DNA of 64,000 nucleotides from Psychromonas sp. B3M02 (lineage in GTDB: Bacteria; Pseudomonadota; Gammaproteobacteria; Enterobacterales; Psychromonadaceae): positions 1 through 64,000 of the forward strand of contig NZ_QOCB01000010.1 of assembly GCF_003318165.1 (NCBI RefSeq), read 5' to 3'. Both the position numbers and the translations under genes were made by a program. Positions within the stretch are counted from its first letter, which is position 1, and each line of letters starts with the position of its first letter. Positions 1 through 64,000 of the stretch are shown here, piece by piece. The notes beneath the pieces are model-generated. The model was given only the letters and a program-made list of their open reading frames with translations. It did not search any database and had not been told where the DNA came from.

Positions 1-104
1 GCTTCATAGGTATTAGTGAAACCTAAAACCCTTAATAAGTTTTTAATTATTCTTCTCATTGTTGAGAAATCATCAACAATCAAAACCTTCATTTCTTTAT
101 TCAA
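1..104 (-). CDS. cheY: CheY chemotaxis response regulator, N-terminal fragment
   Basis: Only the first 30 or so codons are inside the window; the gene runs off the left edge. The minus strand reads [17 protein letters not shown] followed by [10 protein letters not shown], the first beta strand, acidic pair and helix 1 of CheY. The phospho-acceptor Asp is outside. Two starts are possible: ATG at 92, or TTG at 104. AGGGG lies 6 nt before the TTG but 18 nt before the ATG, so the TTG start (adding Met-Asn-Lys-Glu) is favoured. It sits downstream of fliA, the usual place in polar flagellar clusters. It would signal to the FliM switch encoded upstream. Confidence 0.85.
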
Positions 105-262
105 AATATTCCCCTAGAACAACAATCTACCTATTACTATATATATGTATATATAGATAAAAATTGAAAAAAATACACTATTTTTGTTAATTATCTTTAA
201 CTAACTAACATACTGCGGGCCATTATCACCAAAATCCATTGCCAATAACTACCCATTAATAG
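105..262. other. Gap between fliA and cheY
   Basis: This 158 bp gap is very AT-rich. It holds a near-perfect AT palindrome at 137-156. No hairpin with a T-run and no clear sigma-28 promoter (TAAA then GCCGATAA) was seen, so cheY may be transcribed by read-through from fliA or from an unrecognised promoter. Confidence 0.4.
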
Positions 263-973
263 TTAAATATTAGCAGAATTAACTTTAGATTTCAGTTTAT
301 GTAACGCTTGGCTAAGAATTTGGCTAACACGTGACTCACTCACCTCTAGAATTAACCCTATCTCTTTTAAATTTAACTCTTCATCGTAGTACAGTGATAA
401 CACCAAGGCTTCTCTTTGTGGTAGTGCCTCTATCATTTCAGCTAACTGCTGCGTAAATTGATTTTCAGCCACATCATCAAAGGTGCTATCCGCCGTTGCA
501 CTGCTTTGTGCAAACATATCATTTGGATTAGGTAAATCTTCATAAGCGACTAATTTGGCACAATTAACATCCTGCAGCATTTTCTGATATTCACTCAGAG
601 TAACCTGTAAATGCTTAGCGACTTCTACTTCAGTAGCGCTTTCTCCGGTCTGCTTTTCCACTTCATCAATGGCCGTTGCGATAGTGCGGCTATTTTTATG
701 TACCGAACGTGGTACCCAATCGCCTTTACGCAGGTCATCTAACATCGCACCTCGAATACGAATACCGGCGAATGTTTCAAAGCTTGCACCTTTAGTTGCA
801 TCAAAATTACGCGCCGCTTCTAATAAACCGATCATGCCTGACTGTACTAAATCATCGACAAGTACATTGGCAGGTAATCTGGCCATTAGATGGTATGCAA
901 TTTTTTGTACTAACTCTGAATGACGACCAATCAAGTCAGTTGTATCAGATTGATATCCCTGCGCTTTAATCAC
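263..973 (-). CDS. fliA: Flagellar sigma factor FliA (sigma-28)
   Basis: Alternative sigma factor that directs RNA polymerase to late flagellar and chemotaxis promoters and is normally held by FlgM until the hook is finished. The 236 residues match the usual length. Region 2 is seen as DDLVQSGMIGLLEAARNFD with RGAMLDDLRKGDWVPRSV, and region 4 at the C terminus as LNLKEIGLILEVSESRVSQI, a helix-turn-helix. It lies 40 bp after flhG, the order found in Vibrio, Shewanella and Pseudomonas polar flagellar clusters. No flgM gene is in the window. Confidence 0.97.
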   Translation of the reverse strand: MIKAQGYQSDTTDLIGRHSELVQKIAYHLMARLPANVLVDDLVQSGMIGLLEAARNFDATKGASFETFAGIRIRGAMLDDLRKGDWVPRSVHKNSRTIATAIDEVEKQTGESATEVEVAKHLQVTLSEYQKMLQDVNCAKLVAYEDLPNPNDMFAQSSATADSTFDDVAENQFTQQLAEMIEALPQREALVLSLYYDEELNLKEIGLILEVSESRVSQILSQALHKLKSKVNSANI

Positions 974-1013
974 TTATAAATATTCCCGCTTGGTTATTAT
1001 CTATATCTGCCAT

Positions 1014-1886
1014 TTATAAAAGTTCTTTAATACTTTCATCGTTATCGTTTAATAATAACTTCTCAATGAAAAATTCTAGATGCCCACCTGGCTGATGTGG
1101 AATAGGCCAATCACTGGCACGATTTGCTAATGCTTTAAATGCTAATGACGCTGGTGTTTTAGGAAAAGCATCCACCACGGTTTTTTGTTTTCTCACTGCT
1201 TGACGTACATTGCCATCAAAGGGAATACAAGCAACTAACTCTAACGATGCATCTAAGAAACGATCGGTAACTCGAGTCAGCTTAGTAAATAGGTCTTGCC
1301 CTTCACGTAAACTGCGTACCATGTTGGCAACAATCTTGAAGCGATACACGCCATTTTGCTTACTTAATATTTTAATCAAGGCATAAGCATCGGTGATCGA
1401 TGTTGGTTCATCACATACCACCATTAATACGTCTTGCGCTGCTTGTGCAAAACTCACTACCATATTAGAAATACCGGCAGCAGTATCTATTAATAAAATA
1501 TCGATAGGTGTTTGTAGGGAGCTAAAAGCTTGGATTAAACCTGCATGCTCTACATCCGTTAATTCCACCATTGATTGTGTACCAGAGGTCGCTGGAATAA
1601 TCATCACCCCTTCAGGGCCATGTACAATCACTTCATCTAAGGAACATTCACCAGATAACACATGAGATAGGTTTTTAATGACTCGAATCCCTAATAATAC
1701 ATCGACATTTGCTAACCCTAAATCGGCATCAAGTATCATTACTCGCTTACCCATTTTTGCAAGCGATACAGCCATATTAAGCGTTACATTTGTTTTGCCT
1801 ACGCCACCTTTACCGCCAGTGACTGCAATAACTTTTACTTGGTGATTTGTCATTCGTCTTAACCCGCTTGCTTGATCTGCCATCAT
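1014..1886 (-). CDS. flhG: FlhG (FleN), MinD-like ATPase controlling flagellar number
   Basis: MinD/ParA-family ATPase that limits the number of polar flagella, working against FlhF and, in relatives, on the master regulator FlrA/FleQ. Near residue 25 there is a deviant Walker A motif, GGKGGVGKTN, followed by the Walker A-prime region LDADLGLANVDVLLG and the switch LIDTAAGIS. The 290 residues match the family. The N terminus MMADQASGLRR lies ahead of the P-loop, as in other FlhG proteins. The C terminus should bind membrane or FlhF. It follows flhF by 59 bp and is followed by fliA. Confidence 0.95.
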   Translation of the reverse strand: MMADQASGLRRMTNHQVKVIAVTGGKGGVGKTNVTLNMAVSLAKMGKRVMILDADLGLANVDVLLGIRVIKNLSHVLSGECSLDEVIVHGPEGVMIIPATSGTQSMVELTDVEHAGLIQAFSSLQTPIDILLIDTAAGISNMVVSFAQAAQDVLMVVCDEPTSITDAYALIKILSKQNGVYRFKIVANMVRSLREGQDLFTKLTRVTDRFLDASLELVACIPFDGNVRQAVRKQKTVVDAFPKTPASLAFKALANRASDWPIPHQPGGHLEFFIEKLLLNDNDESIKELL

Positions 1887-1945
1887 CTTACTTACTCATT
1901 ATTTAAATTAATTAAACCAACACACTAACTACTATAACACCGAAA

Positions 1946-3397
1946 TTAATCGTCTGTATTGCTATACCATTGATGCGACTCTTCTTGTTGTTGGTTTTCC
2001 ATCATTGTTAATGTATCACTAATTAAACTTTCTACTTTTGCAATTTCAATATCTTCGGGAACACGTTGCCCTGTGGTGATGTAACTAATAGGTAATGCAT
2101 GTTTCATTGTCACACTTAATACTTCACCTAATCCTAGACTTTCATCAATTTTAGTTAAGATACAACCCGATAATGGAATACGTTTAAAGTGCTGTAATGC
2201 TTCTTCAACCACTCGACGTTGTGCCGTTGAAGGAACCACTAAATAGCTTTTAATATTTACGCCACTGCTACTCATTAATGTTTCTAATTGTTCTGACAGG
2301 CGAACATCGCGTTGCCCCATACCAGCAGTATCAATTAACACTAAACGCTTTTCTCTGAACTGATATAAAATTTGCGATAATTCATCCGCATCTTTAGCAA
2401 CTCGCACAGCACAACCCATGATTTTACCGTAAGTGGCTAACTGTTCATGTGCGCCAATACGGTATGTATCAGTGGTGATCAAAGCAACTTGCTCTGGACC
2501 ATATTTAATCGCAAATTGTGCTGCAAGCTTAGCGATTGTGGTGGTTTTCCCCACGCCCGTCGGACCTAATAAAGCAATCGCACCACCTTTTAACAAGATT
2601 TCATTTTGTCCGATAAAGATTTTATCTTGTAACAATGCTTGGATATATTGCTGAACTTCACTAGAAGAAGCGTCTTCAGGTACATAACTCGCTAAGTTAT
2701 CGGCAATTTCATCGGAAAATCCAGCACTATTTAACCATTTAATGATCATCGCTCGAACCGGCTCTTTACGCTCCATCTCTTGCCACATTAAACCGGATAC
2801 TTGATGCTCTAAAAGCTTACGTAACGAAGCAACTTCTTCGCTTATTTTTGCCATGCCTTTGTTATCTTGTGCACGGTTAGCTGAAGCAGCTTGTTTGATT
2901 GAGCCTTGGCGTGGCTCTTGGCGATGCCAATTTTGTTGTTCTGCTAATGTAGGTGGCTGTGTTGGAACGGATCTCGCATTCTCTTTTTCCAACTCTTCAT
3001 GGAAAGAGAAAGCTGGCGGCTCTTGACGCTTCTTAGGCGCAGGCTTTTTGTTTTGCTGCGCATTAACCTTACCAAAAAATGAGTTTAATGATTTTGCAAA
3101 GTCTTCACCGCTCTCTTTACGGTTACTGCGAATGCTATTAGGTAACTTAATTTTAGGCGCGCTTTTTTCAGCCCCTTTTGAAGATAGCTGAACATTATCA
3201 TCTTTCAGTTGTGACAAGCTATCCGCTTTATCAGATTTAGGCTCGGGTGCCTGAGACTGGTAATCAACCGCTGCGACTATTTCAATGCCACCCACTACTT
3301 TTTTATTCGACATGATCACAGCTTCAGGACCTAATACTTCCTTCACTTCCACCATTGCAGTACGCATGTCTTTTGCAAAAAATCGTTTAATTTTCAT
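1946..3397 (-). CDS. flhF: FlhF, SRP-type GTPase for polar flagellar placement
   Basis: Signal-recognition-particle-like GTPase that marks the cell pole for flagellar assembly. Residues 1-50 form the conserved basic domain. Residues 50-200 are a low-complexity, Lys/Gln/Pro-rich linker. The NG domain follows, with G1 LGPTGVGKTTTIAKLA near residue 280, DTYRIGAHEQL, G3 DTAGMGQRD and G4 TKIDE. The total of 483 residues is typical for marine gammaproteobacteria. The start lies 12 bp after the flhA stop. FlhF together with FlhG implies polar flagella. Confidence 0.96.
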   Translation of the reverse strand: MKIKRFFAKDMRTAMVEVKEVLGPEAVIMSNKKVVGGIEIVAAVDYQSQAPEPKSDKADSLSQLKDDNVQLSSKGAEKSAPKIKLPNSIRSNRKESGEDFAKSLNSFFGKVNAQQNKKPAPKKRQEPPAFSFHEELEKENARSVPTQPPTLAEQQNWHRQEPRQGSIKQAASANRAQDNKGMAKISEEVASLRKLLEHQVSGLMWQEMERKEPVRAMIIKWLNSAGFSDEIADNLASYVPEDASSSEVQQYIQALLQDKIFIGQNEILLKGGAIALLGPTGVGKTTTIAKLAAQFAIKYGPEQVALITTDTYRIGAHEQLATYGKIMGCAVRVAKDADELSQILYQFREKRLVLIDTAGMGQRDVRLSEQLETLMSSSGVNIKSYLVVPSTAQRRVVEEALQHFKRIPLSGCILTKIDESLGLGEVLSVTMKHALPISYITTGQRVPEDIEIAKVESLISDTLTMMENQQQEESHQWYSNTDD

Positions 3398-3409
3398 TGA
3401 TTACAACCA

Positions 3410-5506
3410 TTATTGCCCAACTGAGCTAATTATTTTAATTTGCTTATCATCCGGAATTTCCTGATAAGAGAGTATATGCAAACTCGGAATAGTATTTTTA
3501 ACAAAACGCGCTAATGTGCCACGTAACACTCCTGATGTTAATAATACCGCCGGTTGTCCTACTAACTCTTGTTGCTGTGCAACTTCAATCAGTGAATTCT
3601 GAATACGCTCTGCTAAACCAGGCTCAATTCCCGCCCCGTCAGCACCACCTGCTTGTATAGACTTATGCAGTATTTGTTCCAACTCTGAAGACAAGGTTAT
3701 AACAGGGATTTCCGGCTCATTGCCAATAATTTCTTGGACTATCATGCGTTTTAGTGAAATACGGCACGCTGCTGTCAAAACTTCGGCATCTTGGCTACGT
3801 GGACCATAATCAACCAAGGTCTGTACAATAGAGCGAATATCACGAATCGCGACATTCTCATTTAACAATCCTTGCAACACTTTTACTACCGTACTTAATG
3901 ACAGTACTTCCGGTACTAAGCCTTCAACAAGTTTAGGATGCTTTTTAGCTAACATATCTAATAAACTTTGCGCTTCTTCATGACCTAATAACTGCGCCGC
4001 ATTATTACTTAAGATCTGACTTAAATGAGTGGCAACTACAGTAGCAGTATCAACGACTGTATACCCTAAGGCTTGGGCTTGCTCACGCTGCGCTTCATCT
4101 ATCCAAACAGCCTCTAATCCAAAGGCCGGATCAATCCCGGTAATGCCTTCAATAGGCCCAAACACTTGCCCTGGATTAATTGCCATATCTTTATCATGAT
4201 AAATATCAGCATGACCACAGCCTACACCCATTAATGAAATAGAGTAATGGTTAGGTGACAAATCTAAATTGTCGCGAATATGTACAGGTGGAATTAAGAA
4301 CCCCATCTGTTGAGATAGTTTTTTACGTACCCCTTTAATGCGATCTAATAACTGTCCACCCTGAGATTTATCTACTAATGGAATCAAGCGGTAACCAACC
4401 TCTAAGCCGATAGTATCAACACTGCGCACATCATCCCAACCTAACTCTTTGACTTCGGCTGCACCGGCTTCATTAGCCGCGCCACTCTTTTGTAAAGCCA
4501 AAGCGGTTTCTTCCTGAGTTTTCAAACGCTTTAACTGCCAATAAGCACCACCAGCAGCAACGCCACCTAAAGTCAGAAAAGCGAGGTGTGGCATGCCCGG
4601 TACGATCCCCATAACCAGTAAAATACCGGCAGTGATCATTAATGCTTTTGGATCATTAAACATCTGACCCAGCATTCGATTACCCATATCTGCTTCGGTA
4701 TTTTCACGGGTTACCGTGATCGCAGCTGCAATGGATAATAATAGAGAAGGGATTTGTGCAACTAAACCATCACCTATGGTCAATAAGGTGTAGATCTCTG
4801 CAGCCTCAGACAGAGGCAGATCATATTGCGCCATACCTATGATAAAACCGCCAATGATATTAATAAATAAAATCATAATACCGGCGATTGCATCACCTTT
4901 AACAAACTTACTTGCACCGTCCATTGAGCCATAAAAATCGGCTTCCATGGTGACCTCTTCACGGCGTAAACGCGCCTGATCTTGGTCAATTAACCCAGCA
5001 TTTAAATCGGCATCAATGGCCATTTGTTTACCAGGCATTGCATCCAATGTAAAACGAGCACTTACCTCTGAAATTCGCCCTGCACCTTTAGTCACCACAA
5101 CAAAGTTAATGATCATTAAAATGATAAAAACAATCAGGCCCACCGCCAAATTACCGCCGATCACCACTGAACCAAACGCTTCAATCACGTTACCAGCAGC
5201 GTTACCGCCTTCATGACCTTCTAATAACACAACACGGGTTGATGCCACATTAAGTGCTAAACGCAATAAGGTCGCGATTAATAGCACGGTCGGGAAAGCA
5301 GCAAAATCTAGCGGACGCTTAGTATAGATAGAGACCAATAAGACTATTAATGCTAAAGCGATATTAAAGGTGAATAGAATATCTAATAGCAATACCGGCA
5401 TAGGTAAGATCACCATGCCTAATGTCGCAAGTACTAGAATTGGTGTCCCTAAGCCACCCAGTAAAGTTGCTCGTTTAGACCAAAGTGATGTGAAGATTGC
5501 GTTAAT
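3410..5506 (-). CDS. flhA: FlhA, flagellar export gate protein, apparent ATT start
   Basis: Integral membrane gate of the flagellar type III export machine, using proton motive force and binding late chaperone-substrate complexes through its cytoplasmic C-terminal half. The FHIPEP signature region is visible (RPLDFAAFPTVLLIATLLRL). The first ATG is at 5416, but that would cut through the first membrane segment and give only 668 residues. The frame stays open upstream as GTPILVLATLGMV to a TAG at 5540-5542, with no ATG, GTG or TTG. An ATT at 5506, 4 nt after AGGTGA, gives 698 residues, the normal family length. I infer ATT as initiator. A one-base sequencing error or true mutation of ATG is the alternative. 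Confidence 0.9.
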   Translation of the reverse strand: MNAIFTSLWSKRATLLGGLGTPILVLATLGMVILPMPVLLLDILFTFNIALALIVLLVSIYTKRPLDFAAFPTVLLIATLLRLALNVASTRVVLLEGHEGGNAAGNVIEAFGSVVIGGNLAVGLIVFIILMIINFVVVTKGAGRISEVSARFTLDAMPGKQMAIDADLNAGLIDQDQARLRREEVTMEADFYGSMDGASKFVKGDAIAGIMILFINIIGGFIIGMAQYDLPLSEAAEIYTLLTIGDGLVAQIPSLLLSIAAAITVTRENTEADMGNRMLGQMFNDPKALMITAGILLVMGIVPGMPHLAFLTLGGVAAGGAYWQLKRLKTQEETALALQKSGAANEAGAAEVKELGWDDVRSVDTIGLEVGYRLIPLVDKSQGGQLLDRIKGVRKKLSQQMGFLIPPVHIRDNLDLSPNHYSISLMGVGCGHADIYHDKDMAINPGQVFGPIEGITGIDPAFGLEAVWIDEAQREQAQALGYTVVDTATVVATHLSQILSNNAAQLLGHEEAQSLLDMLAKKHPKLVEGLVPEVLSLSTVVKVLQGLLNENVAIRDIRSIVQTLVDYGPRSQDAEVLTAACRISLKRMIVQEIIGNEPEIPVITLSSELEQILHKSIQAGGADGAGIEPGLAERIQNSLIEVAQQQELVGQPAVLLTSGVLRGTLARFVKNTIPSLHILSYQEIPDDKQIKIISSVGQ

Positions 5507-5510
5507 AGTG

Positions 5511-5516
5511 TCACCT
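5511..5516 (-). promoter_or_regulatory. Ribosome binding site supporting the ATT start of flhA
   Basis: The minus strand has AGGTGA here, complementary to the 3' end of 16S rRNA, with CACT between it and ATT. A short spacing is suitable when the GGTGA side of the anti-Shine-Dalgarno pairing is used. No comparable site precedes the ATG at 5416. Confidence 0.6.
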
Positions 5517-5542
5517 AAAAAGAAAAATGTTAACGAATACTA

Positions 5543-5767
5543 AATATCCAATAGGGGTTACTCTAACCAACTAATTTAGATATTAAAAGTGGTGGATGCT
5601 CTGTATACAAGATAAGCACGCTTCAATGTGATAAATAATGACTAAATACACGTTAATCTTATTATTAAAGTGTCAAATAATTATCTTCATCTTAGTCATA
5701 AGCAAATAGAATACCAATTAATAAAGAAAGTGGAAAAGTACTTCGATAAAAGAGGGGCAGATAAGAC
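5543..5767. other. Gap between flhB and flhA
   Basis: A 225 bp AT-rich break in an otherwise tightly packed operon. I see no hairpin terminator and no TGGCAC-N5-TTGC sigma-54 site. On the minus strand a TTGACA is present at 5671-5676 without a convincing -10 at the right distance. An ATACCAATTAAT at about 5711 resembles one end of the extragenic repeat family described elsewhere in the window. A separate flhA promoter is possible but not shown. Confidence 0.35.
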
Positions 5768-6907
5768 TTAGTTCGGGTAGAGGAAATCATCTGGCACAGG
5801 AATGTCATTAGGTAAAGCTTTTGGTCGACCTGATTTACCTTTTCTAAACTGTTCCAATTGGTAGATGTAAGCTAATATCTTAGCGATCGCAATAAATAAC
5901 TCTTCAGGAATATCATCACCGATTTCGGTAGTATGATAAACCGCACGACACAATTGTGGTGATTGCATCACAGGCACCTCATGCTCTCGCGCTACTTCAC
6001 GAATTTTCAGGGCCATAAAGTCAACACCTTTTGCAACAACATAAGGAGGTCGGTCGCCCTCTTTATCGTACTTAAGCGCCACTGAATAATGGGTCGGGTT
6101 GGTCACAATCACATCGGCATCGGGAATATCGCCCATCATAGTTCGTTGTGACATCTCATATTGTAATTGACGAATACGTTGTTTGACTTCAGGTTTACCC
6201 TCTGAGTTTCGGAATTCATCTTTGACCTCTTGTTTGGTCATTTTTAACTCGTCATTATGCTTGTATATTTGATAGGGCACATCAACGGCAACAATCACTA
6301 ATAATGACAAACACAATAATAGAAACATCCAGCTCAGCATATCTAAGGCTTCAAAAGCACTGCCGGGTAATTGACTAACAGATAGATGTAAAATATGTTC
6401 AAAGGTCGCTGCTAAAATAGCCCAAGCAACACACATAACCACGGTGACTTTTAAAATTGACTTAATCAACTCAACCCATGCTTGCATTCCAAACATGCGT
6501 TTAAAACCAGCTTTAGGACTCATTCGGCTAAATTTAGGCATCATGGCTTTAGTACTAAATAGCATGCCACCTAATAGAGAACTACCAAGGACAGAAATAA
6601 CAAATAACATCAGAAGAATAAGGAAAACAGGCAAGCCTAAACCACTCACGCCTTCCACCAGCGCATGCCACATATGATCAGGCGAATAGATATCAGCACG
6701 TTCAAAGGTAAATGCACGCTTCATCATCACAGATAATTCATAAGCGAGCCTATCACCAAATACAAACATTGATAACGCAGCAGCAATTAGCACCGACGCG
6801 GTTGCAAGTTCTTTAGAGCGGGCCACCTGCCCCTTTTCTTTAGACTTCCGGATTTTATCGGGGGTGGCCTGTTCGGATTTCTCCGTACCGCTTTCATTTT
6901 CAGCCAT
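5768..6907 (-). CDS. flhB: FlhB, export specificity switch protein
   Basis: Export apparatus membrane protein that switches secretion from rod/hook to filament substrates after self-cleavage. The first 30 residues are charged and hydrophilic, four membrane segments follow (about 35-55, 90-115, 150-175, 190-215), then the cytoplasmic domain. The autocleavage motif NPTH is intact at residues 270-273 (cut between Asn and Pro). At 379 residues it is full length. It starts 30 bp after fliR. Confidence 0.97.
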   Translation of the reverse strand: MAENESGTEKSEQATPDKIRKSKEKGQVARSKELATASVLIAAALSMFVFGDRLAYELSVMMKRAFTFERADIYSPDHMWHALVEGVSGLGLPVFLILLMLFVISVLGSSLLGGMLFSTKAMMPKFSRMSPKAGFKRMFGMQAWVELIKSILKVTVVMCVAWAILAATFEHILHLSVSQLPGSAFEALDMLSWMFLLLCLSLLVIVAVDVPYQIYKHNDELKMTKQEVKDEFRNSEGKPEVKQRIRQLQYEMSQRTMMGDIPDADVIVTNPTHYSVALKYDKEGDRPPYVVAKGVDFMALKIREVAREHEVPVMQSPQLCRAVYHTTEIGDDIPEELFIAIAKILAYIYQLEQFRKGKSGRPKALPNDIPVPDDFLYPN

Positions 6908-6936
6908 GTCTTAGCCTATTAATATCCAATAAAATA

Positions 6937-7728
6937 CTAAGGTGGAGCACAAGGGTTATTAAGCATTTCACACATACTTGTAACCCCTTCTGTCCATTGA
7001 TTTTCAAAGTGCATAGGCACATTTAATAAAGTTAACCATAGTACAAATAAACCAAATACCATACTAATGGAAAAACCTAAACTGAAAATGTTTAGCTGTG
7101 GTGCTGCTTTAGTCATGATACCAAAGGATAAATTAACCAATAACATCGCCACCATAGAGGCAATCGAAAAAGCTAAAGCCGCGTGAAACATAGTAGAAAG
7201 CCAATCCGCCACATGATAATAATCTAATGCTAACAAACCACTTTCCGAAACAGGTAAAGTCGTAAAACTCTTAATGATCATTTCAATCATCAATAGGTGC
7301 CCATCCACGCCTAAAAACAGCAAGGTCACTAATAAAACATAGAACTGACCTACCACAGGAGAGCTTTCACCACTTAAAGGGTCGGCCATGGAGGCAAAAC
7401 CTAAACTGGTTTGCATAGCGATGATCTGGCCAGCAATAACAAAGGTTTGGACAACAAAAACGGAAATAGTACCAATAGCAACGCCAATCAATACTTGTTG
7501 CATCACTACAATAAAACTATTTAATGAAAACAGCTCAATATTATCAGGGCCAGCAGGGATAGCAGGTAAGGCGATTAATGTAATGGTTAAGGCATAAAAT
7601 AAGCGAATACGTGTCGGTAAAGTATTAGAGCCAATGGCAACCATCACCATCATCATGGCGGCAATACGGCTGAATGCCCATAGATAACTGGCAATCAGAT
7701 CTAAAATAAGATCCGCCGAGAAAACCAT
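6937..7728 (-). CDS. fliR: FliR, flagellar export gate protein
   Basis: Membrane component of the FliPQR export channel. The 263-residue protein is almost wholly hydrophobic with about six membrane segments, and shows the family segment QTSLGFASMADPLSG. Its ATG overlaps the fliQ stop by one base (TAATG), so translation is likely coupled. Confidence 0.95.
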   Translation of the reverse strand: MVFSADLILDLIASYLWAFSRIAAMMMVMVAIGSNTLPTRIRLFYALTITLIALPAIPAGPDNIELFSLNSFIVVMQQVLIGVAIGTISVFVVQTFVIAGQIIAMQTSLGFASMADPLSGESSPVVGQFYVLLVTLLFLGVDGHLLMIEMIIKSFTTLPVSESGLLALDYYHVADWLSTMFHAALAFSIASMVAMLLVNLSFGIMTKAAPQLNIFSLGFSISMVFGLFVLWLTLLNVPMHFENQWTEGVTSMCEMLNNPCAPP

Positions 7729-7997
7729 TAGCCAACCACTTGCGGGATCTGATCAATCATGGACACAAAGAATTCCATTAATTTACCAAACCCCCAATGT
7801 GCACCAAAGGCTAACGCCACTAAGGTCATAATAAGACGAGGTAAAAAGCTTAAGGTTTGTTCGTTAATAGAGGTCGCCGCTTGGAAGATAGCCACCACTA
7901 AGCCCACTAATAAGCTAGGAATGATCACTGCAGAAACAAGGATCAATACCAACCATAGCGCTTGTCTAAAAATATTAACAAAAACTTCCGGTTCCAT
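7728..7997 (-). CDS. fliQ: FliQ, flagellar export gate protein
   Basis: Small export-channel subunit of 89 residues with two membrane hairpin helices (about 15-38 and 52-75). It has the family pattern VGLVVAIFQAATSINEQTL around residues 32-50. It sits between fliP (8 bp away) and fliR (1 base overlap) in the canonical order. Confidence 0.95.
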   Translation of the reverse strand: MEPEVFVNIFRQALWLVLILVSAVIIPSLLVGLVVAIFQAATSINEQTLSFLPRLIMTLVALAFGAHWGFGKLMEFFVSMIDQIPQVVG

Positions 7998-8005
7998 AAG
8001 TCTCC

Positions 8006-8749
8006 CTACAACCCGAAACTATTAGCTAAACTGCCCATGACTAAATTCCAGCCATCCACTAATACAAATAACATCAACTTAAAGGGTAAGGAAATAATCA
8101 TAGGCGATAACATCATCATACCCATCGCCATCAAGATACTGGCCACCACTAAGTCAATAATCAAAAAAGGAATAAACAACATAAAACCAATTTGAAAGGC
8201 GGTTTTTAATTCACTGGTGACAAAGGCAGGAATCAATACCGTAATTGGCACCTCTTCCGGTGTATCCACTTGTACATCCGCAATTTCCATAAACATTTCA
8301 AGGTCTTTTAAACGCGTTTGCGACAACATAAACTTCATCATCGGCTTCTTACCTTCCTCCAATGCTTGCACAATGGTCATCTCTTCATTGAGATAAGGTT
8401 GTAACGCTGTTTCATTGATGCGGTCAAACACCGGCGCCATGATAAAAAAGGTCAAAAACAACGCAATACCATTAATCACCTGATTAGAGGGAGAGCTTTG
8501 CAATCCTAATGCTTGACGAAGAATCGACATCACCACCACGATACGGGTAAAAGAGGTCATTAGTATCAGCATAGCTGGAAGAAAGCTCAATGCCGTCATA
8601 AAAGCTAAAACTTGCAGGGTAACGCTGTATTCCTGATCACCTGCAGGGCTAGTTGTCACTGTCACCGCCGATAAGGCAGTAGGGTCTGCTAATACTTGTG
8701 GCACAAACATTATTAGACTTGAGACTAATAACCAGAGTAGCTTATTCAT
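8006..8749 (-). CDS. fliP: FliP, flagellar export gate protein
   Basis: Core subunit of the FliPQR channel. The first 21 residues form a cleavable signal peptide ending in VLA, as is usual for FliP. The family signature [16 protein letters not shown] and the hydrophobic C-terminal helices are present. At 247 residues it is full length. The start overlaps the end of fliO by 8 bases. Confidence 0.96.
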
Positions 8750-9167
8750 TATTTTTCTTTCCTACTTTGGATAGCACGGTAGCAAATGCAGCTTTGAATG
8801 ATGGATTTTCAGGGATATCAGTGGTTTCTTCCTCAACGGGTTCTAATTGGTCCAGTAAATTCACTGAGTGCTCACTTACCCCTAACAAATATTGTTTACC
8901 ACGCACCTCTATAATTTGTACACGGCTTTTATTGGTTAAAGCTTGTGTGGAAATCACTTTAATTGGACTATGTTGACCACCATGACGGATCAAATTGCTT
9001 TTTTTCATCAAAAATGCAAATAAGAAGATACAAGCCAGTACCAAAATCAGTGACCCCAACATGGTACCGATCGCTAACTCTGGTCGCTTACTTGTCTCTT
9101 CTAACGCCACGGCAGGTAAGCTGACTGTTACTGCAGCAACCTGCATTATCGCAATGAGTGGCTTCAT
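8742..9167 (-). CDS. fliO: FliO, FliP assembly factor
   Basis: Bitopic membrane protein that helps FliP assemble. A signal-like segment at residues 1-21 is followed by one strong membrane helix at about 32-54, then a cytoplasmic domain containing [20 protein letters not shown], the best conserved part of FliO. The 141 residues match the variable family. The start overlaps fliN by 4 bases (ATGA). Confidence 0.88.
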
Positions 9168-9556
9168 TTTAATTTTTTAATACGTTCAGTTTGGCTAATC
9201 ACATCGGTTAAGCGAATACCAAATTTATCGTTCACGACCACTACTTCACCATGGGCAATCAAGGTGCCGTTTACCAACACATCCAATGGTTCGCCAGCGA
9301 TTCGTTCTAACTCAACCACTGAACCTTGGTTAAGTTGTAACAAGTTACGTATATTGATTTTGCTGCGCCCTACTTCCATGGAAATAGTCACAGGGATATC
9401 GAGAATACTATCTAAACGCTCTAGCTCCTCATCACTCATTGGTTTCTTAGTATCTTTCAGCTCATCTAAATCAATACTTTTAGCCTCTGAGCTCGCTTTT
9501 TCAGATTCTTCTAATGCGGCAGCCCAATCATCAGCCATATCTTGTTCTGTACTCAT
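9164..9556 (-). CDS. fliN: FliN, C-ring switch protein
   Basis: Flagellar rotor protein of the lower C-ring, which binds FliH and helps set rotation direction. The C-terminal SpoA/surface-presentation domain starts near residue 55 (IPVTISMEVGRSKINIRNLL) and ends with NDKFGIRLTDVIS. The first 50 residues are an acidic variable extension. The 130 residues are normal. fliM ends 36 bp upstream. Confidence 0.96.
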   Translation of the reverse strand: MSTEQDMADDWAAALEESEKASSEAKSIDLDELKDTKKPMSDEELERLDSILDIPVTISMEVGRSKINIRNLLQLNQGSVVELERIAGEPLDVLVNGTLIAHGEVVVVNDKFGIRLTDVISQTERIKKLK

Positions 9557-9592
9557 TATTTACTTCCTATTATTGCATTCACAATACGATTG

Positions 9593-10609
9593 CTATTTGT
9601 CTCTTAAATCTTCTAAATGAATTTGTGTTTTTTGAATTTCAGGTCGACTAATTTTTTCGGTAATTTTTAAAGCATAATTTTCATTTGCTTTACCTAAGGT
9701 TGCTCTATAACTTGGCAAACCTTCCACTGACACTAATAAGCTTTCCGGTAGGTCAACGGGAATAATATCACCTGTTTTTAAATGCATGATTTCACGCAAT
9801 GACAACTCTTTTTCCACCACACTAGCATCAATCCCTACTTCCACATCCATGATTTCATCTTGAAGCGCTTGCGACCAACGTTGGTCGGTGTCTTCTTTAT
9901 CACTTTGTACACCTGCATCCAATAGCTCACGAATAGGCTCTAACATGGAATAAGGCATAGCAATATGGAAGTCACCACCACCACCATCTAGCTCAATATG
10001 GAATGAATTAACCACAATCACTTCCGTTGGGCTGACGATATTGGCCATCGCAGGATTCACTTCTGAATCAAGGTATTCAAACTCGGCATCCATGACCGGC
10101 GCCCAAGCGTTATGGTAATCCTCAAAAATTATTTTTAATAACATTTGAATAATACGGCGCTCGGTTGGTGTAAATTCTCGACCTTCAATTTTGGCGTGGT
10201 AACGTCCGTCCCCGCCAAAAAAGTTTTCAACTAGGATAAACACTAAACGTGCTTCCATAGTAATCAAACCGGTACCTTTTAAGGGACGAAAACGTACCAT
10301 ATTTAAACTGGTTGGAACAAATAAGGTATGAATATACTCACCAAATTTGAGCATCTGTACACCATTGATAGACACTTCAGCGGTGTGACGCAACATGTTA
10401 AATAAGCTAATTCTTAAGTGTCGAGCAAAGCGCTCGTTAACCAATTCCAAGGTTGGCATACGACCACGGACAATTCTGTCCTGGGATGAAAAGTCAAAAT
10501 GGGCATGGGTATCACCCGTGTCCATATCATCGTTATCACCATTGTCCTCATCGACATCATCAACACCATGTAATAGCGCGTCAATTTCATCTTGAGATAA
10601 TAAATCCAT
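9593..10609 (-). CDS. fliM: FliM, C-ring switch protein and CheY-P target
   Basis: Rotor switch protein that binds phosphorylated CheY through its N-terminal peptide, here LLSQDEIDALLHGV at residues 3-16, a textbook match. An acidic stretch (residues 17-32, rich in Asp) follows, then the CheC-like middle domain and a C-terminal SpoA domain resembling FliN. At 338 residues it is full length. fliL ends 16 bp upstream. Confidence 0.97.
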   Translation of the reverse strand: MDLLSQDEIDALLHGVDDVDEDNGDNDDMDTGDTHAHFDFSSQDRIVRGRMPTLELVNERFARHLRISLFNMLRHTAEVSINGVQMLKFGEYIHTLFVPTSLNMVRFRPLKGTGLITMEARLVFILVENFFGGDGRYHAKIEGREFTPTERRIIQMLLKIIFEDYHNAWAPVMDAEFEYLDSEVNPAMANIVSPTEVIVVNSFHIELDGGGGDFHIAMPYSMLEPIRELLDAGVQSDKEDTDQRWSQALQDEIMDVEVGIDASVVEKELSLREIMHLKTGDIIPVDLPESLLVSVEGLPSYRATLGKANENYALKITEKISRPEIQKTQIHLEDLRDK

Positions 10610-10625
10610 GCTTAAACCTTATCTA

Positions 10626-11129
10626 TTACTGTAAAACAAAACCGGTAAATAATACCGTATGGATTAACGCACGTTGCTCAACCATAGTGGTCGCTTTATT
10701 AAGCTCTTCAAGCGCAGTCATTCGTAATTCATTTTTGCCCTGAGGACTTCTTAGCTGCTCCACTGAAGCTTGCCCAAAAACTGTCACTAAGGTGCTTTCT
10801 AATAAAGGAATATGTTTACGTACTAATACTGTATCAGCTTTATTATCGACAATTAACTGTACTTTAATTTGTGCTGTTCTATTGCGACTGCCTTCCATTA
10901 GGTTAAATACTAAAGGCCTTGGCATAGGCACATAATTAGCCTCTAATTTTTCCACTTCTTCCACAGGTGTTTGCTGTGCTGCGTCTTCACTTTCTGGGTC
11001 TCCGCTAAAGAACAGAAAAAAAACAGCAGCTGCAGCGATAATCAATACCAAAACGGCAGCAACAATAATAATGATTAATTTCTTTTTCCCTGCAGGTGCG
11101 TCACCTGATACTGCATCTTCTTCTGCCAT
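10626..11129 (-). CDS. fliL: FliL, flagellar basal body-associated protein
   Basis: Stator-supporting inner membrane protein. After a short cytoplasmic tail, residues 17-41 form one membrane helix rich in Ile, Val and Ala. The periplasmic domain follows after an acidic linker, with MPRPLVFNLMEG and FGQASVEQLRSPQGKNELR typical of FliL. It has 167 residues. AAGGAG precedes the ATG at 7 nt spacing. It begins a second gene group after fliK, separated by 105 bp. Confidence 0.93.
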   Translation of the reverse strand: MAEEDAVSGDAPAGKKKLIIIIVAAVLVLIIAAAAVFFLFFSGDPESEDAAQQTPVEEVEKLEANYVPMPRPLVFNLMEGSRNRTAQIKVQLIVDNKADTVLVRKHIPLLESTLVTVFGQASVEQLRSPQGKNELRMTALEELNKATTMVEQRALIHTVLFTGFVLQ

Positions 11130-11146
11130 GAATACTCCTTAAAATA

Positions 11147-11191
11147 ATCAGTGTGGATAACATTTCTAAACTAGGTAAATAATACACTGAT
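11147..11191. other. Inverted repeat between fliK and fliL
   Basis: ATCAGTGT at 11147-11154 pairs with ACACTGAT at 11184-11191 across a 29 nt loop in the fliK-fliL gap. The loop is long and there is no strong T-run, so it is a weak terminator candidate or an RNA stability element at best. Confidence 0.25.
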
Positions 11192-11234
11192 TTTCATAGT
11201 TATTTAGTCGTAAATTTGTGATGTTTAAAAAATA

Positions 11235-13178
11235 TTATGCATAATAATCAATTCCTTGATCATTAGAGGCTATTTTTGAAGGCACCCAAATTGCTGTGCC
11301 ATTATCTTCAACCATATCTTGGTTATCAGCAGTATTGCCATTGAATACGGTTGATGATGCTTGTTGTCCAGATTGCTGACGTTGCTGCGACTGTTGTGAC
11401 TGCTGCTCAACATTCGCTTCACTTAATTGGATCCCTTGTTGTGCTAACTGCTCTCTTAAACGCGGCATATTTTGTTCAATAATGTCTTTACTTAACCCCG
11501 CTTGAGTCTGAATACTTAACTGTACTTGATCCTGCTGCACTTGCACCTTAATAAACATAGACCCTAACTCAGCCGGATCTAAACGAATTTGTACTTCTTG
11601 TTTTCCTTCCGATAGCATCATCATCACACGTTCGCCCATTAGGTGAGCCGCTTGTTTAGATTGAATATCCAAAGGTTCCTGTAATAGATGATTAGTCGCT
11701 TGCATCTGTTGATTAACGGCGACCAGTTTATCGGATTGAATTGCATTGGTTTGAATAGGTTTGGCACCATTTACATCAGTAATCGTTTGAGCCGCAGCCA
11801 GCCCTTCTACTTTCAACGTAGCAGGTGTATGTTCAGAATCAGATTGTTCCCCTTCTGCACTAGGTACTTCAGCCAAGGAGCTAGTTTGCTCAGTTGCTAC
11901 TAATTCTGTTGTTTTATTAGTTAGGTTTATTGGACTGTCTAATTGATTTTTTTCCAACGATCCTTGTTTACCTTGTACTAGCTCATCCACTACAACTTGA
12001 TTTTCACCCTGTGTAGTATTGAGGTTAGTTTGCTGCATATTTGCTAAGCTGCTTGTGCTGTTACTTTGCACATTGGTATTGATCTGCTGTGCATCTCGAA
12101 TACTGGATAATAGCTGAGCTTGTTGTGATGCTGTTGTTTGCCCTTTAGCGTCACTGAGCACTATTTCCGAATCCGTGTCATTTTGTACTGAATTCGCATC
12201 TAATTTTGTTGGTTGTGCATTGAAGTTATCAAAAGTAAAAGCAGCGCCTTGATCAACAGTTTGAATGTTATCGCTATTACCAGCTGCTAGTTGAGTATTA
12301 ACCACGCTTTCGGGCTCAGGCGTATCTGATTTTGTTGTTTGTGTACGGATATTATCAAAAGTAGAAGCAGCACCTTGATCAACGGTTTGTATATTATCGG
12401 TATGACCAGCAGCTAGTTGAGAATTAACCACGCTTTCAGAGTCAGACGTATCTGATTTTGTTTTTTGCGCATGGATATTATCAAAAGTAAAAGCAGCACC
12501 TTGATCAACGGTTTGTATATTATCGATATGACCAGCAGCTAGTTGAGAATCAACCACGCTTTCAGGATCAAGCGTATCTGCTTTGGGATCCGTCAATTCA
12601 TCTAACATATCAACACTATTTATATCACCTGGAGCCGTCTGCTCAAGCGGTTCATTAGTACTGCTTAATGAAGAAAAGCTTATGTCCGCTTGTTGTTGCT
12701 CTAACGCATTAATAGGTTGCTCGGATAACTGTTCAGTAGCTTGGCGATCCACTACTTGCGTATAAGTAGAAGTTAATTCAGCATTATCATTTGTGGTGGT
12801 TGGTAATACTTCCACAGTGCTTTCCTGCTGATTAACTAGGTTTTGGCCAATAACCTTATTCGTAGGGCTATCGCTAACCATCAGTTGTTGCTGATTTTGA
12901 TCTATCTCTTGGTTTTGTTCTGTTAACGAAGTCGTAGCGTTGATTAAATTATTTGGCACTTCTCTTGGATTTTCTATAGATTCGTCATGCAGCTTAGCCG
13001 CATTATCTGTAGGGGTTTTATCAGCAACAATTTTATCGTTTAATAACTCAGAAAATCGCAGTTTGTTGAGCGAAGATCCCTGCTCAGAAGACAATAAGCC
13101 GTTCTCAGTCACTTCACTCTCTTTATGTGCTTTCAAATCGCTGGCTGTATTTCCAGCTAAAAATAAAGGCTGCATCAT
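11235..13178 (-). CDS. fliK: FliK, hook-length control protein
   Basis: Secreted molecular ruler that sets hook length and triggers the FlhB substrate switch. The C-terminal Flg_hook domain is recognisable near residues 515-590 (EVQIRLDPAELGSMFIKVQV and LREQLAQQGIQLSEANV). The rest is Gln/Ser/Thr/Asp-rich and disordered. It has 647 residues against about 400 in enteric FliK. Three tandem 42-residue repeats carrying DNIQTVDQGAA lie in the middle (roughly residues 190-320). These could lengthen the ruler. It lies between fliJ and fliL. Confidence 0.92.
   Translation of the reverse strand: MMQPLFLAGNTASDLKAHKESEVTENGLLSSEQGSSLNKLRFSELLNDKIVADKTPTDNAAKLHDESIENPREVPNNLINATTSLTEQNQEIDQNQQQLMVSDSPTNKVIGQNLVNQQESTVEVLPTTTNDNAELTSTYTQVVDRQATEQLSEQPINALEQQQADISFSSLSSTNEPLEQTAPGDINSVDMLDELTDPKADTLDPESVVDSQLAAGHIDNIQTVDQGAAFTFDNIHAQKTKSDTSDSESVVNSQLAAGHTDNIQTVDQGAASTFDNIRTQTTKSDTPEPESVVNTQLAAGNSDNIQTVDQGAAFTFDNFNAQPTKLDANSVQNDTDSEIVLSDAKGQTTASQQAQLLSSIRDAQQINTNVQSNSTSSLANMQQTNLNTTQGENQVVVDELVQGKQGSLEKNQLDSPINLTNKTTELVATEQTSSLAEVPSAEGEQSDSEHTPATLKVEGLAAAQTITDVNGAKPIQTNAIQSDKLVAVNQQMQATNHLLQEPLDIQSKQAAHLMGERVMMMLSEGKQEVQIRLDPAELGSMFIKVQVQQDQVQLSIQTQAGLSKDIIEQNMPRLREQLAQQGIQLSEANVEQQSQQSQQRQQSGQQASSTVFNGNTADNQDMVEDNGTAIWVPSKIASNDQGIDYYA
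12231..12608 (-). repeat. Three 126 bp in-frame direct repeats inside fliK
   Basis: Copies start at 12231, 12357 and 12483, giving an exact 126 bp period (42 codons). The last two copies are the most alike at DNA level; the third decays at its right end. The conserved core encodes SQLAAG, DNIQTVDQGAA and TFDN. The high DNA similarity points to recent duplication by slippage or unequal recombination. Confidence 0.9.
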
Positions 13179-13231
13179 AAAACATTCTCTCTATATCAAT
13201 ACACTGGCCAATTACGCAATGTCGCTACTGG

Positions 13232-13690
13232 TTAGTTGTATTCTTGCTGTGATTGTTTGTTTTTAAAAAACTGAAAAGTCGCAAACTCGTCTAATAACTG
13301 CTGCTCTTTTTTATCTTCTAATTTACTTTTCTCAAGGGCTTTTTTCTCTAGTAATAACCCCATTGCTTTATGAGCTATCTGACTATCTGTCCACTTACGT
13401 TTTGCTTCACGTACCGCATATTCATACTTAACAAGGGAAGACTGCTGATTACTTAAACCTTGGTCGATCTGCACAATAAATTGCTGATATTTCCCAAGTG
13501 TAGAGATAGTTAAACCTTGAGATCCTTTTTCACTTAGCTGTGAAATATACTGACGACGGTATTGATGCAGGTTCTGTAATTGATTACGTTGCTCAAAAAG
13601 ATCGTTTTTAGCCTGTTGATAAACTTTCAACGCTTGATCAACTTGTTTTTCTCTTTGTTCATATACAAGCTGTAATGCATGGTTGGACAT
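13232..13690 (-). CDS. fliJ: FliJ, export apparatus stalk protein
   Basis: Coiled-coil protein that sits in the FliI ATPase ring and links it to FlhA. The whole 152 residues are predicted helical and charged, with LVYEQREKQVDQALKVYQQA at the N terminus as in other FliJ proteins. It begins 11 bp after fliI. Sequence conservation in this family is low, so position is half of the evidence. Confidence 0.9.
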   Translation of the reverse strand: MSNHALQLVYEQREKQVDQALKVYQQAKNDLFEQRNQLQNLHQYRRQYISQLSEKGSQGLTISTLGKYQQFIVQIDQGLSNQQSSLVKYEYAVREAKRKWTDSQIAHKAMGLLLEKKALEKSKLEDKKEQQLLDEFATFQFFKNKQSQQEYN

Positions 13691-13701
13691 AATATAATCC
13701 T

Positions 13702-15033
13702 TTAACTATTCACAAACTCCTGCGTTAAAACGGCAAGCTGTGTCAAACAATCGTTATAACTGATACTGTCTTTCATACCTTGTTGCAAGAAGTGATCCAA
13801 TCTAGGTTTAATTAGGATAGCTTTATCAATTCGTGGGTCACTACCGCGTGAATATGCGCCTATCGTAATCAGTTCTTTGTTTTCTTCATACAAGGCATAA
13901 GCCTGTTTTAGTACTCGTGCTAGGGTTTGATGTTCGTCAGAGGTAACCATTGGCATCACTCGACTAATCGATTTAGCGACATCAATAGCGGGGAAATGTC
14001 CGGCATCGGCTAAATTTCTAGATAGTACAATATGTCCATCTAAAATAGCCCGAGAGGCATCGGCAATAGGGTCTTGTAGGTCATCACCTTCGGTTAATAC
14101 GGTAAAGAAAGCACTAATAGATCCTTGATTATCATTGCCATTACCGGCTCGCTCAACCAATGCAGGTAGCTTGGCAAAAACAGAAGGCGGGTAGCCCTTA
14201 GTTGCTGGTGGCTCACCAATCGCTAATGCAATTTCACGTTGCGCCTGAGCAAAACGCGTTAAAGAATCCATTAATAGCAATACATTTAACCCTTGATCGC
14301 GAAAATACTCGGCAATAGTTAATGCCGTTTCACAACCTTTTAAACGCATTAATGGTGAAGCATCGGCAGGGGCGGCAATAACCACCGCCCTCGCTCTTCC
14401 CTCTTCACCTAATATCTCTTCAATAAACTCTTTTACTTCTCGGCCACGCTCACCAATCAAACCAACCACTACTACATCCGCATTAGTACCGCGAGTCATC
14501 ATGCCTAACAACACACTTTTACCAACGCCTGAGCCAGCAAATAACCCCATACGCTGGCCTTGGCCAACGGTTAATAATGCGTTAATCGCTTTGATACCTG
14601 TATCTAATGGGGATTTAATCGCTTTGCGAGAAAGCGGGTTAATACGTGTATTTTGAAAACCACTCATCGTACTGGTTTTTACATCACCCTTGCCATCGAT
14701 TGGATTACCCATACCATCCAGTACGCGTCCTAATAATTCCATACCAACAGGAATGCCTACTTCTTTAGTTTGTGGGATAACTTTTGCACCGGGTAACACA
14801 CCGGTTAATCTTTCACTTGGCATTAAAAATAAACGCTCACCAGCAAACCCAACGACTTCGGCATCGATATAACCGTCGTTTGTTTCAACTTTACACATAC
14901 TGCCAACTGCAGCACTACACCCTACCGCTTCTAGCGTGAGACCAACAACCCTCACCAGTTTACCTGCCACTACTGGGTGAATTATAGAGTCGCCTACTTG
15001 GTATTGGTTAATACGCTGAGCTAAGCTATTCAT
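13702..15033 (-). CDS. fliI: FliI, flagellum-specific ATPase
   Basis: Export ATPase related to the F1 beta subunit, forming a hexamer with FliH and FliJ at the cytoplasmic face. Walker A is AGSGVGKS at residues 166-173, the Walker B region is [20 protein letters not shown], and the F1-type signature [10 protein letters not shown] is present. At 443 residues it is normal. The start overlaps the fliH end by 8 bases. Confidence 0.97.
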
Positions 15034-16009
15034 TAACGTCAGTTACTCTGTTACTACTTTCTATTGAGTCTTCGATGGACGCTTCTGATCCTTCTACATC
15101 CTCTGCTTGGATAGCTTCATCATCACCTTGCTCGGTCACTGTTTCAGCTGCTTCTTTTAGCATCTCTTCGGTTTGCATCTCATAATCTAATGGTTGCTCG
15201 TTGAGTAACTCACCATCATTACTGACCTCTGGCGTATTTTGATAGTTTTCTTTAAGGAAATGCTTTAATACTTGTGTAATACGCGTTGAAAAAGCGTAAT
15301 CGACACTTGAGGTTTGTGTTTGTATTTGGCAATCACCACGCAATAGAGCAGGTTCAGCGCGAAGATCCCAACCTCGCTTTTCACACTCTTTTTCAGAGAA
15401 AGCATCTTGTACAAAGTGGAGGTCTTCTGGGTTTAAGCAGATGATAATATGTTGCTCACTAACTGGTAGCGCTTCAACTCCCTGCTTTAAAGCTTGCAGA
15501 ACCACTTGCGGGTTAACTGTGACTTCGCAACGCACCATTTGCTCGGCAAGCTGTGTTGCTAATGTTATAAGCTGTACTTCAACATGCTCATCTAACTTTT
15601 CTAATGGTTTATGTAAACGGGACACAAGTTGTTGCCAATGTAAGGTTTGTGCATCTATCCTCACTTGCCCTTCTTGTAAGCCTTCTTCTACGCCTTGTTT
15701 AAGCCCCGCTTGGTGCCCTTCACTTAACCCTTCTAGTTTTCCCTCTTCAAGCCCTTGATTAAATCCGGCTTCCTTACCTTCATTAAAACCATCTTCATAG
15801 GCTGAGGCTCGAATCGCTTCAATATCTTCTAATGTTAATGGCGTTGGGCCTTCCTCTTTAGCTTCCTGCTGTTCAGAAGTCTTCTCTTGATACCAGTTCG
15901 CAGGACGACCAAAGAGATCTGTTTCATCATCACCTAATGCAACATCCTGTTCAAAGTCAGGTATTGTCCATTTCTGGAATGCATTGTCATTGTCGTTATT
16001 CGAAGCCAT
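15026..16009 (-). CDS. fliH: FliH, negative regulator of FliI
   Basis: Cytoplasmic regulator of FliI that tethers it to FliN. Residues about 72-118 show a regular four-residue Gly pattern ([20 protein letters not shown] and onward), the GxxxG helix repeat typical of FliH. The conserved C-terminal domain follows. At 327 residues it is clearly longer than the enteric protein (about 235), because of an acidic, Glu-rich tail of about 70 residues after the usual end. Confidence 0.93.
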
Positions 16010-16048
16010 CCATTTACCTTATTTTTCAGCTAACGTGAGTGAGCGATA

Positions 16049-17098
16049 TTATAAAAACTCATCTCCGCCACCGCCACCTAGCATAATTTCACCGGAATCA
16101 GATAAACGACGAGCAATATTAAGGATCTCTTTTTGTGCTCCTTCAACTTCGCTGATTCTGATAGGTCCCATCGCTTCTAGGTCATCGGCTAACATCTCTG
16201 CTGCACGTTTAGACATATTCGCTAATACTTTATTCTTAAGCAACTCATCGGCACCTTTTAAAGCTAATTGTAGTTGCTCTGGTGGCACTTCACGTAATAG
16301 GGTTTGAATACCACGGTCATCAACATCGATAAGGTTATCAAATACGAACATAAGATCTTGAATTTGTTGACTCATATCTTCATCAGATTCACGTAATGAA
16401 TCCATTAATGGACCTTCAATAGCCGTATCTAAGTAGTTCATAATGTTAGCAGCTGCTTTAGCACCACCCATTTTCGCTGCTTGTGCGCCAGCTTGACCTG
16501 CAAACTGTTTCTCCATGATCTCGTTTAGTTCTTGTAACGCAGCTGGTTGAACCTCTTCTAAGTCAGCAATACGCATCATTAAGTCTAAACGCACTTTCTC
16601 TGGGAATTGCGTCAATATTTCAGCAGATTGCTCTGGATCTAAATAAGATAAAACAATGGTTTGAATCTGCGGATGCTCATTTAAAATGATACTCGCAACT
16701 TGACGCGCGTCCATCCATTTCAATGAATCAAGGCCTTTAGAACCACTGCCTAAAATAATTTGATCCACTAAGTTACCGGCTTTATCTTCACCCAGTGCTT
16801 CAATCAGTGATGAACGAACAAAGTTTTCGCTATCTAACCCAATATTACTGTATTTTTGAATATCTTCGATAAATGCGCGATGCACACCACTCACTTTAGC
16901 TTGTGAAGAGTCGTCCAATGCAGCCATCTTCATACCTAACTTTTGTACTTGTTTAGGCTCTAAATTTCTGAATATTTGCGCTGCATCGGCAGGCGTTAAG
17001 CTCAACATTAATAAAGCCGACTTTTCAACACCCGTTAATTGAGTAACGTCATAGGTAGTGACTTTTGTTGTTTCTTGGTTGTTTTCATTCTCACTCAT
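16049..17098 (-). CDS. fliG: FliG, C-ring motor switch protein
   Basis: Rotor protein that meets the stator and transmits torque. N-terminal domain (ALLMLSLTPADAAQIFRNLE), middle domain with EHPQ (residues about 139-142), and C-terminal torque domain with charged residues (LQLALKGADELLKNKVLANM) are all present. 349 residues is slightly longer than enteric FliG; the tail is a Gly run. Starts with an 8-base overlap of fliF. Confidence 0.97.
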   Translation of the reverse strand: MSENENNQETTKVTTYDVTQLTGVEKSALLMLSLTPADAAQIFRNLEPKQVQKLGMKMAALDDSSQAKVSGVHRAFIEDIQKYSNIGLDSENFVRSSLIEALGEDKAGNLVDQIILGSGSKGLDSLKWMDARQVASIILNEHPQIQTIVLSYLDPEQSAEILTQFPEKVRLDLMMRIADLEEVQPAALQELNEIMEKQFAGQAGAQAAKMGGAKAAANIMNYLDTAIEGPLMDSLRESDEDMSQQIQDLMFVFDNLIDVDDRGIQTLLREVPPEQLQLALKGADELLKNKVLANMSKRAAEMLADDLEAMGPIRISEVEGAQKEILNIARRLSDSGEIMLGGGGGDEFL

Positions 17099-18800
17099 CT
17101 TCCATTAACCACTCTTTAATTACTTGTGCCGATAAACCAGGCTCGTTAGCCACTAATGATCTTACTGCTGTTAATAGATCTTCATCTTTATGGAGATCTG
17201 GCAGTTTAAACTGACCATTACTCATTCCGAACTCAAGGCTTTCATTATCATCATCAGATAGCATTTGTAGATTATCATTCTCTACTGAACCAATCGCCCC
17301 ACCTAGTTCATACTCTTCCGCACTTTCAAGCGACTCTGGGTATAACAGTTTTTTCATAATAGGACGAACGATTAATAGCAAAGTCAAAATAATGACAAAT
17401 AAACTACCGCCAAATCTTACGTAACCTTGGAAGGTTTCTGTTTCCCATAATGCTTGCTCTGGTTCAACAGGTAATTCAGGTCGATTAAAGCTGACTGAAG
17501 CCAGTGCCAAAATATCGCCACGTGCAACATTGATCCCCAAACCACCCAACAATAACTGTTTAATATTTTCTACTTCTGCTGCACTGCGTGGTGTATAAAC
17601 GACTTCACCCGCTTCATTGGTTGATTTAATGTAATCCAATGCCACTGATACTGCTAATCTATCAACTTTACCCACTTTATGTTTAGTATGCGTAATGGTG
17701 GTATCTACTTCATAGTTACGAGTTGATTCTGTACGAGAAGAGCCATTATTTTCAGCCTTGGCATTTTCCGCTGCTTCCTCTAACTCTTCAGGAATCGCAC
17801 CATTTGCAGGAGGTTGATTTGATAAAGCACCCGGTACAGAACCAATATTCGCCCCTAATGATGACTTATCTTCAATCAGCATTTCACTACGTACAGCCTG
17901 ATTAGAGGGATTAAAGGTTTTTTTCGTTTCCTCTACCACGGTGAAGTCCATCACTAAATCCACTTCAGAAGTATAGTTGGCGATACCTAATACTGGTATA
18001 AGAATAGCATCAATTTTTGACTTATATTCATCTTCTCTTTCACGCTGCATCGCAAACTCTTTACTAGTTTGGGCAGAGCTACCTGTACTACTTCCTGAAT
18101 GCAGTAAACGCCCTCTTTGGTCTGTTACTGTCACATTATTAGGTGAAAGTCCCTGCACAGCTGAAGCGACCAGGTCTACAATGGAATCAACTTCCTGCGC
18201 AGATAACGCATAAGAACGTGCACTAGTTACAACAACTGTCGCACTTGCTTGTCTTTCTTTACGAGCAAACACACTCTCTTTAGGGATAGCTAATAATACT
18301 TGTGCATTAGTGATGTTTTTCATCTCTTTAATCGCAAGCGCTAATTGACGTTCACGACTTAGCTTTAACCTTTCTTTTTCAACACGTTGACTTACACCAA
18401 AGCCCATATCTTGTAATAAAATATCATCGCCGTTGTCCGCATCATCATTAGCTAAACCTGCGCGTGTCATTAGCAATTTAACTTTTTGATATTGATCGGA
18501 CATAACTGAAACGTTATTACCTTCTAACTTGTAGGGGATTTTCTGTTGGTCTAAAAAATCTAATGTAGAGATAAGTTCATCAGTTTGGTAAGTCCCTAAC
18601 GGGCGGTATTCAGCTTCTTTACCCCATGACCAGATGATCACAACAATCGCCAACACAATTAATAAGCCAATAATCATGCTAATTTGTCGTAATACATCTA
18701 CGTTAGAGAAGAATGATGAAACAGCACTTTTCTTTGGCGCTGTAATCTCACTTTCATTCCCTTCTAACAATAAATTTGCGTTGCTTGCTGAATCAGACAC
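17091..18800 (-). CDS. fliF: FliF, MS-ring protein
   Basis: Forms the inner membrane MS ring on which the C-ring and export gate assemble. Membrane helix 1 is at about residues 38-60 and helix 2 at about 463-485. The ring-building motif domains lie between, including RERQLALAIKEMKNITNAQV and the segment ATVVVTSAR. The C-terminal FliG-binding tail ends with VIKEWLMEDE. 569 residues is normal. It follows fliE by about 41 bp. Confidence 0.97.
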   Translation of the reverse strand: MSDSASNANLLLEGNESEITAPKKSAVSSFFSNVDVLRQISMIIGLLIVLAIVVIIWSWGKEAEYRPLGTYQTDELISTLDFLDQQKIPYKLEGNNVSVMSDQYQKVKLLMTRAGLANDDADNGDDILLQDMGFGVSQRVEKERLKLSRERQLALAIKEMKNITNAQVLLAIPKESVFARKERQASATVVVTSARSYALSAQEVDSIVDLVASAVQGLSPNNVTVTDQRGRLLHSGSSTGSSAQTSKEFAMQREREDEYKSKIDAILIPVLGIANYTSEVDLVMDFTVVEETKKTFNPSNQAVRSEMLIEDKSSLGANIGSVPGALSNQPPANGAIPEELEEAAENAKAENNGSSRTESTRNYEVDTTITHTKHKVGKVDRLAVSVALDYIKSTNEAGEVVYTPRSAAEVENIKQLLLGGLGINVARGDILALASVSFNRPELPVEPEQALWETETFQGYVRFGGSLFVIILTLLLIVRPIMKKLLYPESLESAEEYELGGAIGSVENDNLQMLSDDDNESLEFGMSNGQFKLPDLHKDEDLLTAVRSLVANEPGLSAQVIKEWLMEDE

Positions 18801-18841
18801 AGGACTTCCTTTTTAACTAATTTACTTTAAACAAAGACTGA

Positions 18842-19168
18842 TTAAACAGGCATACTCATTACTTCTTTGTAAGCTTCTACCATTTTATTACGCACTTGTA
18901 CTGTGGCATCAAAGGCTAAGCTTGATTTATTCGCTGCAATCATCACATCAGACAAACTGACGTTTTCATCACCCATTTCGAAACCGTTACGTAAGTCTGA
19001 AGTGTTTTGCTGCAAACCATTAACATTCTCAATAGCTTGCTTCAGCATGGCAGAAAAGTCCGCAGGAGCAGGGTTAACAGAAGAAGTGTTTAGATCACGG
19101 CTCAAGCCTTTTGCTTCTACACTTTGTGTTTGTAACTCTTTAAACATTGATGCTGCATTAATATTCAT
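18842..19168 (-). CDS. fliE: FliE, hook-basal body rod adaptor
   Basis: Periplasmic protein joining the MS ring/export gate to the rod. The chosen start MNINAASMFKELQ at 19168 gives 108 residues, the family norm, with AGG about 9 nt upstream; an in-frame ATG at 19210 would add 14 residues unlike FliE and would include the promoter's downstream region. The C terminus DVMIAANKSSLAFDATVQVR with MVEAYKEVMSMPV is the FliE signature. First gene of the flagellar block. Confidence 0.94.
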   Translation of the reverse strand: MNINAASMFKELQTQSVEAKGLSRDLNTSSVNPAPADFSAMLKQAIENVNGLQQNTSDLRNGFEMGDENVSLSDVMIAANKSSLAFDATVQVRNKMVEAYKEVMSMPV

Positions 19169-19205
19169 TGTGATTAGCCTATTTTTGACACTGATACTTG
19201 TAAAA

Positions 19206-19221
19206 AGCAATTACTATGCCA
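19206..19221 (-). promoter_or_regulatory. Sigma-54 promoter of the fliE operon
   Basis: The minus strand reads TGGCATAGTAATTGCT, which matches the RpoN consensus TGGCAC-N5-TTGC at both the GG (-24) and GC (-12) elements with correct spacing. The predicted RNA start is near 19195, about 27 nt before the fliE ATG. In Vibrio-type hierarchies this promoter class is activated by FlrC; no flrBC genes are in the window. Confidence 0.75.
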
Positions 19222-19360
19222 TTAACTAAAAATAGGTATTAATTTATATTGAAAAGACAAGGTGCAAAAATTATTAATATAAGAAGTGAGTAAAAATAAC
19301 GAAGTCAGGTGAGGAAAGGTAATGGCACTAAGTTACCTTAATGCCATTAATAATAATTAA

Positions 19361-19945
19361 CTATTCAGCGTTTAGCTTTTCAATCTCTTTATCTAAAGCT
19401 AAATCAGCACGCTCTGCTTTGAACTCTTGGTATAAAATATCTTTTTGTTGAGTATTAACAGTTCGTTCAGATGCACTGATCAGTTGATCAAAAATAGCCT
19501 GCGTAGATTGCTGGCCAATACCTACTAATACACACAGGTTGGTTTTATCAGCAATATTCACAATGTCTGTTTGAATTGGGTTAGTACCCACTAGCGTTTG
19601 CTGGGTTACTTGTTTAGAAACACTCGAGAAGGTTGTACCTGATTCAACACCTGACGCCGCTTCTATTTTATCACGGTATGTTTTATCCATCGCACTAACA
19701 CGCGTTTCAATTCGTTGTGCTAAAGAGGTACGTGCATTAGCTACCGCTTGTTGTTTATCGATCGACATATTACCTGACCATAAAACACATTCAGATACAG
19801 CAATACCATCATCAATTTGAGGGTTTAAAATCCATCCTGGAATGTCACCGACAGCGGTTTCTTGAACCGGCTCATTCGAAGAACATGCCGTTAATAACAC
19901 AATAGTAGATAAGCTTAATAGAGACTTTATTTTTAACATCATCAT
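19361..19945 (-). CDS. LPP20-like outer membrane lipoprotein
   Basis: Predicted lipoprotein of 194 residues. The signal peptide ends in a lipobox LTAC with Cys21 as the lipidation site, followed by SSNEP (no Asp at +2, so outer membrane is likely). The mature part has VGDIPGWILNP, then AVANARTSLAQRIETRV, a pattern like the LPP20/FlgP lipoprotein family (archease-like LPP20 fold), where members support flagella or the envelope. The C terminus is charged and helical. It lies just upstream of fliE on the same strand with its own gap, so a flagellar link is possible but unproven. Confidence 0.65.
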   Translation of the reverse strand: MMMLKIKSLLSLSTIVLLTACSSNEPVQETAVGDIPGWILNPQIDDGIAVSECVLWSGNMSIDKQQAVANARTSLAQRIETRVSAMDKTYRDKIEAASGVESGTTFSSVSKQVTQQTLVGTNPIQTDIVNIADKTNLCVLVGIGQQSTQAIFDQLISASERTVNTQQKDILYQEFKAERADLALDKEIEKLNAE

Positions 19946-20048
19946 TCCTTAATTTAAAAGATTAACAGCAAACACTGCTTAATGTGATTGCTATAACAAT
20001 CATCCTTTTCATTACAGTCTAAGTTATTTATAAATTATTTACATAAAA

Positions 20049-20081
20049 AAATCCCCATTTTAATACTTAAAATGGGGATTT
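20049..20081 (-). terminator. Rho-independent terminator after amtB
   Basis: A perfect stem with AAATCCCCATTTTA on one arm and its complement on the other around a short loop, followed on the minus strand by a run of seven T. It stops glnK-amtB transcription before the lipoprotein gene. Confidence 0.9.
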
Positions 20082-20133
20082 AAATTACTTAATATTTATC
20101 TAGCATCTTTTAGGATGCTGGAATGTTTACTAA

Positions 20134-21351
20134 TTAGCTTTTGAATTCAGGGTAAGCTTCAACACCACAATCGTGCATATCCATACCCGCATCTTCTTGC
20201 TCAGCAGTAACACGGATACCCATAGTTACTTTGATGATAGACCAAACGATCCATGATGCGATGAATACAAATCCAAAGATAACCGCTGCGCCGTAAAGCT
20301 GAGTCATAACTGATGCACCGTCGTTAGACATTGGAACAACTAATAGACCGAATAGACCACACACACCGTGTACAGAAATAGCACCTACTGGATCATCGAT
20401 TTTTAATTTATCTAGACCAACAATGCTGTAAACAACGATTACACCAGCAATTAAGCCGATAAGTGCTGAACCTAGTGGTGATGGAGATAGTGGATCAGCA
20501 GTGATTGCAACTAAACCAGCTAATGCGCCGTTTAGAATCATAGTTAAATCTGCTTTACCCCATTTGAATTTACTTACTAATAACGCTGCGATAGCACCTG
20601 TTGCTGCTGCTGCGTTAGTGTTTAAGAAGATTTGACCAACTGCTGTTGCATTTTCTGCATCAGAAACAAGTAGTTGAGAACCACCATTAAAGCCAAACCA
20701 ACCCATCCATAGGATGAATGTACCTAATGTTGCAAGTGGCATGTTTGAACCAGGAATTGGGTGAACACTACCATCTTTACCGTATTTACCACGACGAGCA
20801 CCTAGTAAAACAACTGCCGCTAATGCTGCTGCTGCACCTGCCATGTGAACAATACCAGAACCAGCGAAGTCACTGAAACCAGCTTCACTTAGGAAACCAC
20901 CGCCCCAAGTCCAGTAACCTTCCATTGGGTAGATGAAACCTGTTAGGAATACTGAGAAGATTAAAAATGCCCATAGCTTCATACGTTCAGCTACTGCACC
21001 CGATACGATAGACATTGCTGTTGCAACGAATACCACTTGGAAGAAGAAATCAGATTCTAGAGAGTGGTCTGCACCTTCAGAAGGTGAACCAATTAATGAA
21101 CCAAAAGAAGGTAACCAACCACCAGCGCTGTTATCAACATACATAATGTTGTAACCAACTAATAGGAACATAGTACATGCAATTGCATATAGTACGATGT
21201 TTTTAGTTAAAATTTCGGTAGTGTTTTTAGAGCGAACTAAACCTGCTTCTAACATGGCAAAACCTGCTGCCATCCACATAACTAGCACACCTGATATTAA
21301 AAAATAAAAGGTATCCAACGCAAATCTTAGTTCTGTAACTGTTGTTTCCAT
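20134..21351 (-). CDS. amtB: Ammonium transporter AmtB
   Basis: Inner membrane ammonium channel of 405 residues with about 11 membrane helices. The two pore histidines are present in GSGIVHMAGAAAAL and AISVHGVCGLFGLL. The conserved segment GWFGFNGGSQL is also present. It begins directly with a membrane segment, lacking the long cleavable leader of E. coli AmtB. It is 33 bp after glnK, and GlnK blocks AmtB when nitrogen is ample. The pair shares an NtrC/sigma-54 promoter. Confidence 0.95.
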   Translation of the reverse strand: METTVTELRFALDTFYFLISGVLVMWMAAGFAMLEAGLVRSKNTTEILTKNIVLYAIACTMFLLVGYNIMYVDNSAGGWLPSFGSLIGSPSEGADHSLESDFFFQVVFVATAMSIVSGAVAERMKLWAFLIFSVFLTGFIYPMEGYWTWGGGFLSEAGFSDFAGSGIVHMAGAAAALAAVVLLGARRGKYGKDGSVHPIPGSNMPLATLGTFILWMGWFGFNGGSQLLVSDAENATAVGQIFLNTNAAAATGAIAALLVSKFKWGKADLTMILNGALAGLVAITADPLSPSPLGSALIGLIAGVIVVYSIVGLDKLKIDDPVGAISVHGVCGLFGLLVVPMSNDGASVMTQLYGAAVIFGFVFIASWIVWSIIKVTMGIRVTAEQEDAGMDMHDCGVEAYPEFKS

Positions 21352-21384
21352 AATAGTAATCCTTAACTTATATAAACTTGTGGT

Positions 21385-21744
<360 letters not shown>

Positions 21745-21771
21745 TTAAACGTTTGTTCATAGCCTTCTATT

Positions 21772-21787
21772 AACAACTACCGTGCCA
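21772..21787 (-). promoter_or_regulatory. Sigma-54 promoter of glnK-amtB
   Basis: The minus strand reads TGGCACGGTAGTTGTT. The -24 half is a perfect TGGCACG; the -12 half is TTGT rather than TTGC, one mismatch. Predicted RNA start near 21760, about 37 nt before glnK. Confidence 0.75.
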
Positions 21788-21852
21788 GAAAAAAATAACC
21801 ATTATTTAACAACAACTTAAGAACGAACCACCACTAAATACATATCGAAAAC

Positions 21853-21867
21853 GCACCATAACAGTGC
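21853..21867. promoter_or_regulatory. NtrC-type binding site upstream of glnK
   Basis: GCAC-N7-GTGC dyad, matching the NtrC core. It lies about 100 bp upstream of the predicted glnK start, a normal enhancer distance. A second GTGC/GCAC cluster at about 21880-21890 may be a weaker site. Confidence 0.6.
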
Positions 21868-22087
21868 GTTAATTAAGTGTGCCATGCACCGATATGTAAC
21901 AGATGAAATATTTATCACAAAAATAATTAATGAACTTAGTAAATGATTGATTGTCATGATCCTTTATGCCCATAAAAGCTCATTTATACTGCTTAGAAAG
22001 CAACTTTTATTAGCATTTAATCCTTTATCTCTCTGCTATCAATGGCCATGAAATAAAAATTAATTAACCAACTAACCTGCTTAGCCC

Positions 22088-22116
22088 TTAGCAAATAAAG
22101 CTTCATCTGCTATAGT
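22088..22116 (+). promoter_or_regulatory. Sigma-70 promoter of dacA
   Basis: TTAGCA at 22088 and TATAGT at 22111 are separated by 17 bp, giving an RNA start about 35 nt before the dacA ATG. The rest of the 21890-22087 gap is AT-rich with nothing recognised. Confidence 0.55.
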
Positions 22117-22158
22117 GCGTAACAATTTTTCGACTTAACAACCTTGAAGGTATGTAAC

Positions 22159-23316
22159 ATGAAAAAAATAAGCCTACTGCTTATCACTTTCTTACTGAGT
22201 ATGAATGCGCTTGCCGCTCCAATGATTGTTCCTAAAGCTCCATCAATCGCAGCCAAAGGCTACCTATTGATCGACTTTGATTCTGGGAAAGTCCTTTCTG
22301 AAAACAATAGTACTGAAACGCTAGAGCCAGCTTCTCTAACTAAGATGATGACCAGCTATATTATCGGTCAAGAGCTTAAATCAGGTAACTTAAAGTTAAC
22401 GGATAAAGTAACCATCTCAAATAATGCTTGGTCTAAAAACTTCCCTGATTCTTCAAAAATGTTTATCGAAGTCGGTAAAGAAGTTACCGTTGAAGATTTA
22501 AACCGAGGCATCATTATTCAATCAGGTAATGACGCTTGTGTGGCGATGGCTGAGCATATCGCAGGTAGTGAATCTGCTTTTGCTGACCTAATGAACTCGT
22601 GGGCAGCGCAATTAGGCATGAATGATACACACTTCGTAAACAGTCATGGTTTACATGCAGACGGTCATCATACAACCGCTGCTGATATGGCTATTCTAGC
22701 GAAAGCAATCATCACTGATGTGCCAAATGAGTACAAAATCTACAGCGAAAAATCATTTAAATACAATGGTATCGTTCAATATAACCGTAACGGTTTATTA
22801 TGGGATAAAAGCCTTAATGTAGATGGCATGAAAACTGGCCATACTAGCGCAGCTGGTTACAGCTTAGTCTCTTCTGCAACTAAAGATGGCATGCGTTTAA
22901 TCAGTGTGGTTATGGGTACTCGCTCTGATGAAGCCCGTAAAGTTGAAAGTAAAAAGCTATTAAATTGGGGTTTCCGTTTCTTTGAAACAATCACTCCTTA
23001 TAAAGCTAATGACCAACTAGCTAATGAACGTATTTGGATGGGTACACAAGCAAACATTCGCTTAGGTGTTCCAGTTGATACGCCATTAACTTTGCCACGT
23101 AACCAATCACAAAACCTAAAAGCTGACTTTGTAATCGACAATGAATTACGTGCACCAATTCAAAAAGGTGACATAGTAGGTCAAGTTAACTACACACTAG
23201 CTGATGAAGCAGTGGCAAGTTACGATTTAATCGCTTTAGAAACCGTTGAAGAAGGTGGTATTTTCAGCCGTATTATTGATTACATAAAATTACTATTTAT
23301 TGGTTGGTTTGGTTAA
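22159..23316 (+). CDS. dacA: D-alanyl-D-alanine carboxypeptidase (PBP5/6 type)
   Basis: Periplasmic penicillin-binding protein that trims the terminal D-Ala from peptidoglycan pentapeptides. The signal peptide spans residues 1-20 (ending LAA). The active-site motif SLTK is at residues 59-62, the SGN motif lies in IIQSGNDACVAM, and KTG lies in MKTGHTSAAGYS. The C terminus ends in an amphipathic helix (FSRIIDYIKLLFIGWFG) that anchors it to the inner membrane. GAAGG 8 nt upstream sets the ATG at 22159; a TTG at 22144 is less likely. 385 residues. Confidence 0.95.
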   Translation: MKKISLLLITFLLSMNALAAPMIVPKAPSIAAKGYLLIDFDSGKVLSENNSTETLEPASLTKMMTSYIIGQELKSGNLKLTDKVTISNNAWSKNFPDSSKMFIEVGKEVTVEDLNRGIIIQSGNDACVAMAEHIAGSESAFADLMNSWAAQLGMNDTHFVNSHGLHADGHHTTAADMAILAKAIITDVPNEYKIYSEKSFKYNGIVQYNRNGLLWDKSLNVDGMKTGHTSAAGYSLVSSATKDGMRLISVVMGTRSDEARKVESKKLLNWGFRFFETITPYKANDQLANERIWMGTQANIRLGVPVDTPLTLPRNQSQNLKADFVIDNELRAPIQKGDIVGQVNYTLADEAVASYDLIALETVEEGGIFSRIIDYIKLLFIGWFG

Positions 23317-23422
23317 AATAGTCCCCATATATACCATTCACATACAGGTATAACATTACCCCAATAACTAAAAGTGAGGCTTGTCCTCACTTTCTAATAT
23401 CTAACTTGTTCAGGAACCAATC

Positions 23423-23692
23423 ATGGCATTGAATACTAAATTTGATGAATTACTCGACTTTCCATGTAGCTTTTCATTTAAAGTAATGGGCCTTGCTGAC
23501 CCACAACTTATTCCAGATGTAGTGTCTGTTATTCAACAAATTGTACCAGGTGATTATGCACCTACAGTTAAACCAAGCTCTAAAGGTACTTACCATTCAT
23601 TAGCAATTCCAGTGATTGTGAATAGTAAAGAGCAAATTGAAGATATTTATAGTGCTTTAAATAAACTCGATCTTGTACGTTACATTTTATAA
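23423..23692 (+). CDS. ybeD: YbeD/DUF493 family protein
   Basis: Small conserved protein of 89 residues with an ACT-like fold in known relatives; its role is not settled. Conserved features include LLDFPCSFSFKVMGLA at the N terminus and the ending YSALNKLDLVRYIL. It sits between dacA and lipB as in E. coli, 9 bp before lipB, which suggests co-transcription with the lipoate genes. Confidence 0.93.
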   Translation: MALNTKFDELLDFPCSFSFKVMGLADPQLIPDVVSVIQQIVPGDYAPTVKPSSKGTYHSLAIPVIVNSKEQIEDIYSALNKLDLVRYIL

Positions 23693-23701
23693 GCCAACAA
23701 T

Positions 23702-24355
23702 ATGACAGCCATTCAAGATAAATTAATCATTCGTTACTTAGGGGTTAAACCCTACCAAGAAACGTGGCAAGCAATGAGTGATTTTACTGAACAACGCGAT
23801 CAAGATACAACCGATGAAATTTGGTTAGTAGAGCATACACCGGTATTTACACAAGGGCTTGCAGGTAAAGCTGAGCACTTGCTAAGAACCTCGGATATTC
23901 CGGTGGTTAAAAGTGACCGTGGCGGACAAATAACTCACCATGCACCAGGACAATTAATTGCCTACTTACTGATCAACATTCGTCGTAAAGACTTCAACGT
24001 ACGTAGTTTAGTCAGTATCATAGAACAGGCGATCATCGACCTTCTCGCTGATTATAATGTCATTGCGATTGCCAAACCTGATGCACCAGGTGTTTATGTT
24101 GATGGAAAAAAAATTGCTTCATTAGGACTAAAGATCCGAAAAGGTTGCTCATTTCACGGGCTAGCCTTAAATGTAGATATGGATCTCAAGCCTTTTTTAC
24201 AAATTAACCCATGTGGTTATGCAGGATTAGAGATGACTCAATGTCGCGACTTAGGTATTAGCGCGTCAGTGGCTGAGTTATCACCATTATTGATTGAAAA
24301 ATTGAATCAAAGTTTACACTACACACAGATAGAGAGTTTTATTAATGAACACTAA
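23702..24355 (+). CDS. lipB: Octanoyl-[acyl carrier protein]-protein transferase LipB
   Basis: Moves octanoate from acyl carrier protein to a lysine of lipoyl domains, the first step of de novo lipoate attachment. The family segments [18 protein letters not shown], the lysine-containing [10 protein letters not shown], and the catalytic Cys in [11 protein letters not shown] are all visible. 217 residues is normal. Its end overlaps the lipA start by 11 bases. Confidence 0.96.
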
Positions 24356-25313
24356 GCCAAGCCAATTAACCGCGGGCAACAAACTGCGCGATGCAGATAA
24401 AATGTCTCACATTCCAATTAAAGTTATTCCTTCAGACAAAGCCACTGTGTTAAAAAAACCGTCTTGGATGAAGATTAAATTGGCTGCTGATAATACCCGT
24501 GTTAGTGAAATTAAAGCGGCATTACGTAAAAATAAATTACACTCTGTATGTGAAGAAGCTTCATGCCCTAACTTAAATGAGTGTTTCAACCACGGTACAG
24601 CGACCTTCATGATTCTAGGTGATATCTGTACTCGTCGTTGTCCATTCTGTGATGTTGGTCATGGTAAGCCTTTAGCTGTTGATAAAGATGAGCCAAAAAA
24701 ACTGGCAGAAACCATCAAAGATATGAAGTTGAAATACGTTGTAATTACCTCTGTTGACCGTGATGACTTACGCGATGGTGGCGCACAACACTTTGCTGAT
24801 TGTATTCGTGAAATCCGTTTATTAAATCCAAGTATTAAGATTGAAATATTAGTACCTGACTTTAAAGGCCGTATGGATAAAGCATTAGCTTGTTTTGAAA
24901 AAGATGTACCGGATGTATTTAACCATAACTTAGAAACTGCGCCGCACTTGTACAAGCAAGTTCGTCCAGGTGCTGATTACAAATGGTCATTACAGCTACT
25001 TAAGAAGTTTAAAGAGCAGCACCCTACTGTACCTACTAAATCTGGTGTTATGATGGGCTTAGGTGAAAGTAACGAACAGATTGAAACAGTAATTCGAGAT
25101 CTTGCTGACCATGGCGTAACCATGTTAACACTTGGCCAATACTTACAGCCTAGCTTACAACATCTTGCCGTAGAGCGTTATGTTCCACCAGCAGAGTTTG
25201 ATGCACTAGGTGAAATGGCTAAGTCAGTCGGCTTTGAACATGCTGCTTGTGGCCCATTAGTACGTTCTTCATACCATGCAGATTTACAAGCATCAGGTAA
25301 AGAAGTTAAATAA
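24345..25313 (+). CDS. lipA: Lipoyl synthase LipA
   Basis: Radical-SAM enzyme that inserts two sulfurs into the octanoyl chain. The auxiliary cluster cysteines are C69, C74 and C80 ([12 protein letters not shown]). The radical-SAM cluster is C95, C99 and C102 (CTRRCPFC). The closing serine is in LVRSSYHAD. 322 residues is full length. It overlaps lipB, implying coupled translation. Confidence 0.97.
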
Positions 25314-25334
25314 ACTGACTTTATCACTCGTAAT

Positions 25335-25363
25335 AAAAAGCCAGCAACTAAGCTGGCTTTTTT
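25335..25363 (+). terminator. Rho-independent terminator after lipA
   Basis: Stem AAAGCCAGC/GCTGGCTTT with loop AACTA, then a T-run. It lies 22 bp after the lipA stop. Confidence 0.92.
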
Positions 25364-25373
25364 GATCCTAGAC

Positions 25374-25599
25374 TAATGCCAATCATACTAATTAACAGAT
25401 CTATTTTACTTGTTAAAATAGTTTATTTCTTCGTCGTAAATTTCGTAAAGGGAACAGCCATTAAAGAATGAATATCTTTTCATTCATTCCCCGACAGATG
25501 ATTAACGAAGTTAATCATCGATAGGCTCAATTTACGTCTTAAACTAAGTCATTTTTGCTGCGCAAAATTTAGCTCACTTATTTAATATAATTGGTATAA
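25374..25599. repeat. Extragenic repeat element copy 1
   Basis: A non-coding block of about 226 bp between convergent lipA and the antiporter gene. It starts TAATGCCAAT and ends AATTGGTATAA, imperfect inverted ends. Inside are a hairpin GATTAACGAAGTTAATC (25500-25516) and the stretch GATCTATTTTACT (25396-25408). The right half matches, in the opposite direction, the block at 35409-35474. It therefore belongs to an interspersed family. Confidence 0.65.
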
Positions 25600-25611
25600 A
25601 TAAACAAATCA

Positions 25612-27456
25612 TTATTTTTGATCGTTATGAGGGCTCTGTTGCTCCTCTTCTTGGTATTGATTCTGATTTTGTAACTTATCGTTATCAAGCACCTGTTTTA
25701 GATCCGCTAGGTGTTGGCGAACCGCAGCACCATAGTGTTTATCATCTCCCCAGACATTTGCTAACTCTTCTAATGCACTTTCATCGTACTTCTTAAATAG
25801 GTCGCCGGCCTTTTCAGCAAAAGATGGCGACTCACCTAATAGCTTTAATGCATCCACACCTAAATTCACCGCAGAATCAAAGCTTTCACGTCTAAAAGTA
25901 TGGACGCCTTTTTGAATAATTCGATAAGCATGTGTTCTATCAATGGCGCGCACCACGATTTTTAAGTTAGGGAAATGCTTTTGTGCAATATCAATAATTT
26001 GTAGAGACTTTTCCGCCTCATCCACAGCAATCACCAGTAACTTAGCTTCATCTGCACCGGCTGATTTTAATAAATCACCACGAGCAGCATCACCATAGAA
26101 CACCTTAATACCAAAACGACGCACTAAATCGATTTGTGCTGGGCTATGGTCCAAAATAGATAGATGATATCCCTGCGCTGTTAATAAACGCCCTACCACT
26201 TGCCCAAAACGTCCATAGCCCACAATAATCACATGATCAGTAGATTCTAAATGTTCAGGATCATCATACGCAGCGGTATGTTTGTCTTTTAATAACAGAT
26301 GCTCATATATCATTAATAATACAGGTGCAAATAACATAGAAATAGCCACCACCAAGGTGGTTATTTTAGACTCTTCAGCGGTCAGAATATTTAAAGTACC
26401 TGTTAATGAAATCAATACAAAAGCAAATTCACCACCTTGCGCTAATGCCAATGAAAATAATATTTTCTGCTTAGATTTAAGCTTAAAAAGTAATGCAATC
26501 CCATATAAAACAAGCCCCTTCAGAACGATTAAGCCAATCACTAATCCCATGATTAACAAAAATTGTTCCGATAACAGTTGAAAGTCGATAGAGGCGCCTA
26601 CCGCAATAAAAAATAGCCCTAATAACAAACCTTTAAAGGGCTCAATATCTGTTTCTAACTCATGCCTGAACTCGCTTTCAGCCAAGACCACTCCGGCTAA
26701 AAACGTACCTAATGCCGGTGAAAGTCCGATTTTTTGCATAATCAAGGCAATAGAAACCACCAAAAATAGCGTAAATACCGTAAAAATCTCCCTTAAGCGA
26801 GTCTCTGCAATATAACGGAACAAAGGCGTTGAAACATATTTGCCAACAAAGTAGATGCCACTAATCACTAACACTGAAACCGCGACTTGTCCCCAAGCAG
26901 GAAAATCTTCTATTAGACTACCGTGACTGTTAACGCTTGAGCTTGCATCACTAAACGCTAATAAAGGTAACAAAGCTAAAATAGGGATCACTGCAATATC
27001 TTGGAAAAGTAAGATAGAGAAGGTATTTTGCCCTGCGGGTTGCTTGATCCAGCCTTTTTCAGTCAGCGTTTGTAACACAATGGCCGTAGAAGATAACGCT
27101 AACATTAAACCTAACGCTAATGTTGTTTGCCAATGCATATCAAATAATAAGTAACAAGCGCCCCATATTAATAAGGTGCTTAATCCAACTTGTAAACCAC
27201 CTTGGATCACAATGGAATGACGCAATTTCCATAGGCGACTCGGTTGCAACTCGAGACCAATTAAAAACAGCATCATTACCACACCAAACTCTGCAAAGTG
27301 CAGTACTTCAGATTGGTCTCCTACCAATCCTAGTGCAAATGGTCCGATTAAAATTCCTGCTAACAGGTAGCCTAATACAGAGCCTAAACCAAGGCGTTTA
27401 GCAATAGGAACAGCGGCTAGCGCGGCAGCAAGATAAATGACAACAATTTCTAACAT
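25612..27456 (-). CDS. Kef-type CPA2 K+/H+ antiporter
   Basis: Monovalent cation:proton antiporter-2 family protein of 614 residues, the length of KefB/KefC. About 12 membrane helices occupy residues 1-385, with the CPA2 segments FAEFGVVMMLFLIGLELQPS and ALSSTAIVLQ. The cytoplasmic RCK/TrkA-N domain follows (VIIVGYGRFGQVVGRLL near residue 405), with FGIKVFYGDAARGDLL. The C terminus is Gln-rich. KefB/KefC proteins are gated by glutathione adducts to protect against electrophiles; no kefG/kefF ancillary gene is adjacent. Exact ion and ligand are inferred. Confidence 0.85.
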   Translation of the reverse strand: MLEIVVIYLAAALAAVPIAKRLGLGSVLGYLLAGILIGPFALGLVGDQSEVLHFAEFGVVMMLFLIGLELQPSRLWKLRHSIVIQGGLQVGLSTLLIWGACYLLFDMHWQTTLALGLMLALSSTAIVLQTLTEKGWIKQPAGQNTFSILLFQDIAVIPILALLPLLAFSDASSSVNSHGSLIEDFPAWGQVAVSVLVISGIYFVGKYVSTPLFRYIAETRLREIFTVFTLFLVVSIALIMQKIGLSPALGTFLAGVVLAESEFRHELETDIEPFKGLLLGLFFIAVGASIDFQLLSEQFLLIMGLVIGLIVLKGLVLYGIALLFKLKSKQKILFSLALAQGGEFAFVLISLTGTLNILTAEESKITTLVVAISMLFAPVLLMIYEHLLLKDKHTAAYDDPEHLESTDHVIIVGYGRFGQVVGRLLTAQGYHLSILDHSPAQIDLVRRFGIKVFYGDAARGDLLKSAGADEAKLLVIAVDEAEKSLQIIDIAQKHFPNLKIVVRAIDRTHAYRIIQKGVHTFRRESFDSAVNLGVDALKLLGESPSFAEKAGDLFKKYDESALEELANVWGDDKHYGAAVRQHLADLKQVLDNDKLQNQNQYQEEEQQSPHNDQK

Positions 27457-27578
27457 TAGAGTCCTTTAGTGATTAATAAATATAACGAAGAGAGGTGGTT
27501 ATTAGTTTAATGGATAAGTCTCAATAAATATCGCTTATTTTCACTATCCCTGCAATCTTAAATTTACCGTTAAATACA

Positions 27579-27605
27579 CAAAAGCCTCTATTAAAGAGGC
27601 TTTAA
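27579..27605 (-). terminator. Terminator after the TRAP operon
   Basis: AAAGCCTCT/AGAGGCTTT hairpin with loop ATTAA, 29 bp beyond the dctM stop. The T-run is short on the minus strand. Confidence 0.7.
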
Positions 27606-27633
27606 GTAATATCGATAAATTAATAATGGTTAA

Positions 27634-28926
27634 CTAATCAAAACCATAAAAACCTGGGAATATCACGATCGAAGCTAATACTAACAATTGCAAACCGATA
27701 AAGGGGATAACACCTTTATAGATATCCATGGTTTTTACCTGTGGTGGAGCAACCCCTTTTAAATAAAAGAGGCTAAACCCAAAGGGTGGTGTTAAAAATG
27801 AGGTTTGTAGATTCATGGCAATCAATATTGCAAACCAAGTAAGATCAATCCCCATCATCTCAGCAATTGGGTAGAGCATAGGTACCACAATGAATGAGAT
27901 TTCAACAAAGTCGATGAAGAAACCTAGAATCAAAATAACAATCATTGAGATAATTAAGAAGCCCCATTTTTCACCCGGTAAGCTAAACATGATCTCCTCA
28001 ATAATCTCTTCACCACCCGTGTAAGAGAAAACCATTGAGAAAGCCGTTGCACCGATAAAGATAGCAAATACCATTGCAGTCACTTTAAGGGTTTCAAAGG
28101 AGGATTCCCAAATCACCTTCCATGAGCATTGTCTATATAGCATAGCTAATAGAATCGCTCCCACACCACCAATCGCAGAAGACTCAGTGGGTGTCGCTAT
28201 GCCATAAAAAATAGAGCCTAATACAGCAAAGATAAGAGTAAGAGGTGGTGCAATCGCTTTAAAAGCGATCCAATAAGGTTTTACACCACGAGTTCCAGAC
28301 AAGGCTGACTCTGGTAATGCAGGTGCAGATTCAGGTTTAAAATATGCATAAATCAACACGTAGAGGATAAAGGCCCCCACGAGTATTGCCCCAGGGAAAA
28401 CCGCAGCTCTGAATAGGTCACCTACTGGCACCCCCATTACATCACCCAATATAATAAGAATAATAGAAGGTGGAATAATTTGTCCTAAGGTGCCCGATGC
28501 ACAAATAACCCCAGTGGCTAACTGTTTATCATAGTTATATTTGAGCATCACAGGTAATGAAATTACCCCCATTGCTACCACAGATGCGCCCACCACACCC
28601 GTTGAAGCCGCTAATAAGCAACCTACTAGAATGGTAGAAACAGCAACACCACCTCGAACACGCCCAAACAACTGCCCCATGGCTTCTAACAATTGTTCCG
28701 CTAATTTGGTTTTTTGTAGAATATTCCCCATAAAGATAAACATAGGGACTGCCATCATGATCGAGTTTTCCATGATGCTCATAATGCGATAAGGCATAAA
28801 AGCAAATAACTCTACACCTTCGGCGAAGATGCCAAAGATCAATGCAACACCAGCAAATACAAAGGCAACAGGAAAACCTGTTAATAGCAGTAATAACGCC
28901 ACTCCAAACATAATAATACCAATCAT
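27634..28926 (-). CDS. TRAP transporter large permease (DctM-type)
   Basis: Large membrane subunit of a tripartite ATP-independent periplasmic transporter, driven by a sodium or proton gradient. 430 residues with about 12 membrane helices; family motifs include GVVGASVVAMGVISLPVML and GQIIPPSIILIILGD. It lies 10 bp after the small permease gene. The three-gene operon is complete. Confidence 0.95.
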   Translation of the reverse strand: MIGIIMFGVALLLLLTGFPVAFVFAGVALIFGIFAEGVELFAFMPYRIMSIMENSIMMAVPMFIFMGNILQKTKLAEQLLEAMGQLFGRVRGGVAVSTILVGCLLAASTGVVGASVVAMGVISLPVMLKYNYDKQLATGVICASGTLGQIIPPSIILIILGDVMGVPVGDLFRAAVFPGAILVGAFILYVLIYAYFKPESAPALPESALSGTRGVKPYWIAFKAIAPPLTLIFAVLGSIFYGIATPTESSAIGGVGAILLAMLYRQCSWKVIWESSFETLKVTAMVFAIFIGATAFSMVFSYTGGEEIIEEIMFSLPGEKWGFLIISMIVILILGFFIDFVEISFIVVPMLYPIAEMMGIDLTWFAILIAMNLQTSFLTPPFGFSLFYLKGVAPPQVKTMDIYKGVIPFIGLQLLVLASIVIFPGFYGFD

Positions 28927-28936
28927 AAAATTCCCT

Positions 28937-29440
28937 TTAAATGTGGTTATTGCTTATGCTACGTAAGCTTTTTATTAATACACCGAATGCACTTAATGCT
29001 AATGCCAATGCAGAGAGCGGGATCATCGATTTAATAATCCAGCGATGTGATAAACCACCGGGATCACCACTGGTTTCTTGTAAATTATATGACTCTAACG
29101 CAAAGTCGTAGCCGTACCAGATAATAAGCGCACAAAATGGTAACAAGAAGAAGATACAGCCCAGAAAATTAATCCATGCTTTACCTTTTTCACCTAACCT
29201 TTCATAAATAATATCAACTCGAACGTGCCCTTCTTCCTTTAGGGTGTAAGCAATCCCTAATAAAAACATTGAAGCAAACAGATGCCACTCTAGCTCTTGC
29301 AAACCAATGGAGCTGGATTTAAAAAAGTAACGTGCCACCACATCGTAAAAAACATTAGCTAGCAGCAGGATCATTAATGTGGCTGCTATTTTTCCAACTA
29401 TATCGGAAAAACGATCAAATACACTTTGCAGACTTTCCAT
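28937..29440 (-). CDS. TRAP transporter small permease (DctQ-type)
   Basis: Four-helix membrane subunit that pairs with the large permease. Start at 29440 (MESLQSVFDRFSD) gives 167 residues, with AAGGA about 10 nt upstream; an in-frame ATG at 29494 would add 18 residues not seen in the family. The typical ELEWHLFASMFLLGIAYTL and the VRVDIIYE segment are present. Confidence 0.92.
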   Translation of the reverse strand: MESLQSVFDRFSDIVGKIAATLMILLLANVFYDVVARYFFKSSSIGLQELEWHLFASMFLLGIAYTLKEEGHVRVDIIYERLGEKGKAWINFLGCIFFLLPFCALIIWYGYDFALESYNLQETSGDPGGLSHRWIIKSMIPLSALALALSAFGVLIKSLRSISNNHI

Positions 29441-29526
29441 CCAATAATATTCCTTATAGATAAAGAGTGGATAAGCAAAAATCAAAAGCGACACAATCCA
29501 TAGTGTCGCTTTTAATAATCAAGCAA

Positions 29527-30597
29527 TTATTCTTTAGTACTTTGAATATAACCAAACTCTGAAATATCAGTCCATACTCGTACTAATTTCAGATAATCCT
29601 GTTGAGACTTAATAATTCGAGCCGCCATTTCGTCATCAGCTGCTTTCTCAGCAAGAATGTCATCATTGGCTTTTTTCAATGCAGTTAACACTTCAGGAGG
29701 GAAGGTTTTAACTTGAATATTAGGGTATTCGGAGGTCATTTCAGCCCAGTTTTCCGCGCTTGATGCATAAGATTGCACATACATATCGTAAGAGGCTTTA
29801 TGCATTGCTACTTTCAAAATAGCTTGTAAGTCGGCAGGTAACTTCTCCATTTTCTTTTTGTTAATAATGAACATTAACTCGGTTGCAGGCTCATGCCAGC
29901 CCATGTAATAGAAAGGTGCAATTTTATGGAATCCCATGCGTAAATCTAAAGATGGTCCTACCCACTCTAATGCATCAATCGTGTTACGCTCTAAAGCCGT
30001 GTATAACTCACCCGGTGGAATATTCACTGGCGTTGCACCTAATTTTGCTAAGACTTCACCGGCAAAACCAGGAATACGCATTTTTAAGTTTTTCAAGTCT
30101 TCTAAACTATTGATCTCTTTACGGAACCAGCCCCCCATTTGCACACCAGTATTCCCCCCTGGGAAGGCAACTAAATTATGCTGAGCATAAAGTTCATCCA
30201 TTAAATCTTGACCACCACCGTATTGGAACCAAGCATATTGCTCCATCGCCGTCATACCAAAAGGCATAGTGGTGAAGTACATCGTATTAGGCACTTTTCC
30301 TTTGTAATAATAACTTGCTGAATGGCCCATATCGTATTGGCCACTTTTCACCATATCAAAAACACCAAAGGCCGACTTATGTTTGTTTGCCGAATCCACT
30401 CGGATTTTCAAACGCCCATTTGACATTTCCTCTGCCATTTTCACCATATTCTTCACTGAATCACCAAAAACAGGGAAATTAGGTCCCCATGATTCCGCTA
30501 ATTTCAAACGATAAACTTTGTCCGCAGCAAATGCATTAACGCTGGTTGCCATCACAACAGCTGCCACTAAGGTATTTTTAAATAAAGACTTCAGCAT
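29527..30597 (-). CDS. TRAP substrate-binding protein, TakP-like
   Basis: Periplasmic binding protein (DctP superfamily). GGAG 7 nt upstream supports the ATG at 30597 (356 residues); an ATG at 30609 overlaps that site. The signal peptide ends in VNAFAA. The segments NTGVQMGGWFRKEI, LKMRIPGFAGEVLAKLGA and IDALEWVGP resemble the TakP group, which binds 2-oxo acids such as pyruvate through a sodium ion. The substrate is therefore likely a small organic acid, but this is inference. Confidence 0.88.
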   Translation of the reverse strand: MLKSLFKNTLVAAVVMATSVNAFAADKVYRLKLAESWGPNFPVFGDSVKNMVKMAEEMSNGRLKIRVDSANKHKSAFGVFDMVKSGQYDMGHSASYYYKGKVPNTMYFTTMPFGMTAMEQYAWFQYGGGQDLMDELYAQHNLVAFPGGNTGVQMGGWFRKEINSLEDLKNLKMRIPGFAGEVLAKLGATPVNIPPGELYTALERNTIDALEWVGPSLDLRMGFHKIAPFYYMGWHEPATELMFIINKKKMEKLPADLQAILKVAMHKASYDMYVQSYASSAENWAEMTSEYPNIQVKTFPPEVLTALKKANDDILAEKAADDEMAARIIKSQQDYLKLVRVWTDISEFGYIQSTKE

Positions 30598-30628
30598 TGT
30601 AAACTCCATGTAAATTTAGGTTAAACCC

Positions 30629-30644
30629 ATTGTTTTAAAACAAT
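30629..30644. promoter_or_regulatory. Perfect 16 bp palindrome upstream of the TRAP operon
   Basis: ATTGTTTTAAAACAAT is a perfect dyad 32 bp before the binding-protein ATG. It is placed like an operator for a repressor or activator of the TRAP genes. No regulator gene is adjacent. Confidence 0.45.
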
Positions 30645-30647
30645 AAA

Positions 30648-30673
30648 GTGAAACTAGCCTCGCTCTGTTTCAC
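30648..30673. promoter_or_regulatory. Second dyad upstream of the TRAP operon
   Basis: GTGAAAC and GTTTCAC are separated by 12 bp, next to the 16 bp palindrome. Together they suggest a compact control region. The remaining gap up to 30970 shows no other structure and presumably holds the promoter of the divergent PLP enzyme gene. Confidence 0.35.
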
Positions 30674-30970
30674 CTACTCACAACAGGATAAGTGTTATAA
30701 GCTTGTTAACAGACTGCCACTACCTTAAAAGATATGAATCTGTTTAATCACTAATTTGATGCCTACATCACAAGCAGTTAGTTTTTTTTAAGAAAAAGCA
30801 AGACTCGCTCAATAAAACAACACTTTAACCACCCAACAAATAACTTAAGCACTATTAAATTAATTATTCAGCTAGTGTTATTAGTTCAATATGCCTATCA
30901 TTTACAAAGCGTTATCAACTACCTAGCAAGCTCTCATAGCTCAGCATCATTTTTACAGGCTTAACAAACA

Positions 30971-31915
30971 ATGAGTTTTACCAATAGTGTTTTATATCAG
31001 CAGATTGGCGCGAGCCCATTGCAAAGCATTACTCATCCTTTACTCACAGAAAAAGGCGTTCAATTATCTATTAAACGCGACGATCTGTTACATGCAGAAA
31101 TTTCAGGTAATAAATGGCGAAAACTAAAACACAATTTACTTGAGGCGGAAGCACAACAAAAAACTCACCTACTTAGCTTTGGTGGTGCTTTTTCCAATCA
31201 TATCCATGCCTTAGCTGCCGCCAGTTACCACTTTAAATTTCAAGCAACAGGTATTATCAGAGGGGAAGCGCATTATGCTTCTAACCCTACCTTATCTCAG
31301 ACACAGAAATGGGGCATGAAGTTAAATTTTGTTGATAGAAAAACCTACCGCTTAAAAGAACAAGCGGATTATTTACAGCAATTACAACAACAAAATCCCA
31401 AGGTTTATATACTTCCAGAGGGAGGTACTAATAACTTAGCGATACCTGGTGTTGCGGATATTATTACTGAGTTAAAGCAGCAACATATTGGCCCTGTCGA
31501 CCATATATTTACGGCAACTGGCAGTGCAGGAACTTTAGCCGGTTTAATCAGCGGAGCTTTACAGCAGAGCCCTAATACACAACTACATGGCGTTGCAGTA
31601 TTAAAGAATGCGGATTATTTACGGGAGACTATCAAACAGTTAGTTAATAAAGAGCACCAAGTTAGTTGGCACTTACATACTGAAAATCATGAAGGTGGTT
31701 ATGGGAAGATATCTCAAGCTTTGTCTCAGTTTTGTCATCAATTTACACAACAAACACAGGTCCCTATTGAACCTGTTTATACAGGAAAAATGTTTTATGC
31801 TTTATGGCAATTGATTGAACAGAATCACTTTCCCAAAGGCACCAAGATAGTAGCGCTACATACTGGCGGGTTACAGGGGTTAGCAGGATTAAAATTACTT
31901 AATAAATTTCAATAA
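30971..31915 (+). CDS. PLP enzyme of the ACC deaminase/D-cysteine desulfhydrase family
   Basis: Pyridoxal-phosphate enzyme of fold type II, 314 residues. The PLP lysine is expected in SGNKWRKLKHNL (residues about 45-56), followed by LLSFGGAFSNHIHALAAA and the phosphate-binding glycine loop TATGSAGTLAGL. Members split D-cysteine to pyruvate, sulfide and ammonia or open 1-aminocyclopropane-1-carboxylate; most proteobacterial ones act on D-cysteine. It is alone, divergent from the TRAP operon. The 2-oxo acid link to the TRAP system is only suggestive. Confidence 0.8.
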   Translation: MSFTNSVLYQQIGASPLQSITHPLLTEKGVQLSIKRDDLLHAEISGNKWRKLKHNLLEAEAQQKTHLLSFGGAFSNHIHALAAASYHFKFQATGIIRGEAHYASNPTLSQTQKWGMKLNFVDRKTYRLKEQADYLQQLQQQNPKVYILPEGGTNNLAIPGVADIITELKQQHIGPVDHIFTATGSAGTLAGLISGALQQSPNTQLHGVAVLKNADYLRETIKQLVNKEHQVSWHLHTENHEGGYGKISQALSQFCHQFTQQTQVPIEPVYTGKMFYALWQLIEQNHFPKGTKIVALHTGGLQGLAGLKLLNKFQ

Positions 31916-31970
31916 TATAGCCATTGGAGAACATGCCAGTTGCTAAATTATTGATTACCTTCAGTGCGGA

Positions 31971-33896
31971 TTAACTGATATCGATAGCACGCATACGTTT
32001 AGGTGACATAAACAACCCACCCTGTCCTGCGTATACTCCCAAGCGAAGTAAGCACTTCCATTCTTGCTGGCTTTCAATACCCACGGCAATAACTTTTGCA
32101 TCACTATTTAAACAACTTGCTAGTAAACTTTGCACCGCCACTTGATTGGTGCTTCTTAAGTGAATATCTCTGATTAAACTGCTGTGAAGTTTTAAGTAAT
32201 CAATATTAAAATCTAAAATGTATTGTGTATTAATGACGTACTTACCAACATTATCTATGGCGATTTGGCAGCCTATTTTCTGTAATGGCACAATGGCGGT
32301 ACGTAAAGAGTGATAATGTTTATCGATTAAATGCTCAGAAATTTCAATCACTAAGTTATTACGTAACGCCTTAGGTTTCTGCATCAATTCAAATAGGAAC
32401 CATTTGTAGTTTTCTTTATTCATTAATAGGTGTGAGCACACATTCACCGATATAGGCTTAGAGGACTCACCTCTTTGTACCAATAACGCTAACACCTTTT
32501 CTAACATCTGCCTGTCTATTTTTCCCTGTAGCCCACACTTCTCAGCCATCGGCATAAATGTACCTGAGGTAATTACCTCTTGGTCATTATTGATAATACG
32601 TGGCCATAACTCTGAATAAACAATACCAACCGCATCTCGTTCCATCACATGCTGTTGATAGAGTAATAGAGACTTTTTCTCTAAGACCTGATTTAACAAT
32701 GTACGCCAACGTACTGATCCTTTACTAACAACTGTATGCTTCAGGTTTTCCTCGGAAATATGCCATCCACTAACTTTTTGATGCTCAGCCACTAACAATG
32801 CTCGATTTACGTCATCAATAATCAGGTCTGTTTTACTCGCATACGGAAAGTTAACAACACCAACATGAAAGAAGCTTTCTATCATTTCTGGCTCGGGTAA
32901 TTGTAATTGGAATAATGAACGAGTAAGCTGCTTTGCTACCACTTTACTCTCGTCATAATCCATTTGTGGCAATAGAATAACAAATTCAGTTTTATTCGCA
33001 CGACCATAAAAACTATCATCAAAACGACGACAGAAATGATTTAACAAATCGACCATCTGCTCTATGACTTTTTCACTTGGCGCGCTACCAAAACGATATT
33101 TCAACGTGCTTAATTCAGTTAAGCTAACTAAGATTAAAGTGCTCGATGCATAACTCTCATCCATCACTACAGTATCAAGACGATTATCAAAGGCCAGGCG
33201 ATTACCTATCCCCGTTGCTTCATCTAAAAACGCTTTACCGCGAATATGAATATCAAATACGCTTCGCTCTTTACGACTGTTTTCTAATCGCTCAGATAAC
33301 ACATCTAACGCTTTACTTGCCGCCTTCGGCCATTCACCTTTTTGTGCAATACGTGCTGTTGGATTGTTCTGCAACAAATAGCGTGCTCGACGCTCTAATA
33401 GTTCTGCACCATTAAAAGATCGTTTAATCCAACGCAAGGCAAAATACAGTAAGCTCAAAGAAAGCAAGATAGCAGTACTTATCCCAATCAAGGGCCAAAA
33501 GGTGAATTGCAAATCAGAAAAAGGCTGGCGAGTGTGTAAAATCAAATGCACCCCAGGATAATTATCTAAGGTGTAAGAGTAACGAAGTAACAACCGCATT
33601 GGGTAGTATTCACGACTTTCAAAATAGTTTTGATAAACGGTAACATCATCTCGTTTAACCTCTAAACGGACAATACCAGAGGCGTCTAAGAGATCCGGTA
33701 ACCAGTGATCAAATTGAGTAACAGTAGTTTGTTTGTCTAACTGTTTTTCAATAACTTGAATAATACTGTCAACTCTTTGTTGATGGTGCTTCAAGGTCAG
33801 TGCGCGTAAACTGAATAAGCCTCCAACTAAGACTAAGCCAATACACGTCAACACAATCGCACTAGTAATAAACGTAAACTTATTAGTGAACTTCAT
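31971..33896 (-). CDS. csrD: CsrD-like degenerate GGDEF/EAL regulator
   Basis: Inner membrane protein of 641 residues with the CsrD/MshH layout: membrane helices at about 9-31 and 133-153, a HAMP-like region, then a GGDEF-like and an EAL-like domain. In the GGDEF domain the motif is lost (RANKTEFVILLP), and in place of EAL there is SEL in VYSELWPRI. Both domains are therefore expected to be catalytically dead, as in CsrD, which helps RNase E degrade CsrB/CsrC RNAs. 646 residues in E. coli is a close length match. The assignment rests on layout and degeneracy; no msh genes adjoin. Confidence 0.75.
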   Translation of the reverse strand: MKFTNKFTFITSAIVLTCIGLVLVGGLFSLRALTLKHHQQRVDSIIQVIEKQLDKQTTVTQFDHWLPDLLDASGIVRLEVKRDDVTVYQNYFESREYYPMRLLLRYSYTLDNYPGVHLILHTRQPFSDLQFTFWPLIGISTAILLSLSLLYFALRWIKRSFNGAELLERRARYLLQNNPTARIAQKGEWPKAASKALDVLSERLENSRKERSVFDIHIRGKAFLDEATGIGNRLAFDNRLDTVVMDESYASSTLILVSLTELSTLKYRFGSAPSEKVIEQMVDLLNHFCRRFDDSFYGRANKTEFVILLPQMDYDESKVVAKQLTRSLFQLQLPEPEMIESFFHVGVVNFPYASKTDLIIDDVNRALLVAEHQKVSGWHISEENLKHTVVSKGSVRWRTLLNQVLEKKSLLLYQQHVMERDAVGIVYSELWPRIINNDQEVITSGTFMPMAEKCGLQGKIDRQMLEKVLALLVQRGESSKPISVNVCSHLLMNKENYKWFLFELMQKPKALRNNLVIEISEHLIDKHYHSLRTAIVPLQKIGCQIAIDNVGKYVINTQYILDFNIDYLKLHSSLIRDIHLRSTNQVAVQSLLASCLNSDAKVIAVGIESQQEWKCLLRLGVYAGQGGLFMSPKRMRAIDIS

Positions 33897-33979
33897 AACA
33901 TCCCTGTGGCAAACTATTTCAAATGTAAAGGTGAGTAATCATTAAAATAACAATATAATACCGAGCCAAGTAACCACTT

Positions 33980-34059
33980 CCATTGGTATGATACTCAACA
34001 CATCGATAAACGGATCTATTTTACTGATTACCGTCATCTACTTAATGCAATTGGTATAA
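33980..34059. repeat. Extragenic repeat element copy 2 (partial)
   Basis: Lies between divergent csrD and rsmC. It runs from CATTGGTATG to GCAATTGGTATAA and contains GGATCTATTTTACT, shared with copy 1 in the same direction. It looks like the two ends of the element with the middle lost. Confidence 0.5.
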
Positions 34060-34124
34060 TGCTTGGTCGTTATACTTTCATCATCATTTAAGCTTCTAAT
34101 AATAAGCTGTAATAGGAAATTTTC

Positions 34125-35174
34125 ATGGCCATTAATTCAACCCTTTCAAATCCAAGCCAAGTGTTACAGCGTAACGAATCTTTATTTATCGATAAATCTA
34201 TATTAGTTGCAGGCAATATAGATGACCACTACCCTATCCACCTACAAACAATAGCATCATCAAGTACTTTCTGTTTCAATGATTACCGTTATTATGAGCA
34301 ATTAAAAGAGCAATTAACGGATTCAGATGTACATTTTACAGCAGATTATCAAGGTAATGATACGCCACAAAAATTTGATTTGCTGTTAATTTATATTCCT
34401 AAAGCCAAGACAGAAATTGAATACCTACTGGCTAACTTAACCCCCCACTTAAAAGAAGGCGCGGGTATTGTATTAGTTGGTGAAAAAAAATGTGGTATCA
34501 AAAGTGTTTCAGGTCTTATAAAGCCTTATTCAGAATATAGTAATCCCATTGATTCTGCACGACATTGTAGCATTATTTATGCTGAATTAAGCAAACCTGT
34601 TAGTGAATTTAAACAACAACAATGGATTAAAGAGTATCCTTTGAATATCAATAACATTTCTCTCACTATTGTTTCTTTACCGGGTGTATTTAGTTTTGGA
34701 GAGTTAGACAAAGGCAGTGAATTGTTACTCAAGAACCTACCTGAAAATCTATCAGGTCAAGGATTGGATTTTGGTTGCGGCGCAGGTGTTTTATCTTGCT
34801 ATCTCCTTAAAAAACATACTCAATTATCATTAGATTTAATTGATGTAAACGTTTATGCTCTAGCCAGTGCAAAACTAACATTAGAAAAAAATGCTCTTAA
34901 AGCGAATGTTTTTGCATCCGATGTATTTTCAAAAGTAAATAAAGAATACGATTTACTCCTTTCTAATCCGCCTTTTCACTCTGGTCAAAAGACTAATTAC
35001 CAGGCAGCAGAAGGGTTTATCAACGAATCAGCTAAGTTTTTAAAGAAAAAAGGTAGGCTAACCATAGTCGCGAATAAATTCTTACGCTATGAGCCTCTTT
35101 TAATTCAGGCATATCAGCAGTTTAGTGAAGATGCTCAAAATAATAAATTTAAAGTATTGAGTTGCCTCAAATAA
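34125..35174 (+). CDS. rsmC: 16S rRNA (guanine-1207-N2) methyltransferase RsmC
   Basis: S-adenosylmethionine-dependent methyltransferase of 349 residues acting on the 30S subunit. The degenerate N-terminal domain (1-165) is followed by the catalytic domain with the SAM-binding GLDFGCGAGVLSCYL and catalytic motif NPPFHSGQ. The N terminus is variable in this family. It is a single gene; no terminator was seen after it. Confidence 0.92.
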   Translation: MAINSTLSNPSQVLQRNESLFIDKSILVAGNIDDHYPIHLQTIASSSTFCFNDYRYYEQLKEQLTDSDVHFTADYQGNDTPQKFDLLLIYIPKAKTEIEYLLANLTPHLKEGAGIVLVGEKKCGIKSVSGLIKPYSEYSNPIDSARHCSIIYAELSKPVSEFKQQQWIKEYPLNINNISLTIVSLPGVFSFGELDKGSELLLKNLPENLSGQGLDFGCGAGVLSCYLLKKHTQLSLDLIDVNVYALASAKLTLEKNALKANVFASDVFSKVNKEYDLLLSNPPFHSGQKTNYQAAEGFINESAKFLKKKGRLTIVANKFLRYEPLLIQAYQQFSEDAQNNKFKVLSCLK

Positions 35175-35605
35175 TTATCATGTAAACCTGTTACCTTAGT
35201 CGTTTGTTGTTAGTATCAAAGAGTTAAACTGATTTAGTTAAACAGGCGCTATGGCATATCTCTCAACTGTATTAATAATGTGGTCTTAATAATAAAAAAT
35301 AATTGATTTAGCGCTAAAGTAAGTAACGACTTAAAGCTTTAGGAAGAAATGCTTACCCGCTAAATAATAGATAAAACAGCGCACACTATTGGTCAGGTTG
35401 ACAGTGAGACCAATTATATTAAATAAATGCTCTAAATTTTGCGTAGGAAGAGTGACTTAGCTTAAGGTGTAAATGTCATCAATGTTTATTCCATTGACGA
35501 AACTTACCACAAAGAGGTAAGTATTTTTAACAAGCGAAATAGAACATTAAGTTTGTAGGATTGGTTTTATGCATAGCTTTAAAACATAATATATGTGGAG
35601 GTTCT
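35175..35605. other. Gap between rsmC and the glg operon
   Basis: 431 bp without a gene. It holds a partial copy of the extragenic repeat (35409-35474), a pair of direct GTTAAAC repeats near 35224 and 35238, and the ribosome site GGAGG just before glgC. The glg promoter must lie here; a weak AT-rich -10 near 35588 is the only candidate. Confidence 0.4.
35409..35474. repeat. Extragenic repeat element copy 3 (partial)
   Basis: Starts ACCAATTATATTAAATAA and continues CTAAATTTTGCG and TGACTTAG. By eye it matches the reverse complement of 25530-25597 over about 66 bp with scattered changes. It is therefore copy 1 in the opposite orientation. Confidence 0.6.
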
Positions 35606-36832
35606 ATGGCTGATATTTTGGCTATGATTCTTGCTGGCGGTGAGGGCTCTCGGCTTTTTCCATTAACAAAGAATCGCAGTAAACCCGCTGTCCCTTTTGG
35701 CGGAAATTATAGATTAGTTGATTTTGCATTAAATAACTTCGTTAATGCAGACTTAATGAAAATCTATATATTAACTCAATTTAAGTCCCAATCTCTCAAT
35801 ATTCATCTCCGCCGTGCATGGCGATTATCAGGTATTTCAGACCGCTTCATTGAAGCAATCCCGGCACAACAGCGTGTTAATAAAAACTGGTATTCAGGTA
35901 CTGCTGACGCGATCTATCAAAACTATCGTTTTATTGAAAAAAGCAAAGCTGACCATGTCTGTATTTTTGGTAGTGACCACATCTATAAAATGGATGTGCA
36001 ACAAATGGTGGATCACCACCAGCAAATGGATGCTGAATTAACGGTTGCTGCGATTCGTGTACAAAAAAGCCAAGCACACCATTTTGGCATTATAGAAATA
36101 GATGATGCGGGACACATGATAGGTTTTGCAGAAAAGCCTAACAATGATGAAGCAAAAACAATCCCAGGTGACCCAGACCATGTACTTGCCTCTATGGGTA
36201 ACTATATTTTTAAAACAGATATATTACTCAACGCGTTAGAGAAAGATGCTTTGAATGAAGAGTCTAGCCATGACTTTGGTAAAGATATCATTCCTACAAT
36301 GTTCCCACAGGGAAAGGTATTTGTTTATAACTTTAACGACAATAAAATACCGGGCGAACCTGAAAATGCTTATTGGCGAGATGTAGGTACCATAGATTCA
36401 TATTGGGAAGCGCATATGGATCTGCTCAATGATGATCAACCTATCTCTTTATATAATAAAAACTGGCCTTTACACACCTATCATCCGCCCTTACCACCAG
36501 CGACATTCCGTGATCAAGGTGACTCTGAAACCCGTGTTTCAAAATCTCATATAGGGGCTGGCTCTTATATTAATGGTGCTGAAATAGAAAACTCTATTCT
36601 TGGTTTTAGAAGCCATTTATGTACCGAGGTAAAAGTAAAAGGCTGTGTCTTTTTAGGTAATGCCAAAATAGGTAAAGGTGCACGTTTAACCAATGTCATT
36701 CTAGATAAAAATGTCGAAATTGCCCCCAATACCGTTATTGGTGAAAATTTAGAAGAAGATCGTAAACACTTTACTGTTTCTGAAAATGGCATTGTAGTGA
36801 TTGGAAAAGGAAGCCGTATCGGCTTTGCATAA
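35606..36832 (+). CDS. glgC: ADP-glucose pyrophosphorylase, first copy
   Basis: Makes ADP-glucose from glucose-1-phosphate and ATP, the committed step of glycogen synthesis. GGAGG 5 nt upstream sets the ATG at 35606 (MADILAMILAGGEGSRL), giving 408 residues; an earlier in-frame ATG at 35561 lacks a ribosome site. The nucleotide-binding GGEGSRLFPLT, catalytic Asp region FGSDHIYKMD and the left-handed beta helix C-terminal domain are present. It lacks the roughly 20-residue N-terminal extension of the E. coli enzyme. Next gene is a paralogue. Confidence 0.95.
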   Translation: MADILAMILAGGEGSRLFPLTKNRSKPAVPFGGNYRLVDFALNNFVNADLMKIYILTQFKSQSLNIHLRRAWRLSGISDRFIEAIPAQQRVNKNWYSGTADAIYQNYRFIEKSKADHVCIFGSDHIYKMDVQQMVDHHQQMDAELTVAAIRVQKSQAHHFGIIEIDDAGHMIGFAEKPNNDEAKTIPGDPDHVLASMGNYIFKTDILLNALEKDALNEESSHDFGKDIIPTMFPQGKVFVYNFNDNKIPGEPENAYWRDVGTIDSYWEAHMDLLNDDQPISLYNKNWPLHTYHPPLPPATFRDQGDSETRVSKSHIGAGSYINGAEIENSILGFRSHLCTEVKVKGCVFLGNAKIGKGARLTNVILDKNVEIAPNTVIGENLEEDRKHFTVSENGIVVIGKGSRIGFA

Positions 36833-36888
36833 CCACTAATCCAACAAACTAATACTGCTACTTATATTACTTAAGATGAGGTTTACTC

Positions 36889-38118
36889 ATGGCAAAAGTT
36901 CTTACTATGATTTTAGCTGGCGGCGAAGGCTCCCGTCTTTACCCATTAACGCAATCACGTACCAAACCTTCTGTGCCTTTTGGTGGCAGTTATCGACTAA
37001 TTGATTGTGTATTAAATAACTTTGTTAATTCAGACTTATTACGTATTTACGTATTAACGCAATTCAAATCGCAATCTCTTAACGAACACCTACGTAAAGC
37101 ATGGGAATTAAATAGTTTTACTGACACTTTCATTGATGCGATCCCCGCACAAATGAACAAGGGCAAGCATTGGTATACGGGCACAGCTGATGCTATTTAT
37201 CAAAATATTCAGTTTATTGAAGCGGATGAAGCCGAGATCGTCTGTATTTTTGGTAGTGATCATATTTATAAAATGGATATTCGACAAAAAATAGAATTCC
37301 ATAAACAGAAAAAAGCGACTTTAACAGTGTCTGCTATTCGCTTACCAAAAGAACAAGCTTACCACTTCGGTATTATTGAAGTAGATGTTAACGGTAGAAT
37401 GATTGGCTTTACTGAAAAGCCTGCGGTGGAAGATGCAAAAACCATCCCAGGTGATCCTGACCATGTGCTCGCTTCAATGGGTAATTATATTTTCAACTCT
37501 GCGGCGCTACAAAAAGAACTCATTCGTGATGCCGAAGATGAGCAATCAAGTCATGACTTTGGTAAAGATATTATTCCTCACCTGTTAGAGACTGAAGATG
37601 TATTTGTTTATGACTTCACCACCAATAAAATCCCCAATGAAGTGGGCGGAGCTTATTGGCGTGATGTCGGTACCATTGAGTCCTACTGGGAAGCAAATAT
37701 GGATCTTATCAAAGAGACTCCACCTATCTCTTTCTATAACAGAGCATGGCCAATGCATACCCATTATCCAGCCTTACCTGCTGCTAACTTTCAAAACCAT
37801 CAACAAAGTAACTGCTCTATCCGTAGGTCTTTAATTTCAGATGGCGCATTAATCATTGGTGCCACGGTTGAAAAGTCAGTATTAGGCTTTAAGTGTTTTG
37901 TTGATGAAGACAGTACTGTGTATGAGTCCGTATTACTCGGAGACACTAAAATCGGTAAAAACTGTGAAATTATCAAAACCATTATTGATAAAGATGTAGA
38001 AATTGCAGATGGTGTTAAAATTGGTGTAAACCTAGACAGTGATAGAAAGCGCTTCACCGTTTCCGATGAAGGTATAGTGGTTATCCCCAAAGGTGCTAGA
38101 ATTGGCTTTGATAGTTAA
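36889..38118 (+). CDS. glgC: ADP-glucose pyrophosphorylase, second copy
   Basis: Second GlgC, 409 residues, 56 bp after the first and clearly similar along its full length. All catalytic segments are kept: GGEGSRLYPLT, FGSDHIYKMD, GIIEVDVNGRMIGFTEKP. Differences gather in the C-terminal beta helix and at residues 90-115, where the allosteric subunit contacts lie, so a hetero-tetramer with distinct regulation is possible. Vibrio species also have two GlgC types with different activator response. Confidence 0.94.
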   Translation: MAKVLTMILAGGEGSRLYPLTQSRTKPSVPFGGSYRLIDCVLNNFVNSDLLRIYVLTQFKSQSLNEHLRKAWELNSFTDTFIDAIPAQMNKGKHWYTGTADAIYQNIQFIEADEAEIVCIFGSDHIYKMDIRQKIEFHKQKKATLTVSAIRLPKEQAYHFGIIEVDVNGRMIGFTEKPAVEDAKTIPGDPDHVLASMGNYIFNSAALQKELIRDAEDEQSSHDFGKDIIPHLLETEDVFVYDFTTNKIPNEVGGAYWRDVGTIESYWEANMDLIKETPPISFYNRAWPMHTHYPALPAANFQNHQQSNCSIRRSLISDGALIIGATVEKSVLGFKCFVDEDSTVYESVLLGDTKIGKNCEIIKTIIDKDVEIADGVKIGVNLDSDRKRFTVSDEGIVVIPKGARIGFDS

Positions 38119-38160
38119 CCTATAAACAGCATAAATTATGCTTGAATAAAGGCGTTTCCA

Positions 38161-39642
38161 ATGGATTCTAAAAAATTAAAAATCCTGTTCATCTCTTCTG
38201 AAGTAGAAGGGTTTTCAAAAACAGGTGGCCTTGCAGATGTAGCTAAAGCCTTACCTTTAGAGCTACGTAATATGGGGCATGAAGTGGTGATTATCACTCC
38301 TTTTTATCGTACGCTAGAGCACCGAGAAACAGCGAAACAGGTACATCAACTACACTTAAAAACCGATACTGCACGACCGGATATTCCTTTTTCAGTACAA
38401 GCGCTCTCTTTAGATGGTGTTAAAGTTTTAGCCATTGATAATGCCCATTACTTCGATCGTTCAGGCTTATACGGTGAAGAAAACAATGCCTATGCTGATA
38501 ATGGAGAGCGTTTTGCTTTCTTCGGAATAGCCGCATTATTAACGACTTTAGCGGAAGACTTCTCGCCAGATATCATTCATTGTAATGACTGGCATACCGG
38601 GCTTGTGCCTTACTTATTAAAAACTCGCTTTCACAATTACAGCCAATTTTCAGAGACTAAAACCGTACTAACTAGCCATAATTCAGCGTATCAAGGTATT
38701 TTTGAAAAATCCTTGTTAAGTCTGATTCCAGAAGTTAGCTCATGCATGGATGACCGTGTGTTAGAAAGTTATAGTTATATTAACTTTTTAAAAGTAGGTG
38801 TTATTTACGCTGATAAAATCAATACAGTGAGCCCTAACTATGCAAGTGAACTGTTAACTCCGTTAGGCTCTCATGGTATGTCCGATCACTTTATCGAACG
38901 TATTCACGACTTCGAAGGCATTTTAAATGGCTGTGATTATAACGATTGGAGCCCTGAAACAGATAAACTGATCCCTTACCATTTTGATAGCAATGATTTA
39001 TCAGGCAAAGAGAAGTGTAAAAAAGCATTGCAAGAGAAAGTTGGATTAACCATCAATGACACTCCTATTTTTGGCATGGTTTGTCGATTAACCGACCAAA
39101 AAGGGTTTGGGCTTATTATTCCAATTCTTGAACGTTTTTTAAAACATAATGTACAACTTGTCATTGTTGGCTCTGGTGACCCAGCAATTACTGGCCACTT
39201 AACTGCATTAGCCGCTCATTATAGCGATAACTTTAAATTTATTAATGGTTATAGCAATGAGTTATCACACTTGATTGAAGCGGGCTCTGACTTCTTTTTA
39301 ATGCCATCTATTTTCGAACCTTGTGGGTTAAACCAGTTATATAGTTTAGCTTATGGCACCCTACCTATTGTACGTGCTGTAGGTGGATTAAAAGATACGG
39401 TTATCGACTACGATCAAGACACGGATAATGCCAATGGTTTTATGTTTTATGAACCAAATGCTAACGAGTTATTGAATATATTAAGACGTGCATTATTACT
39501 CTATATTGAGCACCCAGAAGAGATGTTGCGCTTGAAGACTCAAGCCATGCGTTCACACTTCTATTGGTCTGACTCAGCAAAACATTATCAACGCTTGTAT
39601 CACAATGCATTGCATATTAACCCACAATGGGATAATGATTAA
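38161..39642 (+). CDS. glgA: Glycogen synthase GlgA
   Basis: GT5-family enzyme that adds glucose from ADP-glucose to the growing alpha-1,4 glucan. The ADP-glucose lysine motif KTGGLADV starts at residue 20. The C-terminal donor site shows MPSIFEPCGLNQLYSLAYGT. 493 residues is slightly long compared with 477 in E. coli. It is third in a glgC-glgC-glgA operon; branching enzyme and phosphorylase genes are not in the window. Confidence 0.96.
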   Translation: MDSKKLKILFISSEVEGFSKTGGLADVAKALPLELRNMGHEVVIITPFYRTLEHRETAKQVHQLHLKTDTARPDIPFSVQALSLDGVKVLAIDNAHYFDRSGLYGEENNAYADNGERFAFFGIAALLTTLAEDFSPDIIHCNDWHTGLVPYLLKTRFHNYSQFSETKTVLTSHNSAYQGIFEKSLLSLIPEVSSCMDDRVLESYSYINFLKVGVIYADKINTVSPNYASELLTPLGSHGMSDHFIERIHDFEGILNGCDYNDWSPETDKLIPYHFDSNDLSGKEKCKKALQEKVGLTINDTPIFGMVCRLTDQKGFGLIIPILERFLKHNVQLVIVGSGDPAITGHLTALAAHYSDNFKFINGYSNELSHLIEAGSDFFLMPSIFEPCGLNQLYSLAYGTLPIVRAVGGLKDTVIDYDQDTDNANGFMFYEPNANELLNILRRALLLYIEHPEEMLRLKTQAMRSHFYWSDSAKHYQRLYHNALHINPQWDND

Positions 39643-39682
39643 TTCACTTCAATATTAGATAACAACCAAGTTTAATAGACAT

Positions 39683-39711
39683 AAAAAAACCTGATTAAAT
39701 CAGGTTTTTTT
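39683..39711. terminator. Bidirectional terminator between glgA and cysG
   Basis: AAAAAACCTGA/TCAGGTTTTTT stem with loop TTAAA. A/T runs on both sides let it serve convergent glgA and cysG. Confidence 0.93.
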
Positions 39712-39733
39712 ATTAAATGCGTAGCTAGATATA

Positions 39734-41152
39734 CTAAGACAAATTAACTAAAAACGGGTCTCTGGATAGCTTTTTATTATTATCAGCTTCAAACCAATTG
39801 AGCTTCGATGCTAGATTAACAACCTCACCAATAATCATAATAGTTGGCCCTTCCAAACCACCGCCTAAAATAGAGAGTTCAGATAAGGTTCCTGTGATCA
39901 CTTGTTGGTCATTGGTAGTCCCTTTATTAATTAACGCAACAGGTGTCTGCTCATCACGCCCATTAATTAAAAGGTTAGTTTGTATCTCTTGTGCACGTAA
40001 TAAGCCCATGTACACGACCAATGTTTGGTGTGGTGTCGCTAGAGACTTCCAATCTAAGGCTTTACCGTCTTCTTTTCTATGCCCTGTTACAAAGGTAACC
40101 GATTGAGCATAATCTCTATGAGTCAAAGGAATACCAGCATAGGTGCTACATCCAGAGGCAGATGTAATGCCCGGTACAACTTGGAAAGCAACGCCTGCTT
40201 CAACTAACTCTTCTAACTCTTCACCACCACGCCCAAAGATAAAGGAGTCCCCACCTTTAAGACGAACTACTTTCTTACCTTGTTGAGCAAACTCCACTAA
40301 CATTTGATTGGTGCGAGATTGTTGCACTTCGTGTTTACCTGCGGCTTTCCCTACCGAGATTAAATCAGCATCACGGCGTACTAGCTCTAAGATATCCTTA
40401 GAAACTAATCGATCATATAAAACAATATCCGCTTGTTGCATTAATTGTAATGCTTTGAGTGTTAATAAAGATGGATCGCCTGGCCCAGCGCCTACAAGTG
40501 CAACATCACCTTGAGCCACATCATCATTCAAATTATCTTCCATGAATTGTTGGGCTTTTTCGGTTTGACCTTTTTGCAATAAACTTGCTAAATCCCCATT
40601 ACCAAACAACTTTTCCCAGTAACGGCGGCGCAGTGACTCTTTGGTGATCACCTGTTTTACACGGTGACGAAATTCACCTGAAATCTGTGCTAATCGCCCT
40701 AAATGCATCGGCAATAAGGCTTCTAAACGCTCACGTATTAAACGTGCTAATACAGGTGCTTTACCACCACTTGAGATAGCGACAACGATTGGAGAGCGGT
40801 CAACAATAGAAGGCATGATAAAACTACATAATTTGGGCTCGTCGACCACGTTAACTAAAATCTGTTTTTGCTCTGCAAGTTGTGCAACATGTTCATTGAT
40901 ATGATGTTGATTGGTGGCTGCTACCACTAACCATTTGCCTTCCATCATCTCATCGGAGAAAGGCGCTTGAATCACTGATAGTTGGTTATTTTTGGCTTTT
41001 TCTAATAACGAATCACAAATATCTGGTGCACACACAGTAATTGAAGCATTCGCTTTTAATAGAAGATGCACTTTACGCGCAGCAATGTCCCCGCCGCCCA
41101 CTACTAGGCAATGACGATTCTGTAATTTGGTAAAAATCGGAAGATAGTCCAT
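39734..41152 (-). CDS. cysG: Siroheme synthase CysG
   Basis: Trifunctional enzyme: uroporphyrinogen III methyltransferase, precorrin-2 dehydrogenase and ferrochelatase. The N-terminal half (1-205) has the NAD-binding [18 protein letters not shown]. The C-terminal half (from about 215) has [19 protein letters not shown], the methyltransferase signature, and [17 protein letters not shown]. 472 residues with an extra C-terminal tail compared with E. coli. Siroheme serves sulfite and nitrite reductases, not present here. Confidence 0.96.
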
Positions 41153-41360
41153 ATATATCTCAGGTAACTGGTCGAGGTCGACACTATAAAGAATAACAGG
41201 TGCAATATAAAATATTTAAAATGTATTATTTATGATATTTGTATATATAAATTTATTTAACTAACTGCTTTAAAGCAATAGATATACACCAAATGATTAT
41301 TGAACTGTCTTTTATAATGAATATAGACAGCTGCCCTTCAATAATTTAAAACACCTACAA

Positions 41361-41765
41361 TTAGCGCATCAAGGCTCTCACTCCATCATGCATGGTGAAT
41401 ATGCCTAGTATCTCATCCTGATCTAATACAGGCAGACAACTAATATCGTGAGTTAACATCAAGTTTAACGCATCTTTAATTGAAGCATCTGGCCCGACCG
41501 TCACAGGGGAACGAGTCATTACTTGATGTGCTGGTCGCTGTGCGGTGTCAAAGTCACGCTGCAACTCTGCTTCAGTACCTAAAAAAGGACTTAGTACTCT
41601 TAATAAATCTCGGTCACTAATCACACCTTGCAGTTTGCCATCTTCAATCACTAATAAGTGATGGAAACCAGCTTCAGATAATATATTTCTAAGGACAGGA
41701 ATACGATCGTCCATGGTCACCGAGACAACTCTTGAGGTCATTGCTTCTACAACTTTCATATCCAC
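41361..41765 (-). CDS. Two-CBS-domain protein
   Basis: Stand-alone CBS pair of 134 residues. Each CBS motif is visible: VVEAMTSRVVSVTMDDRIPV with GVISDRDLLRVL, and HQVMTRSPVTVGPDASIKDA with LGIFTMHDGVRAL. Such proteins bind adenine nucleotides and act as sensors, but the target is unknown. It is located after cysG's upstream region and downstream of mdh, with its own ribosome site (AAGGAG). Confidence 0.85.
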   Translation of the reverse strand: MDMKVVEAMTSRVVSVTMDDRIPVLRNILSEAGFHHLLVIEDGKLQGVISDRDLLRVLSPFLGTEAELQRDFDTAQRPAHQVMTRSPVTVGPDASIKDALNLMLTHDISCLPVLDQDEILGIFTMHDGVRALMR

Positions 41766-41813
41766 TCCTTTTTGTGCATACGGATTGTGCTAGCTTCCCC
41801 TTATAGATACAAA

Positions 41814-41836
41814 AAAGGCCAGTACAACTGGCCTTA
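41814..41836 (-). terminator. Terminator after mdh
   Basis: AGGCCAGT/ACTGGCCT stem with a short loop; the minus strand continues with six T. It lies 30 bp beyond the mdh stop. Confidence 0.88.
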
Positions 41837-41865
41837 TTATAAACGCTTAATAACAAAAAAGCAGA

Positions 41866-42804
41866 TTAGTTGTTAACGAAATCAACACCCAGTTTAATAT
41901 CAGCATGTAATACTGACAGCATCTCTTGTTTTTTCGCTTCTTCGAATGCACTTAACTCACCACAAGGTAGCACACGGTCAATACCGTTTTTACCTAATAA
42001 TAGCGGTTGAGCAAAGAATGGTGAGTCAGGGTTACCGCCATCTACATAAGCATTCTGAATAATACCTTGCTTACCAGATAGTGCTTTAACAAGGTTAACA
42101 CCAAATACAGCTGCAGCACGTGCCATAGATAACGTAGCAGAACCACCGCCGGCTTTTGCATTTACAACTTCAGTACCTGCATTTTGGATGCGGTCAGTTA
42201 GGTCGATAACTTCTTGGTCAGTGAACTCAACGTTTTGCACTTGAGATAATAAAGGTAGGATAGTTGTACCACTGTGCCCGCCAATAACGTTAACAAATAC
42301 GTCTTCAGGTGGGATACCTTTTAGCTCACCAACAAACTCTTCAGCACGGATAACATCTAGCGTAGAAATACCAAATAGTTTGTTTTTATTGTAAACACCT
42401 TTTGATTTTAATACTTCAGCAGCGATAGCTACTGTTGTGTTTACTGGGTTTGTGATAACACCGATACATGCTGTAGGCGCAACATCAGCTACTTTGCCGA
42501 TTAATGTTTTAATGATGCCTGCATTAATGTTGAATAAGTCTGAACGGTCCATACCTGGCTTACGTGCAACACCCGCAGAAATTAATACTACGTCAGCACC
42601 TTCTAAAACAGCCGTTGGATCATCGCCACCAACACCATCAACTGTAACACTTGATGGGATGTGGCTTAAATCTTTAGCAACACCCGGAGTAACTGGAGCA
42701 ACATCGTATAGTGATAATGTAGAGCCTGCTGGTAAATCTAATTTAAGTAATAAAGCGAGGGCTTGACCGATACCACCTGCAGCACCAAGAACAGCAACTT
42801 TCAT
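41866..42804 (-). CDS. mdh: Malate dehydrogenase
   Basis: NAD-dependent malate dehydrogenase of the citrate cycle. GGAG 5 nt upstream fixes the ATG at 42804 ([16 protein letters not shown]), giving 312 residues as in E. coli; an ATG four codons earlier covers this site. Substrate arginines appear in [12 protein letters not shown], and the catalytic His in [13 protein letters not shown]. It is near argR as in enteric bacteria, but here separated by an amino acid binding protein gene. Confidence 0.97.
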
Positions 42805-42969
42805 ATTTTTCTCCAATGAAATAAAAAATGTTTATATATTTAAGAGTAATCGCATCTATTCTAAAGTGAATAAATACGCATGTGTGAAATATGTTAAACA
42901 ATTGTGACTTATGTTAAAGATTAGCGTATTTGTAAATGAATGGGTACTACTAAATTCCTCAGCTCAGGA

Positions 42970-43734
42970 CTATTTTTGAGGAAAATATTGATCATAAATC
43001 TGTTTATAAGTACCATTTTCAACAATTAACTTCAAACCTTCATTTAAACGTAAACGTAGATCATCATTGCCTTTTTTCACAGCAATGCCATAACCCTTAG
43101 AAAATTGCTCAACAAACACTGACTCCGTTCTGCTGATCACCAAAGGGGACTGTTGCCCATCTTGTTTACTCAAAAAATCATTCACCACCTCAAAATCAGC
43201 AAAAACGGCATCAATTTTCTCTCTTTGTAGAGCTAATAAAGCCGCTTTTGAAGAAAAGTAGGGAACAATATAACTATCTTCAGGCGCCAATTTTATTAAA
43301 TAATTTTGATTAGAGGTATTCGCTTGTACGCCAATCAACTTACCTGATAATGAAAAGGCAGTTTGTAATGGGTTCTTGCTAACAAATACAGGTGGGACTT
43401 TATAATAACTATCACTGAAGTCGACTTTTTCTAGTCGTTCGCTAGTAATATCCAATGCTGCAATCACTGCATCATACCGCCCAAAGGGAAGGGTTAATAA
43501 TAAACCATCAAATCGATGATGTTCAAAACTACAGCTCATATTCATTTCACCACAAATAGCCATTGCGATATCAATATCAAAACCTGCAATTTTTTTATCT
43601 TCAGTCAAGAACTCAAAGGGGTAGTAGTTGGCATCAGTAGCAAATCTAACTTGTATTTTTTCTAACGCTTGTGCACAAAAAGAGGTGGATAATAGGAAAC
43701 TAATAAGCGCTAATTTGCGCATCAAAAAAGCCAT
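42970..43734 (-). CDS. ArtJ-like periplasmic amino acid-binding protein
   Basis: Class 3 solute-binding protein (254 residues) of the ArtI/ArtJ/HisJ type. The signal peptide ends near SFCAQA. The family core is seen as RFATDANYYPFEFLTEDKKI, AGFDIDIAMAICGEM and FDGLLLTLPFGRYDAVIAAL. AGGA 9 nt upstream supports the ATG at 43734. No permease or ATPase genes adjoin, so it is an orphan component. It is divergent from argR and shares the ARG boxes, which suggests arginine or ornithine as ligand. Confidence 0.82.
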   Translation of the reverse strand: MAFLMRKLALISFLLSTSFCAQALEKIQVRFATDANYYPFEFLTEDKKIAGFDIDIAMAICGEMNMSCSFEHHRFDGLLLTLPFGRYDAVIAALDITSERLEKVDFSDSYYKVPPVFVSKNPLQTAFSLSGKLIGVQANTSNQNYLIKLAPEDSYIVPYFSSKAALLALQREKIDAVFADFEVVNDFLSKQDGQQSPLVISRTESVFVEQFSKGYGIAVKKGNDDLRLRLNEGLKLIVENGTYKQIYDQYFPQK

Positions 43735-43811
43735 AAGATATCGTCCTGATAAAATTTAATTCCAGCAAATGTTAGCAGAACTCCCGTAAAGAAAGTAGCT
43801 ATCCTGTTATA

Positions 43812-43849
43812 AATGCATTTATTTTATAAAAAACGAATAAATATGCAAA
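43812..43849. promoter_or_regulatory. Tandem ARG boxes between the ArtJ-like gene and argR
   Basis: Two 18 bp ARG boxes lie 2 bp apart. The right box core is CGAATAAATATGCA, close to the TGAAT-N4-ATTCA consensus; the left box core TGCATTTATTTTAT is weaker. The two-box arrangement is typical of ArgR operators and can serve autoregulation of argR and control of the binding protein. Confidence 0.55.
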
Positions 43850-43931
43850 AAAAGTGACATTTAATCTATTCACTGGGCACTACTTTAGATTAAAATAGTC
43901 CCTTTATTATCTTAAATAGATGGGAACAGTA

Positions 43932-44384
43932 ATGCGCAAAGCTTCTGAATTGATGGACTTTTTTAAATGTTTACTTAAAAAAGAGCATTTAAGCTCACAA
44001 AGTGAGATTGTTGATGCTTTGTTAGAAGCCGGTTTTACACATATCAATCAATCCAAAGTATCTCGTATGTTAAGTAAAACAGGTGCTGTTAGAACCCGTA
44101 ATGCAACGGGTGATATGGTGTATTGTTTACCCGTAGAATTAGGTTTACCTACCACCACTAGCCCACTTAAAAACTTGGTTGTAGATATTGACCATAATGA
44201 AAGCTTAATTGTTATTAGAACCAGCCCTGGAGCTGCACAATTAATCGCTCGCTTACTTGACTCAATGGGTAAAGCGGAAGGTATTTTAGGTACTATTGCT
44301 GGCGATGATACTATTTATATCGCGCCGAGTAGCACAGCACAAATAGAAGAAACATTGGTCGTGGTACACAAGTTATTTGATTAA
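43932..44384 (+). CDS. argR: Arginine repressor ArgR
   Basis: Hexameric arginine-dependent regulator. The winged helix N-terminal domain shows [20 protein letters not shown]; the C-terminal arginine-binding domain shows [20 protein letters not shown] and [14 protein letters not shown] 6 nt upstream favours the ATG at 43932 (150 residues); the ATG at 43920 would add four. It is divergent from the ArtJ-like gene. Confidence 0.95.
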
Positions 44385-44399
44385 TAAGAGGATGTTATT

Positions 44400-44414
44400 A
44401 GCACTTTAAGTGCT
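44400..44414 (+). terminator. Weak terminator after argR
   Basis: AGCACTT/AAGTGCT hairpin 15 bp after the argR stop, followed by an A/T-rich tract with several T. Short stem and tiny loop make it weak. Confidence 0.4.
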
Positions 44415-44438
44415 TAAATTTTATTGTTCTTTAGCCAT

Positions 44439-44488
44439 GTTAGTCGTAACTCTCTAGAAAGTTCCTCCCCCTGGTTACATGACTAACT
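44439..44488. other. Imperfect inverted repeat downstream of argR
   Basis: GTTAGTC...GTAAC on the left faces GTTAC...GACTAAC on the right around a loop with a CCTCCCCC tract. It folds to a stable stem on either strand. It is not a tRNA. The minus-strand loop contains GGGGGAGGA, like a ribosome site. Function unknown. Confidence 0.4.
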
Positions 44489-44651
44489 ATACAAATTCAC
44501 ACATAACCTGCTTTCCTAGCATGCGACTTTGCAATGCTTTCCTATACTAATAATGGATCAAATACTGAAAGCTTGTTCTCTTTTGCGCAACTAATAAGCT
44601 ATTTAATCTACGAAAAATACCTTAGCTAATTAATAGAATAAGTATTCATCG

Positions 44652-44724
44652 TCATTTCTACGCAGAAATGTATGACTTACATTCAAGATATTCGACGATT
44701 AACTTCGTTAAGCTCCTATCGAAG
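44652..44724. repeat. Extragenic repeat element copy 4 (diverged)
   Basis: Contains CGACGATTAACTTCGTTAAG, which by eye matches 18 of 22 bases around the hairpin core of copy 1 in reverse, preceded by TACGCAGAAATGTATGACTTA similar to that copy's flank. The remaining part of the 44489-44745 gap shows no other feature except the pilin promoter region. Confidence 0.45.
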
Positions 44725-44745
44725 CATTAACAATAAGGGAAGCAA

Positions 44746-45150
44746 ATGATCAGCCTACATCGTGGTTTTACATTAATTGAGTTACTGATCGCTATCGCTA
44801 TTTTAGGGATCATAGTCAGTATTGCTTACCCTTCATATCAAGACTTTGTCTTAAAAACACGACGTACTGAAGCACAAAGTGAACTGATTAAAGCACAAGT
44901 AGAGCAAAGTAGTTATCGCATCACAGAGCCGAATTACAGTTCAGATATCAATATTATTGGCTTACCAACAGCACATGAGCACTATACTTTTAGCATAGTG
45001 TCAGCCTCAACACACACTTACCTTTTAAAAGCACAAGTGAAAGAGAGTAGTGTACAAAAGCATGACGAAGTAATTTGTCAAAGCTTGTATATTAACCAAA
45101 GCGGCCTAAAAACAAGCGATGGTGAAAAGCAAAACACCGCTTGCTGGTGA
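44746..45150 (+). CDS. pilE: Type IV pilin-like protein, PilE family
   Basis: Type IV minor pilin or pseudopilin of 134 residues. The prepilin cleavage site G|FTLIELL is at residues 7-8, followed by the hydrophobic helix (IAIAILGIIVSIAYPSYQDF) with Glu5 of the mature protein. Two Cys near the C terminus (ICQSLY and TACW) can form the D-loop disulfide. The gene is single, with no other pil/fim genes close by. Confidence 0.88.
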   Translation: MISLHRGFTLIELLIAIAILGIIVSIAYPSYQDFVLKTRRTEAQSELIKAQVEQSSYRITEPNYSSDINIIGLPTAHEHYTFSIVSASTHTYLLKAQVKESSVQKHDEVICQSLYINQSGLKTSDGEKQNTACW

Positions 45151-45167
45151 TACCAACAAGCGGTGTT
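45133..45167 (-). terminator. Terminator between pilE and slt
   Basis: AACACCGCTTG/CAAGCGGTGTT perfect stem spanning the pilE stop codon; the minus strand continues TTTTGCTTTT. It best serves slt, but its stem also covers the last codons of pilE. Confidence 0.8.
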
Positions 45168-45186
45168 ATAAACAAACGATTAACAA

Positions 45187-47109
45187 TTAGTAGTCGCCTG
45201 ATAACTCTTCATTATGAAGAAACTTCAATGGTTTACCAAACACATGTTGATAAATAACATTGTACGCGAGTACGTTTTGTACGTAAGCACGAGTTTCATA
45301 AAATGGGATAGTGTCTATCCAGCTATCAATTTCAATTCCTTTATTGCCTTTTTTCTTTTCGGCACTCACCCATCTATCCACGCGATGTGGACCGGCATTA
45401 TAAGCAGCTGTCGCTAATACTCGATTACCATTATAACGGGTTAATAGCCCATTAAAGTATGCAGTACCTAACTGAACATTAAGCTCTCCCTGATTTAACT
45501 GCTCTACTTTATTGTATTCTGTTAAACCAATTTTTTTTGCTGTTTCCTCTGCCGTTTTAGGCATCAGTTGCATATAACCACTCGCACCTACAGGAGATTT
45601 AGCATGCTGGTCAAAGCTACTCTCACGTCGGGTTATCGCATAGATATAGGTTGGATCAACATCATATTGTTTAGCGGCCTCTACAAATATTTCAGCTTTT
45701 GCATTCGGGAAACGAATATTTAATGCATTCCAGCTTTTAGAGTTAATACTCGCTAGCACTGATAAATATGGCCAATCTTGATTGTAAGCATACAAACCTA
45801 ATTGCTGCTGTTTAGCTTTACTCTGATTACTGAGTAATCGTTGCCATTCTCTTTTAGCTGAAATATTTAGGTCATGGTAAAGCAGCTCTTCAATCACAGA
45901 TAGCTTAGCTTCTAATCCTTTTAGGCTGCCTTTTTTTTCAACAATAGCTTGTGCGTTAAGTGAAAAATCTACACCCAGTTTTTGAGCGGCCATAAAACCA
46001 TGGAAATTACGATTTTTAGCAACTTTGTTATACAAAGCCTCTGCTTGATCTGATTTCCCAGCATGCTCTAAAACACGTGCTTGCCAATATAACCAAGCCG
46101 ATGAATTACGTTTATCATCTGGTAACTGCGAGATCCAAAATTCGATGTTTTTCCAATCATCACGCTTAATCGCATAACGAATACGCTGCTCAATCAAGGA
46201 TACATTACCCAACTTCCCTAACTCTTTATCTAACCAAGCGAAGTATTGAATTTTACCACGTTGAACGATAATACGAGCAAATTGTGTTTTTAACTGTTTT
46301 TCTTCACTCTTAGTAAAGTTAACTTTTTTGCTATAAAAATTGTAAAGCTCCATCGCTTTTCCTAAATCTTTATTAGCTAAGCGCTTTATTGTGGGTACTA
46401 AGAAGCTAAAACTACTTGCAGATCGTGAATTGAAAAGATCACTGTTTAACAGAGTTTCTGGTTTTTCATGTAGATTGTATAATTGCTTGGCTAAAGCGAG
46501 ATTTTCTTTATTCATTCTGGCCATTAAAAAGCGCATTAAACCACGTTTATTACTCACGTAACCTAACTCAAAACGTTGCCATATATCATTTTGTGTTAAC
46601 AGGTCACTATTTTGGTAAAAAACATACACATCATCACATGCATTTGGCAGAGAGGTGCTAGATAACCAATATTTCTGCGCATCAGGCCACGCTTTTTTAG
46701 CGTTGCCTGTTGCAATGGCAGCCTGCAAATAATGACACTTTAACTGTCGATTATTTGGCATTCTTGGATAGGCCACCATAAACTGCGCCCAATCCTTCTC
46801 TTTTGATAGGTGGAAAAGATAACTACGCTGCAGATCTTCTGCTGCGATCTTGCCTTTATTATTTGCAATATAATCTAAAACAGCTTGATCACTAACCGTA
46901 TCAAGATTAGCTCTTAAATAATAATATTTAGCCAGATACGCTAATGAATAATCATCAATTTTTTGAATGTTTTGATTGGCTTTTTGCCACTCTTTTTTCT
47001 CTTGTAATGCTAAGGTTTCAGTAAAAATATCTCGTTGAGCATCTAAACTTAATGCACTCACGAAGCTTGATGTTGAAAATAACAAACACCCTAAGATTAA
47101 TCTCTTCAT
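45187..47109 (-). CDS. slt: Soluble lytic murein transglycosylase Slt
   Basis: Periplasmic enzyme that cuts glycan strands to 1,6-anhydromuropeptides. Signal peptide at 1-19 (ending VSA). A long superhelical alpha domain is followed by the catalytic SLT domain at about residues 480-600: RRESSFDQHAKSPVGASGYM with the catalytic Glu, QLMPKTAEETA, and AYNAGPHRVDRW. 640 residues compares with 645 in E. coli. It follows yejF by 39 bp. Confidence 0.95.
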   Translation of the reverse strand: MKRLILGCLLFSTSSFVSALSLDAQRDIFTETLALQEKKEWQKANQNIQKIDDYSLAYLAKYYYLRANLDTVSDQAVLDYIANNKGKIAAEDLQRSYLFHLSKEKDWAQFMVAYPRMPNNRQLKCHYLQAAIATGNAKKAWPDAQKYWLSSTSLPNACDDVYVFYQNSDLLTQNDIWQRFELGYVSNKRGLMRFLMARMNKENLALAKQLYNLHEKPETLLNSDLFNSRSASSFSFLVPTIKRLANKDLGKAMELYNFYSKKVNFTKSEEKQLKTQFARIIVQRGKIQYFAWLDKELGKLGNVSLIEQRIRYAIKRDDWKNIEFWISQLPDDKRNSSAWLYWQARVLEHAGKSDQAEALYNKVAKNRNFHGFMAAQKLGVDFSLNAQAIVEKKGSLKGLEAKLSVIEELLYHDLNISAKREWQRLLSNQSKAKQQQLGLYAYNQDWPYLSVLASINSKSWNALNIRFPNAKAEIFVEAAKQYDVDPTYIYAITRRESSFDQHAKSPVGASGYMQLMPKTAEETAKKIGLTEYNKVEQLNQGELNVQLGTAYFNGLLTRYNGNRVLATAAYNAGPHRVDRWVSAEKKKGNKGIEIDSWIDTIPFYETRAYVQNVLAYNVIYQHVFGKPLKFLHNEELSGDY

Positions 47110-47148
47110 AACACCTCAACATAAATAATAAGTAATTAAAACATCATT

Positions 47149-48741
47149 TCACAAAACAACTGACGATAGCAACTCTTGCGTATAACTATGCTTTGCGTTT
47201 TCAAATATTTCAGAGGTAGTCCCCTGCTCTACTACCTCACCAGACTTCAATACTAATACTCGGTGGCTAATTGCCCTTACCACAGATAAATCATGACTAA
47301 TAAACAAGTAACTTAATCCTAGCTCTTGTTGTAAATTCTTCAATAGCTCAATAATTTGTTTTTGAATACTTCTATCTAATGCTGAAGTGGGTTCATCTAA
47401 CACAATTAATTTAGGCTTTAATACCAACGCCCTTGCAATGGCAATACGTTGTCGCTGCCCGCCAGAAAACTGATGGGGATATCGGTTAGCCGCCTTACTA
47501 TCCAAACCTACTTTTAATAGTACTTTTTGTACCTGTTGTTCTACTGCTTGCTCACTCAACTTATTATGCTGGTTAAAAACTTGCAAACCTTCTGCAACAA
47601 TATCACGCACCGACATTCTTGGGCTCAAACTCGCGTAAGGATCTTGAAACACAATTTGCAATTGTTGACGTAACAACTGCAACTCATTTTTAGGTAACTG
47701 TCCTATTGTTTCTCCTAAGTAAACCACTTGCCCAGTATGCTTATTTAACTGAAGCAATGCCTGTGCCAAAGTGCTTTTACCTGAACCACTTTCACCAACA
47801 ATGGCTAACGTCTCCCCAGCGTGAATAGTTAAAGAAACATCCTTTACTACCTGCGCCGATTTAATGACTTTTCCCCAAAAATTTTTCTTAGTGGGAAAAC
47901 TGACGTTAACCTTGTACGCACTTAACATTACTTTAGGATCAACCAATTCAGGCATTTCACCTTCAGGTACTGCATTTAACAAGGTTTTAGTGTATTCATG
48001 CTGTGGCGCAGTAAATACCTGCACTGTTTTTTGATACTCAACCTGTTGCCCTTTACACATAACTAGAACGTCATCAGCAAACTGCCTAACAATATTCAAA
48101 TCATGGGTAATTAATAAAATACCCATATTGAGTTTCTTTTGTAACGTCTTCAATAACGCCAATATCTGCTTTTGAATCGTTGCATCTAACGCCGTTGTAG
48201 GTTCGTCAGCAATTAATAGATTAGGTTCATTTGCTAATGCCATAGCAATCATCACTCGTTGACGTTGTCCGCCAGATAACTGATGAGGATAGCTATTCAA
48301 GCGTTCTTCAGGGGTTTCTATACCAACTAATTTGAGTAGTTCTATGCTCCGTAATTGTGCTTTCTTTCCGGTTAATCCTTTATGTAACAAGAGAGTTTCA
48401 CCAATTTGTTTTTCAATGCTGTGCAACGGGTTTAATGAGGTCATTGGTTCTTGAAAGATCATGCTGATTTTATTACCGCGGATTGCCTCCAACACTTGTT
48501 CAGGCTCTCCGAGCAATGGTCGACCTTGAAAATGGATTTTACCCGCTGGATGATGAGCATGTGGATAGGGTAATAATTGCAGAATAGATAATGCGGTTAG
48601 TGATTTTCCTGATCCACTCTCGCCAACAATCGCTAATGTTTTACCTTGTTCCAAAGTAAAACTAACACCGGATAATATAGACTGTTCAGCAAAACTAACG
48701 GCTAAATTATCAACACTTAATAGAGGCGCTTGTTCACTCAT
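47149..48741 (-). CDS. yejF: YejF, ATPase of the peptide ABC importer
   Basis: Double ABC ATPase (530 residues) powering the YejABE importer. Two Walker A motifs (both GESGSGKS) and two signature motifs (LSGGQRQR and FSGGQRQR) are present, with Walker B LLIADEPTTALD and LIVLDEPTSALD. The start overlaps yejE by 4 bases. Confidence 0.95.
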   Translation of the reverse strand: MSEQAPLLSVDNLAVSFAEQSILSGVSFTLEQGKTLAIVGESGSGKSLTALSILQLLPYPHAHHPAGKIHFQGRPLLGEPEQVLEAIRGNKISMIFQEPMTSLNPLHSIEKQIGETLLLHKGLTGKKAQLRSIELLKLVGIETPEERLNSYPHQLSGGQRQRVMIAMALANEPNLLIADEPTTALDATIQKQILALLKTLQKKLNMGILLITHDLNIVRQFADDVLVMCKGQQVEYQKTVQVFTAPQHEYTKTLLNAVPEGEMPELVDPKVMLSAYKVNVSFPTKKNFWGKVIKSAQVVKDVSLTIHAGETLAIVGESGSGKSTLAQALLQLNKHTGQVVYLGETIGQLPKNELQLLRQQLQIVFQDPYASLSPRMSVRDIVAEGLQVFNQHNKLSEQAVEQQVQKVLLKVGLDSKAANRYPHQFSGGQRQRIAIARALVLKPKLIVLDEPTSALDRSIQKQIIELLKNLQQELGLSYLFISHDLSVVRAISHRVLVLKSGEVVEQGTTSEIFENAKHSYTQELLSSVVL

Positions 48742-49787
48742 AATGTTTTCCTCGGATCAAATGCATCACGTGCAGCTTCTCCAATAAATACCAATAACAC
48801 TAAGATGCTCGACAGAGAGATAAAAGCGGTAATCGCTAACCAAGGTGCATGCATATTATCTTTCCCTTGGGAGATCATTTCCCCTAAAGATGCCGATCCT
48901 AAAGGCAAACCAAAACCTAAAAAGTCTAAGGAAGTTAACGTTGTTAACGCACCAGTAAACAGGTAAGGCATAAAAGTGAGTGTCGCAATCATAGCGTTGG
49001 GTAAAATATGTTTGAACATGATTGTTCTGTCTTTAACACCTAATGCTTTTGCTGCCTTTACGTAATCCAGATGGCGGCCGCGTAAGAACTCCGCGCGAAC
49101 CACACTCACTAAACTAGGCCAGCTAAACACAATCATTAACCCTAATAACCAGGTGAAGGTCGGTTCAACAAAACTAGCCAAAATAATCAGCATAAACAGC
49201 ATAGGTAAACCTTCCCATATTTCTAGTAAGCGTTGCCCTAATAAGTCTATTTTACCGCCGTAATAACCTTGGATAGCGCCAACAATGACGCCAATCACTG
49301 AGCTCACTAAAGTTAAGGCTAGTGCAAACACTACAGAGATACGAAAACCATAAATTAAACGGGCGACTACATCTCGCCCTTGATCATCGGTACCTAACCA
49401 ATTCACCGCATCTGGTGCTGAAGGAGCTGCGCTAGTGAGTTCATAATTAATGGAGTCATAATAAAAAGGGATCAAAGGCCAAATCATCCAACCTTCTTGG
49501 TTAATTTTATTAATCATATAAGGGTCACGATAATCGGTGGTGATATCAAAATTCCCACCTAACTCTTGCTCTGGGACATCCTCAATCACAGGAAAATACC
49601 AGTTTGACTGATAGGACACCATAATCGGTTTATCGTTTACCCAAAGCTCTGCAAGCAAACTTAAACAAAATAAAATAGTAAAGATCCACAGTGAATAATA
49701 ACCACGTTTATTGGCTTTGAATTGAGTCCAACGTTGATGATTACTCGGGTTTTTCCGCATACGCTGCCAAGTTAATAGTAACGACAT
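48738..49787 (-). CDS. yejE: YejE, ABC permease
   Basis: Inner membrane permease (349 residues) of the YejABEF importer. An N-terminal membrane segment and periplasmic region precede five more helices, with the EAA loop AAKALGVKDRTIMFKHILPN, the coupling helix to YejF. It shares one base with the yejB end. Confidence 0.94.
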   Translation of the reverse strand: MSLLLTWQRMRKNPSNHQRWTQFKANKRGYYSLWIFTILFCLSLLAELWVNDKPIMVSYQSNWYFPVIEDVPEQELGGNFDITTDYRDPYMINKINQEGWMIWPLIPFYYDSINYELTSAAPSAPDAVNWLGTDDQGRDVVARLIYGFRISVVFALALTLVSSVIGVIVGAIQGYYGGKIDLLGQRLLEIWEGLPMLFMLIILASFVEPTFTWLLGLMIVFSWPSLVSVVRAEFLRGRHLDYVKAAKALGVKDRTIMFKHILPNAMIATLTFMPYLFTGALTTLTSLDFLGFGLPLGSASLGEMISQGKDNMHAPWLAITAFISLSSILVLLVFIGEAARDAFDPRKTL

Positions 49788-50869
49788 TATTGGCCCTCAA
49801 AAGTAATACGTGGATCAATTAAGGTGTAGGTAATATCACTAATTAATTTCAACACTAACCCCACTAAGGTAAAAATATACAAGGAGCCAAAAATAACTGG
49901 ATAGTCGCGAGAAATAACCGATTCAAAGCTTAATAACCCCAATCCATCTAATGAGAAAATCACTTCAATCAACATAGAGCCAGTAAAAAAAATCCCAATT
50001 AATGCAGCAGGTAACCCAGCTAAGACTAATAACATTGCATTTCTAAAAATATGCCTATACAAGACTCTATTTTTAGAACAGCCTTTCGCTCTAGCGGTTA
50101 TCACATACTGCTTATTAACCTCATCTAAAAAGGAGTTTTTCGTGAGCATAGTTAAGGTAGCAAAACTGGCTAATACACTGGCTAGAATCGGTAAGGCGAG
50201 GTGCCAAAAGTAATCTTTAATTTGTGCATACCAAGACAGTTGCTCAAAATTATCGGAGGTTAAACCACGCAAAGGAAACCAACTAAAATAGGAACCACCA
50301 GCAAAAAGCACCACTAAAATAATCGCAAAAATAAAGGCTGGAATAGCATAACCAATGGTAACTGCAGTGCTGGTCCACACATCAAAGCGGCTACCGTGAC
50401 TAGTGGCTTTTTTAATACCTAGGGGAATGGAAATAAAGTAGGCTAATAAGGTCGTCCATAAACCCAGGGAAATCGATACTGGCATCTTTTCATAGATCAA
50501 ATCAATCACGCTTTTATCACGATAAAAACTATCGCCAAAATCAAAATTGATATAGCGCCACAACATGGAAAAATAACGCTCATATAAAGGTTTATCAAAA
50601 CCATATAACTTTTCTAAAGCTTTAATGTACTCAGGGTCCACCCCCTGCGCACCTCGATATTGACTCTGTTTACTTGCCCCCTGCTTTATCTCACTTTCAG
50701 TGCTTGCAGTAAGACGATTACTAGCATTAGCATCAATTCCTTGATACTTAGCAATGGCTTGTTCCACTGGCCCACCAGGAGCAACTTGCACAATAAAAAA
50801 GTTAAGGGTCATGATCCCCAATAACGTTGGAATAATTAACAACAACCTTTTTAAAATATATTGCTGCAT
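49787..50869 (-). CDS. yejB: YejB, ABC permease
   Basis: Second permease (360 residues) of the YejABEF importer. The N terminus [20 protein letters not shown] is typical of the Dpp/Opp-B fold; the EAA loop is [20 protein letters not shown]. It starts directly after the yejA stop (no gap). Confidence 0.94.
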
Positions 50870-52684
50870 CTATTGTCTCTTTTCATTATTTTTAGGTGTT
50901 ACTTCCTTTGACCACCAAGTATCTAAGCCAAGCTCGTAATCGGGAGCGATCTTCGGGTGCTCAAATTTATCCCAATAGGCAATGCGAGATGCCGGTAAAT
51001 ACCACTGAGGGATCACCATATCCTGCGACAATAACACACGGTCTAGCGCTTGAGTTGTATCCACTAGCTGTTGACGAGTGGTCGCAGTAATTAACTGTTT
51101 AGTTAAGGCATCGATCACAGGGTCACAAATACCTGCCCAATTCGATGTGCCCACTTGATTAGCACTGTCGCATCCCCAAAAGCTTGCTTGTTCATTACCA
51201 GGGGAAATAGATTGCCCTTTGCGTAATGAAACAAGATCAAACTGGAAGTTGTTTAAACGATTAATGAATTGTGAAATATCCACTAAGCGGATATTAGTTT
51301 TAATGCCTATTCTTTGTAGGTTACGACGGAATGGGTGAATAATCCGCTCAAAGTCTTTGCTATACAGTAAAAACTCAAAGCTCAATTGCTCACCTTGCTG
51401 GTTTTGCATTTTACTGTCTTTTAAGGTGTAACCCGCCTCTGCTAATAATGCAACTGCTTGGCGCATCTGCACTCTCACGTTGCCATCACCTGATGTTTTG
51501 TTATTCGTTAAAGGCTGAAAGACTGATTCAGGGAGCTCTGATTTGTAAGGGGTTAAAATCGCCTTTTCAGCTTCGCTAATTTTTGTTCCTGTCGCTAACT
51601 CAGAGCCGGAGTAAAAACTGTCTATACGTGTGTACGCATTGTAAAACAGGGTTTTATTTGCCCATTCAAAGTCGAATAATAATGAAATCGCTTTGCGTAC
51701 TTTAGGATCTTTAAATTTATCTCTACGTAAATTAAACCAAAAGCCTTGCATTCCCTGTGGGTTTTTATCAGATATTTGCTCTCGTTTTATTTTTTCGCTA
51801 TCAAATTGTTCGCCAACATAACCTGTTGCCCAACGTTTAGAAGAGCTTTCTAAACGATAATCAAAAGCGCCCGATTTAAAGGCTTCAAAGGCCACTGCAT
51901 CATCACGATAATAATCAAAAATAAGACGATCAAAATTGTATCGCCCTTTGTTAACGGGTAAACCTTTTGCCCAATAATCTTCATTACGTTGATAAACGAT
52001 CTGCTTACCAGCATCAAAACCTTCAATACGATAAGGTCCGGATCCAAGCGGAATAATCAAACCACTTTTAGCAAATGCTTTATCCTGCCAAAAGTGTGCT
52101 GGGAAAATAGGGATTTGACCAATAATTAAAGGAAGTTCACGATTACCAGTCTCTTTAAATTTAAAAGTCACCTGTAACCTGCTATCAACCACAACCTGCT
52201 CAACCCCAGCGTAATAGGAACTATAATGAGGCGCACCTTCTGTGGTTAATATATCAAAGCTAAATTTTACATCCTTTGCAGTAATTGGCTGACCATCTTG
52301 AAATTTTGCATTAGGGTTAATTAAAAAACTCACTGAGCCAAAGTCATCCGCAACCTTCACTTTTTCTGCTACTAATGGATATAAACTAAAAGGTTCATCA
52401 CTGGATTGCTGTAATAATGTATCGTAGATATAAGAAACACCTTCTGCGGCATTTCCTTTTACTATAAATGGGTTGAGTGAATCAAAGCTACCTATTGAGG
52501 CTTGTTTAAATGTCCCTCCCTTAGGAGCATTTGGGTTCACATAATCAAAATGCTGGAACTTGAAATCGTACTTTACATCCCCATACATACTAATAGCATC
52601 AGCCCAAGATTGACCATGAGAAAAAAAACTCATTGTAAAAAGGGTGCAAAATATGTAACTGTGTATATGCTTAATCTTATTCAT
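50870..52684 (-). CDS. yejA: YejA, periplasmic peptide-binding protein
   Basis: Class 5 solute-binding protein (604 residues) for oligopeptides; in E. coli the YejABEF system also imports microcin C. Signal peptide ends near SHGQSWA. The signature FQHFDYVNPNAPKGG is present, as is FDFEWANKTLFYNAYTR. It is the first gene of a tightly packed yejABEF operon. Confidence 0.93.
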   Translation of the reverse strand: MNKIKHIHSYIFCTLFTMSFFSHGQSWADAISMYGDVKYDFKFQHFDYVNPNAPKGGTFKQASIGSFDSLNPFIVKGNAAEGVSYIYDTLLQQSSDEPFSLYPLVAEKVKVADDFGSVSFLINPNAKFQDGQPITAKDVKFSFDILTTEGAPHYSSYYAGVEQVVVDSRLQVTFKFKETGNRELPLIIGQIPIFPAHFWQDKAFAKSGLIIPLGSGPYRIEGFDAGKQIVYQRNEDYWAKGLPVNKGRYNFDRLIFDYYRDDAVAFEAFKSGAFDYRLESSSKRWATGYVGEQFDSEKIKREQISDKNPQGMQGFWFNLRRDKFKDPKVRKAISLLFDFEWANKTLFYNAYTRIDSFYSGSELATGTKISEAEKAILTPYKSELPESVFQPLTNNKTSGDGNVRVQMRQAVALLAEAGYTLKDSKMQNQQGEQLSFEFLLYSKDFERIIHPFRRNLQRIGIKTNIRLVDISQFINRLNNFQFDLVSLRKGQSISPGNEQASFWGCDSANQVGTSNWAGICDPVIDALTKQLITATTRQQLVDTTQALDRVLLSQDMVIPQWYLPASRIAYWDKFEHPKIAPDYELGLDTWWSKEVTPKNNEKRQ

Positions 52685-53005
52685 AAAACAGAATAGCTCT
52701 AATAAAGTGATTATATAAGAGCATTAAAGATATCAAATGATTAAGTTATTGAAAGACTTTTAACCACAAATAATAGGAGATGTAATCTGAAATAAAGAAT
52801 AAAACTAATTTACGCTTTCACAGACTAAGTACGACAATTCAGCAAGTAAAATTGCAATTTTTTTTCAAAAAAATATGCTTAGTTCAAAGAATAAATTGGT
52901 TTATCGAGAAGGCTTTCTAGATGTGACTTTCATCACATTTAAATTAAATTGAAAAGCCTAATCTATTACTGAACACAATAAGTGTATAACTAAAAGGTGT
53001 CCTAA
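52685..53005. other. Divergent control region of yejA and raiA
   Basis: 321 bp AT-rich gap with the CRP site at 52922-52937. On the plus strand TTGAAA at 52949 is a possible -35, but the matching -10 is poor. No other element is recognised. Confidence 0.4.
52922..52937. promoter_or_regulatory. CRP binding site upstream of raiA
   Basis: TGTGACTTTCATCACA has both perfect CRP half-sites TGTGA and TCACA with 6 bp spacing. It lies 69 bp before the raiA ATG, suitable for class I or II activation. In E. coli raiA (yfiA) is also under cAMP-CRP control. Confidence 0.75.
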
Positions 53006-53416
53006 ATGAGAATTGAAATTACTAGCAAACAAATGACTATCACAGACACAATGCGCGCAAAAGTAGAGGAACGCTTCGAAAAGTTACAGAAACTACAAGT
53101 TTCACTGATTAAACCACATTTCATCATCACCAAAGAGCCTAAGGGTGTCAAAATTGAAGGCACAATTGGTGTTCCAAACGGTAAAATTTTTGCTCATGCT
53201 GAGCATGACGACTTATATGTTGCTATCACGCAATTATTCCAAAAAATTGAGCGTCAATTAAACAAACACATTCATAAAGATGAAGCAAACCGAGCGAAAA
53301 ATAACGGTAAAGAGTTATGTCGTAACGGTGAAATTTCAGGCGAGCCGATAGAAGAGCCAGAGGTTGAAATTGAATCAGATGCTGAAATCAAAATGAACAA
53401 AGAATTTGCTGCATAA
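53006..53416 (+). CDS. raiA: Ribosome-associated inhibitor RaiA (YfiA/HPF family)
   Basis: Binds the 30S A and P sites in stationary phase or cold and stops translation. The beta-alpha-beta-beta-beta-alpha core is seen from MRIEITSKQMTITDTMRAKV to ITQLFQKIERQLNKHIHKDE. The acidic C-terminal tail of about 40 residues, rich in Glu, is characteristic of RaiA versus short HPF. The neighbour tyrA-aroF supports raiA. 136 residues. Confidence 0.92.
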   Translation: MRIEITSKQMTITDTMRAKVEERFEKLQKLQVSLIKPHFIITKEPKGVKIEGTIGVPNGKIFAHAEHDDLYVAITQLFQKIERQLNKHIHKDEANRAKNNGKELCRNGEISGEPIEEPEVEIESDAEIKMNKEFAA

Positions 53417-53449
53417 AGACTGCATTTAAATTAATGAGTCATTAACACC

Positions 53450-53475
53450 AAGGAGGCTATCAGCCTCCTTTTTTG
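53450..53475 (+). terminator. Terminator after raiA
   Basis: AAGGAGGCT/AGCCTCCTT stem followed by six T, 34 bp after the raiA stop. Confidence 0.92.
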
Positions 53476-53510
53476 ATCTCTCATTTAAGCTCGATTCACT
53501 TTCTTAATAG

Positions 53511-54357
53511 TTATACCAATCTGTAAAATTAACTGGTGAGTTTCATCCAATCTCTAAAGCATATACTTTTCACTCTTATAGGGATGCTGAGAAAGTCATT
53601 TCATGCTTTATATGTTTCATCAATAATACCGAAATAGGTAAATCAATTAGATCATATTTTTACTATGATTGGTATAAATCAAAAACAAAATTAAATTCAA
53701 CACATAAACATGCAGGCTGAAGCCAGCGCCCCTAATATTAAGCTTCGCTTAATGGCTATCGCCGCTTATGCCAATCTGTAAAATTAACTGGTGAGTTTCA
53801 TCCAATCCATAAAGCATATACTTTTCACTCTTATAGGGGGCTAAGAAAGTCATTTCATGCTTTATATGTTTCATCAATAATACCGAAATAGGTAAATCAA
53901 TTAGATCATATTTTTACTATGATAGGTATGAATCAAAAACAAAATCAAATTCAACACATAAACATGCAGGCTGAAGCCTGCGCCCCTAATATTAAGCTTC
54001 GCTTAATGGCTATCGCCGCTTATGCCAATCTATAAAATTAACTGGTGAGTTTCATCCAATCCATAAAGCATATACTTTTCACTCTTATAGGGATAAAGTC
54101 ATTTCATGCTTTATATGTTTCATCAATAATACCGAAATAGGTAAATCAATTAGATAATATTTTTACTCTGATTGGTATGAATCAAAAACAAAATCAAATT
54201 CAACACATAAACATGCAGGCTGAAGCCTACGCCCCCTAATATTAAGCTTCGCTTAATGGCTATCGCCGCTTATGCCAATCTGTAAAATTAACTGGTGAGT
54301 TTCATCAATAATACCGAAATAGACCAATCAATTAGATCATATTTTTACTTAGATTAG
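53511..54357. repeat. Tandem array of an extragenic repeat, about 250 bp unit
   Basis: Equivalent points recur at 53521, 53777, 54030 and 54280, so the units are 256, 253 and 250 bp. Each unit has a 161-167 bp part bounded by TTATACCAATC or TTATGCCAATC and GATTGGTAT-like inverted ends (53511-53677, 53767-53930, 54020-54180), and an 89 bp linker with hairpins ATTAAGCTTCGCTTAAT and GGCTGAAGCC. The fourth unit (54270-54357) has lost about 80 bp between two GTTTCATC repeats. No open frame of note. It fills the gap between raiA and tyrA. Confidence 0.9.
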
Positions 54358-54372
54358 TTTTTCGGTAATAAA

Positions 54373-54394
54373 AAAGGAGGCTATTGCCTCCTTT
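54373..54394 (-). terminator. Terminator after tyrA
   Basis: AAAGGAGGC/GCCTCCTTT stem followed on the minus strand by a T-run, 18 bp beyond the tyrA stop. Its stem resembles the raiA terminator. Confidence 0.9.
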
Positions 54395-54411
54395 CGGTAA
54401 TATCGTTGATA

Positions 54412-55539
54412 TTACTTATTCTCATAATGACGATTATCATGTGCTTGCTGTAACATCACACGACTTTCATCTAAGAATAATGATGAATAATCACCCATCC
54501 AGTTAGTAACTGATTTAAAACGCTCAATAAACTCATCTCGATTTTGATTTTCCAATAGTTCGATCGCATCAGAGAAATGTTTATGGTATCGCTTGATCAT
54601 GGTTAAGTTATTTTTTTGCGATAGGATAATATCAGCATATAAAGCTGGCTCCTGCGCAAATAAACGCCCTACCATTGCTAACTCTAAGCGATAAATAGGT
54701 GAACTTAGATCTAATAATTGCTCTAGATCCGCATCTACTTCTTGCAGATGAACACCATATACGAAACTAGTGAAATGACGTAGTGCTTGGATTAGCGTCA
54801 TCGACTCATCATGTGTAGGTGCCGCTACAGGGTAAAGATGTGCCCCCCAGATCTTCATCTGTTCAATTAACCATTGGTAGTGTTCTTCACCGCGTCCATC
54901 ACAGTACACAATAACTTGCTTTGCAAAACTAGAGATATCAGGACCGAACATAGGATGAAGACCAACAACAGGGCCTTCATGGACCGCTAACATCTCTGTT
55001 AATGGTTCGTCTTTAACACTGGTAATATCCGCTAAAATACAATCTTTAGGGAGGAAATTAAGCTGTTTAATCACATCCGTAGTTACATCAATCGGCGAAC
55101 CAACAATCACTAAACCTGCTTTGCTACAAATAGCTTCTGCTTGATCCCAGTTAGCACGTCCTAAAACATCTACTTCGTAACCCGATAGTTTAAACATTTC
55201 AACAAAACGTTGGCCTAATAAACCGTTACCACCAATGATCACGATACGCTTCATTGCTGGGTTAACTGTTTTAAAGCCTGTTTCGTTTTCACTTGCATAA
55301 GACTCACGCATGGTACGGCGTAAGATATCTTCAATCAGGTTCGCAGGAACCCCTTTAGATTCAGCTTCTTCACGACGTTTAGCTAACATTGCAGCTTCAC
55401 GATCTGGTGCATAAATAGGTAAACCATGTTTAGTTTTAACCTCACCTACTTCACCCACTAAGCGTAAACGCTCAGCTAATAGATCAATGATTTGCTGGTC
55501 AACAGCATCAATTTGATCTCGTAATTTACTTAAAGGCAT
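54412..55539 (-). CDS. tyrA: Chorismate mutase/prephenate dehydrogenase TyrA
   Basis: T-protein of tyrosine synthesis, 375 residues. The N-terminal chorismate mutase domain (1-90) shows [20 protein letters not shown]. The prephenate dehydrogenase domain follows with NAD-binding [16 protein letters not shown] near residue 100, and [19 protein letters not shown]. It is 10 bp after aroF, so one operon; TyrR control is expected but no clear TyrR box was found. Confidence 0.96.
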
Positions 55540-55549
55540 AATTTACTTC

Positions 55550-56617
55550 TTATTTATTCAAGACAGTATCTTTTAATGATACAGCCGCTTGCTCTAATAA
55601 TTCACAGGTAGTTGCCCAATCAATACAAGCATCCGTTACTGATACACCGTACTTAAGATCTTCAACTGGTAGTTTAGTTGGCTGATTACCAGCATTAATA
55701 TTACTTTCCAGCATAATACCAATAATAGACTTATTACCCGCAACAACTTGTTGGAATACATCTTTAGCAACCAATGGTTGTAATTCATGGTTTTTACTAG
55801 AGTTTTCATGACTACAATCAACGATTAGAATCTCTTCCATATTCGCTTTTGCTAACGCTTGCTCTGCTAGTGCAACGTTGATTGAATCATAGTTTGGTTT
55901 ACCGCCACCACCACGTAAAATAACGTGACCGTCTTTATTACCAGCAGTTTGTAGTAATGCACTTTGACCTGCTTGGTTAATACCCATGAAACGATGTGGA
56001 GATGAAGCTGATTGCATTGCATTTACAGCCGTTGATAAGCTACCGTCTGTGCCATTTTTGAAACCAACTGGTGTTGATAAACCACTCGCCATTTCACGGT
56101 GTGTTTGTGATTCAGTGGTACGTGCGCCAATCGCAGCCCAACTGAATAAGTCACCAATGTATTGTGGACTGATTGGGTCTAATGCTTCAGTCGCAATAGG
56201 TAGACCTAACTCAGAAATCCAAAGCAGAAGTTCACGTGCTTTTTTAAGACCTGTCTCAATATCAAATGAATCGTCCATATGAGGGTCGTTAATCAGACCT
56301 TTCCAACCGACTGTTGTACGTGGTTTTTCAAAATAAACGCGCATAACAATATATAAGGTATCTTTATATTGTTCATGTAACTCTTTCAAACGTGTTGCAT
56401 AATCTTTTGCAGCTTCAATATTATGAATCGAACATGGACCACAAATAACTAAAAAGCGATGGTCAGTTTTATGAACGATGTTAGAAATAGTTTGACGAGA
56501 TTCATTAATGAATTGATACACACTATCAGAAGCGGGCAAAGACGCTTTAAGCTCTGCAGGTGTAATTAAAACAGTTTCTGATTGGATGTGGATATTTTCA
56601 TTTTTTTGCGTAGTCAT
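55550..56617 (-). CDS. aroF: 3-deoxy-7-phosphoheptulonate synthase AroF
   Basis: Class I DAHP synthase, first step of the shikimate pathway, 355 residues. The metal and phosphate site motifs VICGPCSIHN, RVYFEKPRTTVGWKGLINDP, and IGARTTESQTHREM are all present. Pairing with tyrA marks it as the tyrosine-sensitive isozyme AroF rather than AroG or AroH. Confidence 0.94.
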   Translation of the reverse strand: MTTQKNENIHIQSETVLITPAELKASLPASDSVYQFINESRQTISNIVHKTDHRFLVICGPCSIHNIEAAKDYATRLKELHEQYKDTLYIVMRVYFEKPRTTVGWKGLINDPHMDDSFDIETGLKKARELLLWISELGLPIATEALDPISPQYIGDLFSWAAIGARTTESQTHREMASGLSTPVGFKNGTDGSLSTAVNAMQSASSPHRFMGINQAGQSALLQTAGNKDGHVILRGGGGKPNYDSINVALAEQALAKANMEEILIVDCSHENSSKNHELQPLVAKDVFQQVVAGNKSIIGIMLESNINAGNQPTKLPVEDLKYGVSVTDACIDWATTCELLEQAAVSLKDTVLNK

Positions 56618-56700
56618 TTTGCTCTCATAGACAATTAATAGTGAAAATATAATAGCATAGCAAAATAATAGATCATGTGATTAAACCGCGGAGCTCAAAT

Positions 56701-56734
56701 AAATGCGGATTAAATTAAATTAATGCCGCTATTT
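56701..56734. promoter_or_regulatory. Inverted repeat in the aroF leader
   Basis: AAATGCGG...TTAA on the left faces TTAA...CCGC...ATTT on the right, an imperfect dyad about 85 bp upstream of aroF and without a T-run. It could be an operator. It is not a TyrR box, whose core would be TGTAAA-N6-TTTACA. Confidence 0.3.
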
Positions 56735-56868
56735 ACCTGTTTTATTTTACAATAAAATATAATCTTGCTTATCTAACTGTGTTAAATAACGAGATAGGGA
56801 CACCAAAAGCTCCTTCTAACCAGTATGTTTATTATCAATATTTACTCAAATAAGGTATGTACTACACT

Positions 56869-57993
56869 ATGTCAGTTATCACTTCTCATGTAATGACCTC
56901 CTGGTCGGAAATAAAAACATTACAAACTGACTGGAACCCCTTATTAGAGCAATCCGATGCAGATAATATATTTCTCACCTGGGAGTGGATGGAAAGTTGG
57001 AAAGATACCTGCTTTGCTGACACAAAATTATTGTTTATTGTATTAAAAGAAAATAACAAACCGATTGCGATTGCCCCTTTTTATATTCAGCCTTACCAAC
57101 TCCTTAAGACATTAACCTATCAAGTATTACGATTTGCAGGGGATCAAGGGATCGGCTCTGAGTACTCCAACTTTATTGTTAGAAAACAAGATAGTGTTAA
57201 TTTAAAGCAACAGCTTTGGCAGACACTACTAGCAAAACAAACAAGCTCTCATTGGGATCTTATTTGGTACACGAATGTCAGCAGCTGGACAACTGGTGGT
57301 CAAAGCTTAATAACATCACTACAACAAACTCCTGAACTACGTTTAGCGTCACGTGAGGTTGATTTCGCTAATACCAGCTTAAAATCACTATCCCTGTCCC
57401 TGCTACCTGAACTATCAAAAAGCTTACGTACTAATATAAAGCAGACTCAAGGTTATTTATCGAAGTTAGGAGAGTGGCAAGTAAGCTATTGTGAAGACCC
57501 TGTATTACTTAATAAAAGTTTGCAGCAATTATTTGAACTACATAACTTACGCTGGCAACGTACTGGTCTTAAAGGATCCTTTCAGCGACGCCCAGAAATG
57601 GCTACCTTCTATCAAGACTTTACAAGAAAAGCATTACATAAAGGTTGGTTAAGATTAGCTGAATTAACATGTGACGATAAAACCCAAGCAGTACAAATTG
57701 GTTATGTATATCGCGGGCAATTTTTTGCCTTACAAGAAGGTTTTAATCCAGACTTCCAAAAAGGCACAGGCCAAGTATTACGTTATCACGTCATGCAAAG
57801 GTGTATTCAGGAAGGCTTAACGGATTATGACTTTTTGGGTCAGTATACAAACCACAAAAGGCGCTGGTTAGCTAAACAACGCAATGGGCAACATCTACTT
57901 ATTTGGCCAAATAAGCTGAAAAACACACTCTTTAACTTTTTCACTATTTGGCCAACGGGAAAATACCTTAAACCAGTTAGATTAAATAAATGA
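56869..57993 (+). CDS. GNAT/FemAB-like acyltransferase (BioF2-type)
   Basis: Protein of about 374 residues with a C-terminal GNAT-fold domain of the BioF2-like type (Acetyltransf_6), recognised from LRTNIKQTQGYLSKLGE, LFELHNLRWQ and YDFLGQYTNHKRRWLAKQ. The N-terminal half (DADNIFLTWEWMESWKDT) matches FemAB-like polysaccharide-locus proteins. It is convergent with the heparinase-like gene, 18 bp apart. Such proteins may acylate or aminoacylate polysaccharide or its carrier; the real substrate is unknown. Start is uncertain: ATG 56857 or 56869. Confidence 0.7.
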   Translation: MSVITSHVMTSWSEIKTLQTDWNPLLEQSDADNIFLTWEWMESWKDTCFADTKLLFIVLKENNKPIAIAPFYIQPYQLLKTLTYQVLRFAGDQGIGSEYSNFIVRKQDSVNLKQQLWQTLLAKQTSSHWDLIWYTNVSSWTTGGQSLITSLQQTPELRLASREVDFANTSLKSLSLSLLPELSKSLRTNIKQTQGYLSKLGEWQVSYCEDPVLLNKSLQQLFELHNLRWQRTGLKGSFQRRPEMATFYQDFTRKALHKGWLRLAELTCDDKTQAVQIGYVYRGQFFALQEGFNPDFQKGTGQVLRYHVMQRCIQEGLTDYDFLGQYTNHKRRWLAKQRNGQHLLIWPNKLKNTLFNFFTIWPTGKYLKPVRLNK

Positions 57994-58011
57994 CTTAGTT
58001 TAAGGCACCGT

Positions 58012-60015
58012 TTATTTCCAGGCAATACTCGTAACAAACTCACTATTACCATTAATATCAGCGGAAAGTACTAAAGTAGTAATTGGCACTTTCTGGTGGT
58101 AGCCTCGACTCAACCAACCTAATGAAGGTGTCTGTTTATCGTCACTAGGAACACCTTGAACCAATGTAGCTTTAACTTGTTCTGGCAAGCTGATCACGAC
58201 TTCATTATCCCCTAAAGTTATATAACAACTTCCTTGATCAAGACGTATATCCTGACAAGCTTCAGATAAATGAAAATAGATGGCAATATCATGTTGCGCT
58301 GTTGCTTTGACATAGTCAGTGATCACTATCTGTTGTTGCGTAATATCTAATTCAATATCACGTTGATGGGTAACAGGTGATGGTAGGCGTTGATAACCAT
58401 CATGTGCAGCCACTATTTTTCCACCACTTTTCGAGGGTGACCATTCAATACAAGTTGACTGCGCATGTGACTCCCACATAAATGGGCCCGTCATTACAGA
58501 TTGATCAAGTCCATCAACTTCTAGCGTATTATGTGCTTGTGTTTTACGAAAGTGGTTGCGCCATTCAGGGAAACTAAAGTAATCATAAGTACCTGTATCC
58601 ACAAATAAATCATGTTGATTAATACGCACAACACAACTTAAAGCATCAGCATGACCATGCGCGGCTATTGCCGTATAACCTAACTCCGCGACATCCATTA
58701 AGATACTCGCCTGGTTATTATCACTAACCTTACCTGCTTGTAATAGGTAATAGCCAGCATCTTCAAAAGCAATGGAATTTAAAGCTGAGTCAACAACCAC
58801 CCCTCGATTGATTTTTGCTTGCCTATTATTAAATAGCCAAAAACTTGATTCACTACTTTTAATCTGAGGAGAGGCAAAAAGTGGATCATCATAAAAATGC
58901 CCCATCACATCTGTAAGTGCATTAATATCATGTACATGATCCCCAAGATCTAGCACATAACCATCATCTTGATCACCTAACATAGGGTAATGCTCACCGC
59001 CTTCAGCAATGCGAACAACGAACTGTGATAAACTTTTTAAGGTTTTCCAATACCTATCAGAAAAATCATCATCACTCCATTTACCTGTTAATCCTGTAAC
59101 CAGATAAAATTGCAATACAAAAAACTGATAACTAAAAGCATGCTCTTTAGTACAACCATCATCAAAGGTTTGCGCAACCATTTCTCTTTCTAATATTTGT
59201 TTGCTCGTATCTTTCCACGTAGCGGCATCTCTTAACATTGAAAAGTAACTAGCTGCAATGTAAACACCCGCCGCTTCACCCACCAAATGGTTATTCGCTG
59301 AAGTTCCTTGTGAAAACTTACTGCTCACATCACGACAATGAAGAAAAACACTTTCTAGTAGGCGTGCTTTAAAGTCTCCGACAAATAAACCACTCTCTTT
59401 AATAAGATCAATGGTCCATACCCAGTTAATTAAACGAATCGCTAACTCTAAAGGACTGCGCCAATTCATGCCTTTACCGTAGGGGTTTTGATCTAACCAA
59501 TGAGTCATCTGTGCAACGGCAGCTTGTGCATATTGAATGTCACCAGTCACTTGATAGGCTCTTGCTAATACCACCATTTGATGGTGACGATTGGGCTCCC
59601 AGACTAGCTTACAGTCACCATTGACCTTAAAGTCACGATAATTAACGTCCAATATATGCCCAGTATTTGCGTAGATATTCGCACTATGATCTTTATGCCA
59701 ATTAATAGGGGTTTCTAGGTGCTTATTGTGTAAATCGAAATAACTTAATTTATTTGCCATCACCATCTCAGCTTTAGCTAATAAAGGCGCCTTCCACTCA
59801 GTATTATAAGCAGATAGTTGACCGGTAAACACAGTAAAACCAGGGTTAAAATCTGAGCCAGATTGATAACCTTTAACAAACTCCGCTTTAGACACCCAAT
59901 TAAACTGCACTCTTATACGCTCAACCCAAGCTGCAGATAATGAGATAATCCGCCAAGTGATTTCACTCAAGCTCATCATCTGAATGCGTTTAATATACCA
60001 AGTAACAGTTTGCAT
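58012..60015 (-). CDS. Heparinase II/III-like polysaccharide lyase
   Basis: Predicted uronate-polysaccharide lyase or EPS-modifying enzyme of 667 residues. The N-terminal alpha toroid (about 1-350) shows WRSPLELAIRLINWVW and SANNHLVGEAAGVYIA. The C-terminal beta-sandwich heparinase II/III domain has AAHGHADALSCVVRI, DLFVDTGTYDYF and the conserved AHNTLEVDG. No clear signal peptide. This type of gene is a standard member of exosortase A polysaccharide clusters. It lies 18 bp after the exosortase gene. Confidence 0.82.
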   Translation of the reverse strand: MQTVTWYIKRIQMMSLSEITWRIISLSAAWVERIRVQFNWVSKAEFVKGYQSGSDFNPGFTVFTGQLSAYNTEWKAPLLAKAEMVMANKLSYFDLHNKHLETPINWHKDHSANIYANTGHILDVNYRDFKVNGDCKLVWEPNRHHQMVVLARAYQVTGDIQYAQAAVAQMTHWLDQNPYGKGMNWRSPLELAIRLINWVWTIDLIKESGLFVGDFKARLLESVFLHCRDVSSKFSQGTSANNHLVGEAAGVYIAASYFSMLRDAATWKDTSKQILEREMVAQTFDDGCTKEHAFSYQFFVLQFYLVTGLTGKWSDDDFSDRYWKTLKSLSQFVVRIAEGGEHYPMLGDQDDGYVLDLGDHVHDINALTDVMGHFYDDPLFASPQIKSSESSFWLFNNRQAKINRGVVVDSALNSIAFEDAGYYLLQAGKVSDNNQASILMDVAELGYTAIAAHGHADALSCVVRINQHDLFVDTGTYDYFSFPEWRNHFRKTQAHNTLEVDGLDQSVMTGPFMWESHAQSTCIEWSPSKSGGKIVAAHDGYQRLPSPVTHQRDIELDITQQQIVITDYVKATAQHDIAIYFHLSEACQDIRLDQGSCYITLGDNEVVISLPEQVKATLVQGVPSDDKQTPSLGWLSRGYHQKVPITTLVLSADINGNSEFVTSIAWK

Positions 60016-60033
60016 TGGGTTTTCTACCTAAAA

Positions 60034-61521
60034 TTAAGATTGATTTGAATTAAGATAAGTGTCAATAAACTCACTTAATTGTTGTTCAGCCATTGCTTGA
60101 TTTTCACCGTCAAAGTCAAAGCTAACTGCGACTAGAGTAGCCCCAGGTTTCCCTATTAACGCCGCTTTAACTTCCGCTAATTTAGCCATTTTTTTATCGC
60201 TAGTGACGGTCTCATTAATGACATACCAAGATGCAACCAAACGGTACCTGTGTGCCGATCTTTTTAATACCACTAAGTTCGCTTGTGACAAACTTGAAGA
60301 GCCAGGCACTGCTAATTTTTTCTCTGCTATTTCTGTCCAAAAGTCTTCATCAAACAGGTAATTTTCTACAAAGATCATTTCGCTAGCTTGCTCTTGTTTA
60401 TAGTAATCAGCTAGATAAACCTGAAAACCTAATGACTTATCAATGTAATAGGAGAATCGCTCTTGAGTGGCGCCTTGTGAATAAGGTTTCCAGCTTGGGC
60501 TGTAGGGTTTATCACGACTGACTAATTGATAATTATCTAAGCTTGGTTCAACAAAAGCATAATTTTCATCATATCGAGACGGGATCCAGTAAGAAGCTGC
60601 CACAAAAGTAATTAAAACAATTAAAGTAATAGACGCCTGTTTTTTATTCAAAGAAGACTCATCACTAGTTTCAGGCTGAATAAGCTCTTGGCTCTCATCT
60701 TCAGGTCTTTCTTCAAAAAAAGTACGGGCAATATAGATAAGTGGAATTAAACAAACAGCAAACACAATCCATCCAAAGGTGAGGTGATCATGTACGATGA
60801 AATGATTCATCTCAGTATATGTGCCCACTACGATGATAATCATCACCCTTAACCAGTTGGCAATAATAGCAATCGCTAAACTAATAATTAAAAAATTTAG
60901 GGTTCTTTTAGTGGACAACTTATTAAAGTAGCTTACACAAAACGCCAGTAACGCCGCGACCATAAAAAAGCCTAAACCAGAACAAGCTGGGTCAACATCG
61001 AACATACCACCCGCTGTCGATAATCTATAATGGTCACGGTCTACGGCAATGCCTAGTAACTCAGGTCCCCAAACTCCAGCTTGAGTTGACAGCTCACGCA
61101 AAGGCAATTGCAGCATGTTCCAAACTGGCATTATCAATAACAGCATCAATAAGGGGATGAAAAAAGCTCGCAACATTTTCCAACCATAAAAACAAAAAAA
61201 CAAGGAAACGAGAGTGCTATAAAAAGCTAATTGCTGTAATTGTTGGATACTGGATAATAATGCCACTAAGAAAACAAATAGACTAAACACTAGACAGGCT
61301 AAAGCCAGACTGTAATGCCCTTTGGATAAATTAGTTGCTTGTAAACGATGTCGCTGGAGATAAAAAACATACACCACGACAATAATCCCTAAAAAGCCGT
61401 GACTATAGGGTCCATCACTGTTCCATTCGTCGAAGATAGTGAGTAAAACAAGTGTGTTTACAGCAAATAGAATAATCAATGAGATAGTAAACAGGCTTTG
61501 TACTGAAATCTTTTTAAACAA
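60034..61521 (-). CDS. Exosortase (XrtA-like) fused to an EpsI-like domain
   Basis: Membrane transpeptidase-like protein of 495 residues. Eight or so membrane helices occupy residues 8-265. The exosortase triad is intact: Cys180 in DPACSGLGF, Arg225 in ANWLRVMI, and His246 in HDHLTFGW. After a charged linker (268-295) and one more membrane helix (about 296-312), residues 320-495 form an EpsI-like (DUF3485) domain. Exosortases cut and sort PEP-CTERM proteins to the surface; the gene is flanked by sugar genes, as in XrtA polysaccharide loci. No PEP-CTERM protein is in the window. Confidence 0.85.
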   Translation of the reverse strand: MFKKISVQSLFTISLIILFAVNTLVLLTIFDEWNSDGPYSHGFLGIIVVVYVFYLQRHRLQATNLSKGHYSLALACLVFSLFVFLVALLSSIQQLQQLAFYSTLVSLFFCFYGWKMLRAFFIPLLMLLLIMPVWNMLQLPLRELSTQAGVWGPELLGIAVDRDHYRLSTAGGMFDVDPACSGLGFFMVAALLAFCVSYFNKLSTKRTLNFLIISLAIAIIANWLRVMIIIVVGTYTEMNHFIVHDHLTFGWIVFAVCLIPLIYIARTFFEERPEDESQELIQPETSDESSLNKKQASITLIVLITFVAASYWIPSRYDENYAFVEPSLDNYQLVSRDKPYSPSWKPYSQGATQERFSYYIDKSLGFQVYLADYYKQEQASEMIFVENYLFDEDFWTEIAEKKLAVPGSSSLSQANLVVLKRSAHRYRLVASWYVINETVTSDKKMAKLAEVKAALIGKPGATLVAVSFDFDGENQAMAEQQLSEFIDTYLNSNQS

Positions 61522-61560
61522 AATAAGCCCCTACAAAAGCTTGGTATAATTGAATTGTGT

Positions 61561-62694
61561 TCACGGCGCTAGCACTTCGTTATATACAGCAATCGTGCGT
61601 GCAGCTACCTTTTCAACATGGTAGAGATCTCTCGCTAGTTGTTTAGCTTTAAGGTGCATTTTCCTAGCCAGTTTAGAATCATTTAAAATTAACTCACATT
61701 TGTTCGCGATATTGTACTCATCAAAAGGGTTAATTAGATAACCTGTTTCACCATGTTTGACCATATATGGCATGCCGCAACGATTTGAAGTTACTACTGG
61801 CACACCTACCGCCATCGCTTCTTCAATGCCCATAGGGGAGTTTTCTTCCAAAGAAACTAAGCCATAAATAGCTGCCTGACATAATTCAGCCTGAACCTCT
61901 TGTGTTGAGATTCGCCCTAAAAGTATGACTCTTTGTTGTAAGTTATTTAACGCAATAAATTCCATTAATTGCGTTGCATAATCTTGATCAACAACACCAC
62001 CAGCAATTCTTAATTCAACCTCAACACCTCTATCAACAAGTATTTTAACTGCTTTAACTAGCTGTATTACGTTTTTACGAGGTGAAATCACCGCTGAAGT
62101 AAAGATCACATTCTTGCGAGGCTCTCTTGTTAAATCAAAAAACAGCTCAGAGATAGGATTATCTATATCAAAAATATGTGCTTTGGTGACACCGGTTAAT
62201 CGTTCTCTCACATAAGGGCTAATGGAAATTATATTGGGTTGCTTACGCCAACTGGATTTTTCTATTATTTTCCAAATTTTAGAGCGCAATACATTAAACT
62301 TCCCGTTCGCTAATAACGTATCACCATAAATAAACCCATGGACCGTAAATACTTTAGGCATATTTAAATCTTTAACCATAATGCCATAAGTATCATGCGC
62401 ATGAATTAAATCAGGGGATATTTCTTTAACCTTACCTTCGATTAACTGCTTACCTTTCTTTAATGCATTGATTAGCTCACTTCCAGCAGGTTTGGGAATT
62501 CGATGAATAGTTGTACTTTCAAGCTTTTCAGTAGACTCGGTTATAGTATCAGGGCACAAGGTGATGACATGTAATTCAAATTCAGAATAAGCTGCCAACG
62601 CAGGAACTAAATTAACACTGACGGCTTCAACTCCACCGTGCGGCCTGTCTATATCAATAGGAAACTGTGTAACAAACGCTAATTTTATTGGCAT
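61561..62694 (-). CDS. GT4-family glycosyltransferase
   Basis: GT-B glycosyltransferase of 377 residues. The N-terminal acceptor domain begins MPIKLAFVTQFPIDIDRPHG; the C-terminal donor domain shows VIFTSAVISPRKNV and SLEENSPMGIEEAMAVGVPV, with the E-X7-E donor motif. AAGG 8 nt upstream favours the ATG at 62694 over a GTG at 62703. It starts 11 bp after the previous transferase. The sugar is unknown. Confidence 0.85.
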   Translation of the reverse strand: MPIKLAFVTQFPIDIDRPHGGVEAVSVNLVPALAAYSEFELHVITLCPDTITESTEKLESTTIHRIPKPAGSELINALKKGKQLIEGKVKEISPDLIHAHDTYGIMVKDLNMPKVFTVHGFIYGDTLLANGKFNVLRSKIWKIIEKSSWRKQPNIISISPYVRERLTGVTKAHIFDIDNPISELFFDLTREPRKNVIFTSAVISPRKNVIQLVKAVKILVDRGVEVELRIAGGVVDQDYATQLMEFIALNNLQQRVILLGRISTQEVQAELCQAAIYGLVSLEENSPMGIEEAMAVGVPVVTSNRCGMPYMVKHGETGYLINPFDEYNIANKCELILNDSKLARKMHLKAKQLARDLYHVEKVAARTIAVYNEVLAP

Positions 62695-62704
62695 TATTCC
62701 CACC

Positions 62705-63826
62705 TTACATTGACAATTCAGTGAAAATAGCTTCGAAACGTTCCATTACTTGATCAACAGAGTGATTCTTTACATAATATTCACGTGCATTGTTAGAGTA
62801 TTGTTGCCATAACTCAGGATTCGAACAGAGCTTTTTAATACCCGAGACTAAGTCGTCTTTTGTGACGGCATCAAAGCCTAGCTGACGGTCTCTGATCAAG
62901 TGGTCTGGGTCAAAGGTAGAAACAATAGGCAGCCCTTGGCTCCATGCCTCTAAAAAGGTATTAGGAAACCCTTCATAAACCGATGAACAACAAAATACGC
63001 TTGCACTGCGGTATAAGTTCGGCATGTCTGCACGAGCAACCATCCCCAGATAGGTTACATTGTCGAGACTATTCATTGTGTTTAAAACACTTTTAAAATA
63101 AGCGTCTTCTTGTTGAGGGCTACCTCCAACAATAAAGTCATATTCAGGTAAGCTCTTTGCTACCTCTAAGAATAACTCTAAACGCTTACTTTCATGGATC
63201 CTAGCGGCCCATAAAATGGAGGGAGATTGTTGGTTTAATATAATTTGTTCATATTCATCATGACGAGGGCCTGGACATGGCATAGGCATGATCTCAGAAT
63301 TAAGTTTAAAACCCGACTTTAGAGAGTTCATCTGTTTTTTAGTTTGCGATAAAATATAATCTGCATTGTTCAAACCATAACGATACAAGATCCTTTCTCG
63401 ATAGGTATTCATTACTGGTAAATTATAATCTGCATCAGAATCATTAGCTAAAGAGTATAAAAATTTTTTATTATTCTGCTTGCACCATAGGGCAACTTGA
63501 CCCGTTATATATTCACCACAGTTTTGATAATAAACATCAGCATCAGCACGTTTCATGGCAGCAATTAACCCCGTCCAACGAGGGTGGAAAAAACGAAGTC
63601 CTTTTAAACCTGCATTTTGACGACATATTTTAATAACATGAATGCCGTCTATGACTTCATCTTGATCACTGCCTTCTGCCCAAGTTAACAAAGATACTTT
63701 GTGACCTTTTGCCACTAACCACTTTGCCATCAAGCTCGTTTGTCTTTCTACACCGCCTATTGACCCCTGACTTCCACCAGTAACAGCACCATAAGCAAAA
63801 TGAGACACGAGACAAATATTTAGCAT
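62705..63826 (-). CDS. GT4-family glycosyltransferase
   Basis: Second GT-B transferase of 373 residues. The N terminus has IGGVERQTSLMAKWLVAKGH, and the donor domain has SPSILWAARIHESKRLELFL and CCSSVYEGFPNTFLEAWSQG, the E-X7-E region. It leads the visible polysaccharide operon together with the next gene beyond the edge. Acceptor and sugar are unknown. Confidence 0.85.
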   Translation of the reverse strand: MLNICLVSHFAYGAVTGGSQGSIGGVERQTSLMAKWLVAKGHKVSLLTWAEGSDQDEVIDGIHVIKICRQNAGLKGLRFFHPRWTGLIAAMKRADADVYYQNCGEYITGQVALWCKQNNKKFLYSLANDSDADYNLPVMNTYRERILYRYGLNNADYILSQTKKQMNSLKSGFKLNSEIMPMPCPGPRHDEYEQIILNQQSPSILWAARIHESKRLELFLEVAKSLPEYDFIVGGSPQQEDAYFKSVLNTMNSLDNVTYLGMVARADMPNLYRSASVFCCSSVYEGFPNTFLEAWSQGLPIVSTFDPDHLIRDRQLGFDAVTKDDLVSGIKKLCSNPELWQQYSNNAREYYVKNHSVDQVMERFEAIFTELSM

Positions 63827-63872
63827 GATAATTTACAACCCTAACAATAAAATAGATAAAACGAGATAATCA

Positions 63873-64000
63873 TTATTTCGTATTAAGCAGGAATAACAGT
63901 TCAGGAATTTTTTTATGTGCAGGAAAATTAAAGCGTTTTAATGTCATTAAATCATCCTTTGATTGACATAATCCAACATCCGTTGAAAATGCAGCTTGAT
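63873..64000 (-). CDS. C-terminal end of an unidentified protein
   Basis: The minus-strand frame entering from the right edge reads about 41 codons to a stop at 63873, ending FPAHKKIPELLFLLNTK. The other two frames close sooner. It lies 46 bp before the glycosyltransferase start, in the same direction, so it is probably part of the same operon. Too short to identify. Confidence 0.5.
   Translation of the reverse strand, partial: QAAFSTDVGLCQSKDDLMTLKRFNFPAHKKIPELLFLLNTK

Follow-up and report, generated by a model that had tools for sequence, protein, structure and literature searches.

In the PEP-CTERM/EpsH system, as laid out in part of its original description, a sigma-54 site is preceded by a 17-base motif ending in TTTACA, the system includes PrsK, PrsR and PrsT, and the attachment partner of the PEP-CTERM proteins is given as an unknown periplasmic nucleophile (Haft 2006; PMC1569441). 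According to part of a report on Aquincola tertiaricarbonis, pepA is RpoN-dependent and overexpression of a PEP-CTERM protein lowers exopolysaccharide release (PMC9850573). The locus of Psychromonas sp. B3M02 studied here resembles the first system, over the features covered by that part of the description, in its PEP-CTERM tails, EpsH-family enzyme, sigma-54 site with the motif, PrsK/PrsR/PrsT and nearby polysaccharide genes, but differs from it in a PrsT below cut-off, many PAP tails and a different glycan gene set (PMC1569441). With A. tertiaricarbonis, as far as that part of the report describes it, our locus shares a sigma-54-dependent PEP-CTERM gene, PrsK/PrsR and a TPR gene; the A. tertiaricarbonis cluster has an EpsB-type sugar transferase (PMC9850573), whereas here WecA/WecG likely start the glycan.

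We assign a probability of about 0.8 to the reading that the locus specifies a complete exosortase/PEP-CTERM surface system that makes a Wzx/Wzy-type polysaccharide and whose exosortase and glycan genes form a distinct lineage. It draws on the gene content, co-occurrence, promoter-like sites and lineage separation observed below. The locus is best read as a known PEP-CTERM chassis joined to an unclassified exosortase lineage that goes with a WecG/heparinase glycan cassette of its own.

Gene content and boundaries of the locus

The locus occupies about 32 kb of the contig (56.9-88.7 kb), and the window, i.e., the whole stretch of 64,000 nucleotides that was analysed, stops within it. Its left boundary is marked by chorismate mutase/prephenate dehydrogenase-like and DAHP synthase-like genes (tyrA and aroF, named by eye; 54412..56617, negative strand). 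Both genes flank the locus in genomes G021, G009 and G003, and aroF alone was present within the stretch compared from G016.

All five genes of the window were present with open frames. A FemAB/GNAT-like acyltransferase gene (56857..57993, positive strand; PF13480, 93.4 bits) converges with the gene of a heparinase II/III-like polysaccharide lyase (58012..60015; PF07940, 171.9; PF16889, 93.4). The latter lies in the negative strand, as do the exosortase-EpsI fusion (60034..61521, see below), two GT4 glycosyltransferase genes (61561..62703, PF00534, 108 bits; 62705..63826, PF00534, 75 bits) and the 3' end of a polysaccharide deacetylase gene (63873..64000; full gene, contig 63873-64901). The open frames and Pfam matches bear out the preliminary description, which had named the lyase, the two GT4 enzymes and the convergent FemAB/GNAT-like gene; the start that it gave, 56869, falls on the second ATG of this last gene, which we took from 56857. 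The GT4 enzyme of 61561-62703 scored far below every XrtA-system glycosyltransferase cut-off. Chance was dismissed because the domains are long and high-scoring; the open frames and the synteny of relatives over the region ruled out chance, pseudogenes and contamination alike.

Beyond the window, the contig continues with tviB (64967-66244), another GT4 gene (66324-67475), a gene without assignment that appears beta-helix-like by eye (67898-69565, positive strand), a Wzy_C polymerase gene (69677-71095), a further GT4 gene (71114-72346), a conserved gene without assignment (72349-73575), a MatE flippase gene (73572-75125), and genes for a sulfotransferase (75131-76114), WecG (76124-76921) and a CE4-like protein (77073-78104, positive strand). 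The remainder of the locus encodes PrsT (78170-80788), PrsR (80828-82174), a product without assignment, outer-membrane beta-barrel-like by eye (82185-83465), a tyrosine autokinase (83631-84389), a chain-length protein (84391-85935), an export protein (85938-86564) and PrsK (86660-88699). A PDB sequence search with the conserved product of 72349-73575 gave one match, at E 0.47, and its predicted structure (mean pLDDT 46.6) was too poor for a structure search. The modelled product of 77073-78104 (mean pLDDT 66.2) is similar to CE4 polysaccharide deacetylases, with a best E of 2.9e-6 and low TM-scores; its residues 175-273 are poorly modelled.

The proposal of an exosortase/PEP-CTERM exopolysaccharide locus, made at a time when the target protein, polymerase and flippase were out of view, is upheld by the flippase, the polymerase, PrsK/PrsR/PrsT and the PEP-CTERM targets. 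Both points that it had left open are answered, since the prsK/prsR and wzx/wzy genes all lie just past the window edge on the same contig and ten PEP-CTERM proteins were found scattered over the genome. The genome is not, as the same proposal had allowed, devoid of PEP-CTERM proteins and of further EPS genes.

The exosortase and its lineage

The fusion gene (TTG start assumed) encodes the sole exosortase found in the genome. Its product falls within the exosortase family by TIGR02602 (145.4 against a cut-off of 105.55) and PF09721 (168.9 against 25.7) and carries an EpsI match (TIGR02914, 52.7 against 42.8). It had been described as intact, with Cys180, Arg225 and His246, and these residues were indeed invariant in all 64 aligned exosortases. 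A search of the exosortase profile against solved structures gave no match at E 1. The earlier label of exosortase A stands in part: no specific model scored higher for this protein than XrtA, but the 173.3 bits reached fall short of the curated TIGR03109 cut-off of 208. The full-length exosortase-EpsI architecture is common to XrtW and our protein, which matched NF038142 across nearly its whole length with 170.8 bits against a cut-off of 425 and is not a member. Assignment to any known class was rejected, as XrtD, XrtV, XrtN, XrtB, XrtC and XrtO also matched below their own cut-offs, and so did XrtQ, XrtT, cyanoexosortases A-C and archaeosortase C.

The XrtA model matched all 16 Psychromonas exosortases, each below its cut-off (best E 1.3e-52, about 180 bits). 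Scores were 165-181 bits in 15 sampled Psychromonas, 171-174 in three enzymes of another family and 299-349 in 28 XrtA genomes of the same order, and no match fell between 200.3 and 299.3 bits in a sample of 247 genomes. In a tree built without the named exosortase classes as outgroups, and with weak deepest splits, the Psychromonas exosortases and the three from another family formed a separate clade (support 100/100, stem 1.47) apart from the 28 XrtA rows. Support for the split between the two sides of the tree was weak (84/37), and L118, an XrtA row above the cut-off, branched at an open fork away from the other 27. Treating the order's sub-cut-off exosortases as a single class was rejected, as they made several deep groups in the tree.

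The weak split and the position of L118 would suit a fast-evolving XrtA orthologue in an altered XrtA locus, its low score reflecting sequence drift, and so would the rank of XrtA as best specific model and its match to every Psychromonas exosortase. The same can be said of four neighbours that exceeded XrtA-system cut-offs, namely PrsR (679 against 502.6), PrsK (448.5 against 300), the chain-length protein (284.8 against 278.85) and the export protein (192.8 against 180); PrsT (275.1 against 312.2) and the tyrosine kinase (182.5 against 230.65) scored below theirs. We nevertheless regard such drift as unlikely, though worth keeping in mind, given a bimodal score distribution whose two parts lie about 100 bits apart, an identity of 17-23% with the 28 XrtA enzymes, other glycan genes where XrtA glycan hallmarks were not found (see below), and the absence, among the 247 genomes sampled, of any that combines an enzyme of the Psychromonas type with one of the XrtA type. 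Judged by sequence, the exosortase and the glycan genes belong to a lineage distinct from XrtA in the NCBI sense, and the exosortase is left unclassified by the class models that matched it.

PEP-CTERM proteins and PrsR-type sites

Ten PEP-CTERM proteins scored over cut-off in the genome, which has the one exosortase. Exosortase, PEP-CTERM proteins and PrsR co-occurred in the same 16 of 24 Psychromonas genomes and were absent from the same eight (Fisher p 1.4e-6, descent ignored). There were 25 sites with the exact pattern of a PrsR box plus a sigma-54 site, spread over 14 of the 16 exosortase-positive genomes; the other two had no exact site, nor had the eight exosortase-negative genomes, and the reversed pattern gave no site. 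All 25 precede a frame with a PEP-CTERM-like tail (21 recognized by pattern, four by eye). As for the organism's own ten PEP-CTERM genes, five had the full exact pattern and eight a sigma-54-like site, while no sigma-54-like site was found upstream of the other two. The PrsR box was matched exactly in 18 of 28 XrtA genomes and in one of 16 genomes that the XrtA model, the one applied to them, did not match.

Half of the organism's own PEP-CTERM proteins (5/10) have PAP rather than PEP tails. Among tails picked by the promoter site, V/I-P-A-P was present in 9 of 25 from Psychromonas versus 0 of 26 in XrtA genomes (Fisher p 0.0007, with orthologues counted separately and tails read by eye). Behind the 26 tails are 30 loci, of which three had no tail and another was set aside because its genome lacked XrtA; two further box matches of this set had no locus. 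Three VPAP tails did appear in XrtA genomes in an HMM-picked sample, which was made up of the top rows and 20 low rows chosen by hand in each set and was not relied on; there 4 of 58 Psychromonas loci and 7 of 50 XrtA-genome loci escaped the pattern, and some rows were mis-read.

The glycan cassette and the proposed system

XrtA (TIGR03109) loci, e.g., L246 of the same order, are like ours in EpsI-fusion length and Cys/Arg/His, in the families of their export and chain-length genes, and in PrsR and its box; besides score and clade, they differ in the glycan genes. EpsB_2, the TIGR03006 deacetylase, the TIGR03019 FemAB, stp1 and the TIGR03108 amidotransferase, present in 17, 20, 15, 15 and 17 of 20 XrtA loci (query locus itself included), were each found in 0 of 13 loci of the Psychromonas-type lineage. 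In place of the XrtA glycan genes stood WecG, the heparinase-like gene and mostly also the sulfotransferase. The earlier view of the heparinase and FemAB genes as hallmark members of XrtA clusters did not hold, since the FemAB-like protein matched neither the XrtA FemAB nor any other NCBIfam model at E 0.001, and a search at E 0.01, reaching about 10 kb from the exosortase, turned up no heparinase homologue in 20 XrtA loci of the same order. The heparinase, WecG and 408-aa genes of the conserved cassette were found in none of 37 other loci, and a search of open-licence literature returned no paper combining an exosortase with a heparinase.

In all ten related loci the heparinase-like gene lies 7-51 bases from the exosortase gene on the same strand, both gene orders being represented, and a FemAB homologue lies 0-103 bases from the heparinase gene in nine (the tenth stretch ended earlier). 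Most of the cassette travels with the exosortase into another family, in which 3/3 loci keep the heparinase-like gene. The sugar chemistry is not fixed, since two of these three loci yielded no sulfotransferase and a close tviB homologue occurs in only one of the ten relatives. The exosortase might instead be functionally separate from the polysaccharide, with PEP-CTERM proteins released or anchored to lipid, lipopolysaccharide or the like. In favour of this, PrsR-type sites lie at PEP-CTERM genes, the polysaccharide genes showed no joint PrsR-box/sigma-54 site, and none of the ten PEP-CTERM genes sits in the polysaccharide locus. The constant pairing of the exosortase and heparinase-like genes and their joint passage with most of the cassette make this separation rather improbable, and the locus glycan is a plausible candidate for the attachment target of the exosortase.

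The product of the heparinase-like gene qualifies as a heparinase II/III-like lyase by both Pfam domains and by Asn242, Tyr296 and the His-Gly-His motif 453-455, invariant in 11/11 aligned sequences; Asn, Tyr and His have catalytic roles in such lyases. It scored below the HepC equivalog cut-offs (NF045573, 87.2 against 700 bits; NF045572, 82.5 against 600). The relatives that it has in the PDB are named heparinase III (best E 2.7e-15); such proteins are catabolic enzymes, and by this kinship it could degrade outside polysaccharides, its neighbourhood being accidental. That is very unlikely for a protein with no obvious signal peptide by eye, whose gene adjoins the exosortase in either order in every related locus and persists in the second family.

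Enzyme activities, sugar chemistry, tail cleavage and acceptor are drawn here from family knowledge. PrsK and PrsR, with sigma-54, would activate most of the about ten scattered genes for secreted proteins, which end in a PEP-CTERM tail (V/I-P-E/A-P, a membrane helix and a basic end). A WecA-like enzyme encoded outside the locus would begin a lipid-linked unit, to which the WecG-family enzyme of the locus would add the second sugar; the GT4 enzymes would lengthen the chain, and the sulfotransferase and deacetylases would probably modify it. Flippase, Wzy, chain-length protein, kinase and export lipoprotein would carry the polysaccharide outward, and the heparinase-like lyase would trim or turn over the polymer. 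The exosortase, with its Cys/Arg/His, would cleave the tail and attach the protein to an acceptor at the cell surface that is probably linked to the locus polysaccharide.

A broader idea, which we put forward as a long shot, is that each exosortase lineage fits the glycan to which the protein is joined and not the sorting signal. Within the order, exosortase and cassette would change and move together while the PrsR regulon and PEP-CTERM tail stay nearly constant, and the Psychromonas lineage would be a new class; its acceptor would be a glycan that is started by WecA/WecG, contains uronate, is often sulfated and has its own heparinase-like lyase to edit it. For this marine host, the system is of a known kind, with a sorting enzyme and sugar-making genes of a distinct lineage and not the textbook version. 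PrsK/PrsR and "XrtA-system" export genes need not mean an XrtA exosortase. The locus represents a natural swap, in which the regulator is the same, the tails are similar and the exosortase and glycan cassette are both different, and this offers a handle on the attachment target.

The exosortase gene and the extent of its locus

All five genes that the preliminary description had assigned to an exosortase A-type polysaccharide locus are real and have open frames: a FemAB/GNAT-like gene (56857-57993, + strand) and, on the - strand, a heparinase-like gene (58012-60015), the exosortase-EpsI fusion (60034-61521) and two GT4 genes (61561-62703 and 62705-63826). The fusion passed both the general exosortase and the EpsI models, and was the sole exosortase found in the genome (3.86 Mb, 99.99% complete). 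Its Cys180, Arg225 and His246 were unchanged in 64/64 aligned exosortases, and its five named relatives, 61-81% identical, were all from Psychromonas. The heparinase-like protein, related to solved heparinase III proteins, presented both family domains and kept in 11/11 cases Asn242, Tyr296 and the His motif, which, from knowledge of the family, we take to be the catalytic residues; no export signal was evident by eye.

The window takes up the first 64,000 bases (1-64000) of a contig of 113,292 bases, and the locus extends past its edge up to ~88.7 kb. This remainder encodes a deacetylase, TviB (UDP-GlcNAc dehydrogenase, 636.5 vs a cut-off of 592), GT4 transferases, a Wzy_C polymerase or ligase, a MatE-family flippase, a sulfotransferase, a WecG-family transferase, PrsT, PrsR, a tyrosine autokinase, a chain-length protein, an export protein and PrsK. 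The polymerase and flippase previously out of view are thus present on the same contig; the sugar chemistry of the polymer is putative, drawn from family knowledge. Amid the polysaccharide genes, on the opposite strand, a 555-aa protein (L011:3898-5565, contig 67898-69565), beta-helix-like by eye and possibly secreted, had no match in Pfam or NCBIfam; a copy with at least 35% identity occurred in 2/10 relatives and a weaker one in six others. Adjoining prsK is a divergent gene for a PAS-PAS-methyl-accepting protein by Pfam (L012:5210-6508, contig 89210-90508), with a 75% identical copy close to prsK in genome G009; the stretches of other relatives mostly end sooner.

Three genes of the genome matched PF02397 (polyprenyl glycosylphosphotransferase), none of them on the locus contig, and both PF00953 genes lie away from the locus. 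Named by eye, the one adjoining murF-like and murD-like genes looks like MraY and the other like WecA. Therefore, from family knowledge, the repeat unit is likely begun by WecA and then the locus WecG. Elsewhere in the genome, a second polysaccharide locus is suggested by L097 (G000:C13), where the gene after one for a polyprenyl glycosylphosphotransferase encodes a protein that by eye is outer-membrane-like.

An exosortase lineage apart from XrtA

In the strict sense, the exosortase A-type label first given to the locus is not supported: the enzyme scored 173.3 bits with the XrtA model (TIGR03109; cut-off 208) and 170.8 with the XrtW model (cut-off 425), and all 16 Psychromonas exosortases behaved alike against the former. 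Among 247 genomes from the order, XrtA-model scores lay at 299-349 in 28, while the other matches fell at 117-200 and none between; the 15 Psychromonas genomes in this sample scored 165-181. In a tree of 64 exosortases, the 16 from Psychromonas and three from a second family (f2) formed one clade (100/100, stem 1.47) standing apart from the XrtA rows. Since this tree is midpoint-rooted, with weak support at its deepest splits and with one XrtA row (L118) placed away from the other 27, a new class is likely rather than proven.

The three foreign exosortases branch next to a single subclade of Psychromonas, a placement indicative of horizontal transfer. They (L132, L133 and L134, in G024, G049 and G183) are accompanied by most of the same cassette, and it looks as if the whole locus was transferred. 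Two genomes carried, beside the main exosortase, a second and far more divergent one (L150 in G065:C41, and G130:C9:51619-52410; XrtA-model scores of 123 and 127 bits). Within genus g29, an XrtA over its cut-off and a different exosortase type never shared a genome (G053, G214, G223 vs G124, G138, G232), and PrsR was present in 6/6, so that the exosortase seems to have been exchanged.

The glycan cassette of the lineage

We compared ten related loci, nine from Psychromonas and one from the second family, leaving aside six more from Psychromonas that had not been retrieved in full. In 10/10, the heparinase-like gene shared the strand of the exosortase gene, with 7-51 bases between the two; in 9/10 the FemAB-like gene followed, 0-103 bases beyond the heparinase-like gene (one stretch ends too early). 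Genes for WecG, sulfotransferase, flippase, Wzy and a 408-aa unknown protein (contig 72349-73575) were each found in 9/10, the tenth contig ending early; those for PrsK, PrsR, PrsT, export, chain-length and kinase proteins in 10/10; and a close tviB in 1/10. Two further second-family loci retained the heparinase-like, FemAB-like, wecG, flippase, wzy and unknown genes; the sulfotransferase was not found in these two (of three in that family).

Against 20 XrtA loci and 17 other loci (~10 kb either side where the contig permits, E 0.01), homologues of these heparinases, WecG and the 408-aa protein were found in 0/37, FemAB-like matches in 2/37, and weak matches to the sulfotransferase in one, the flippase in two and Wzy in one. 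Conversely, we used as queries the proteins of L246, an XrtA locus of the same order whose EpsB_2, XrtA deacetylase, XrtA FemAB, stp1, stp2, amidotransferase and stp3 are all over cut-off. At identity of at least 35%, EpsB_2, deacetylase, FemAB, stp1 and amidotransferase were present in 17, 20, 15, 15 and 17 of the 20 XrtA loci (L246 included), in 5, 5, 0, 0 and 0 of the 17 others, and in 0/13 lineage loci (our own, nine Psychromonas, one with an early contig end, and three second-family, 20 kb each). The XrtA-type export protein of L246 did have counterparts in lineage loci, at 35-38% identity. Thus, the genes initially regarded as XrtA-cluster hallmarks share their names with genes of XrtA clusters but belong to other versions.

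PEP-CTERM targets and PrsR-type sites

The genome search proposed for PEP-CTERM proteins returned ten over cut-off, none encoded inside the locus. By eye, each presented a signal-like stretch at the start and a motif (PEP in five, PAP in five), helix and basic residues at the end; cleavage of these tails and the acceptor are predicted. Exosortase, PEP-CTERM proteins and PrsR were all present in the same 16/24 Psychromonas genomes and all absent from the same 8/24, three of these eight being <90% complete. Several relatives have a PEP-CTERM gene a few kb from prsR, one (L089, G011:C6, ~30951-31678) with a PrsR-type site, unlike our genome, where no match lies near prsR. PrsR was over cut-off in 46/47 tested exosortase-bearing genomes of other genera, with any exosortase type; the exception bears the most divergent exosortase.

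Haft 2006 (PMC1569441) describes, before PEP-CTERM genes, a 17-base motif ending in TTTACA with a sigma-54 site on average 62.8 bases on. A sigma-54-like site was upstream of 8/10 PEP-CTERM genes in our genome, from which we built an exact joint pattern (box plus sigma-54). It occurred at 25 sites in the genus (five in our genome), in 14/16 exosortase-positive Psychromonas genomes, and at none in the eight negative genomes; the reversed pattern gave 0. A frame with a PEP-CTERM-like tail followed 25/25 sites (21 by pattern, four by eye). A search of the contig that carries the locus gave no joint pattern; the only sigma-54 consensus in the locus itself (82574, +) is internal to an opposite-strand gene, and the sole box-like match with one mismatch on the contig (65699, -) falls within tviB. 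PrsR appears to control the cargo and not the polymer, in a survey that would miss looser sites. Work on Aquincola (PMC9850573) lends support both to sigma-54 control and to a PEP-CTERM protein having a part in keeping exopolysaccharide at the cell.

The system first noticed here is real and the questions it left are answered. As an exosortase/PEP-CTERM surface system it is of an already known kind; the new part seems to be that, on a PrsK/PrsR chassis that is conserved, an unclassified exosortase lineage is paired with a glycan cassette of its own.
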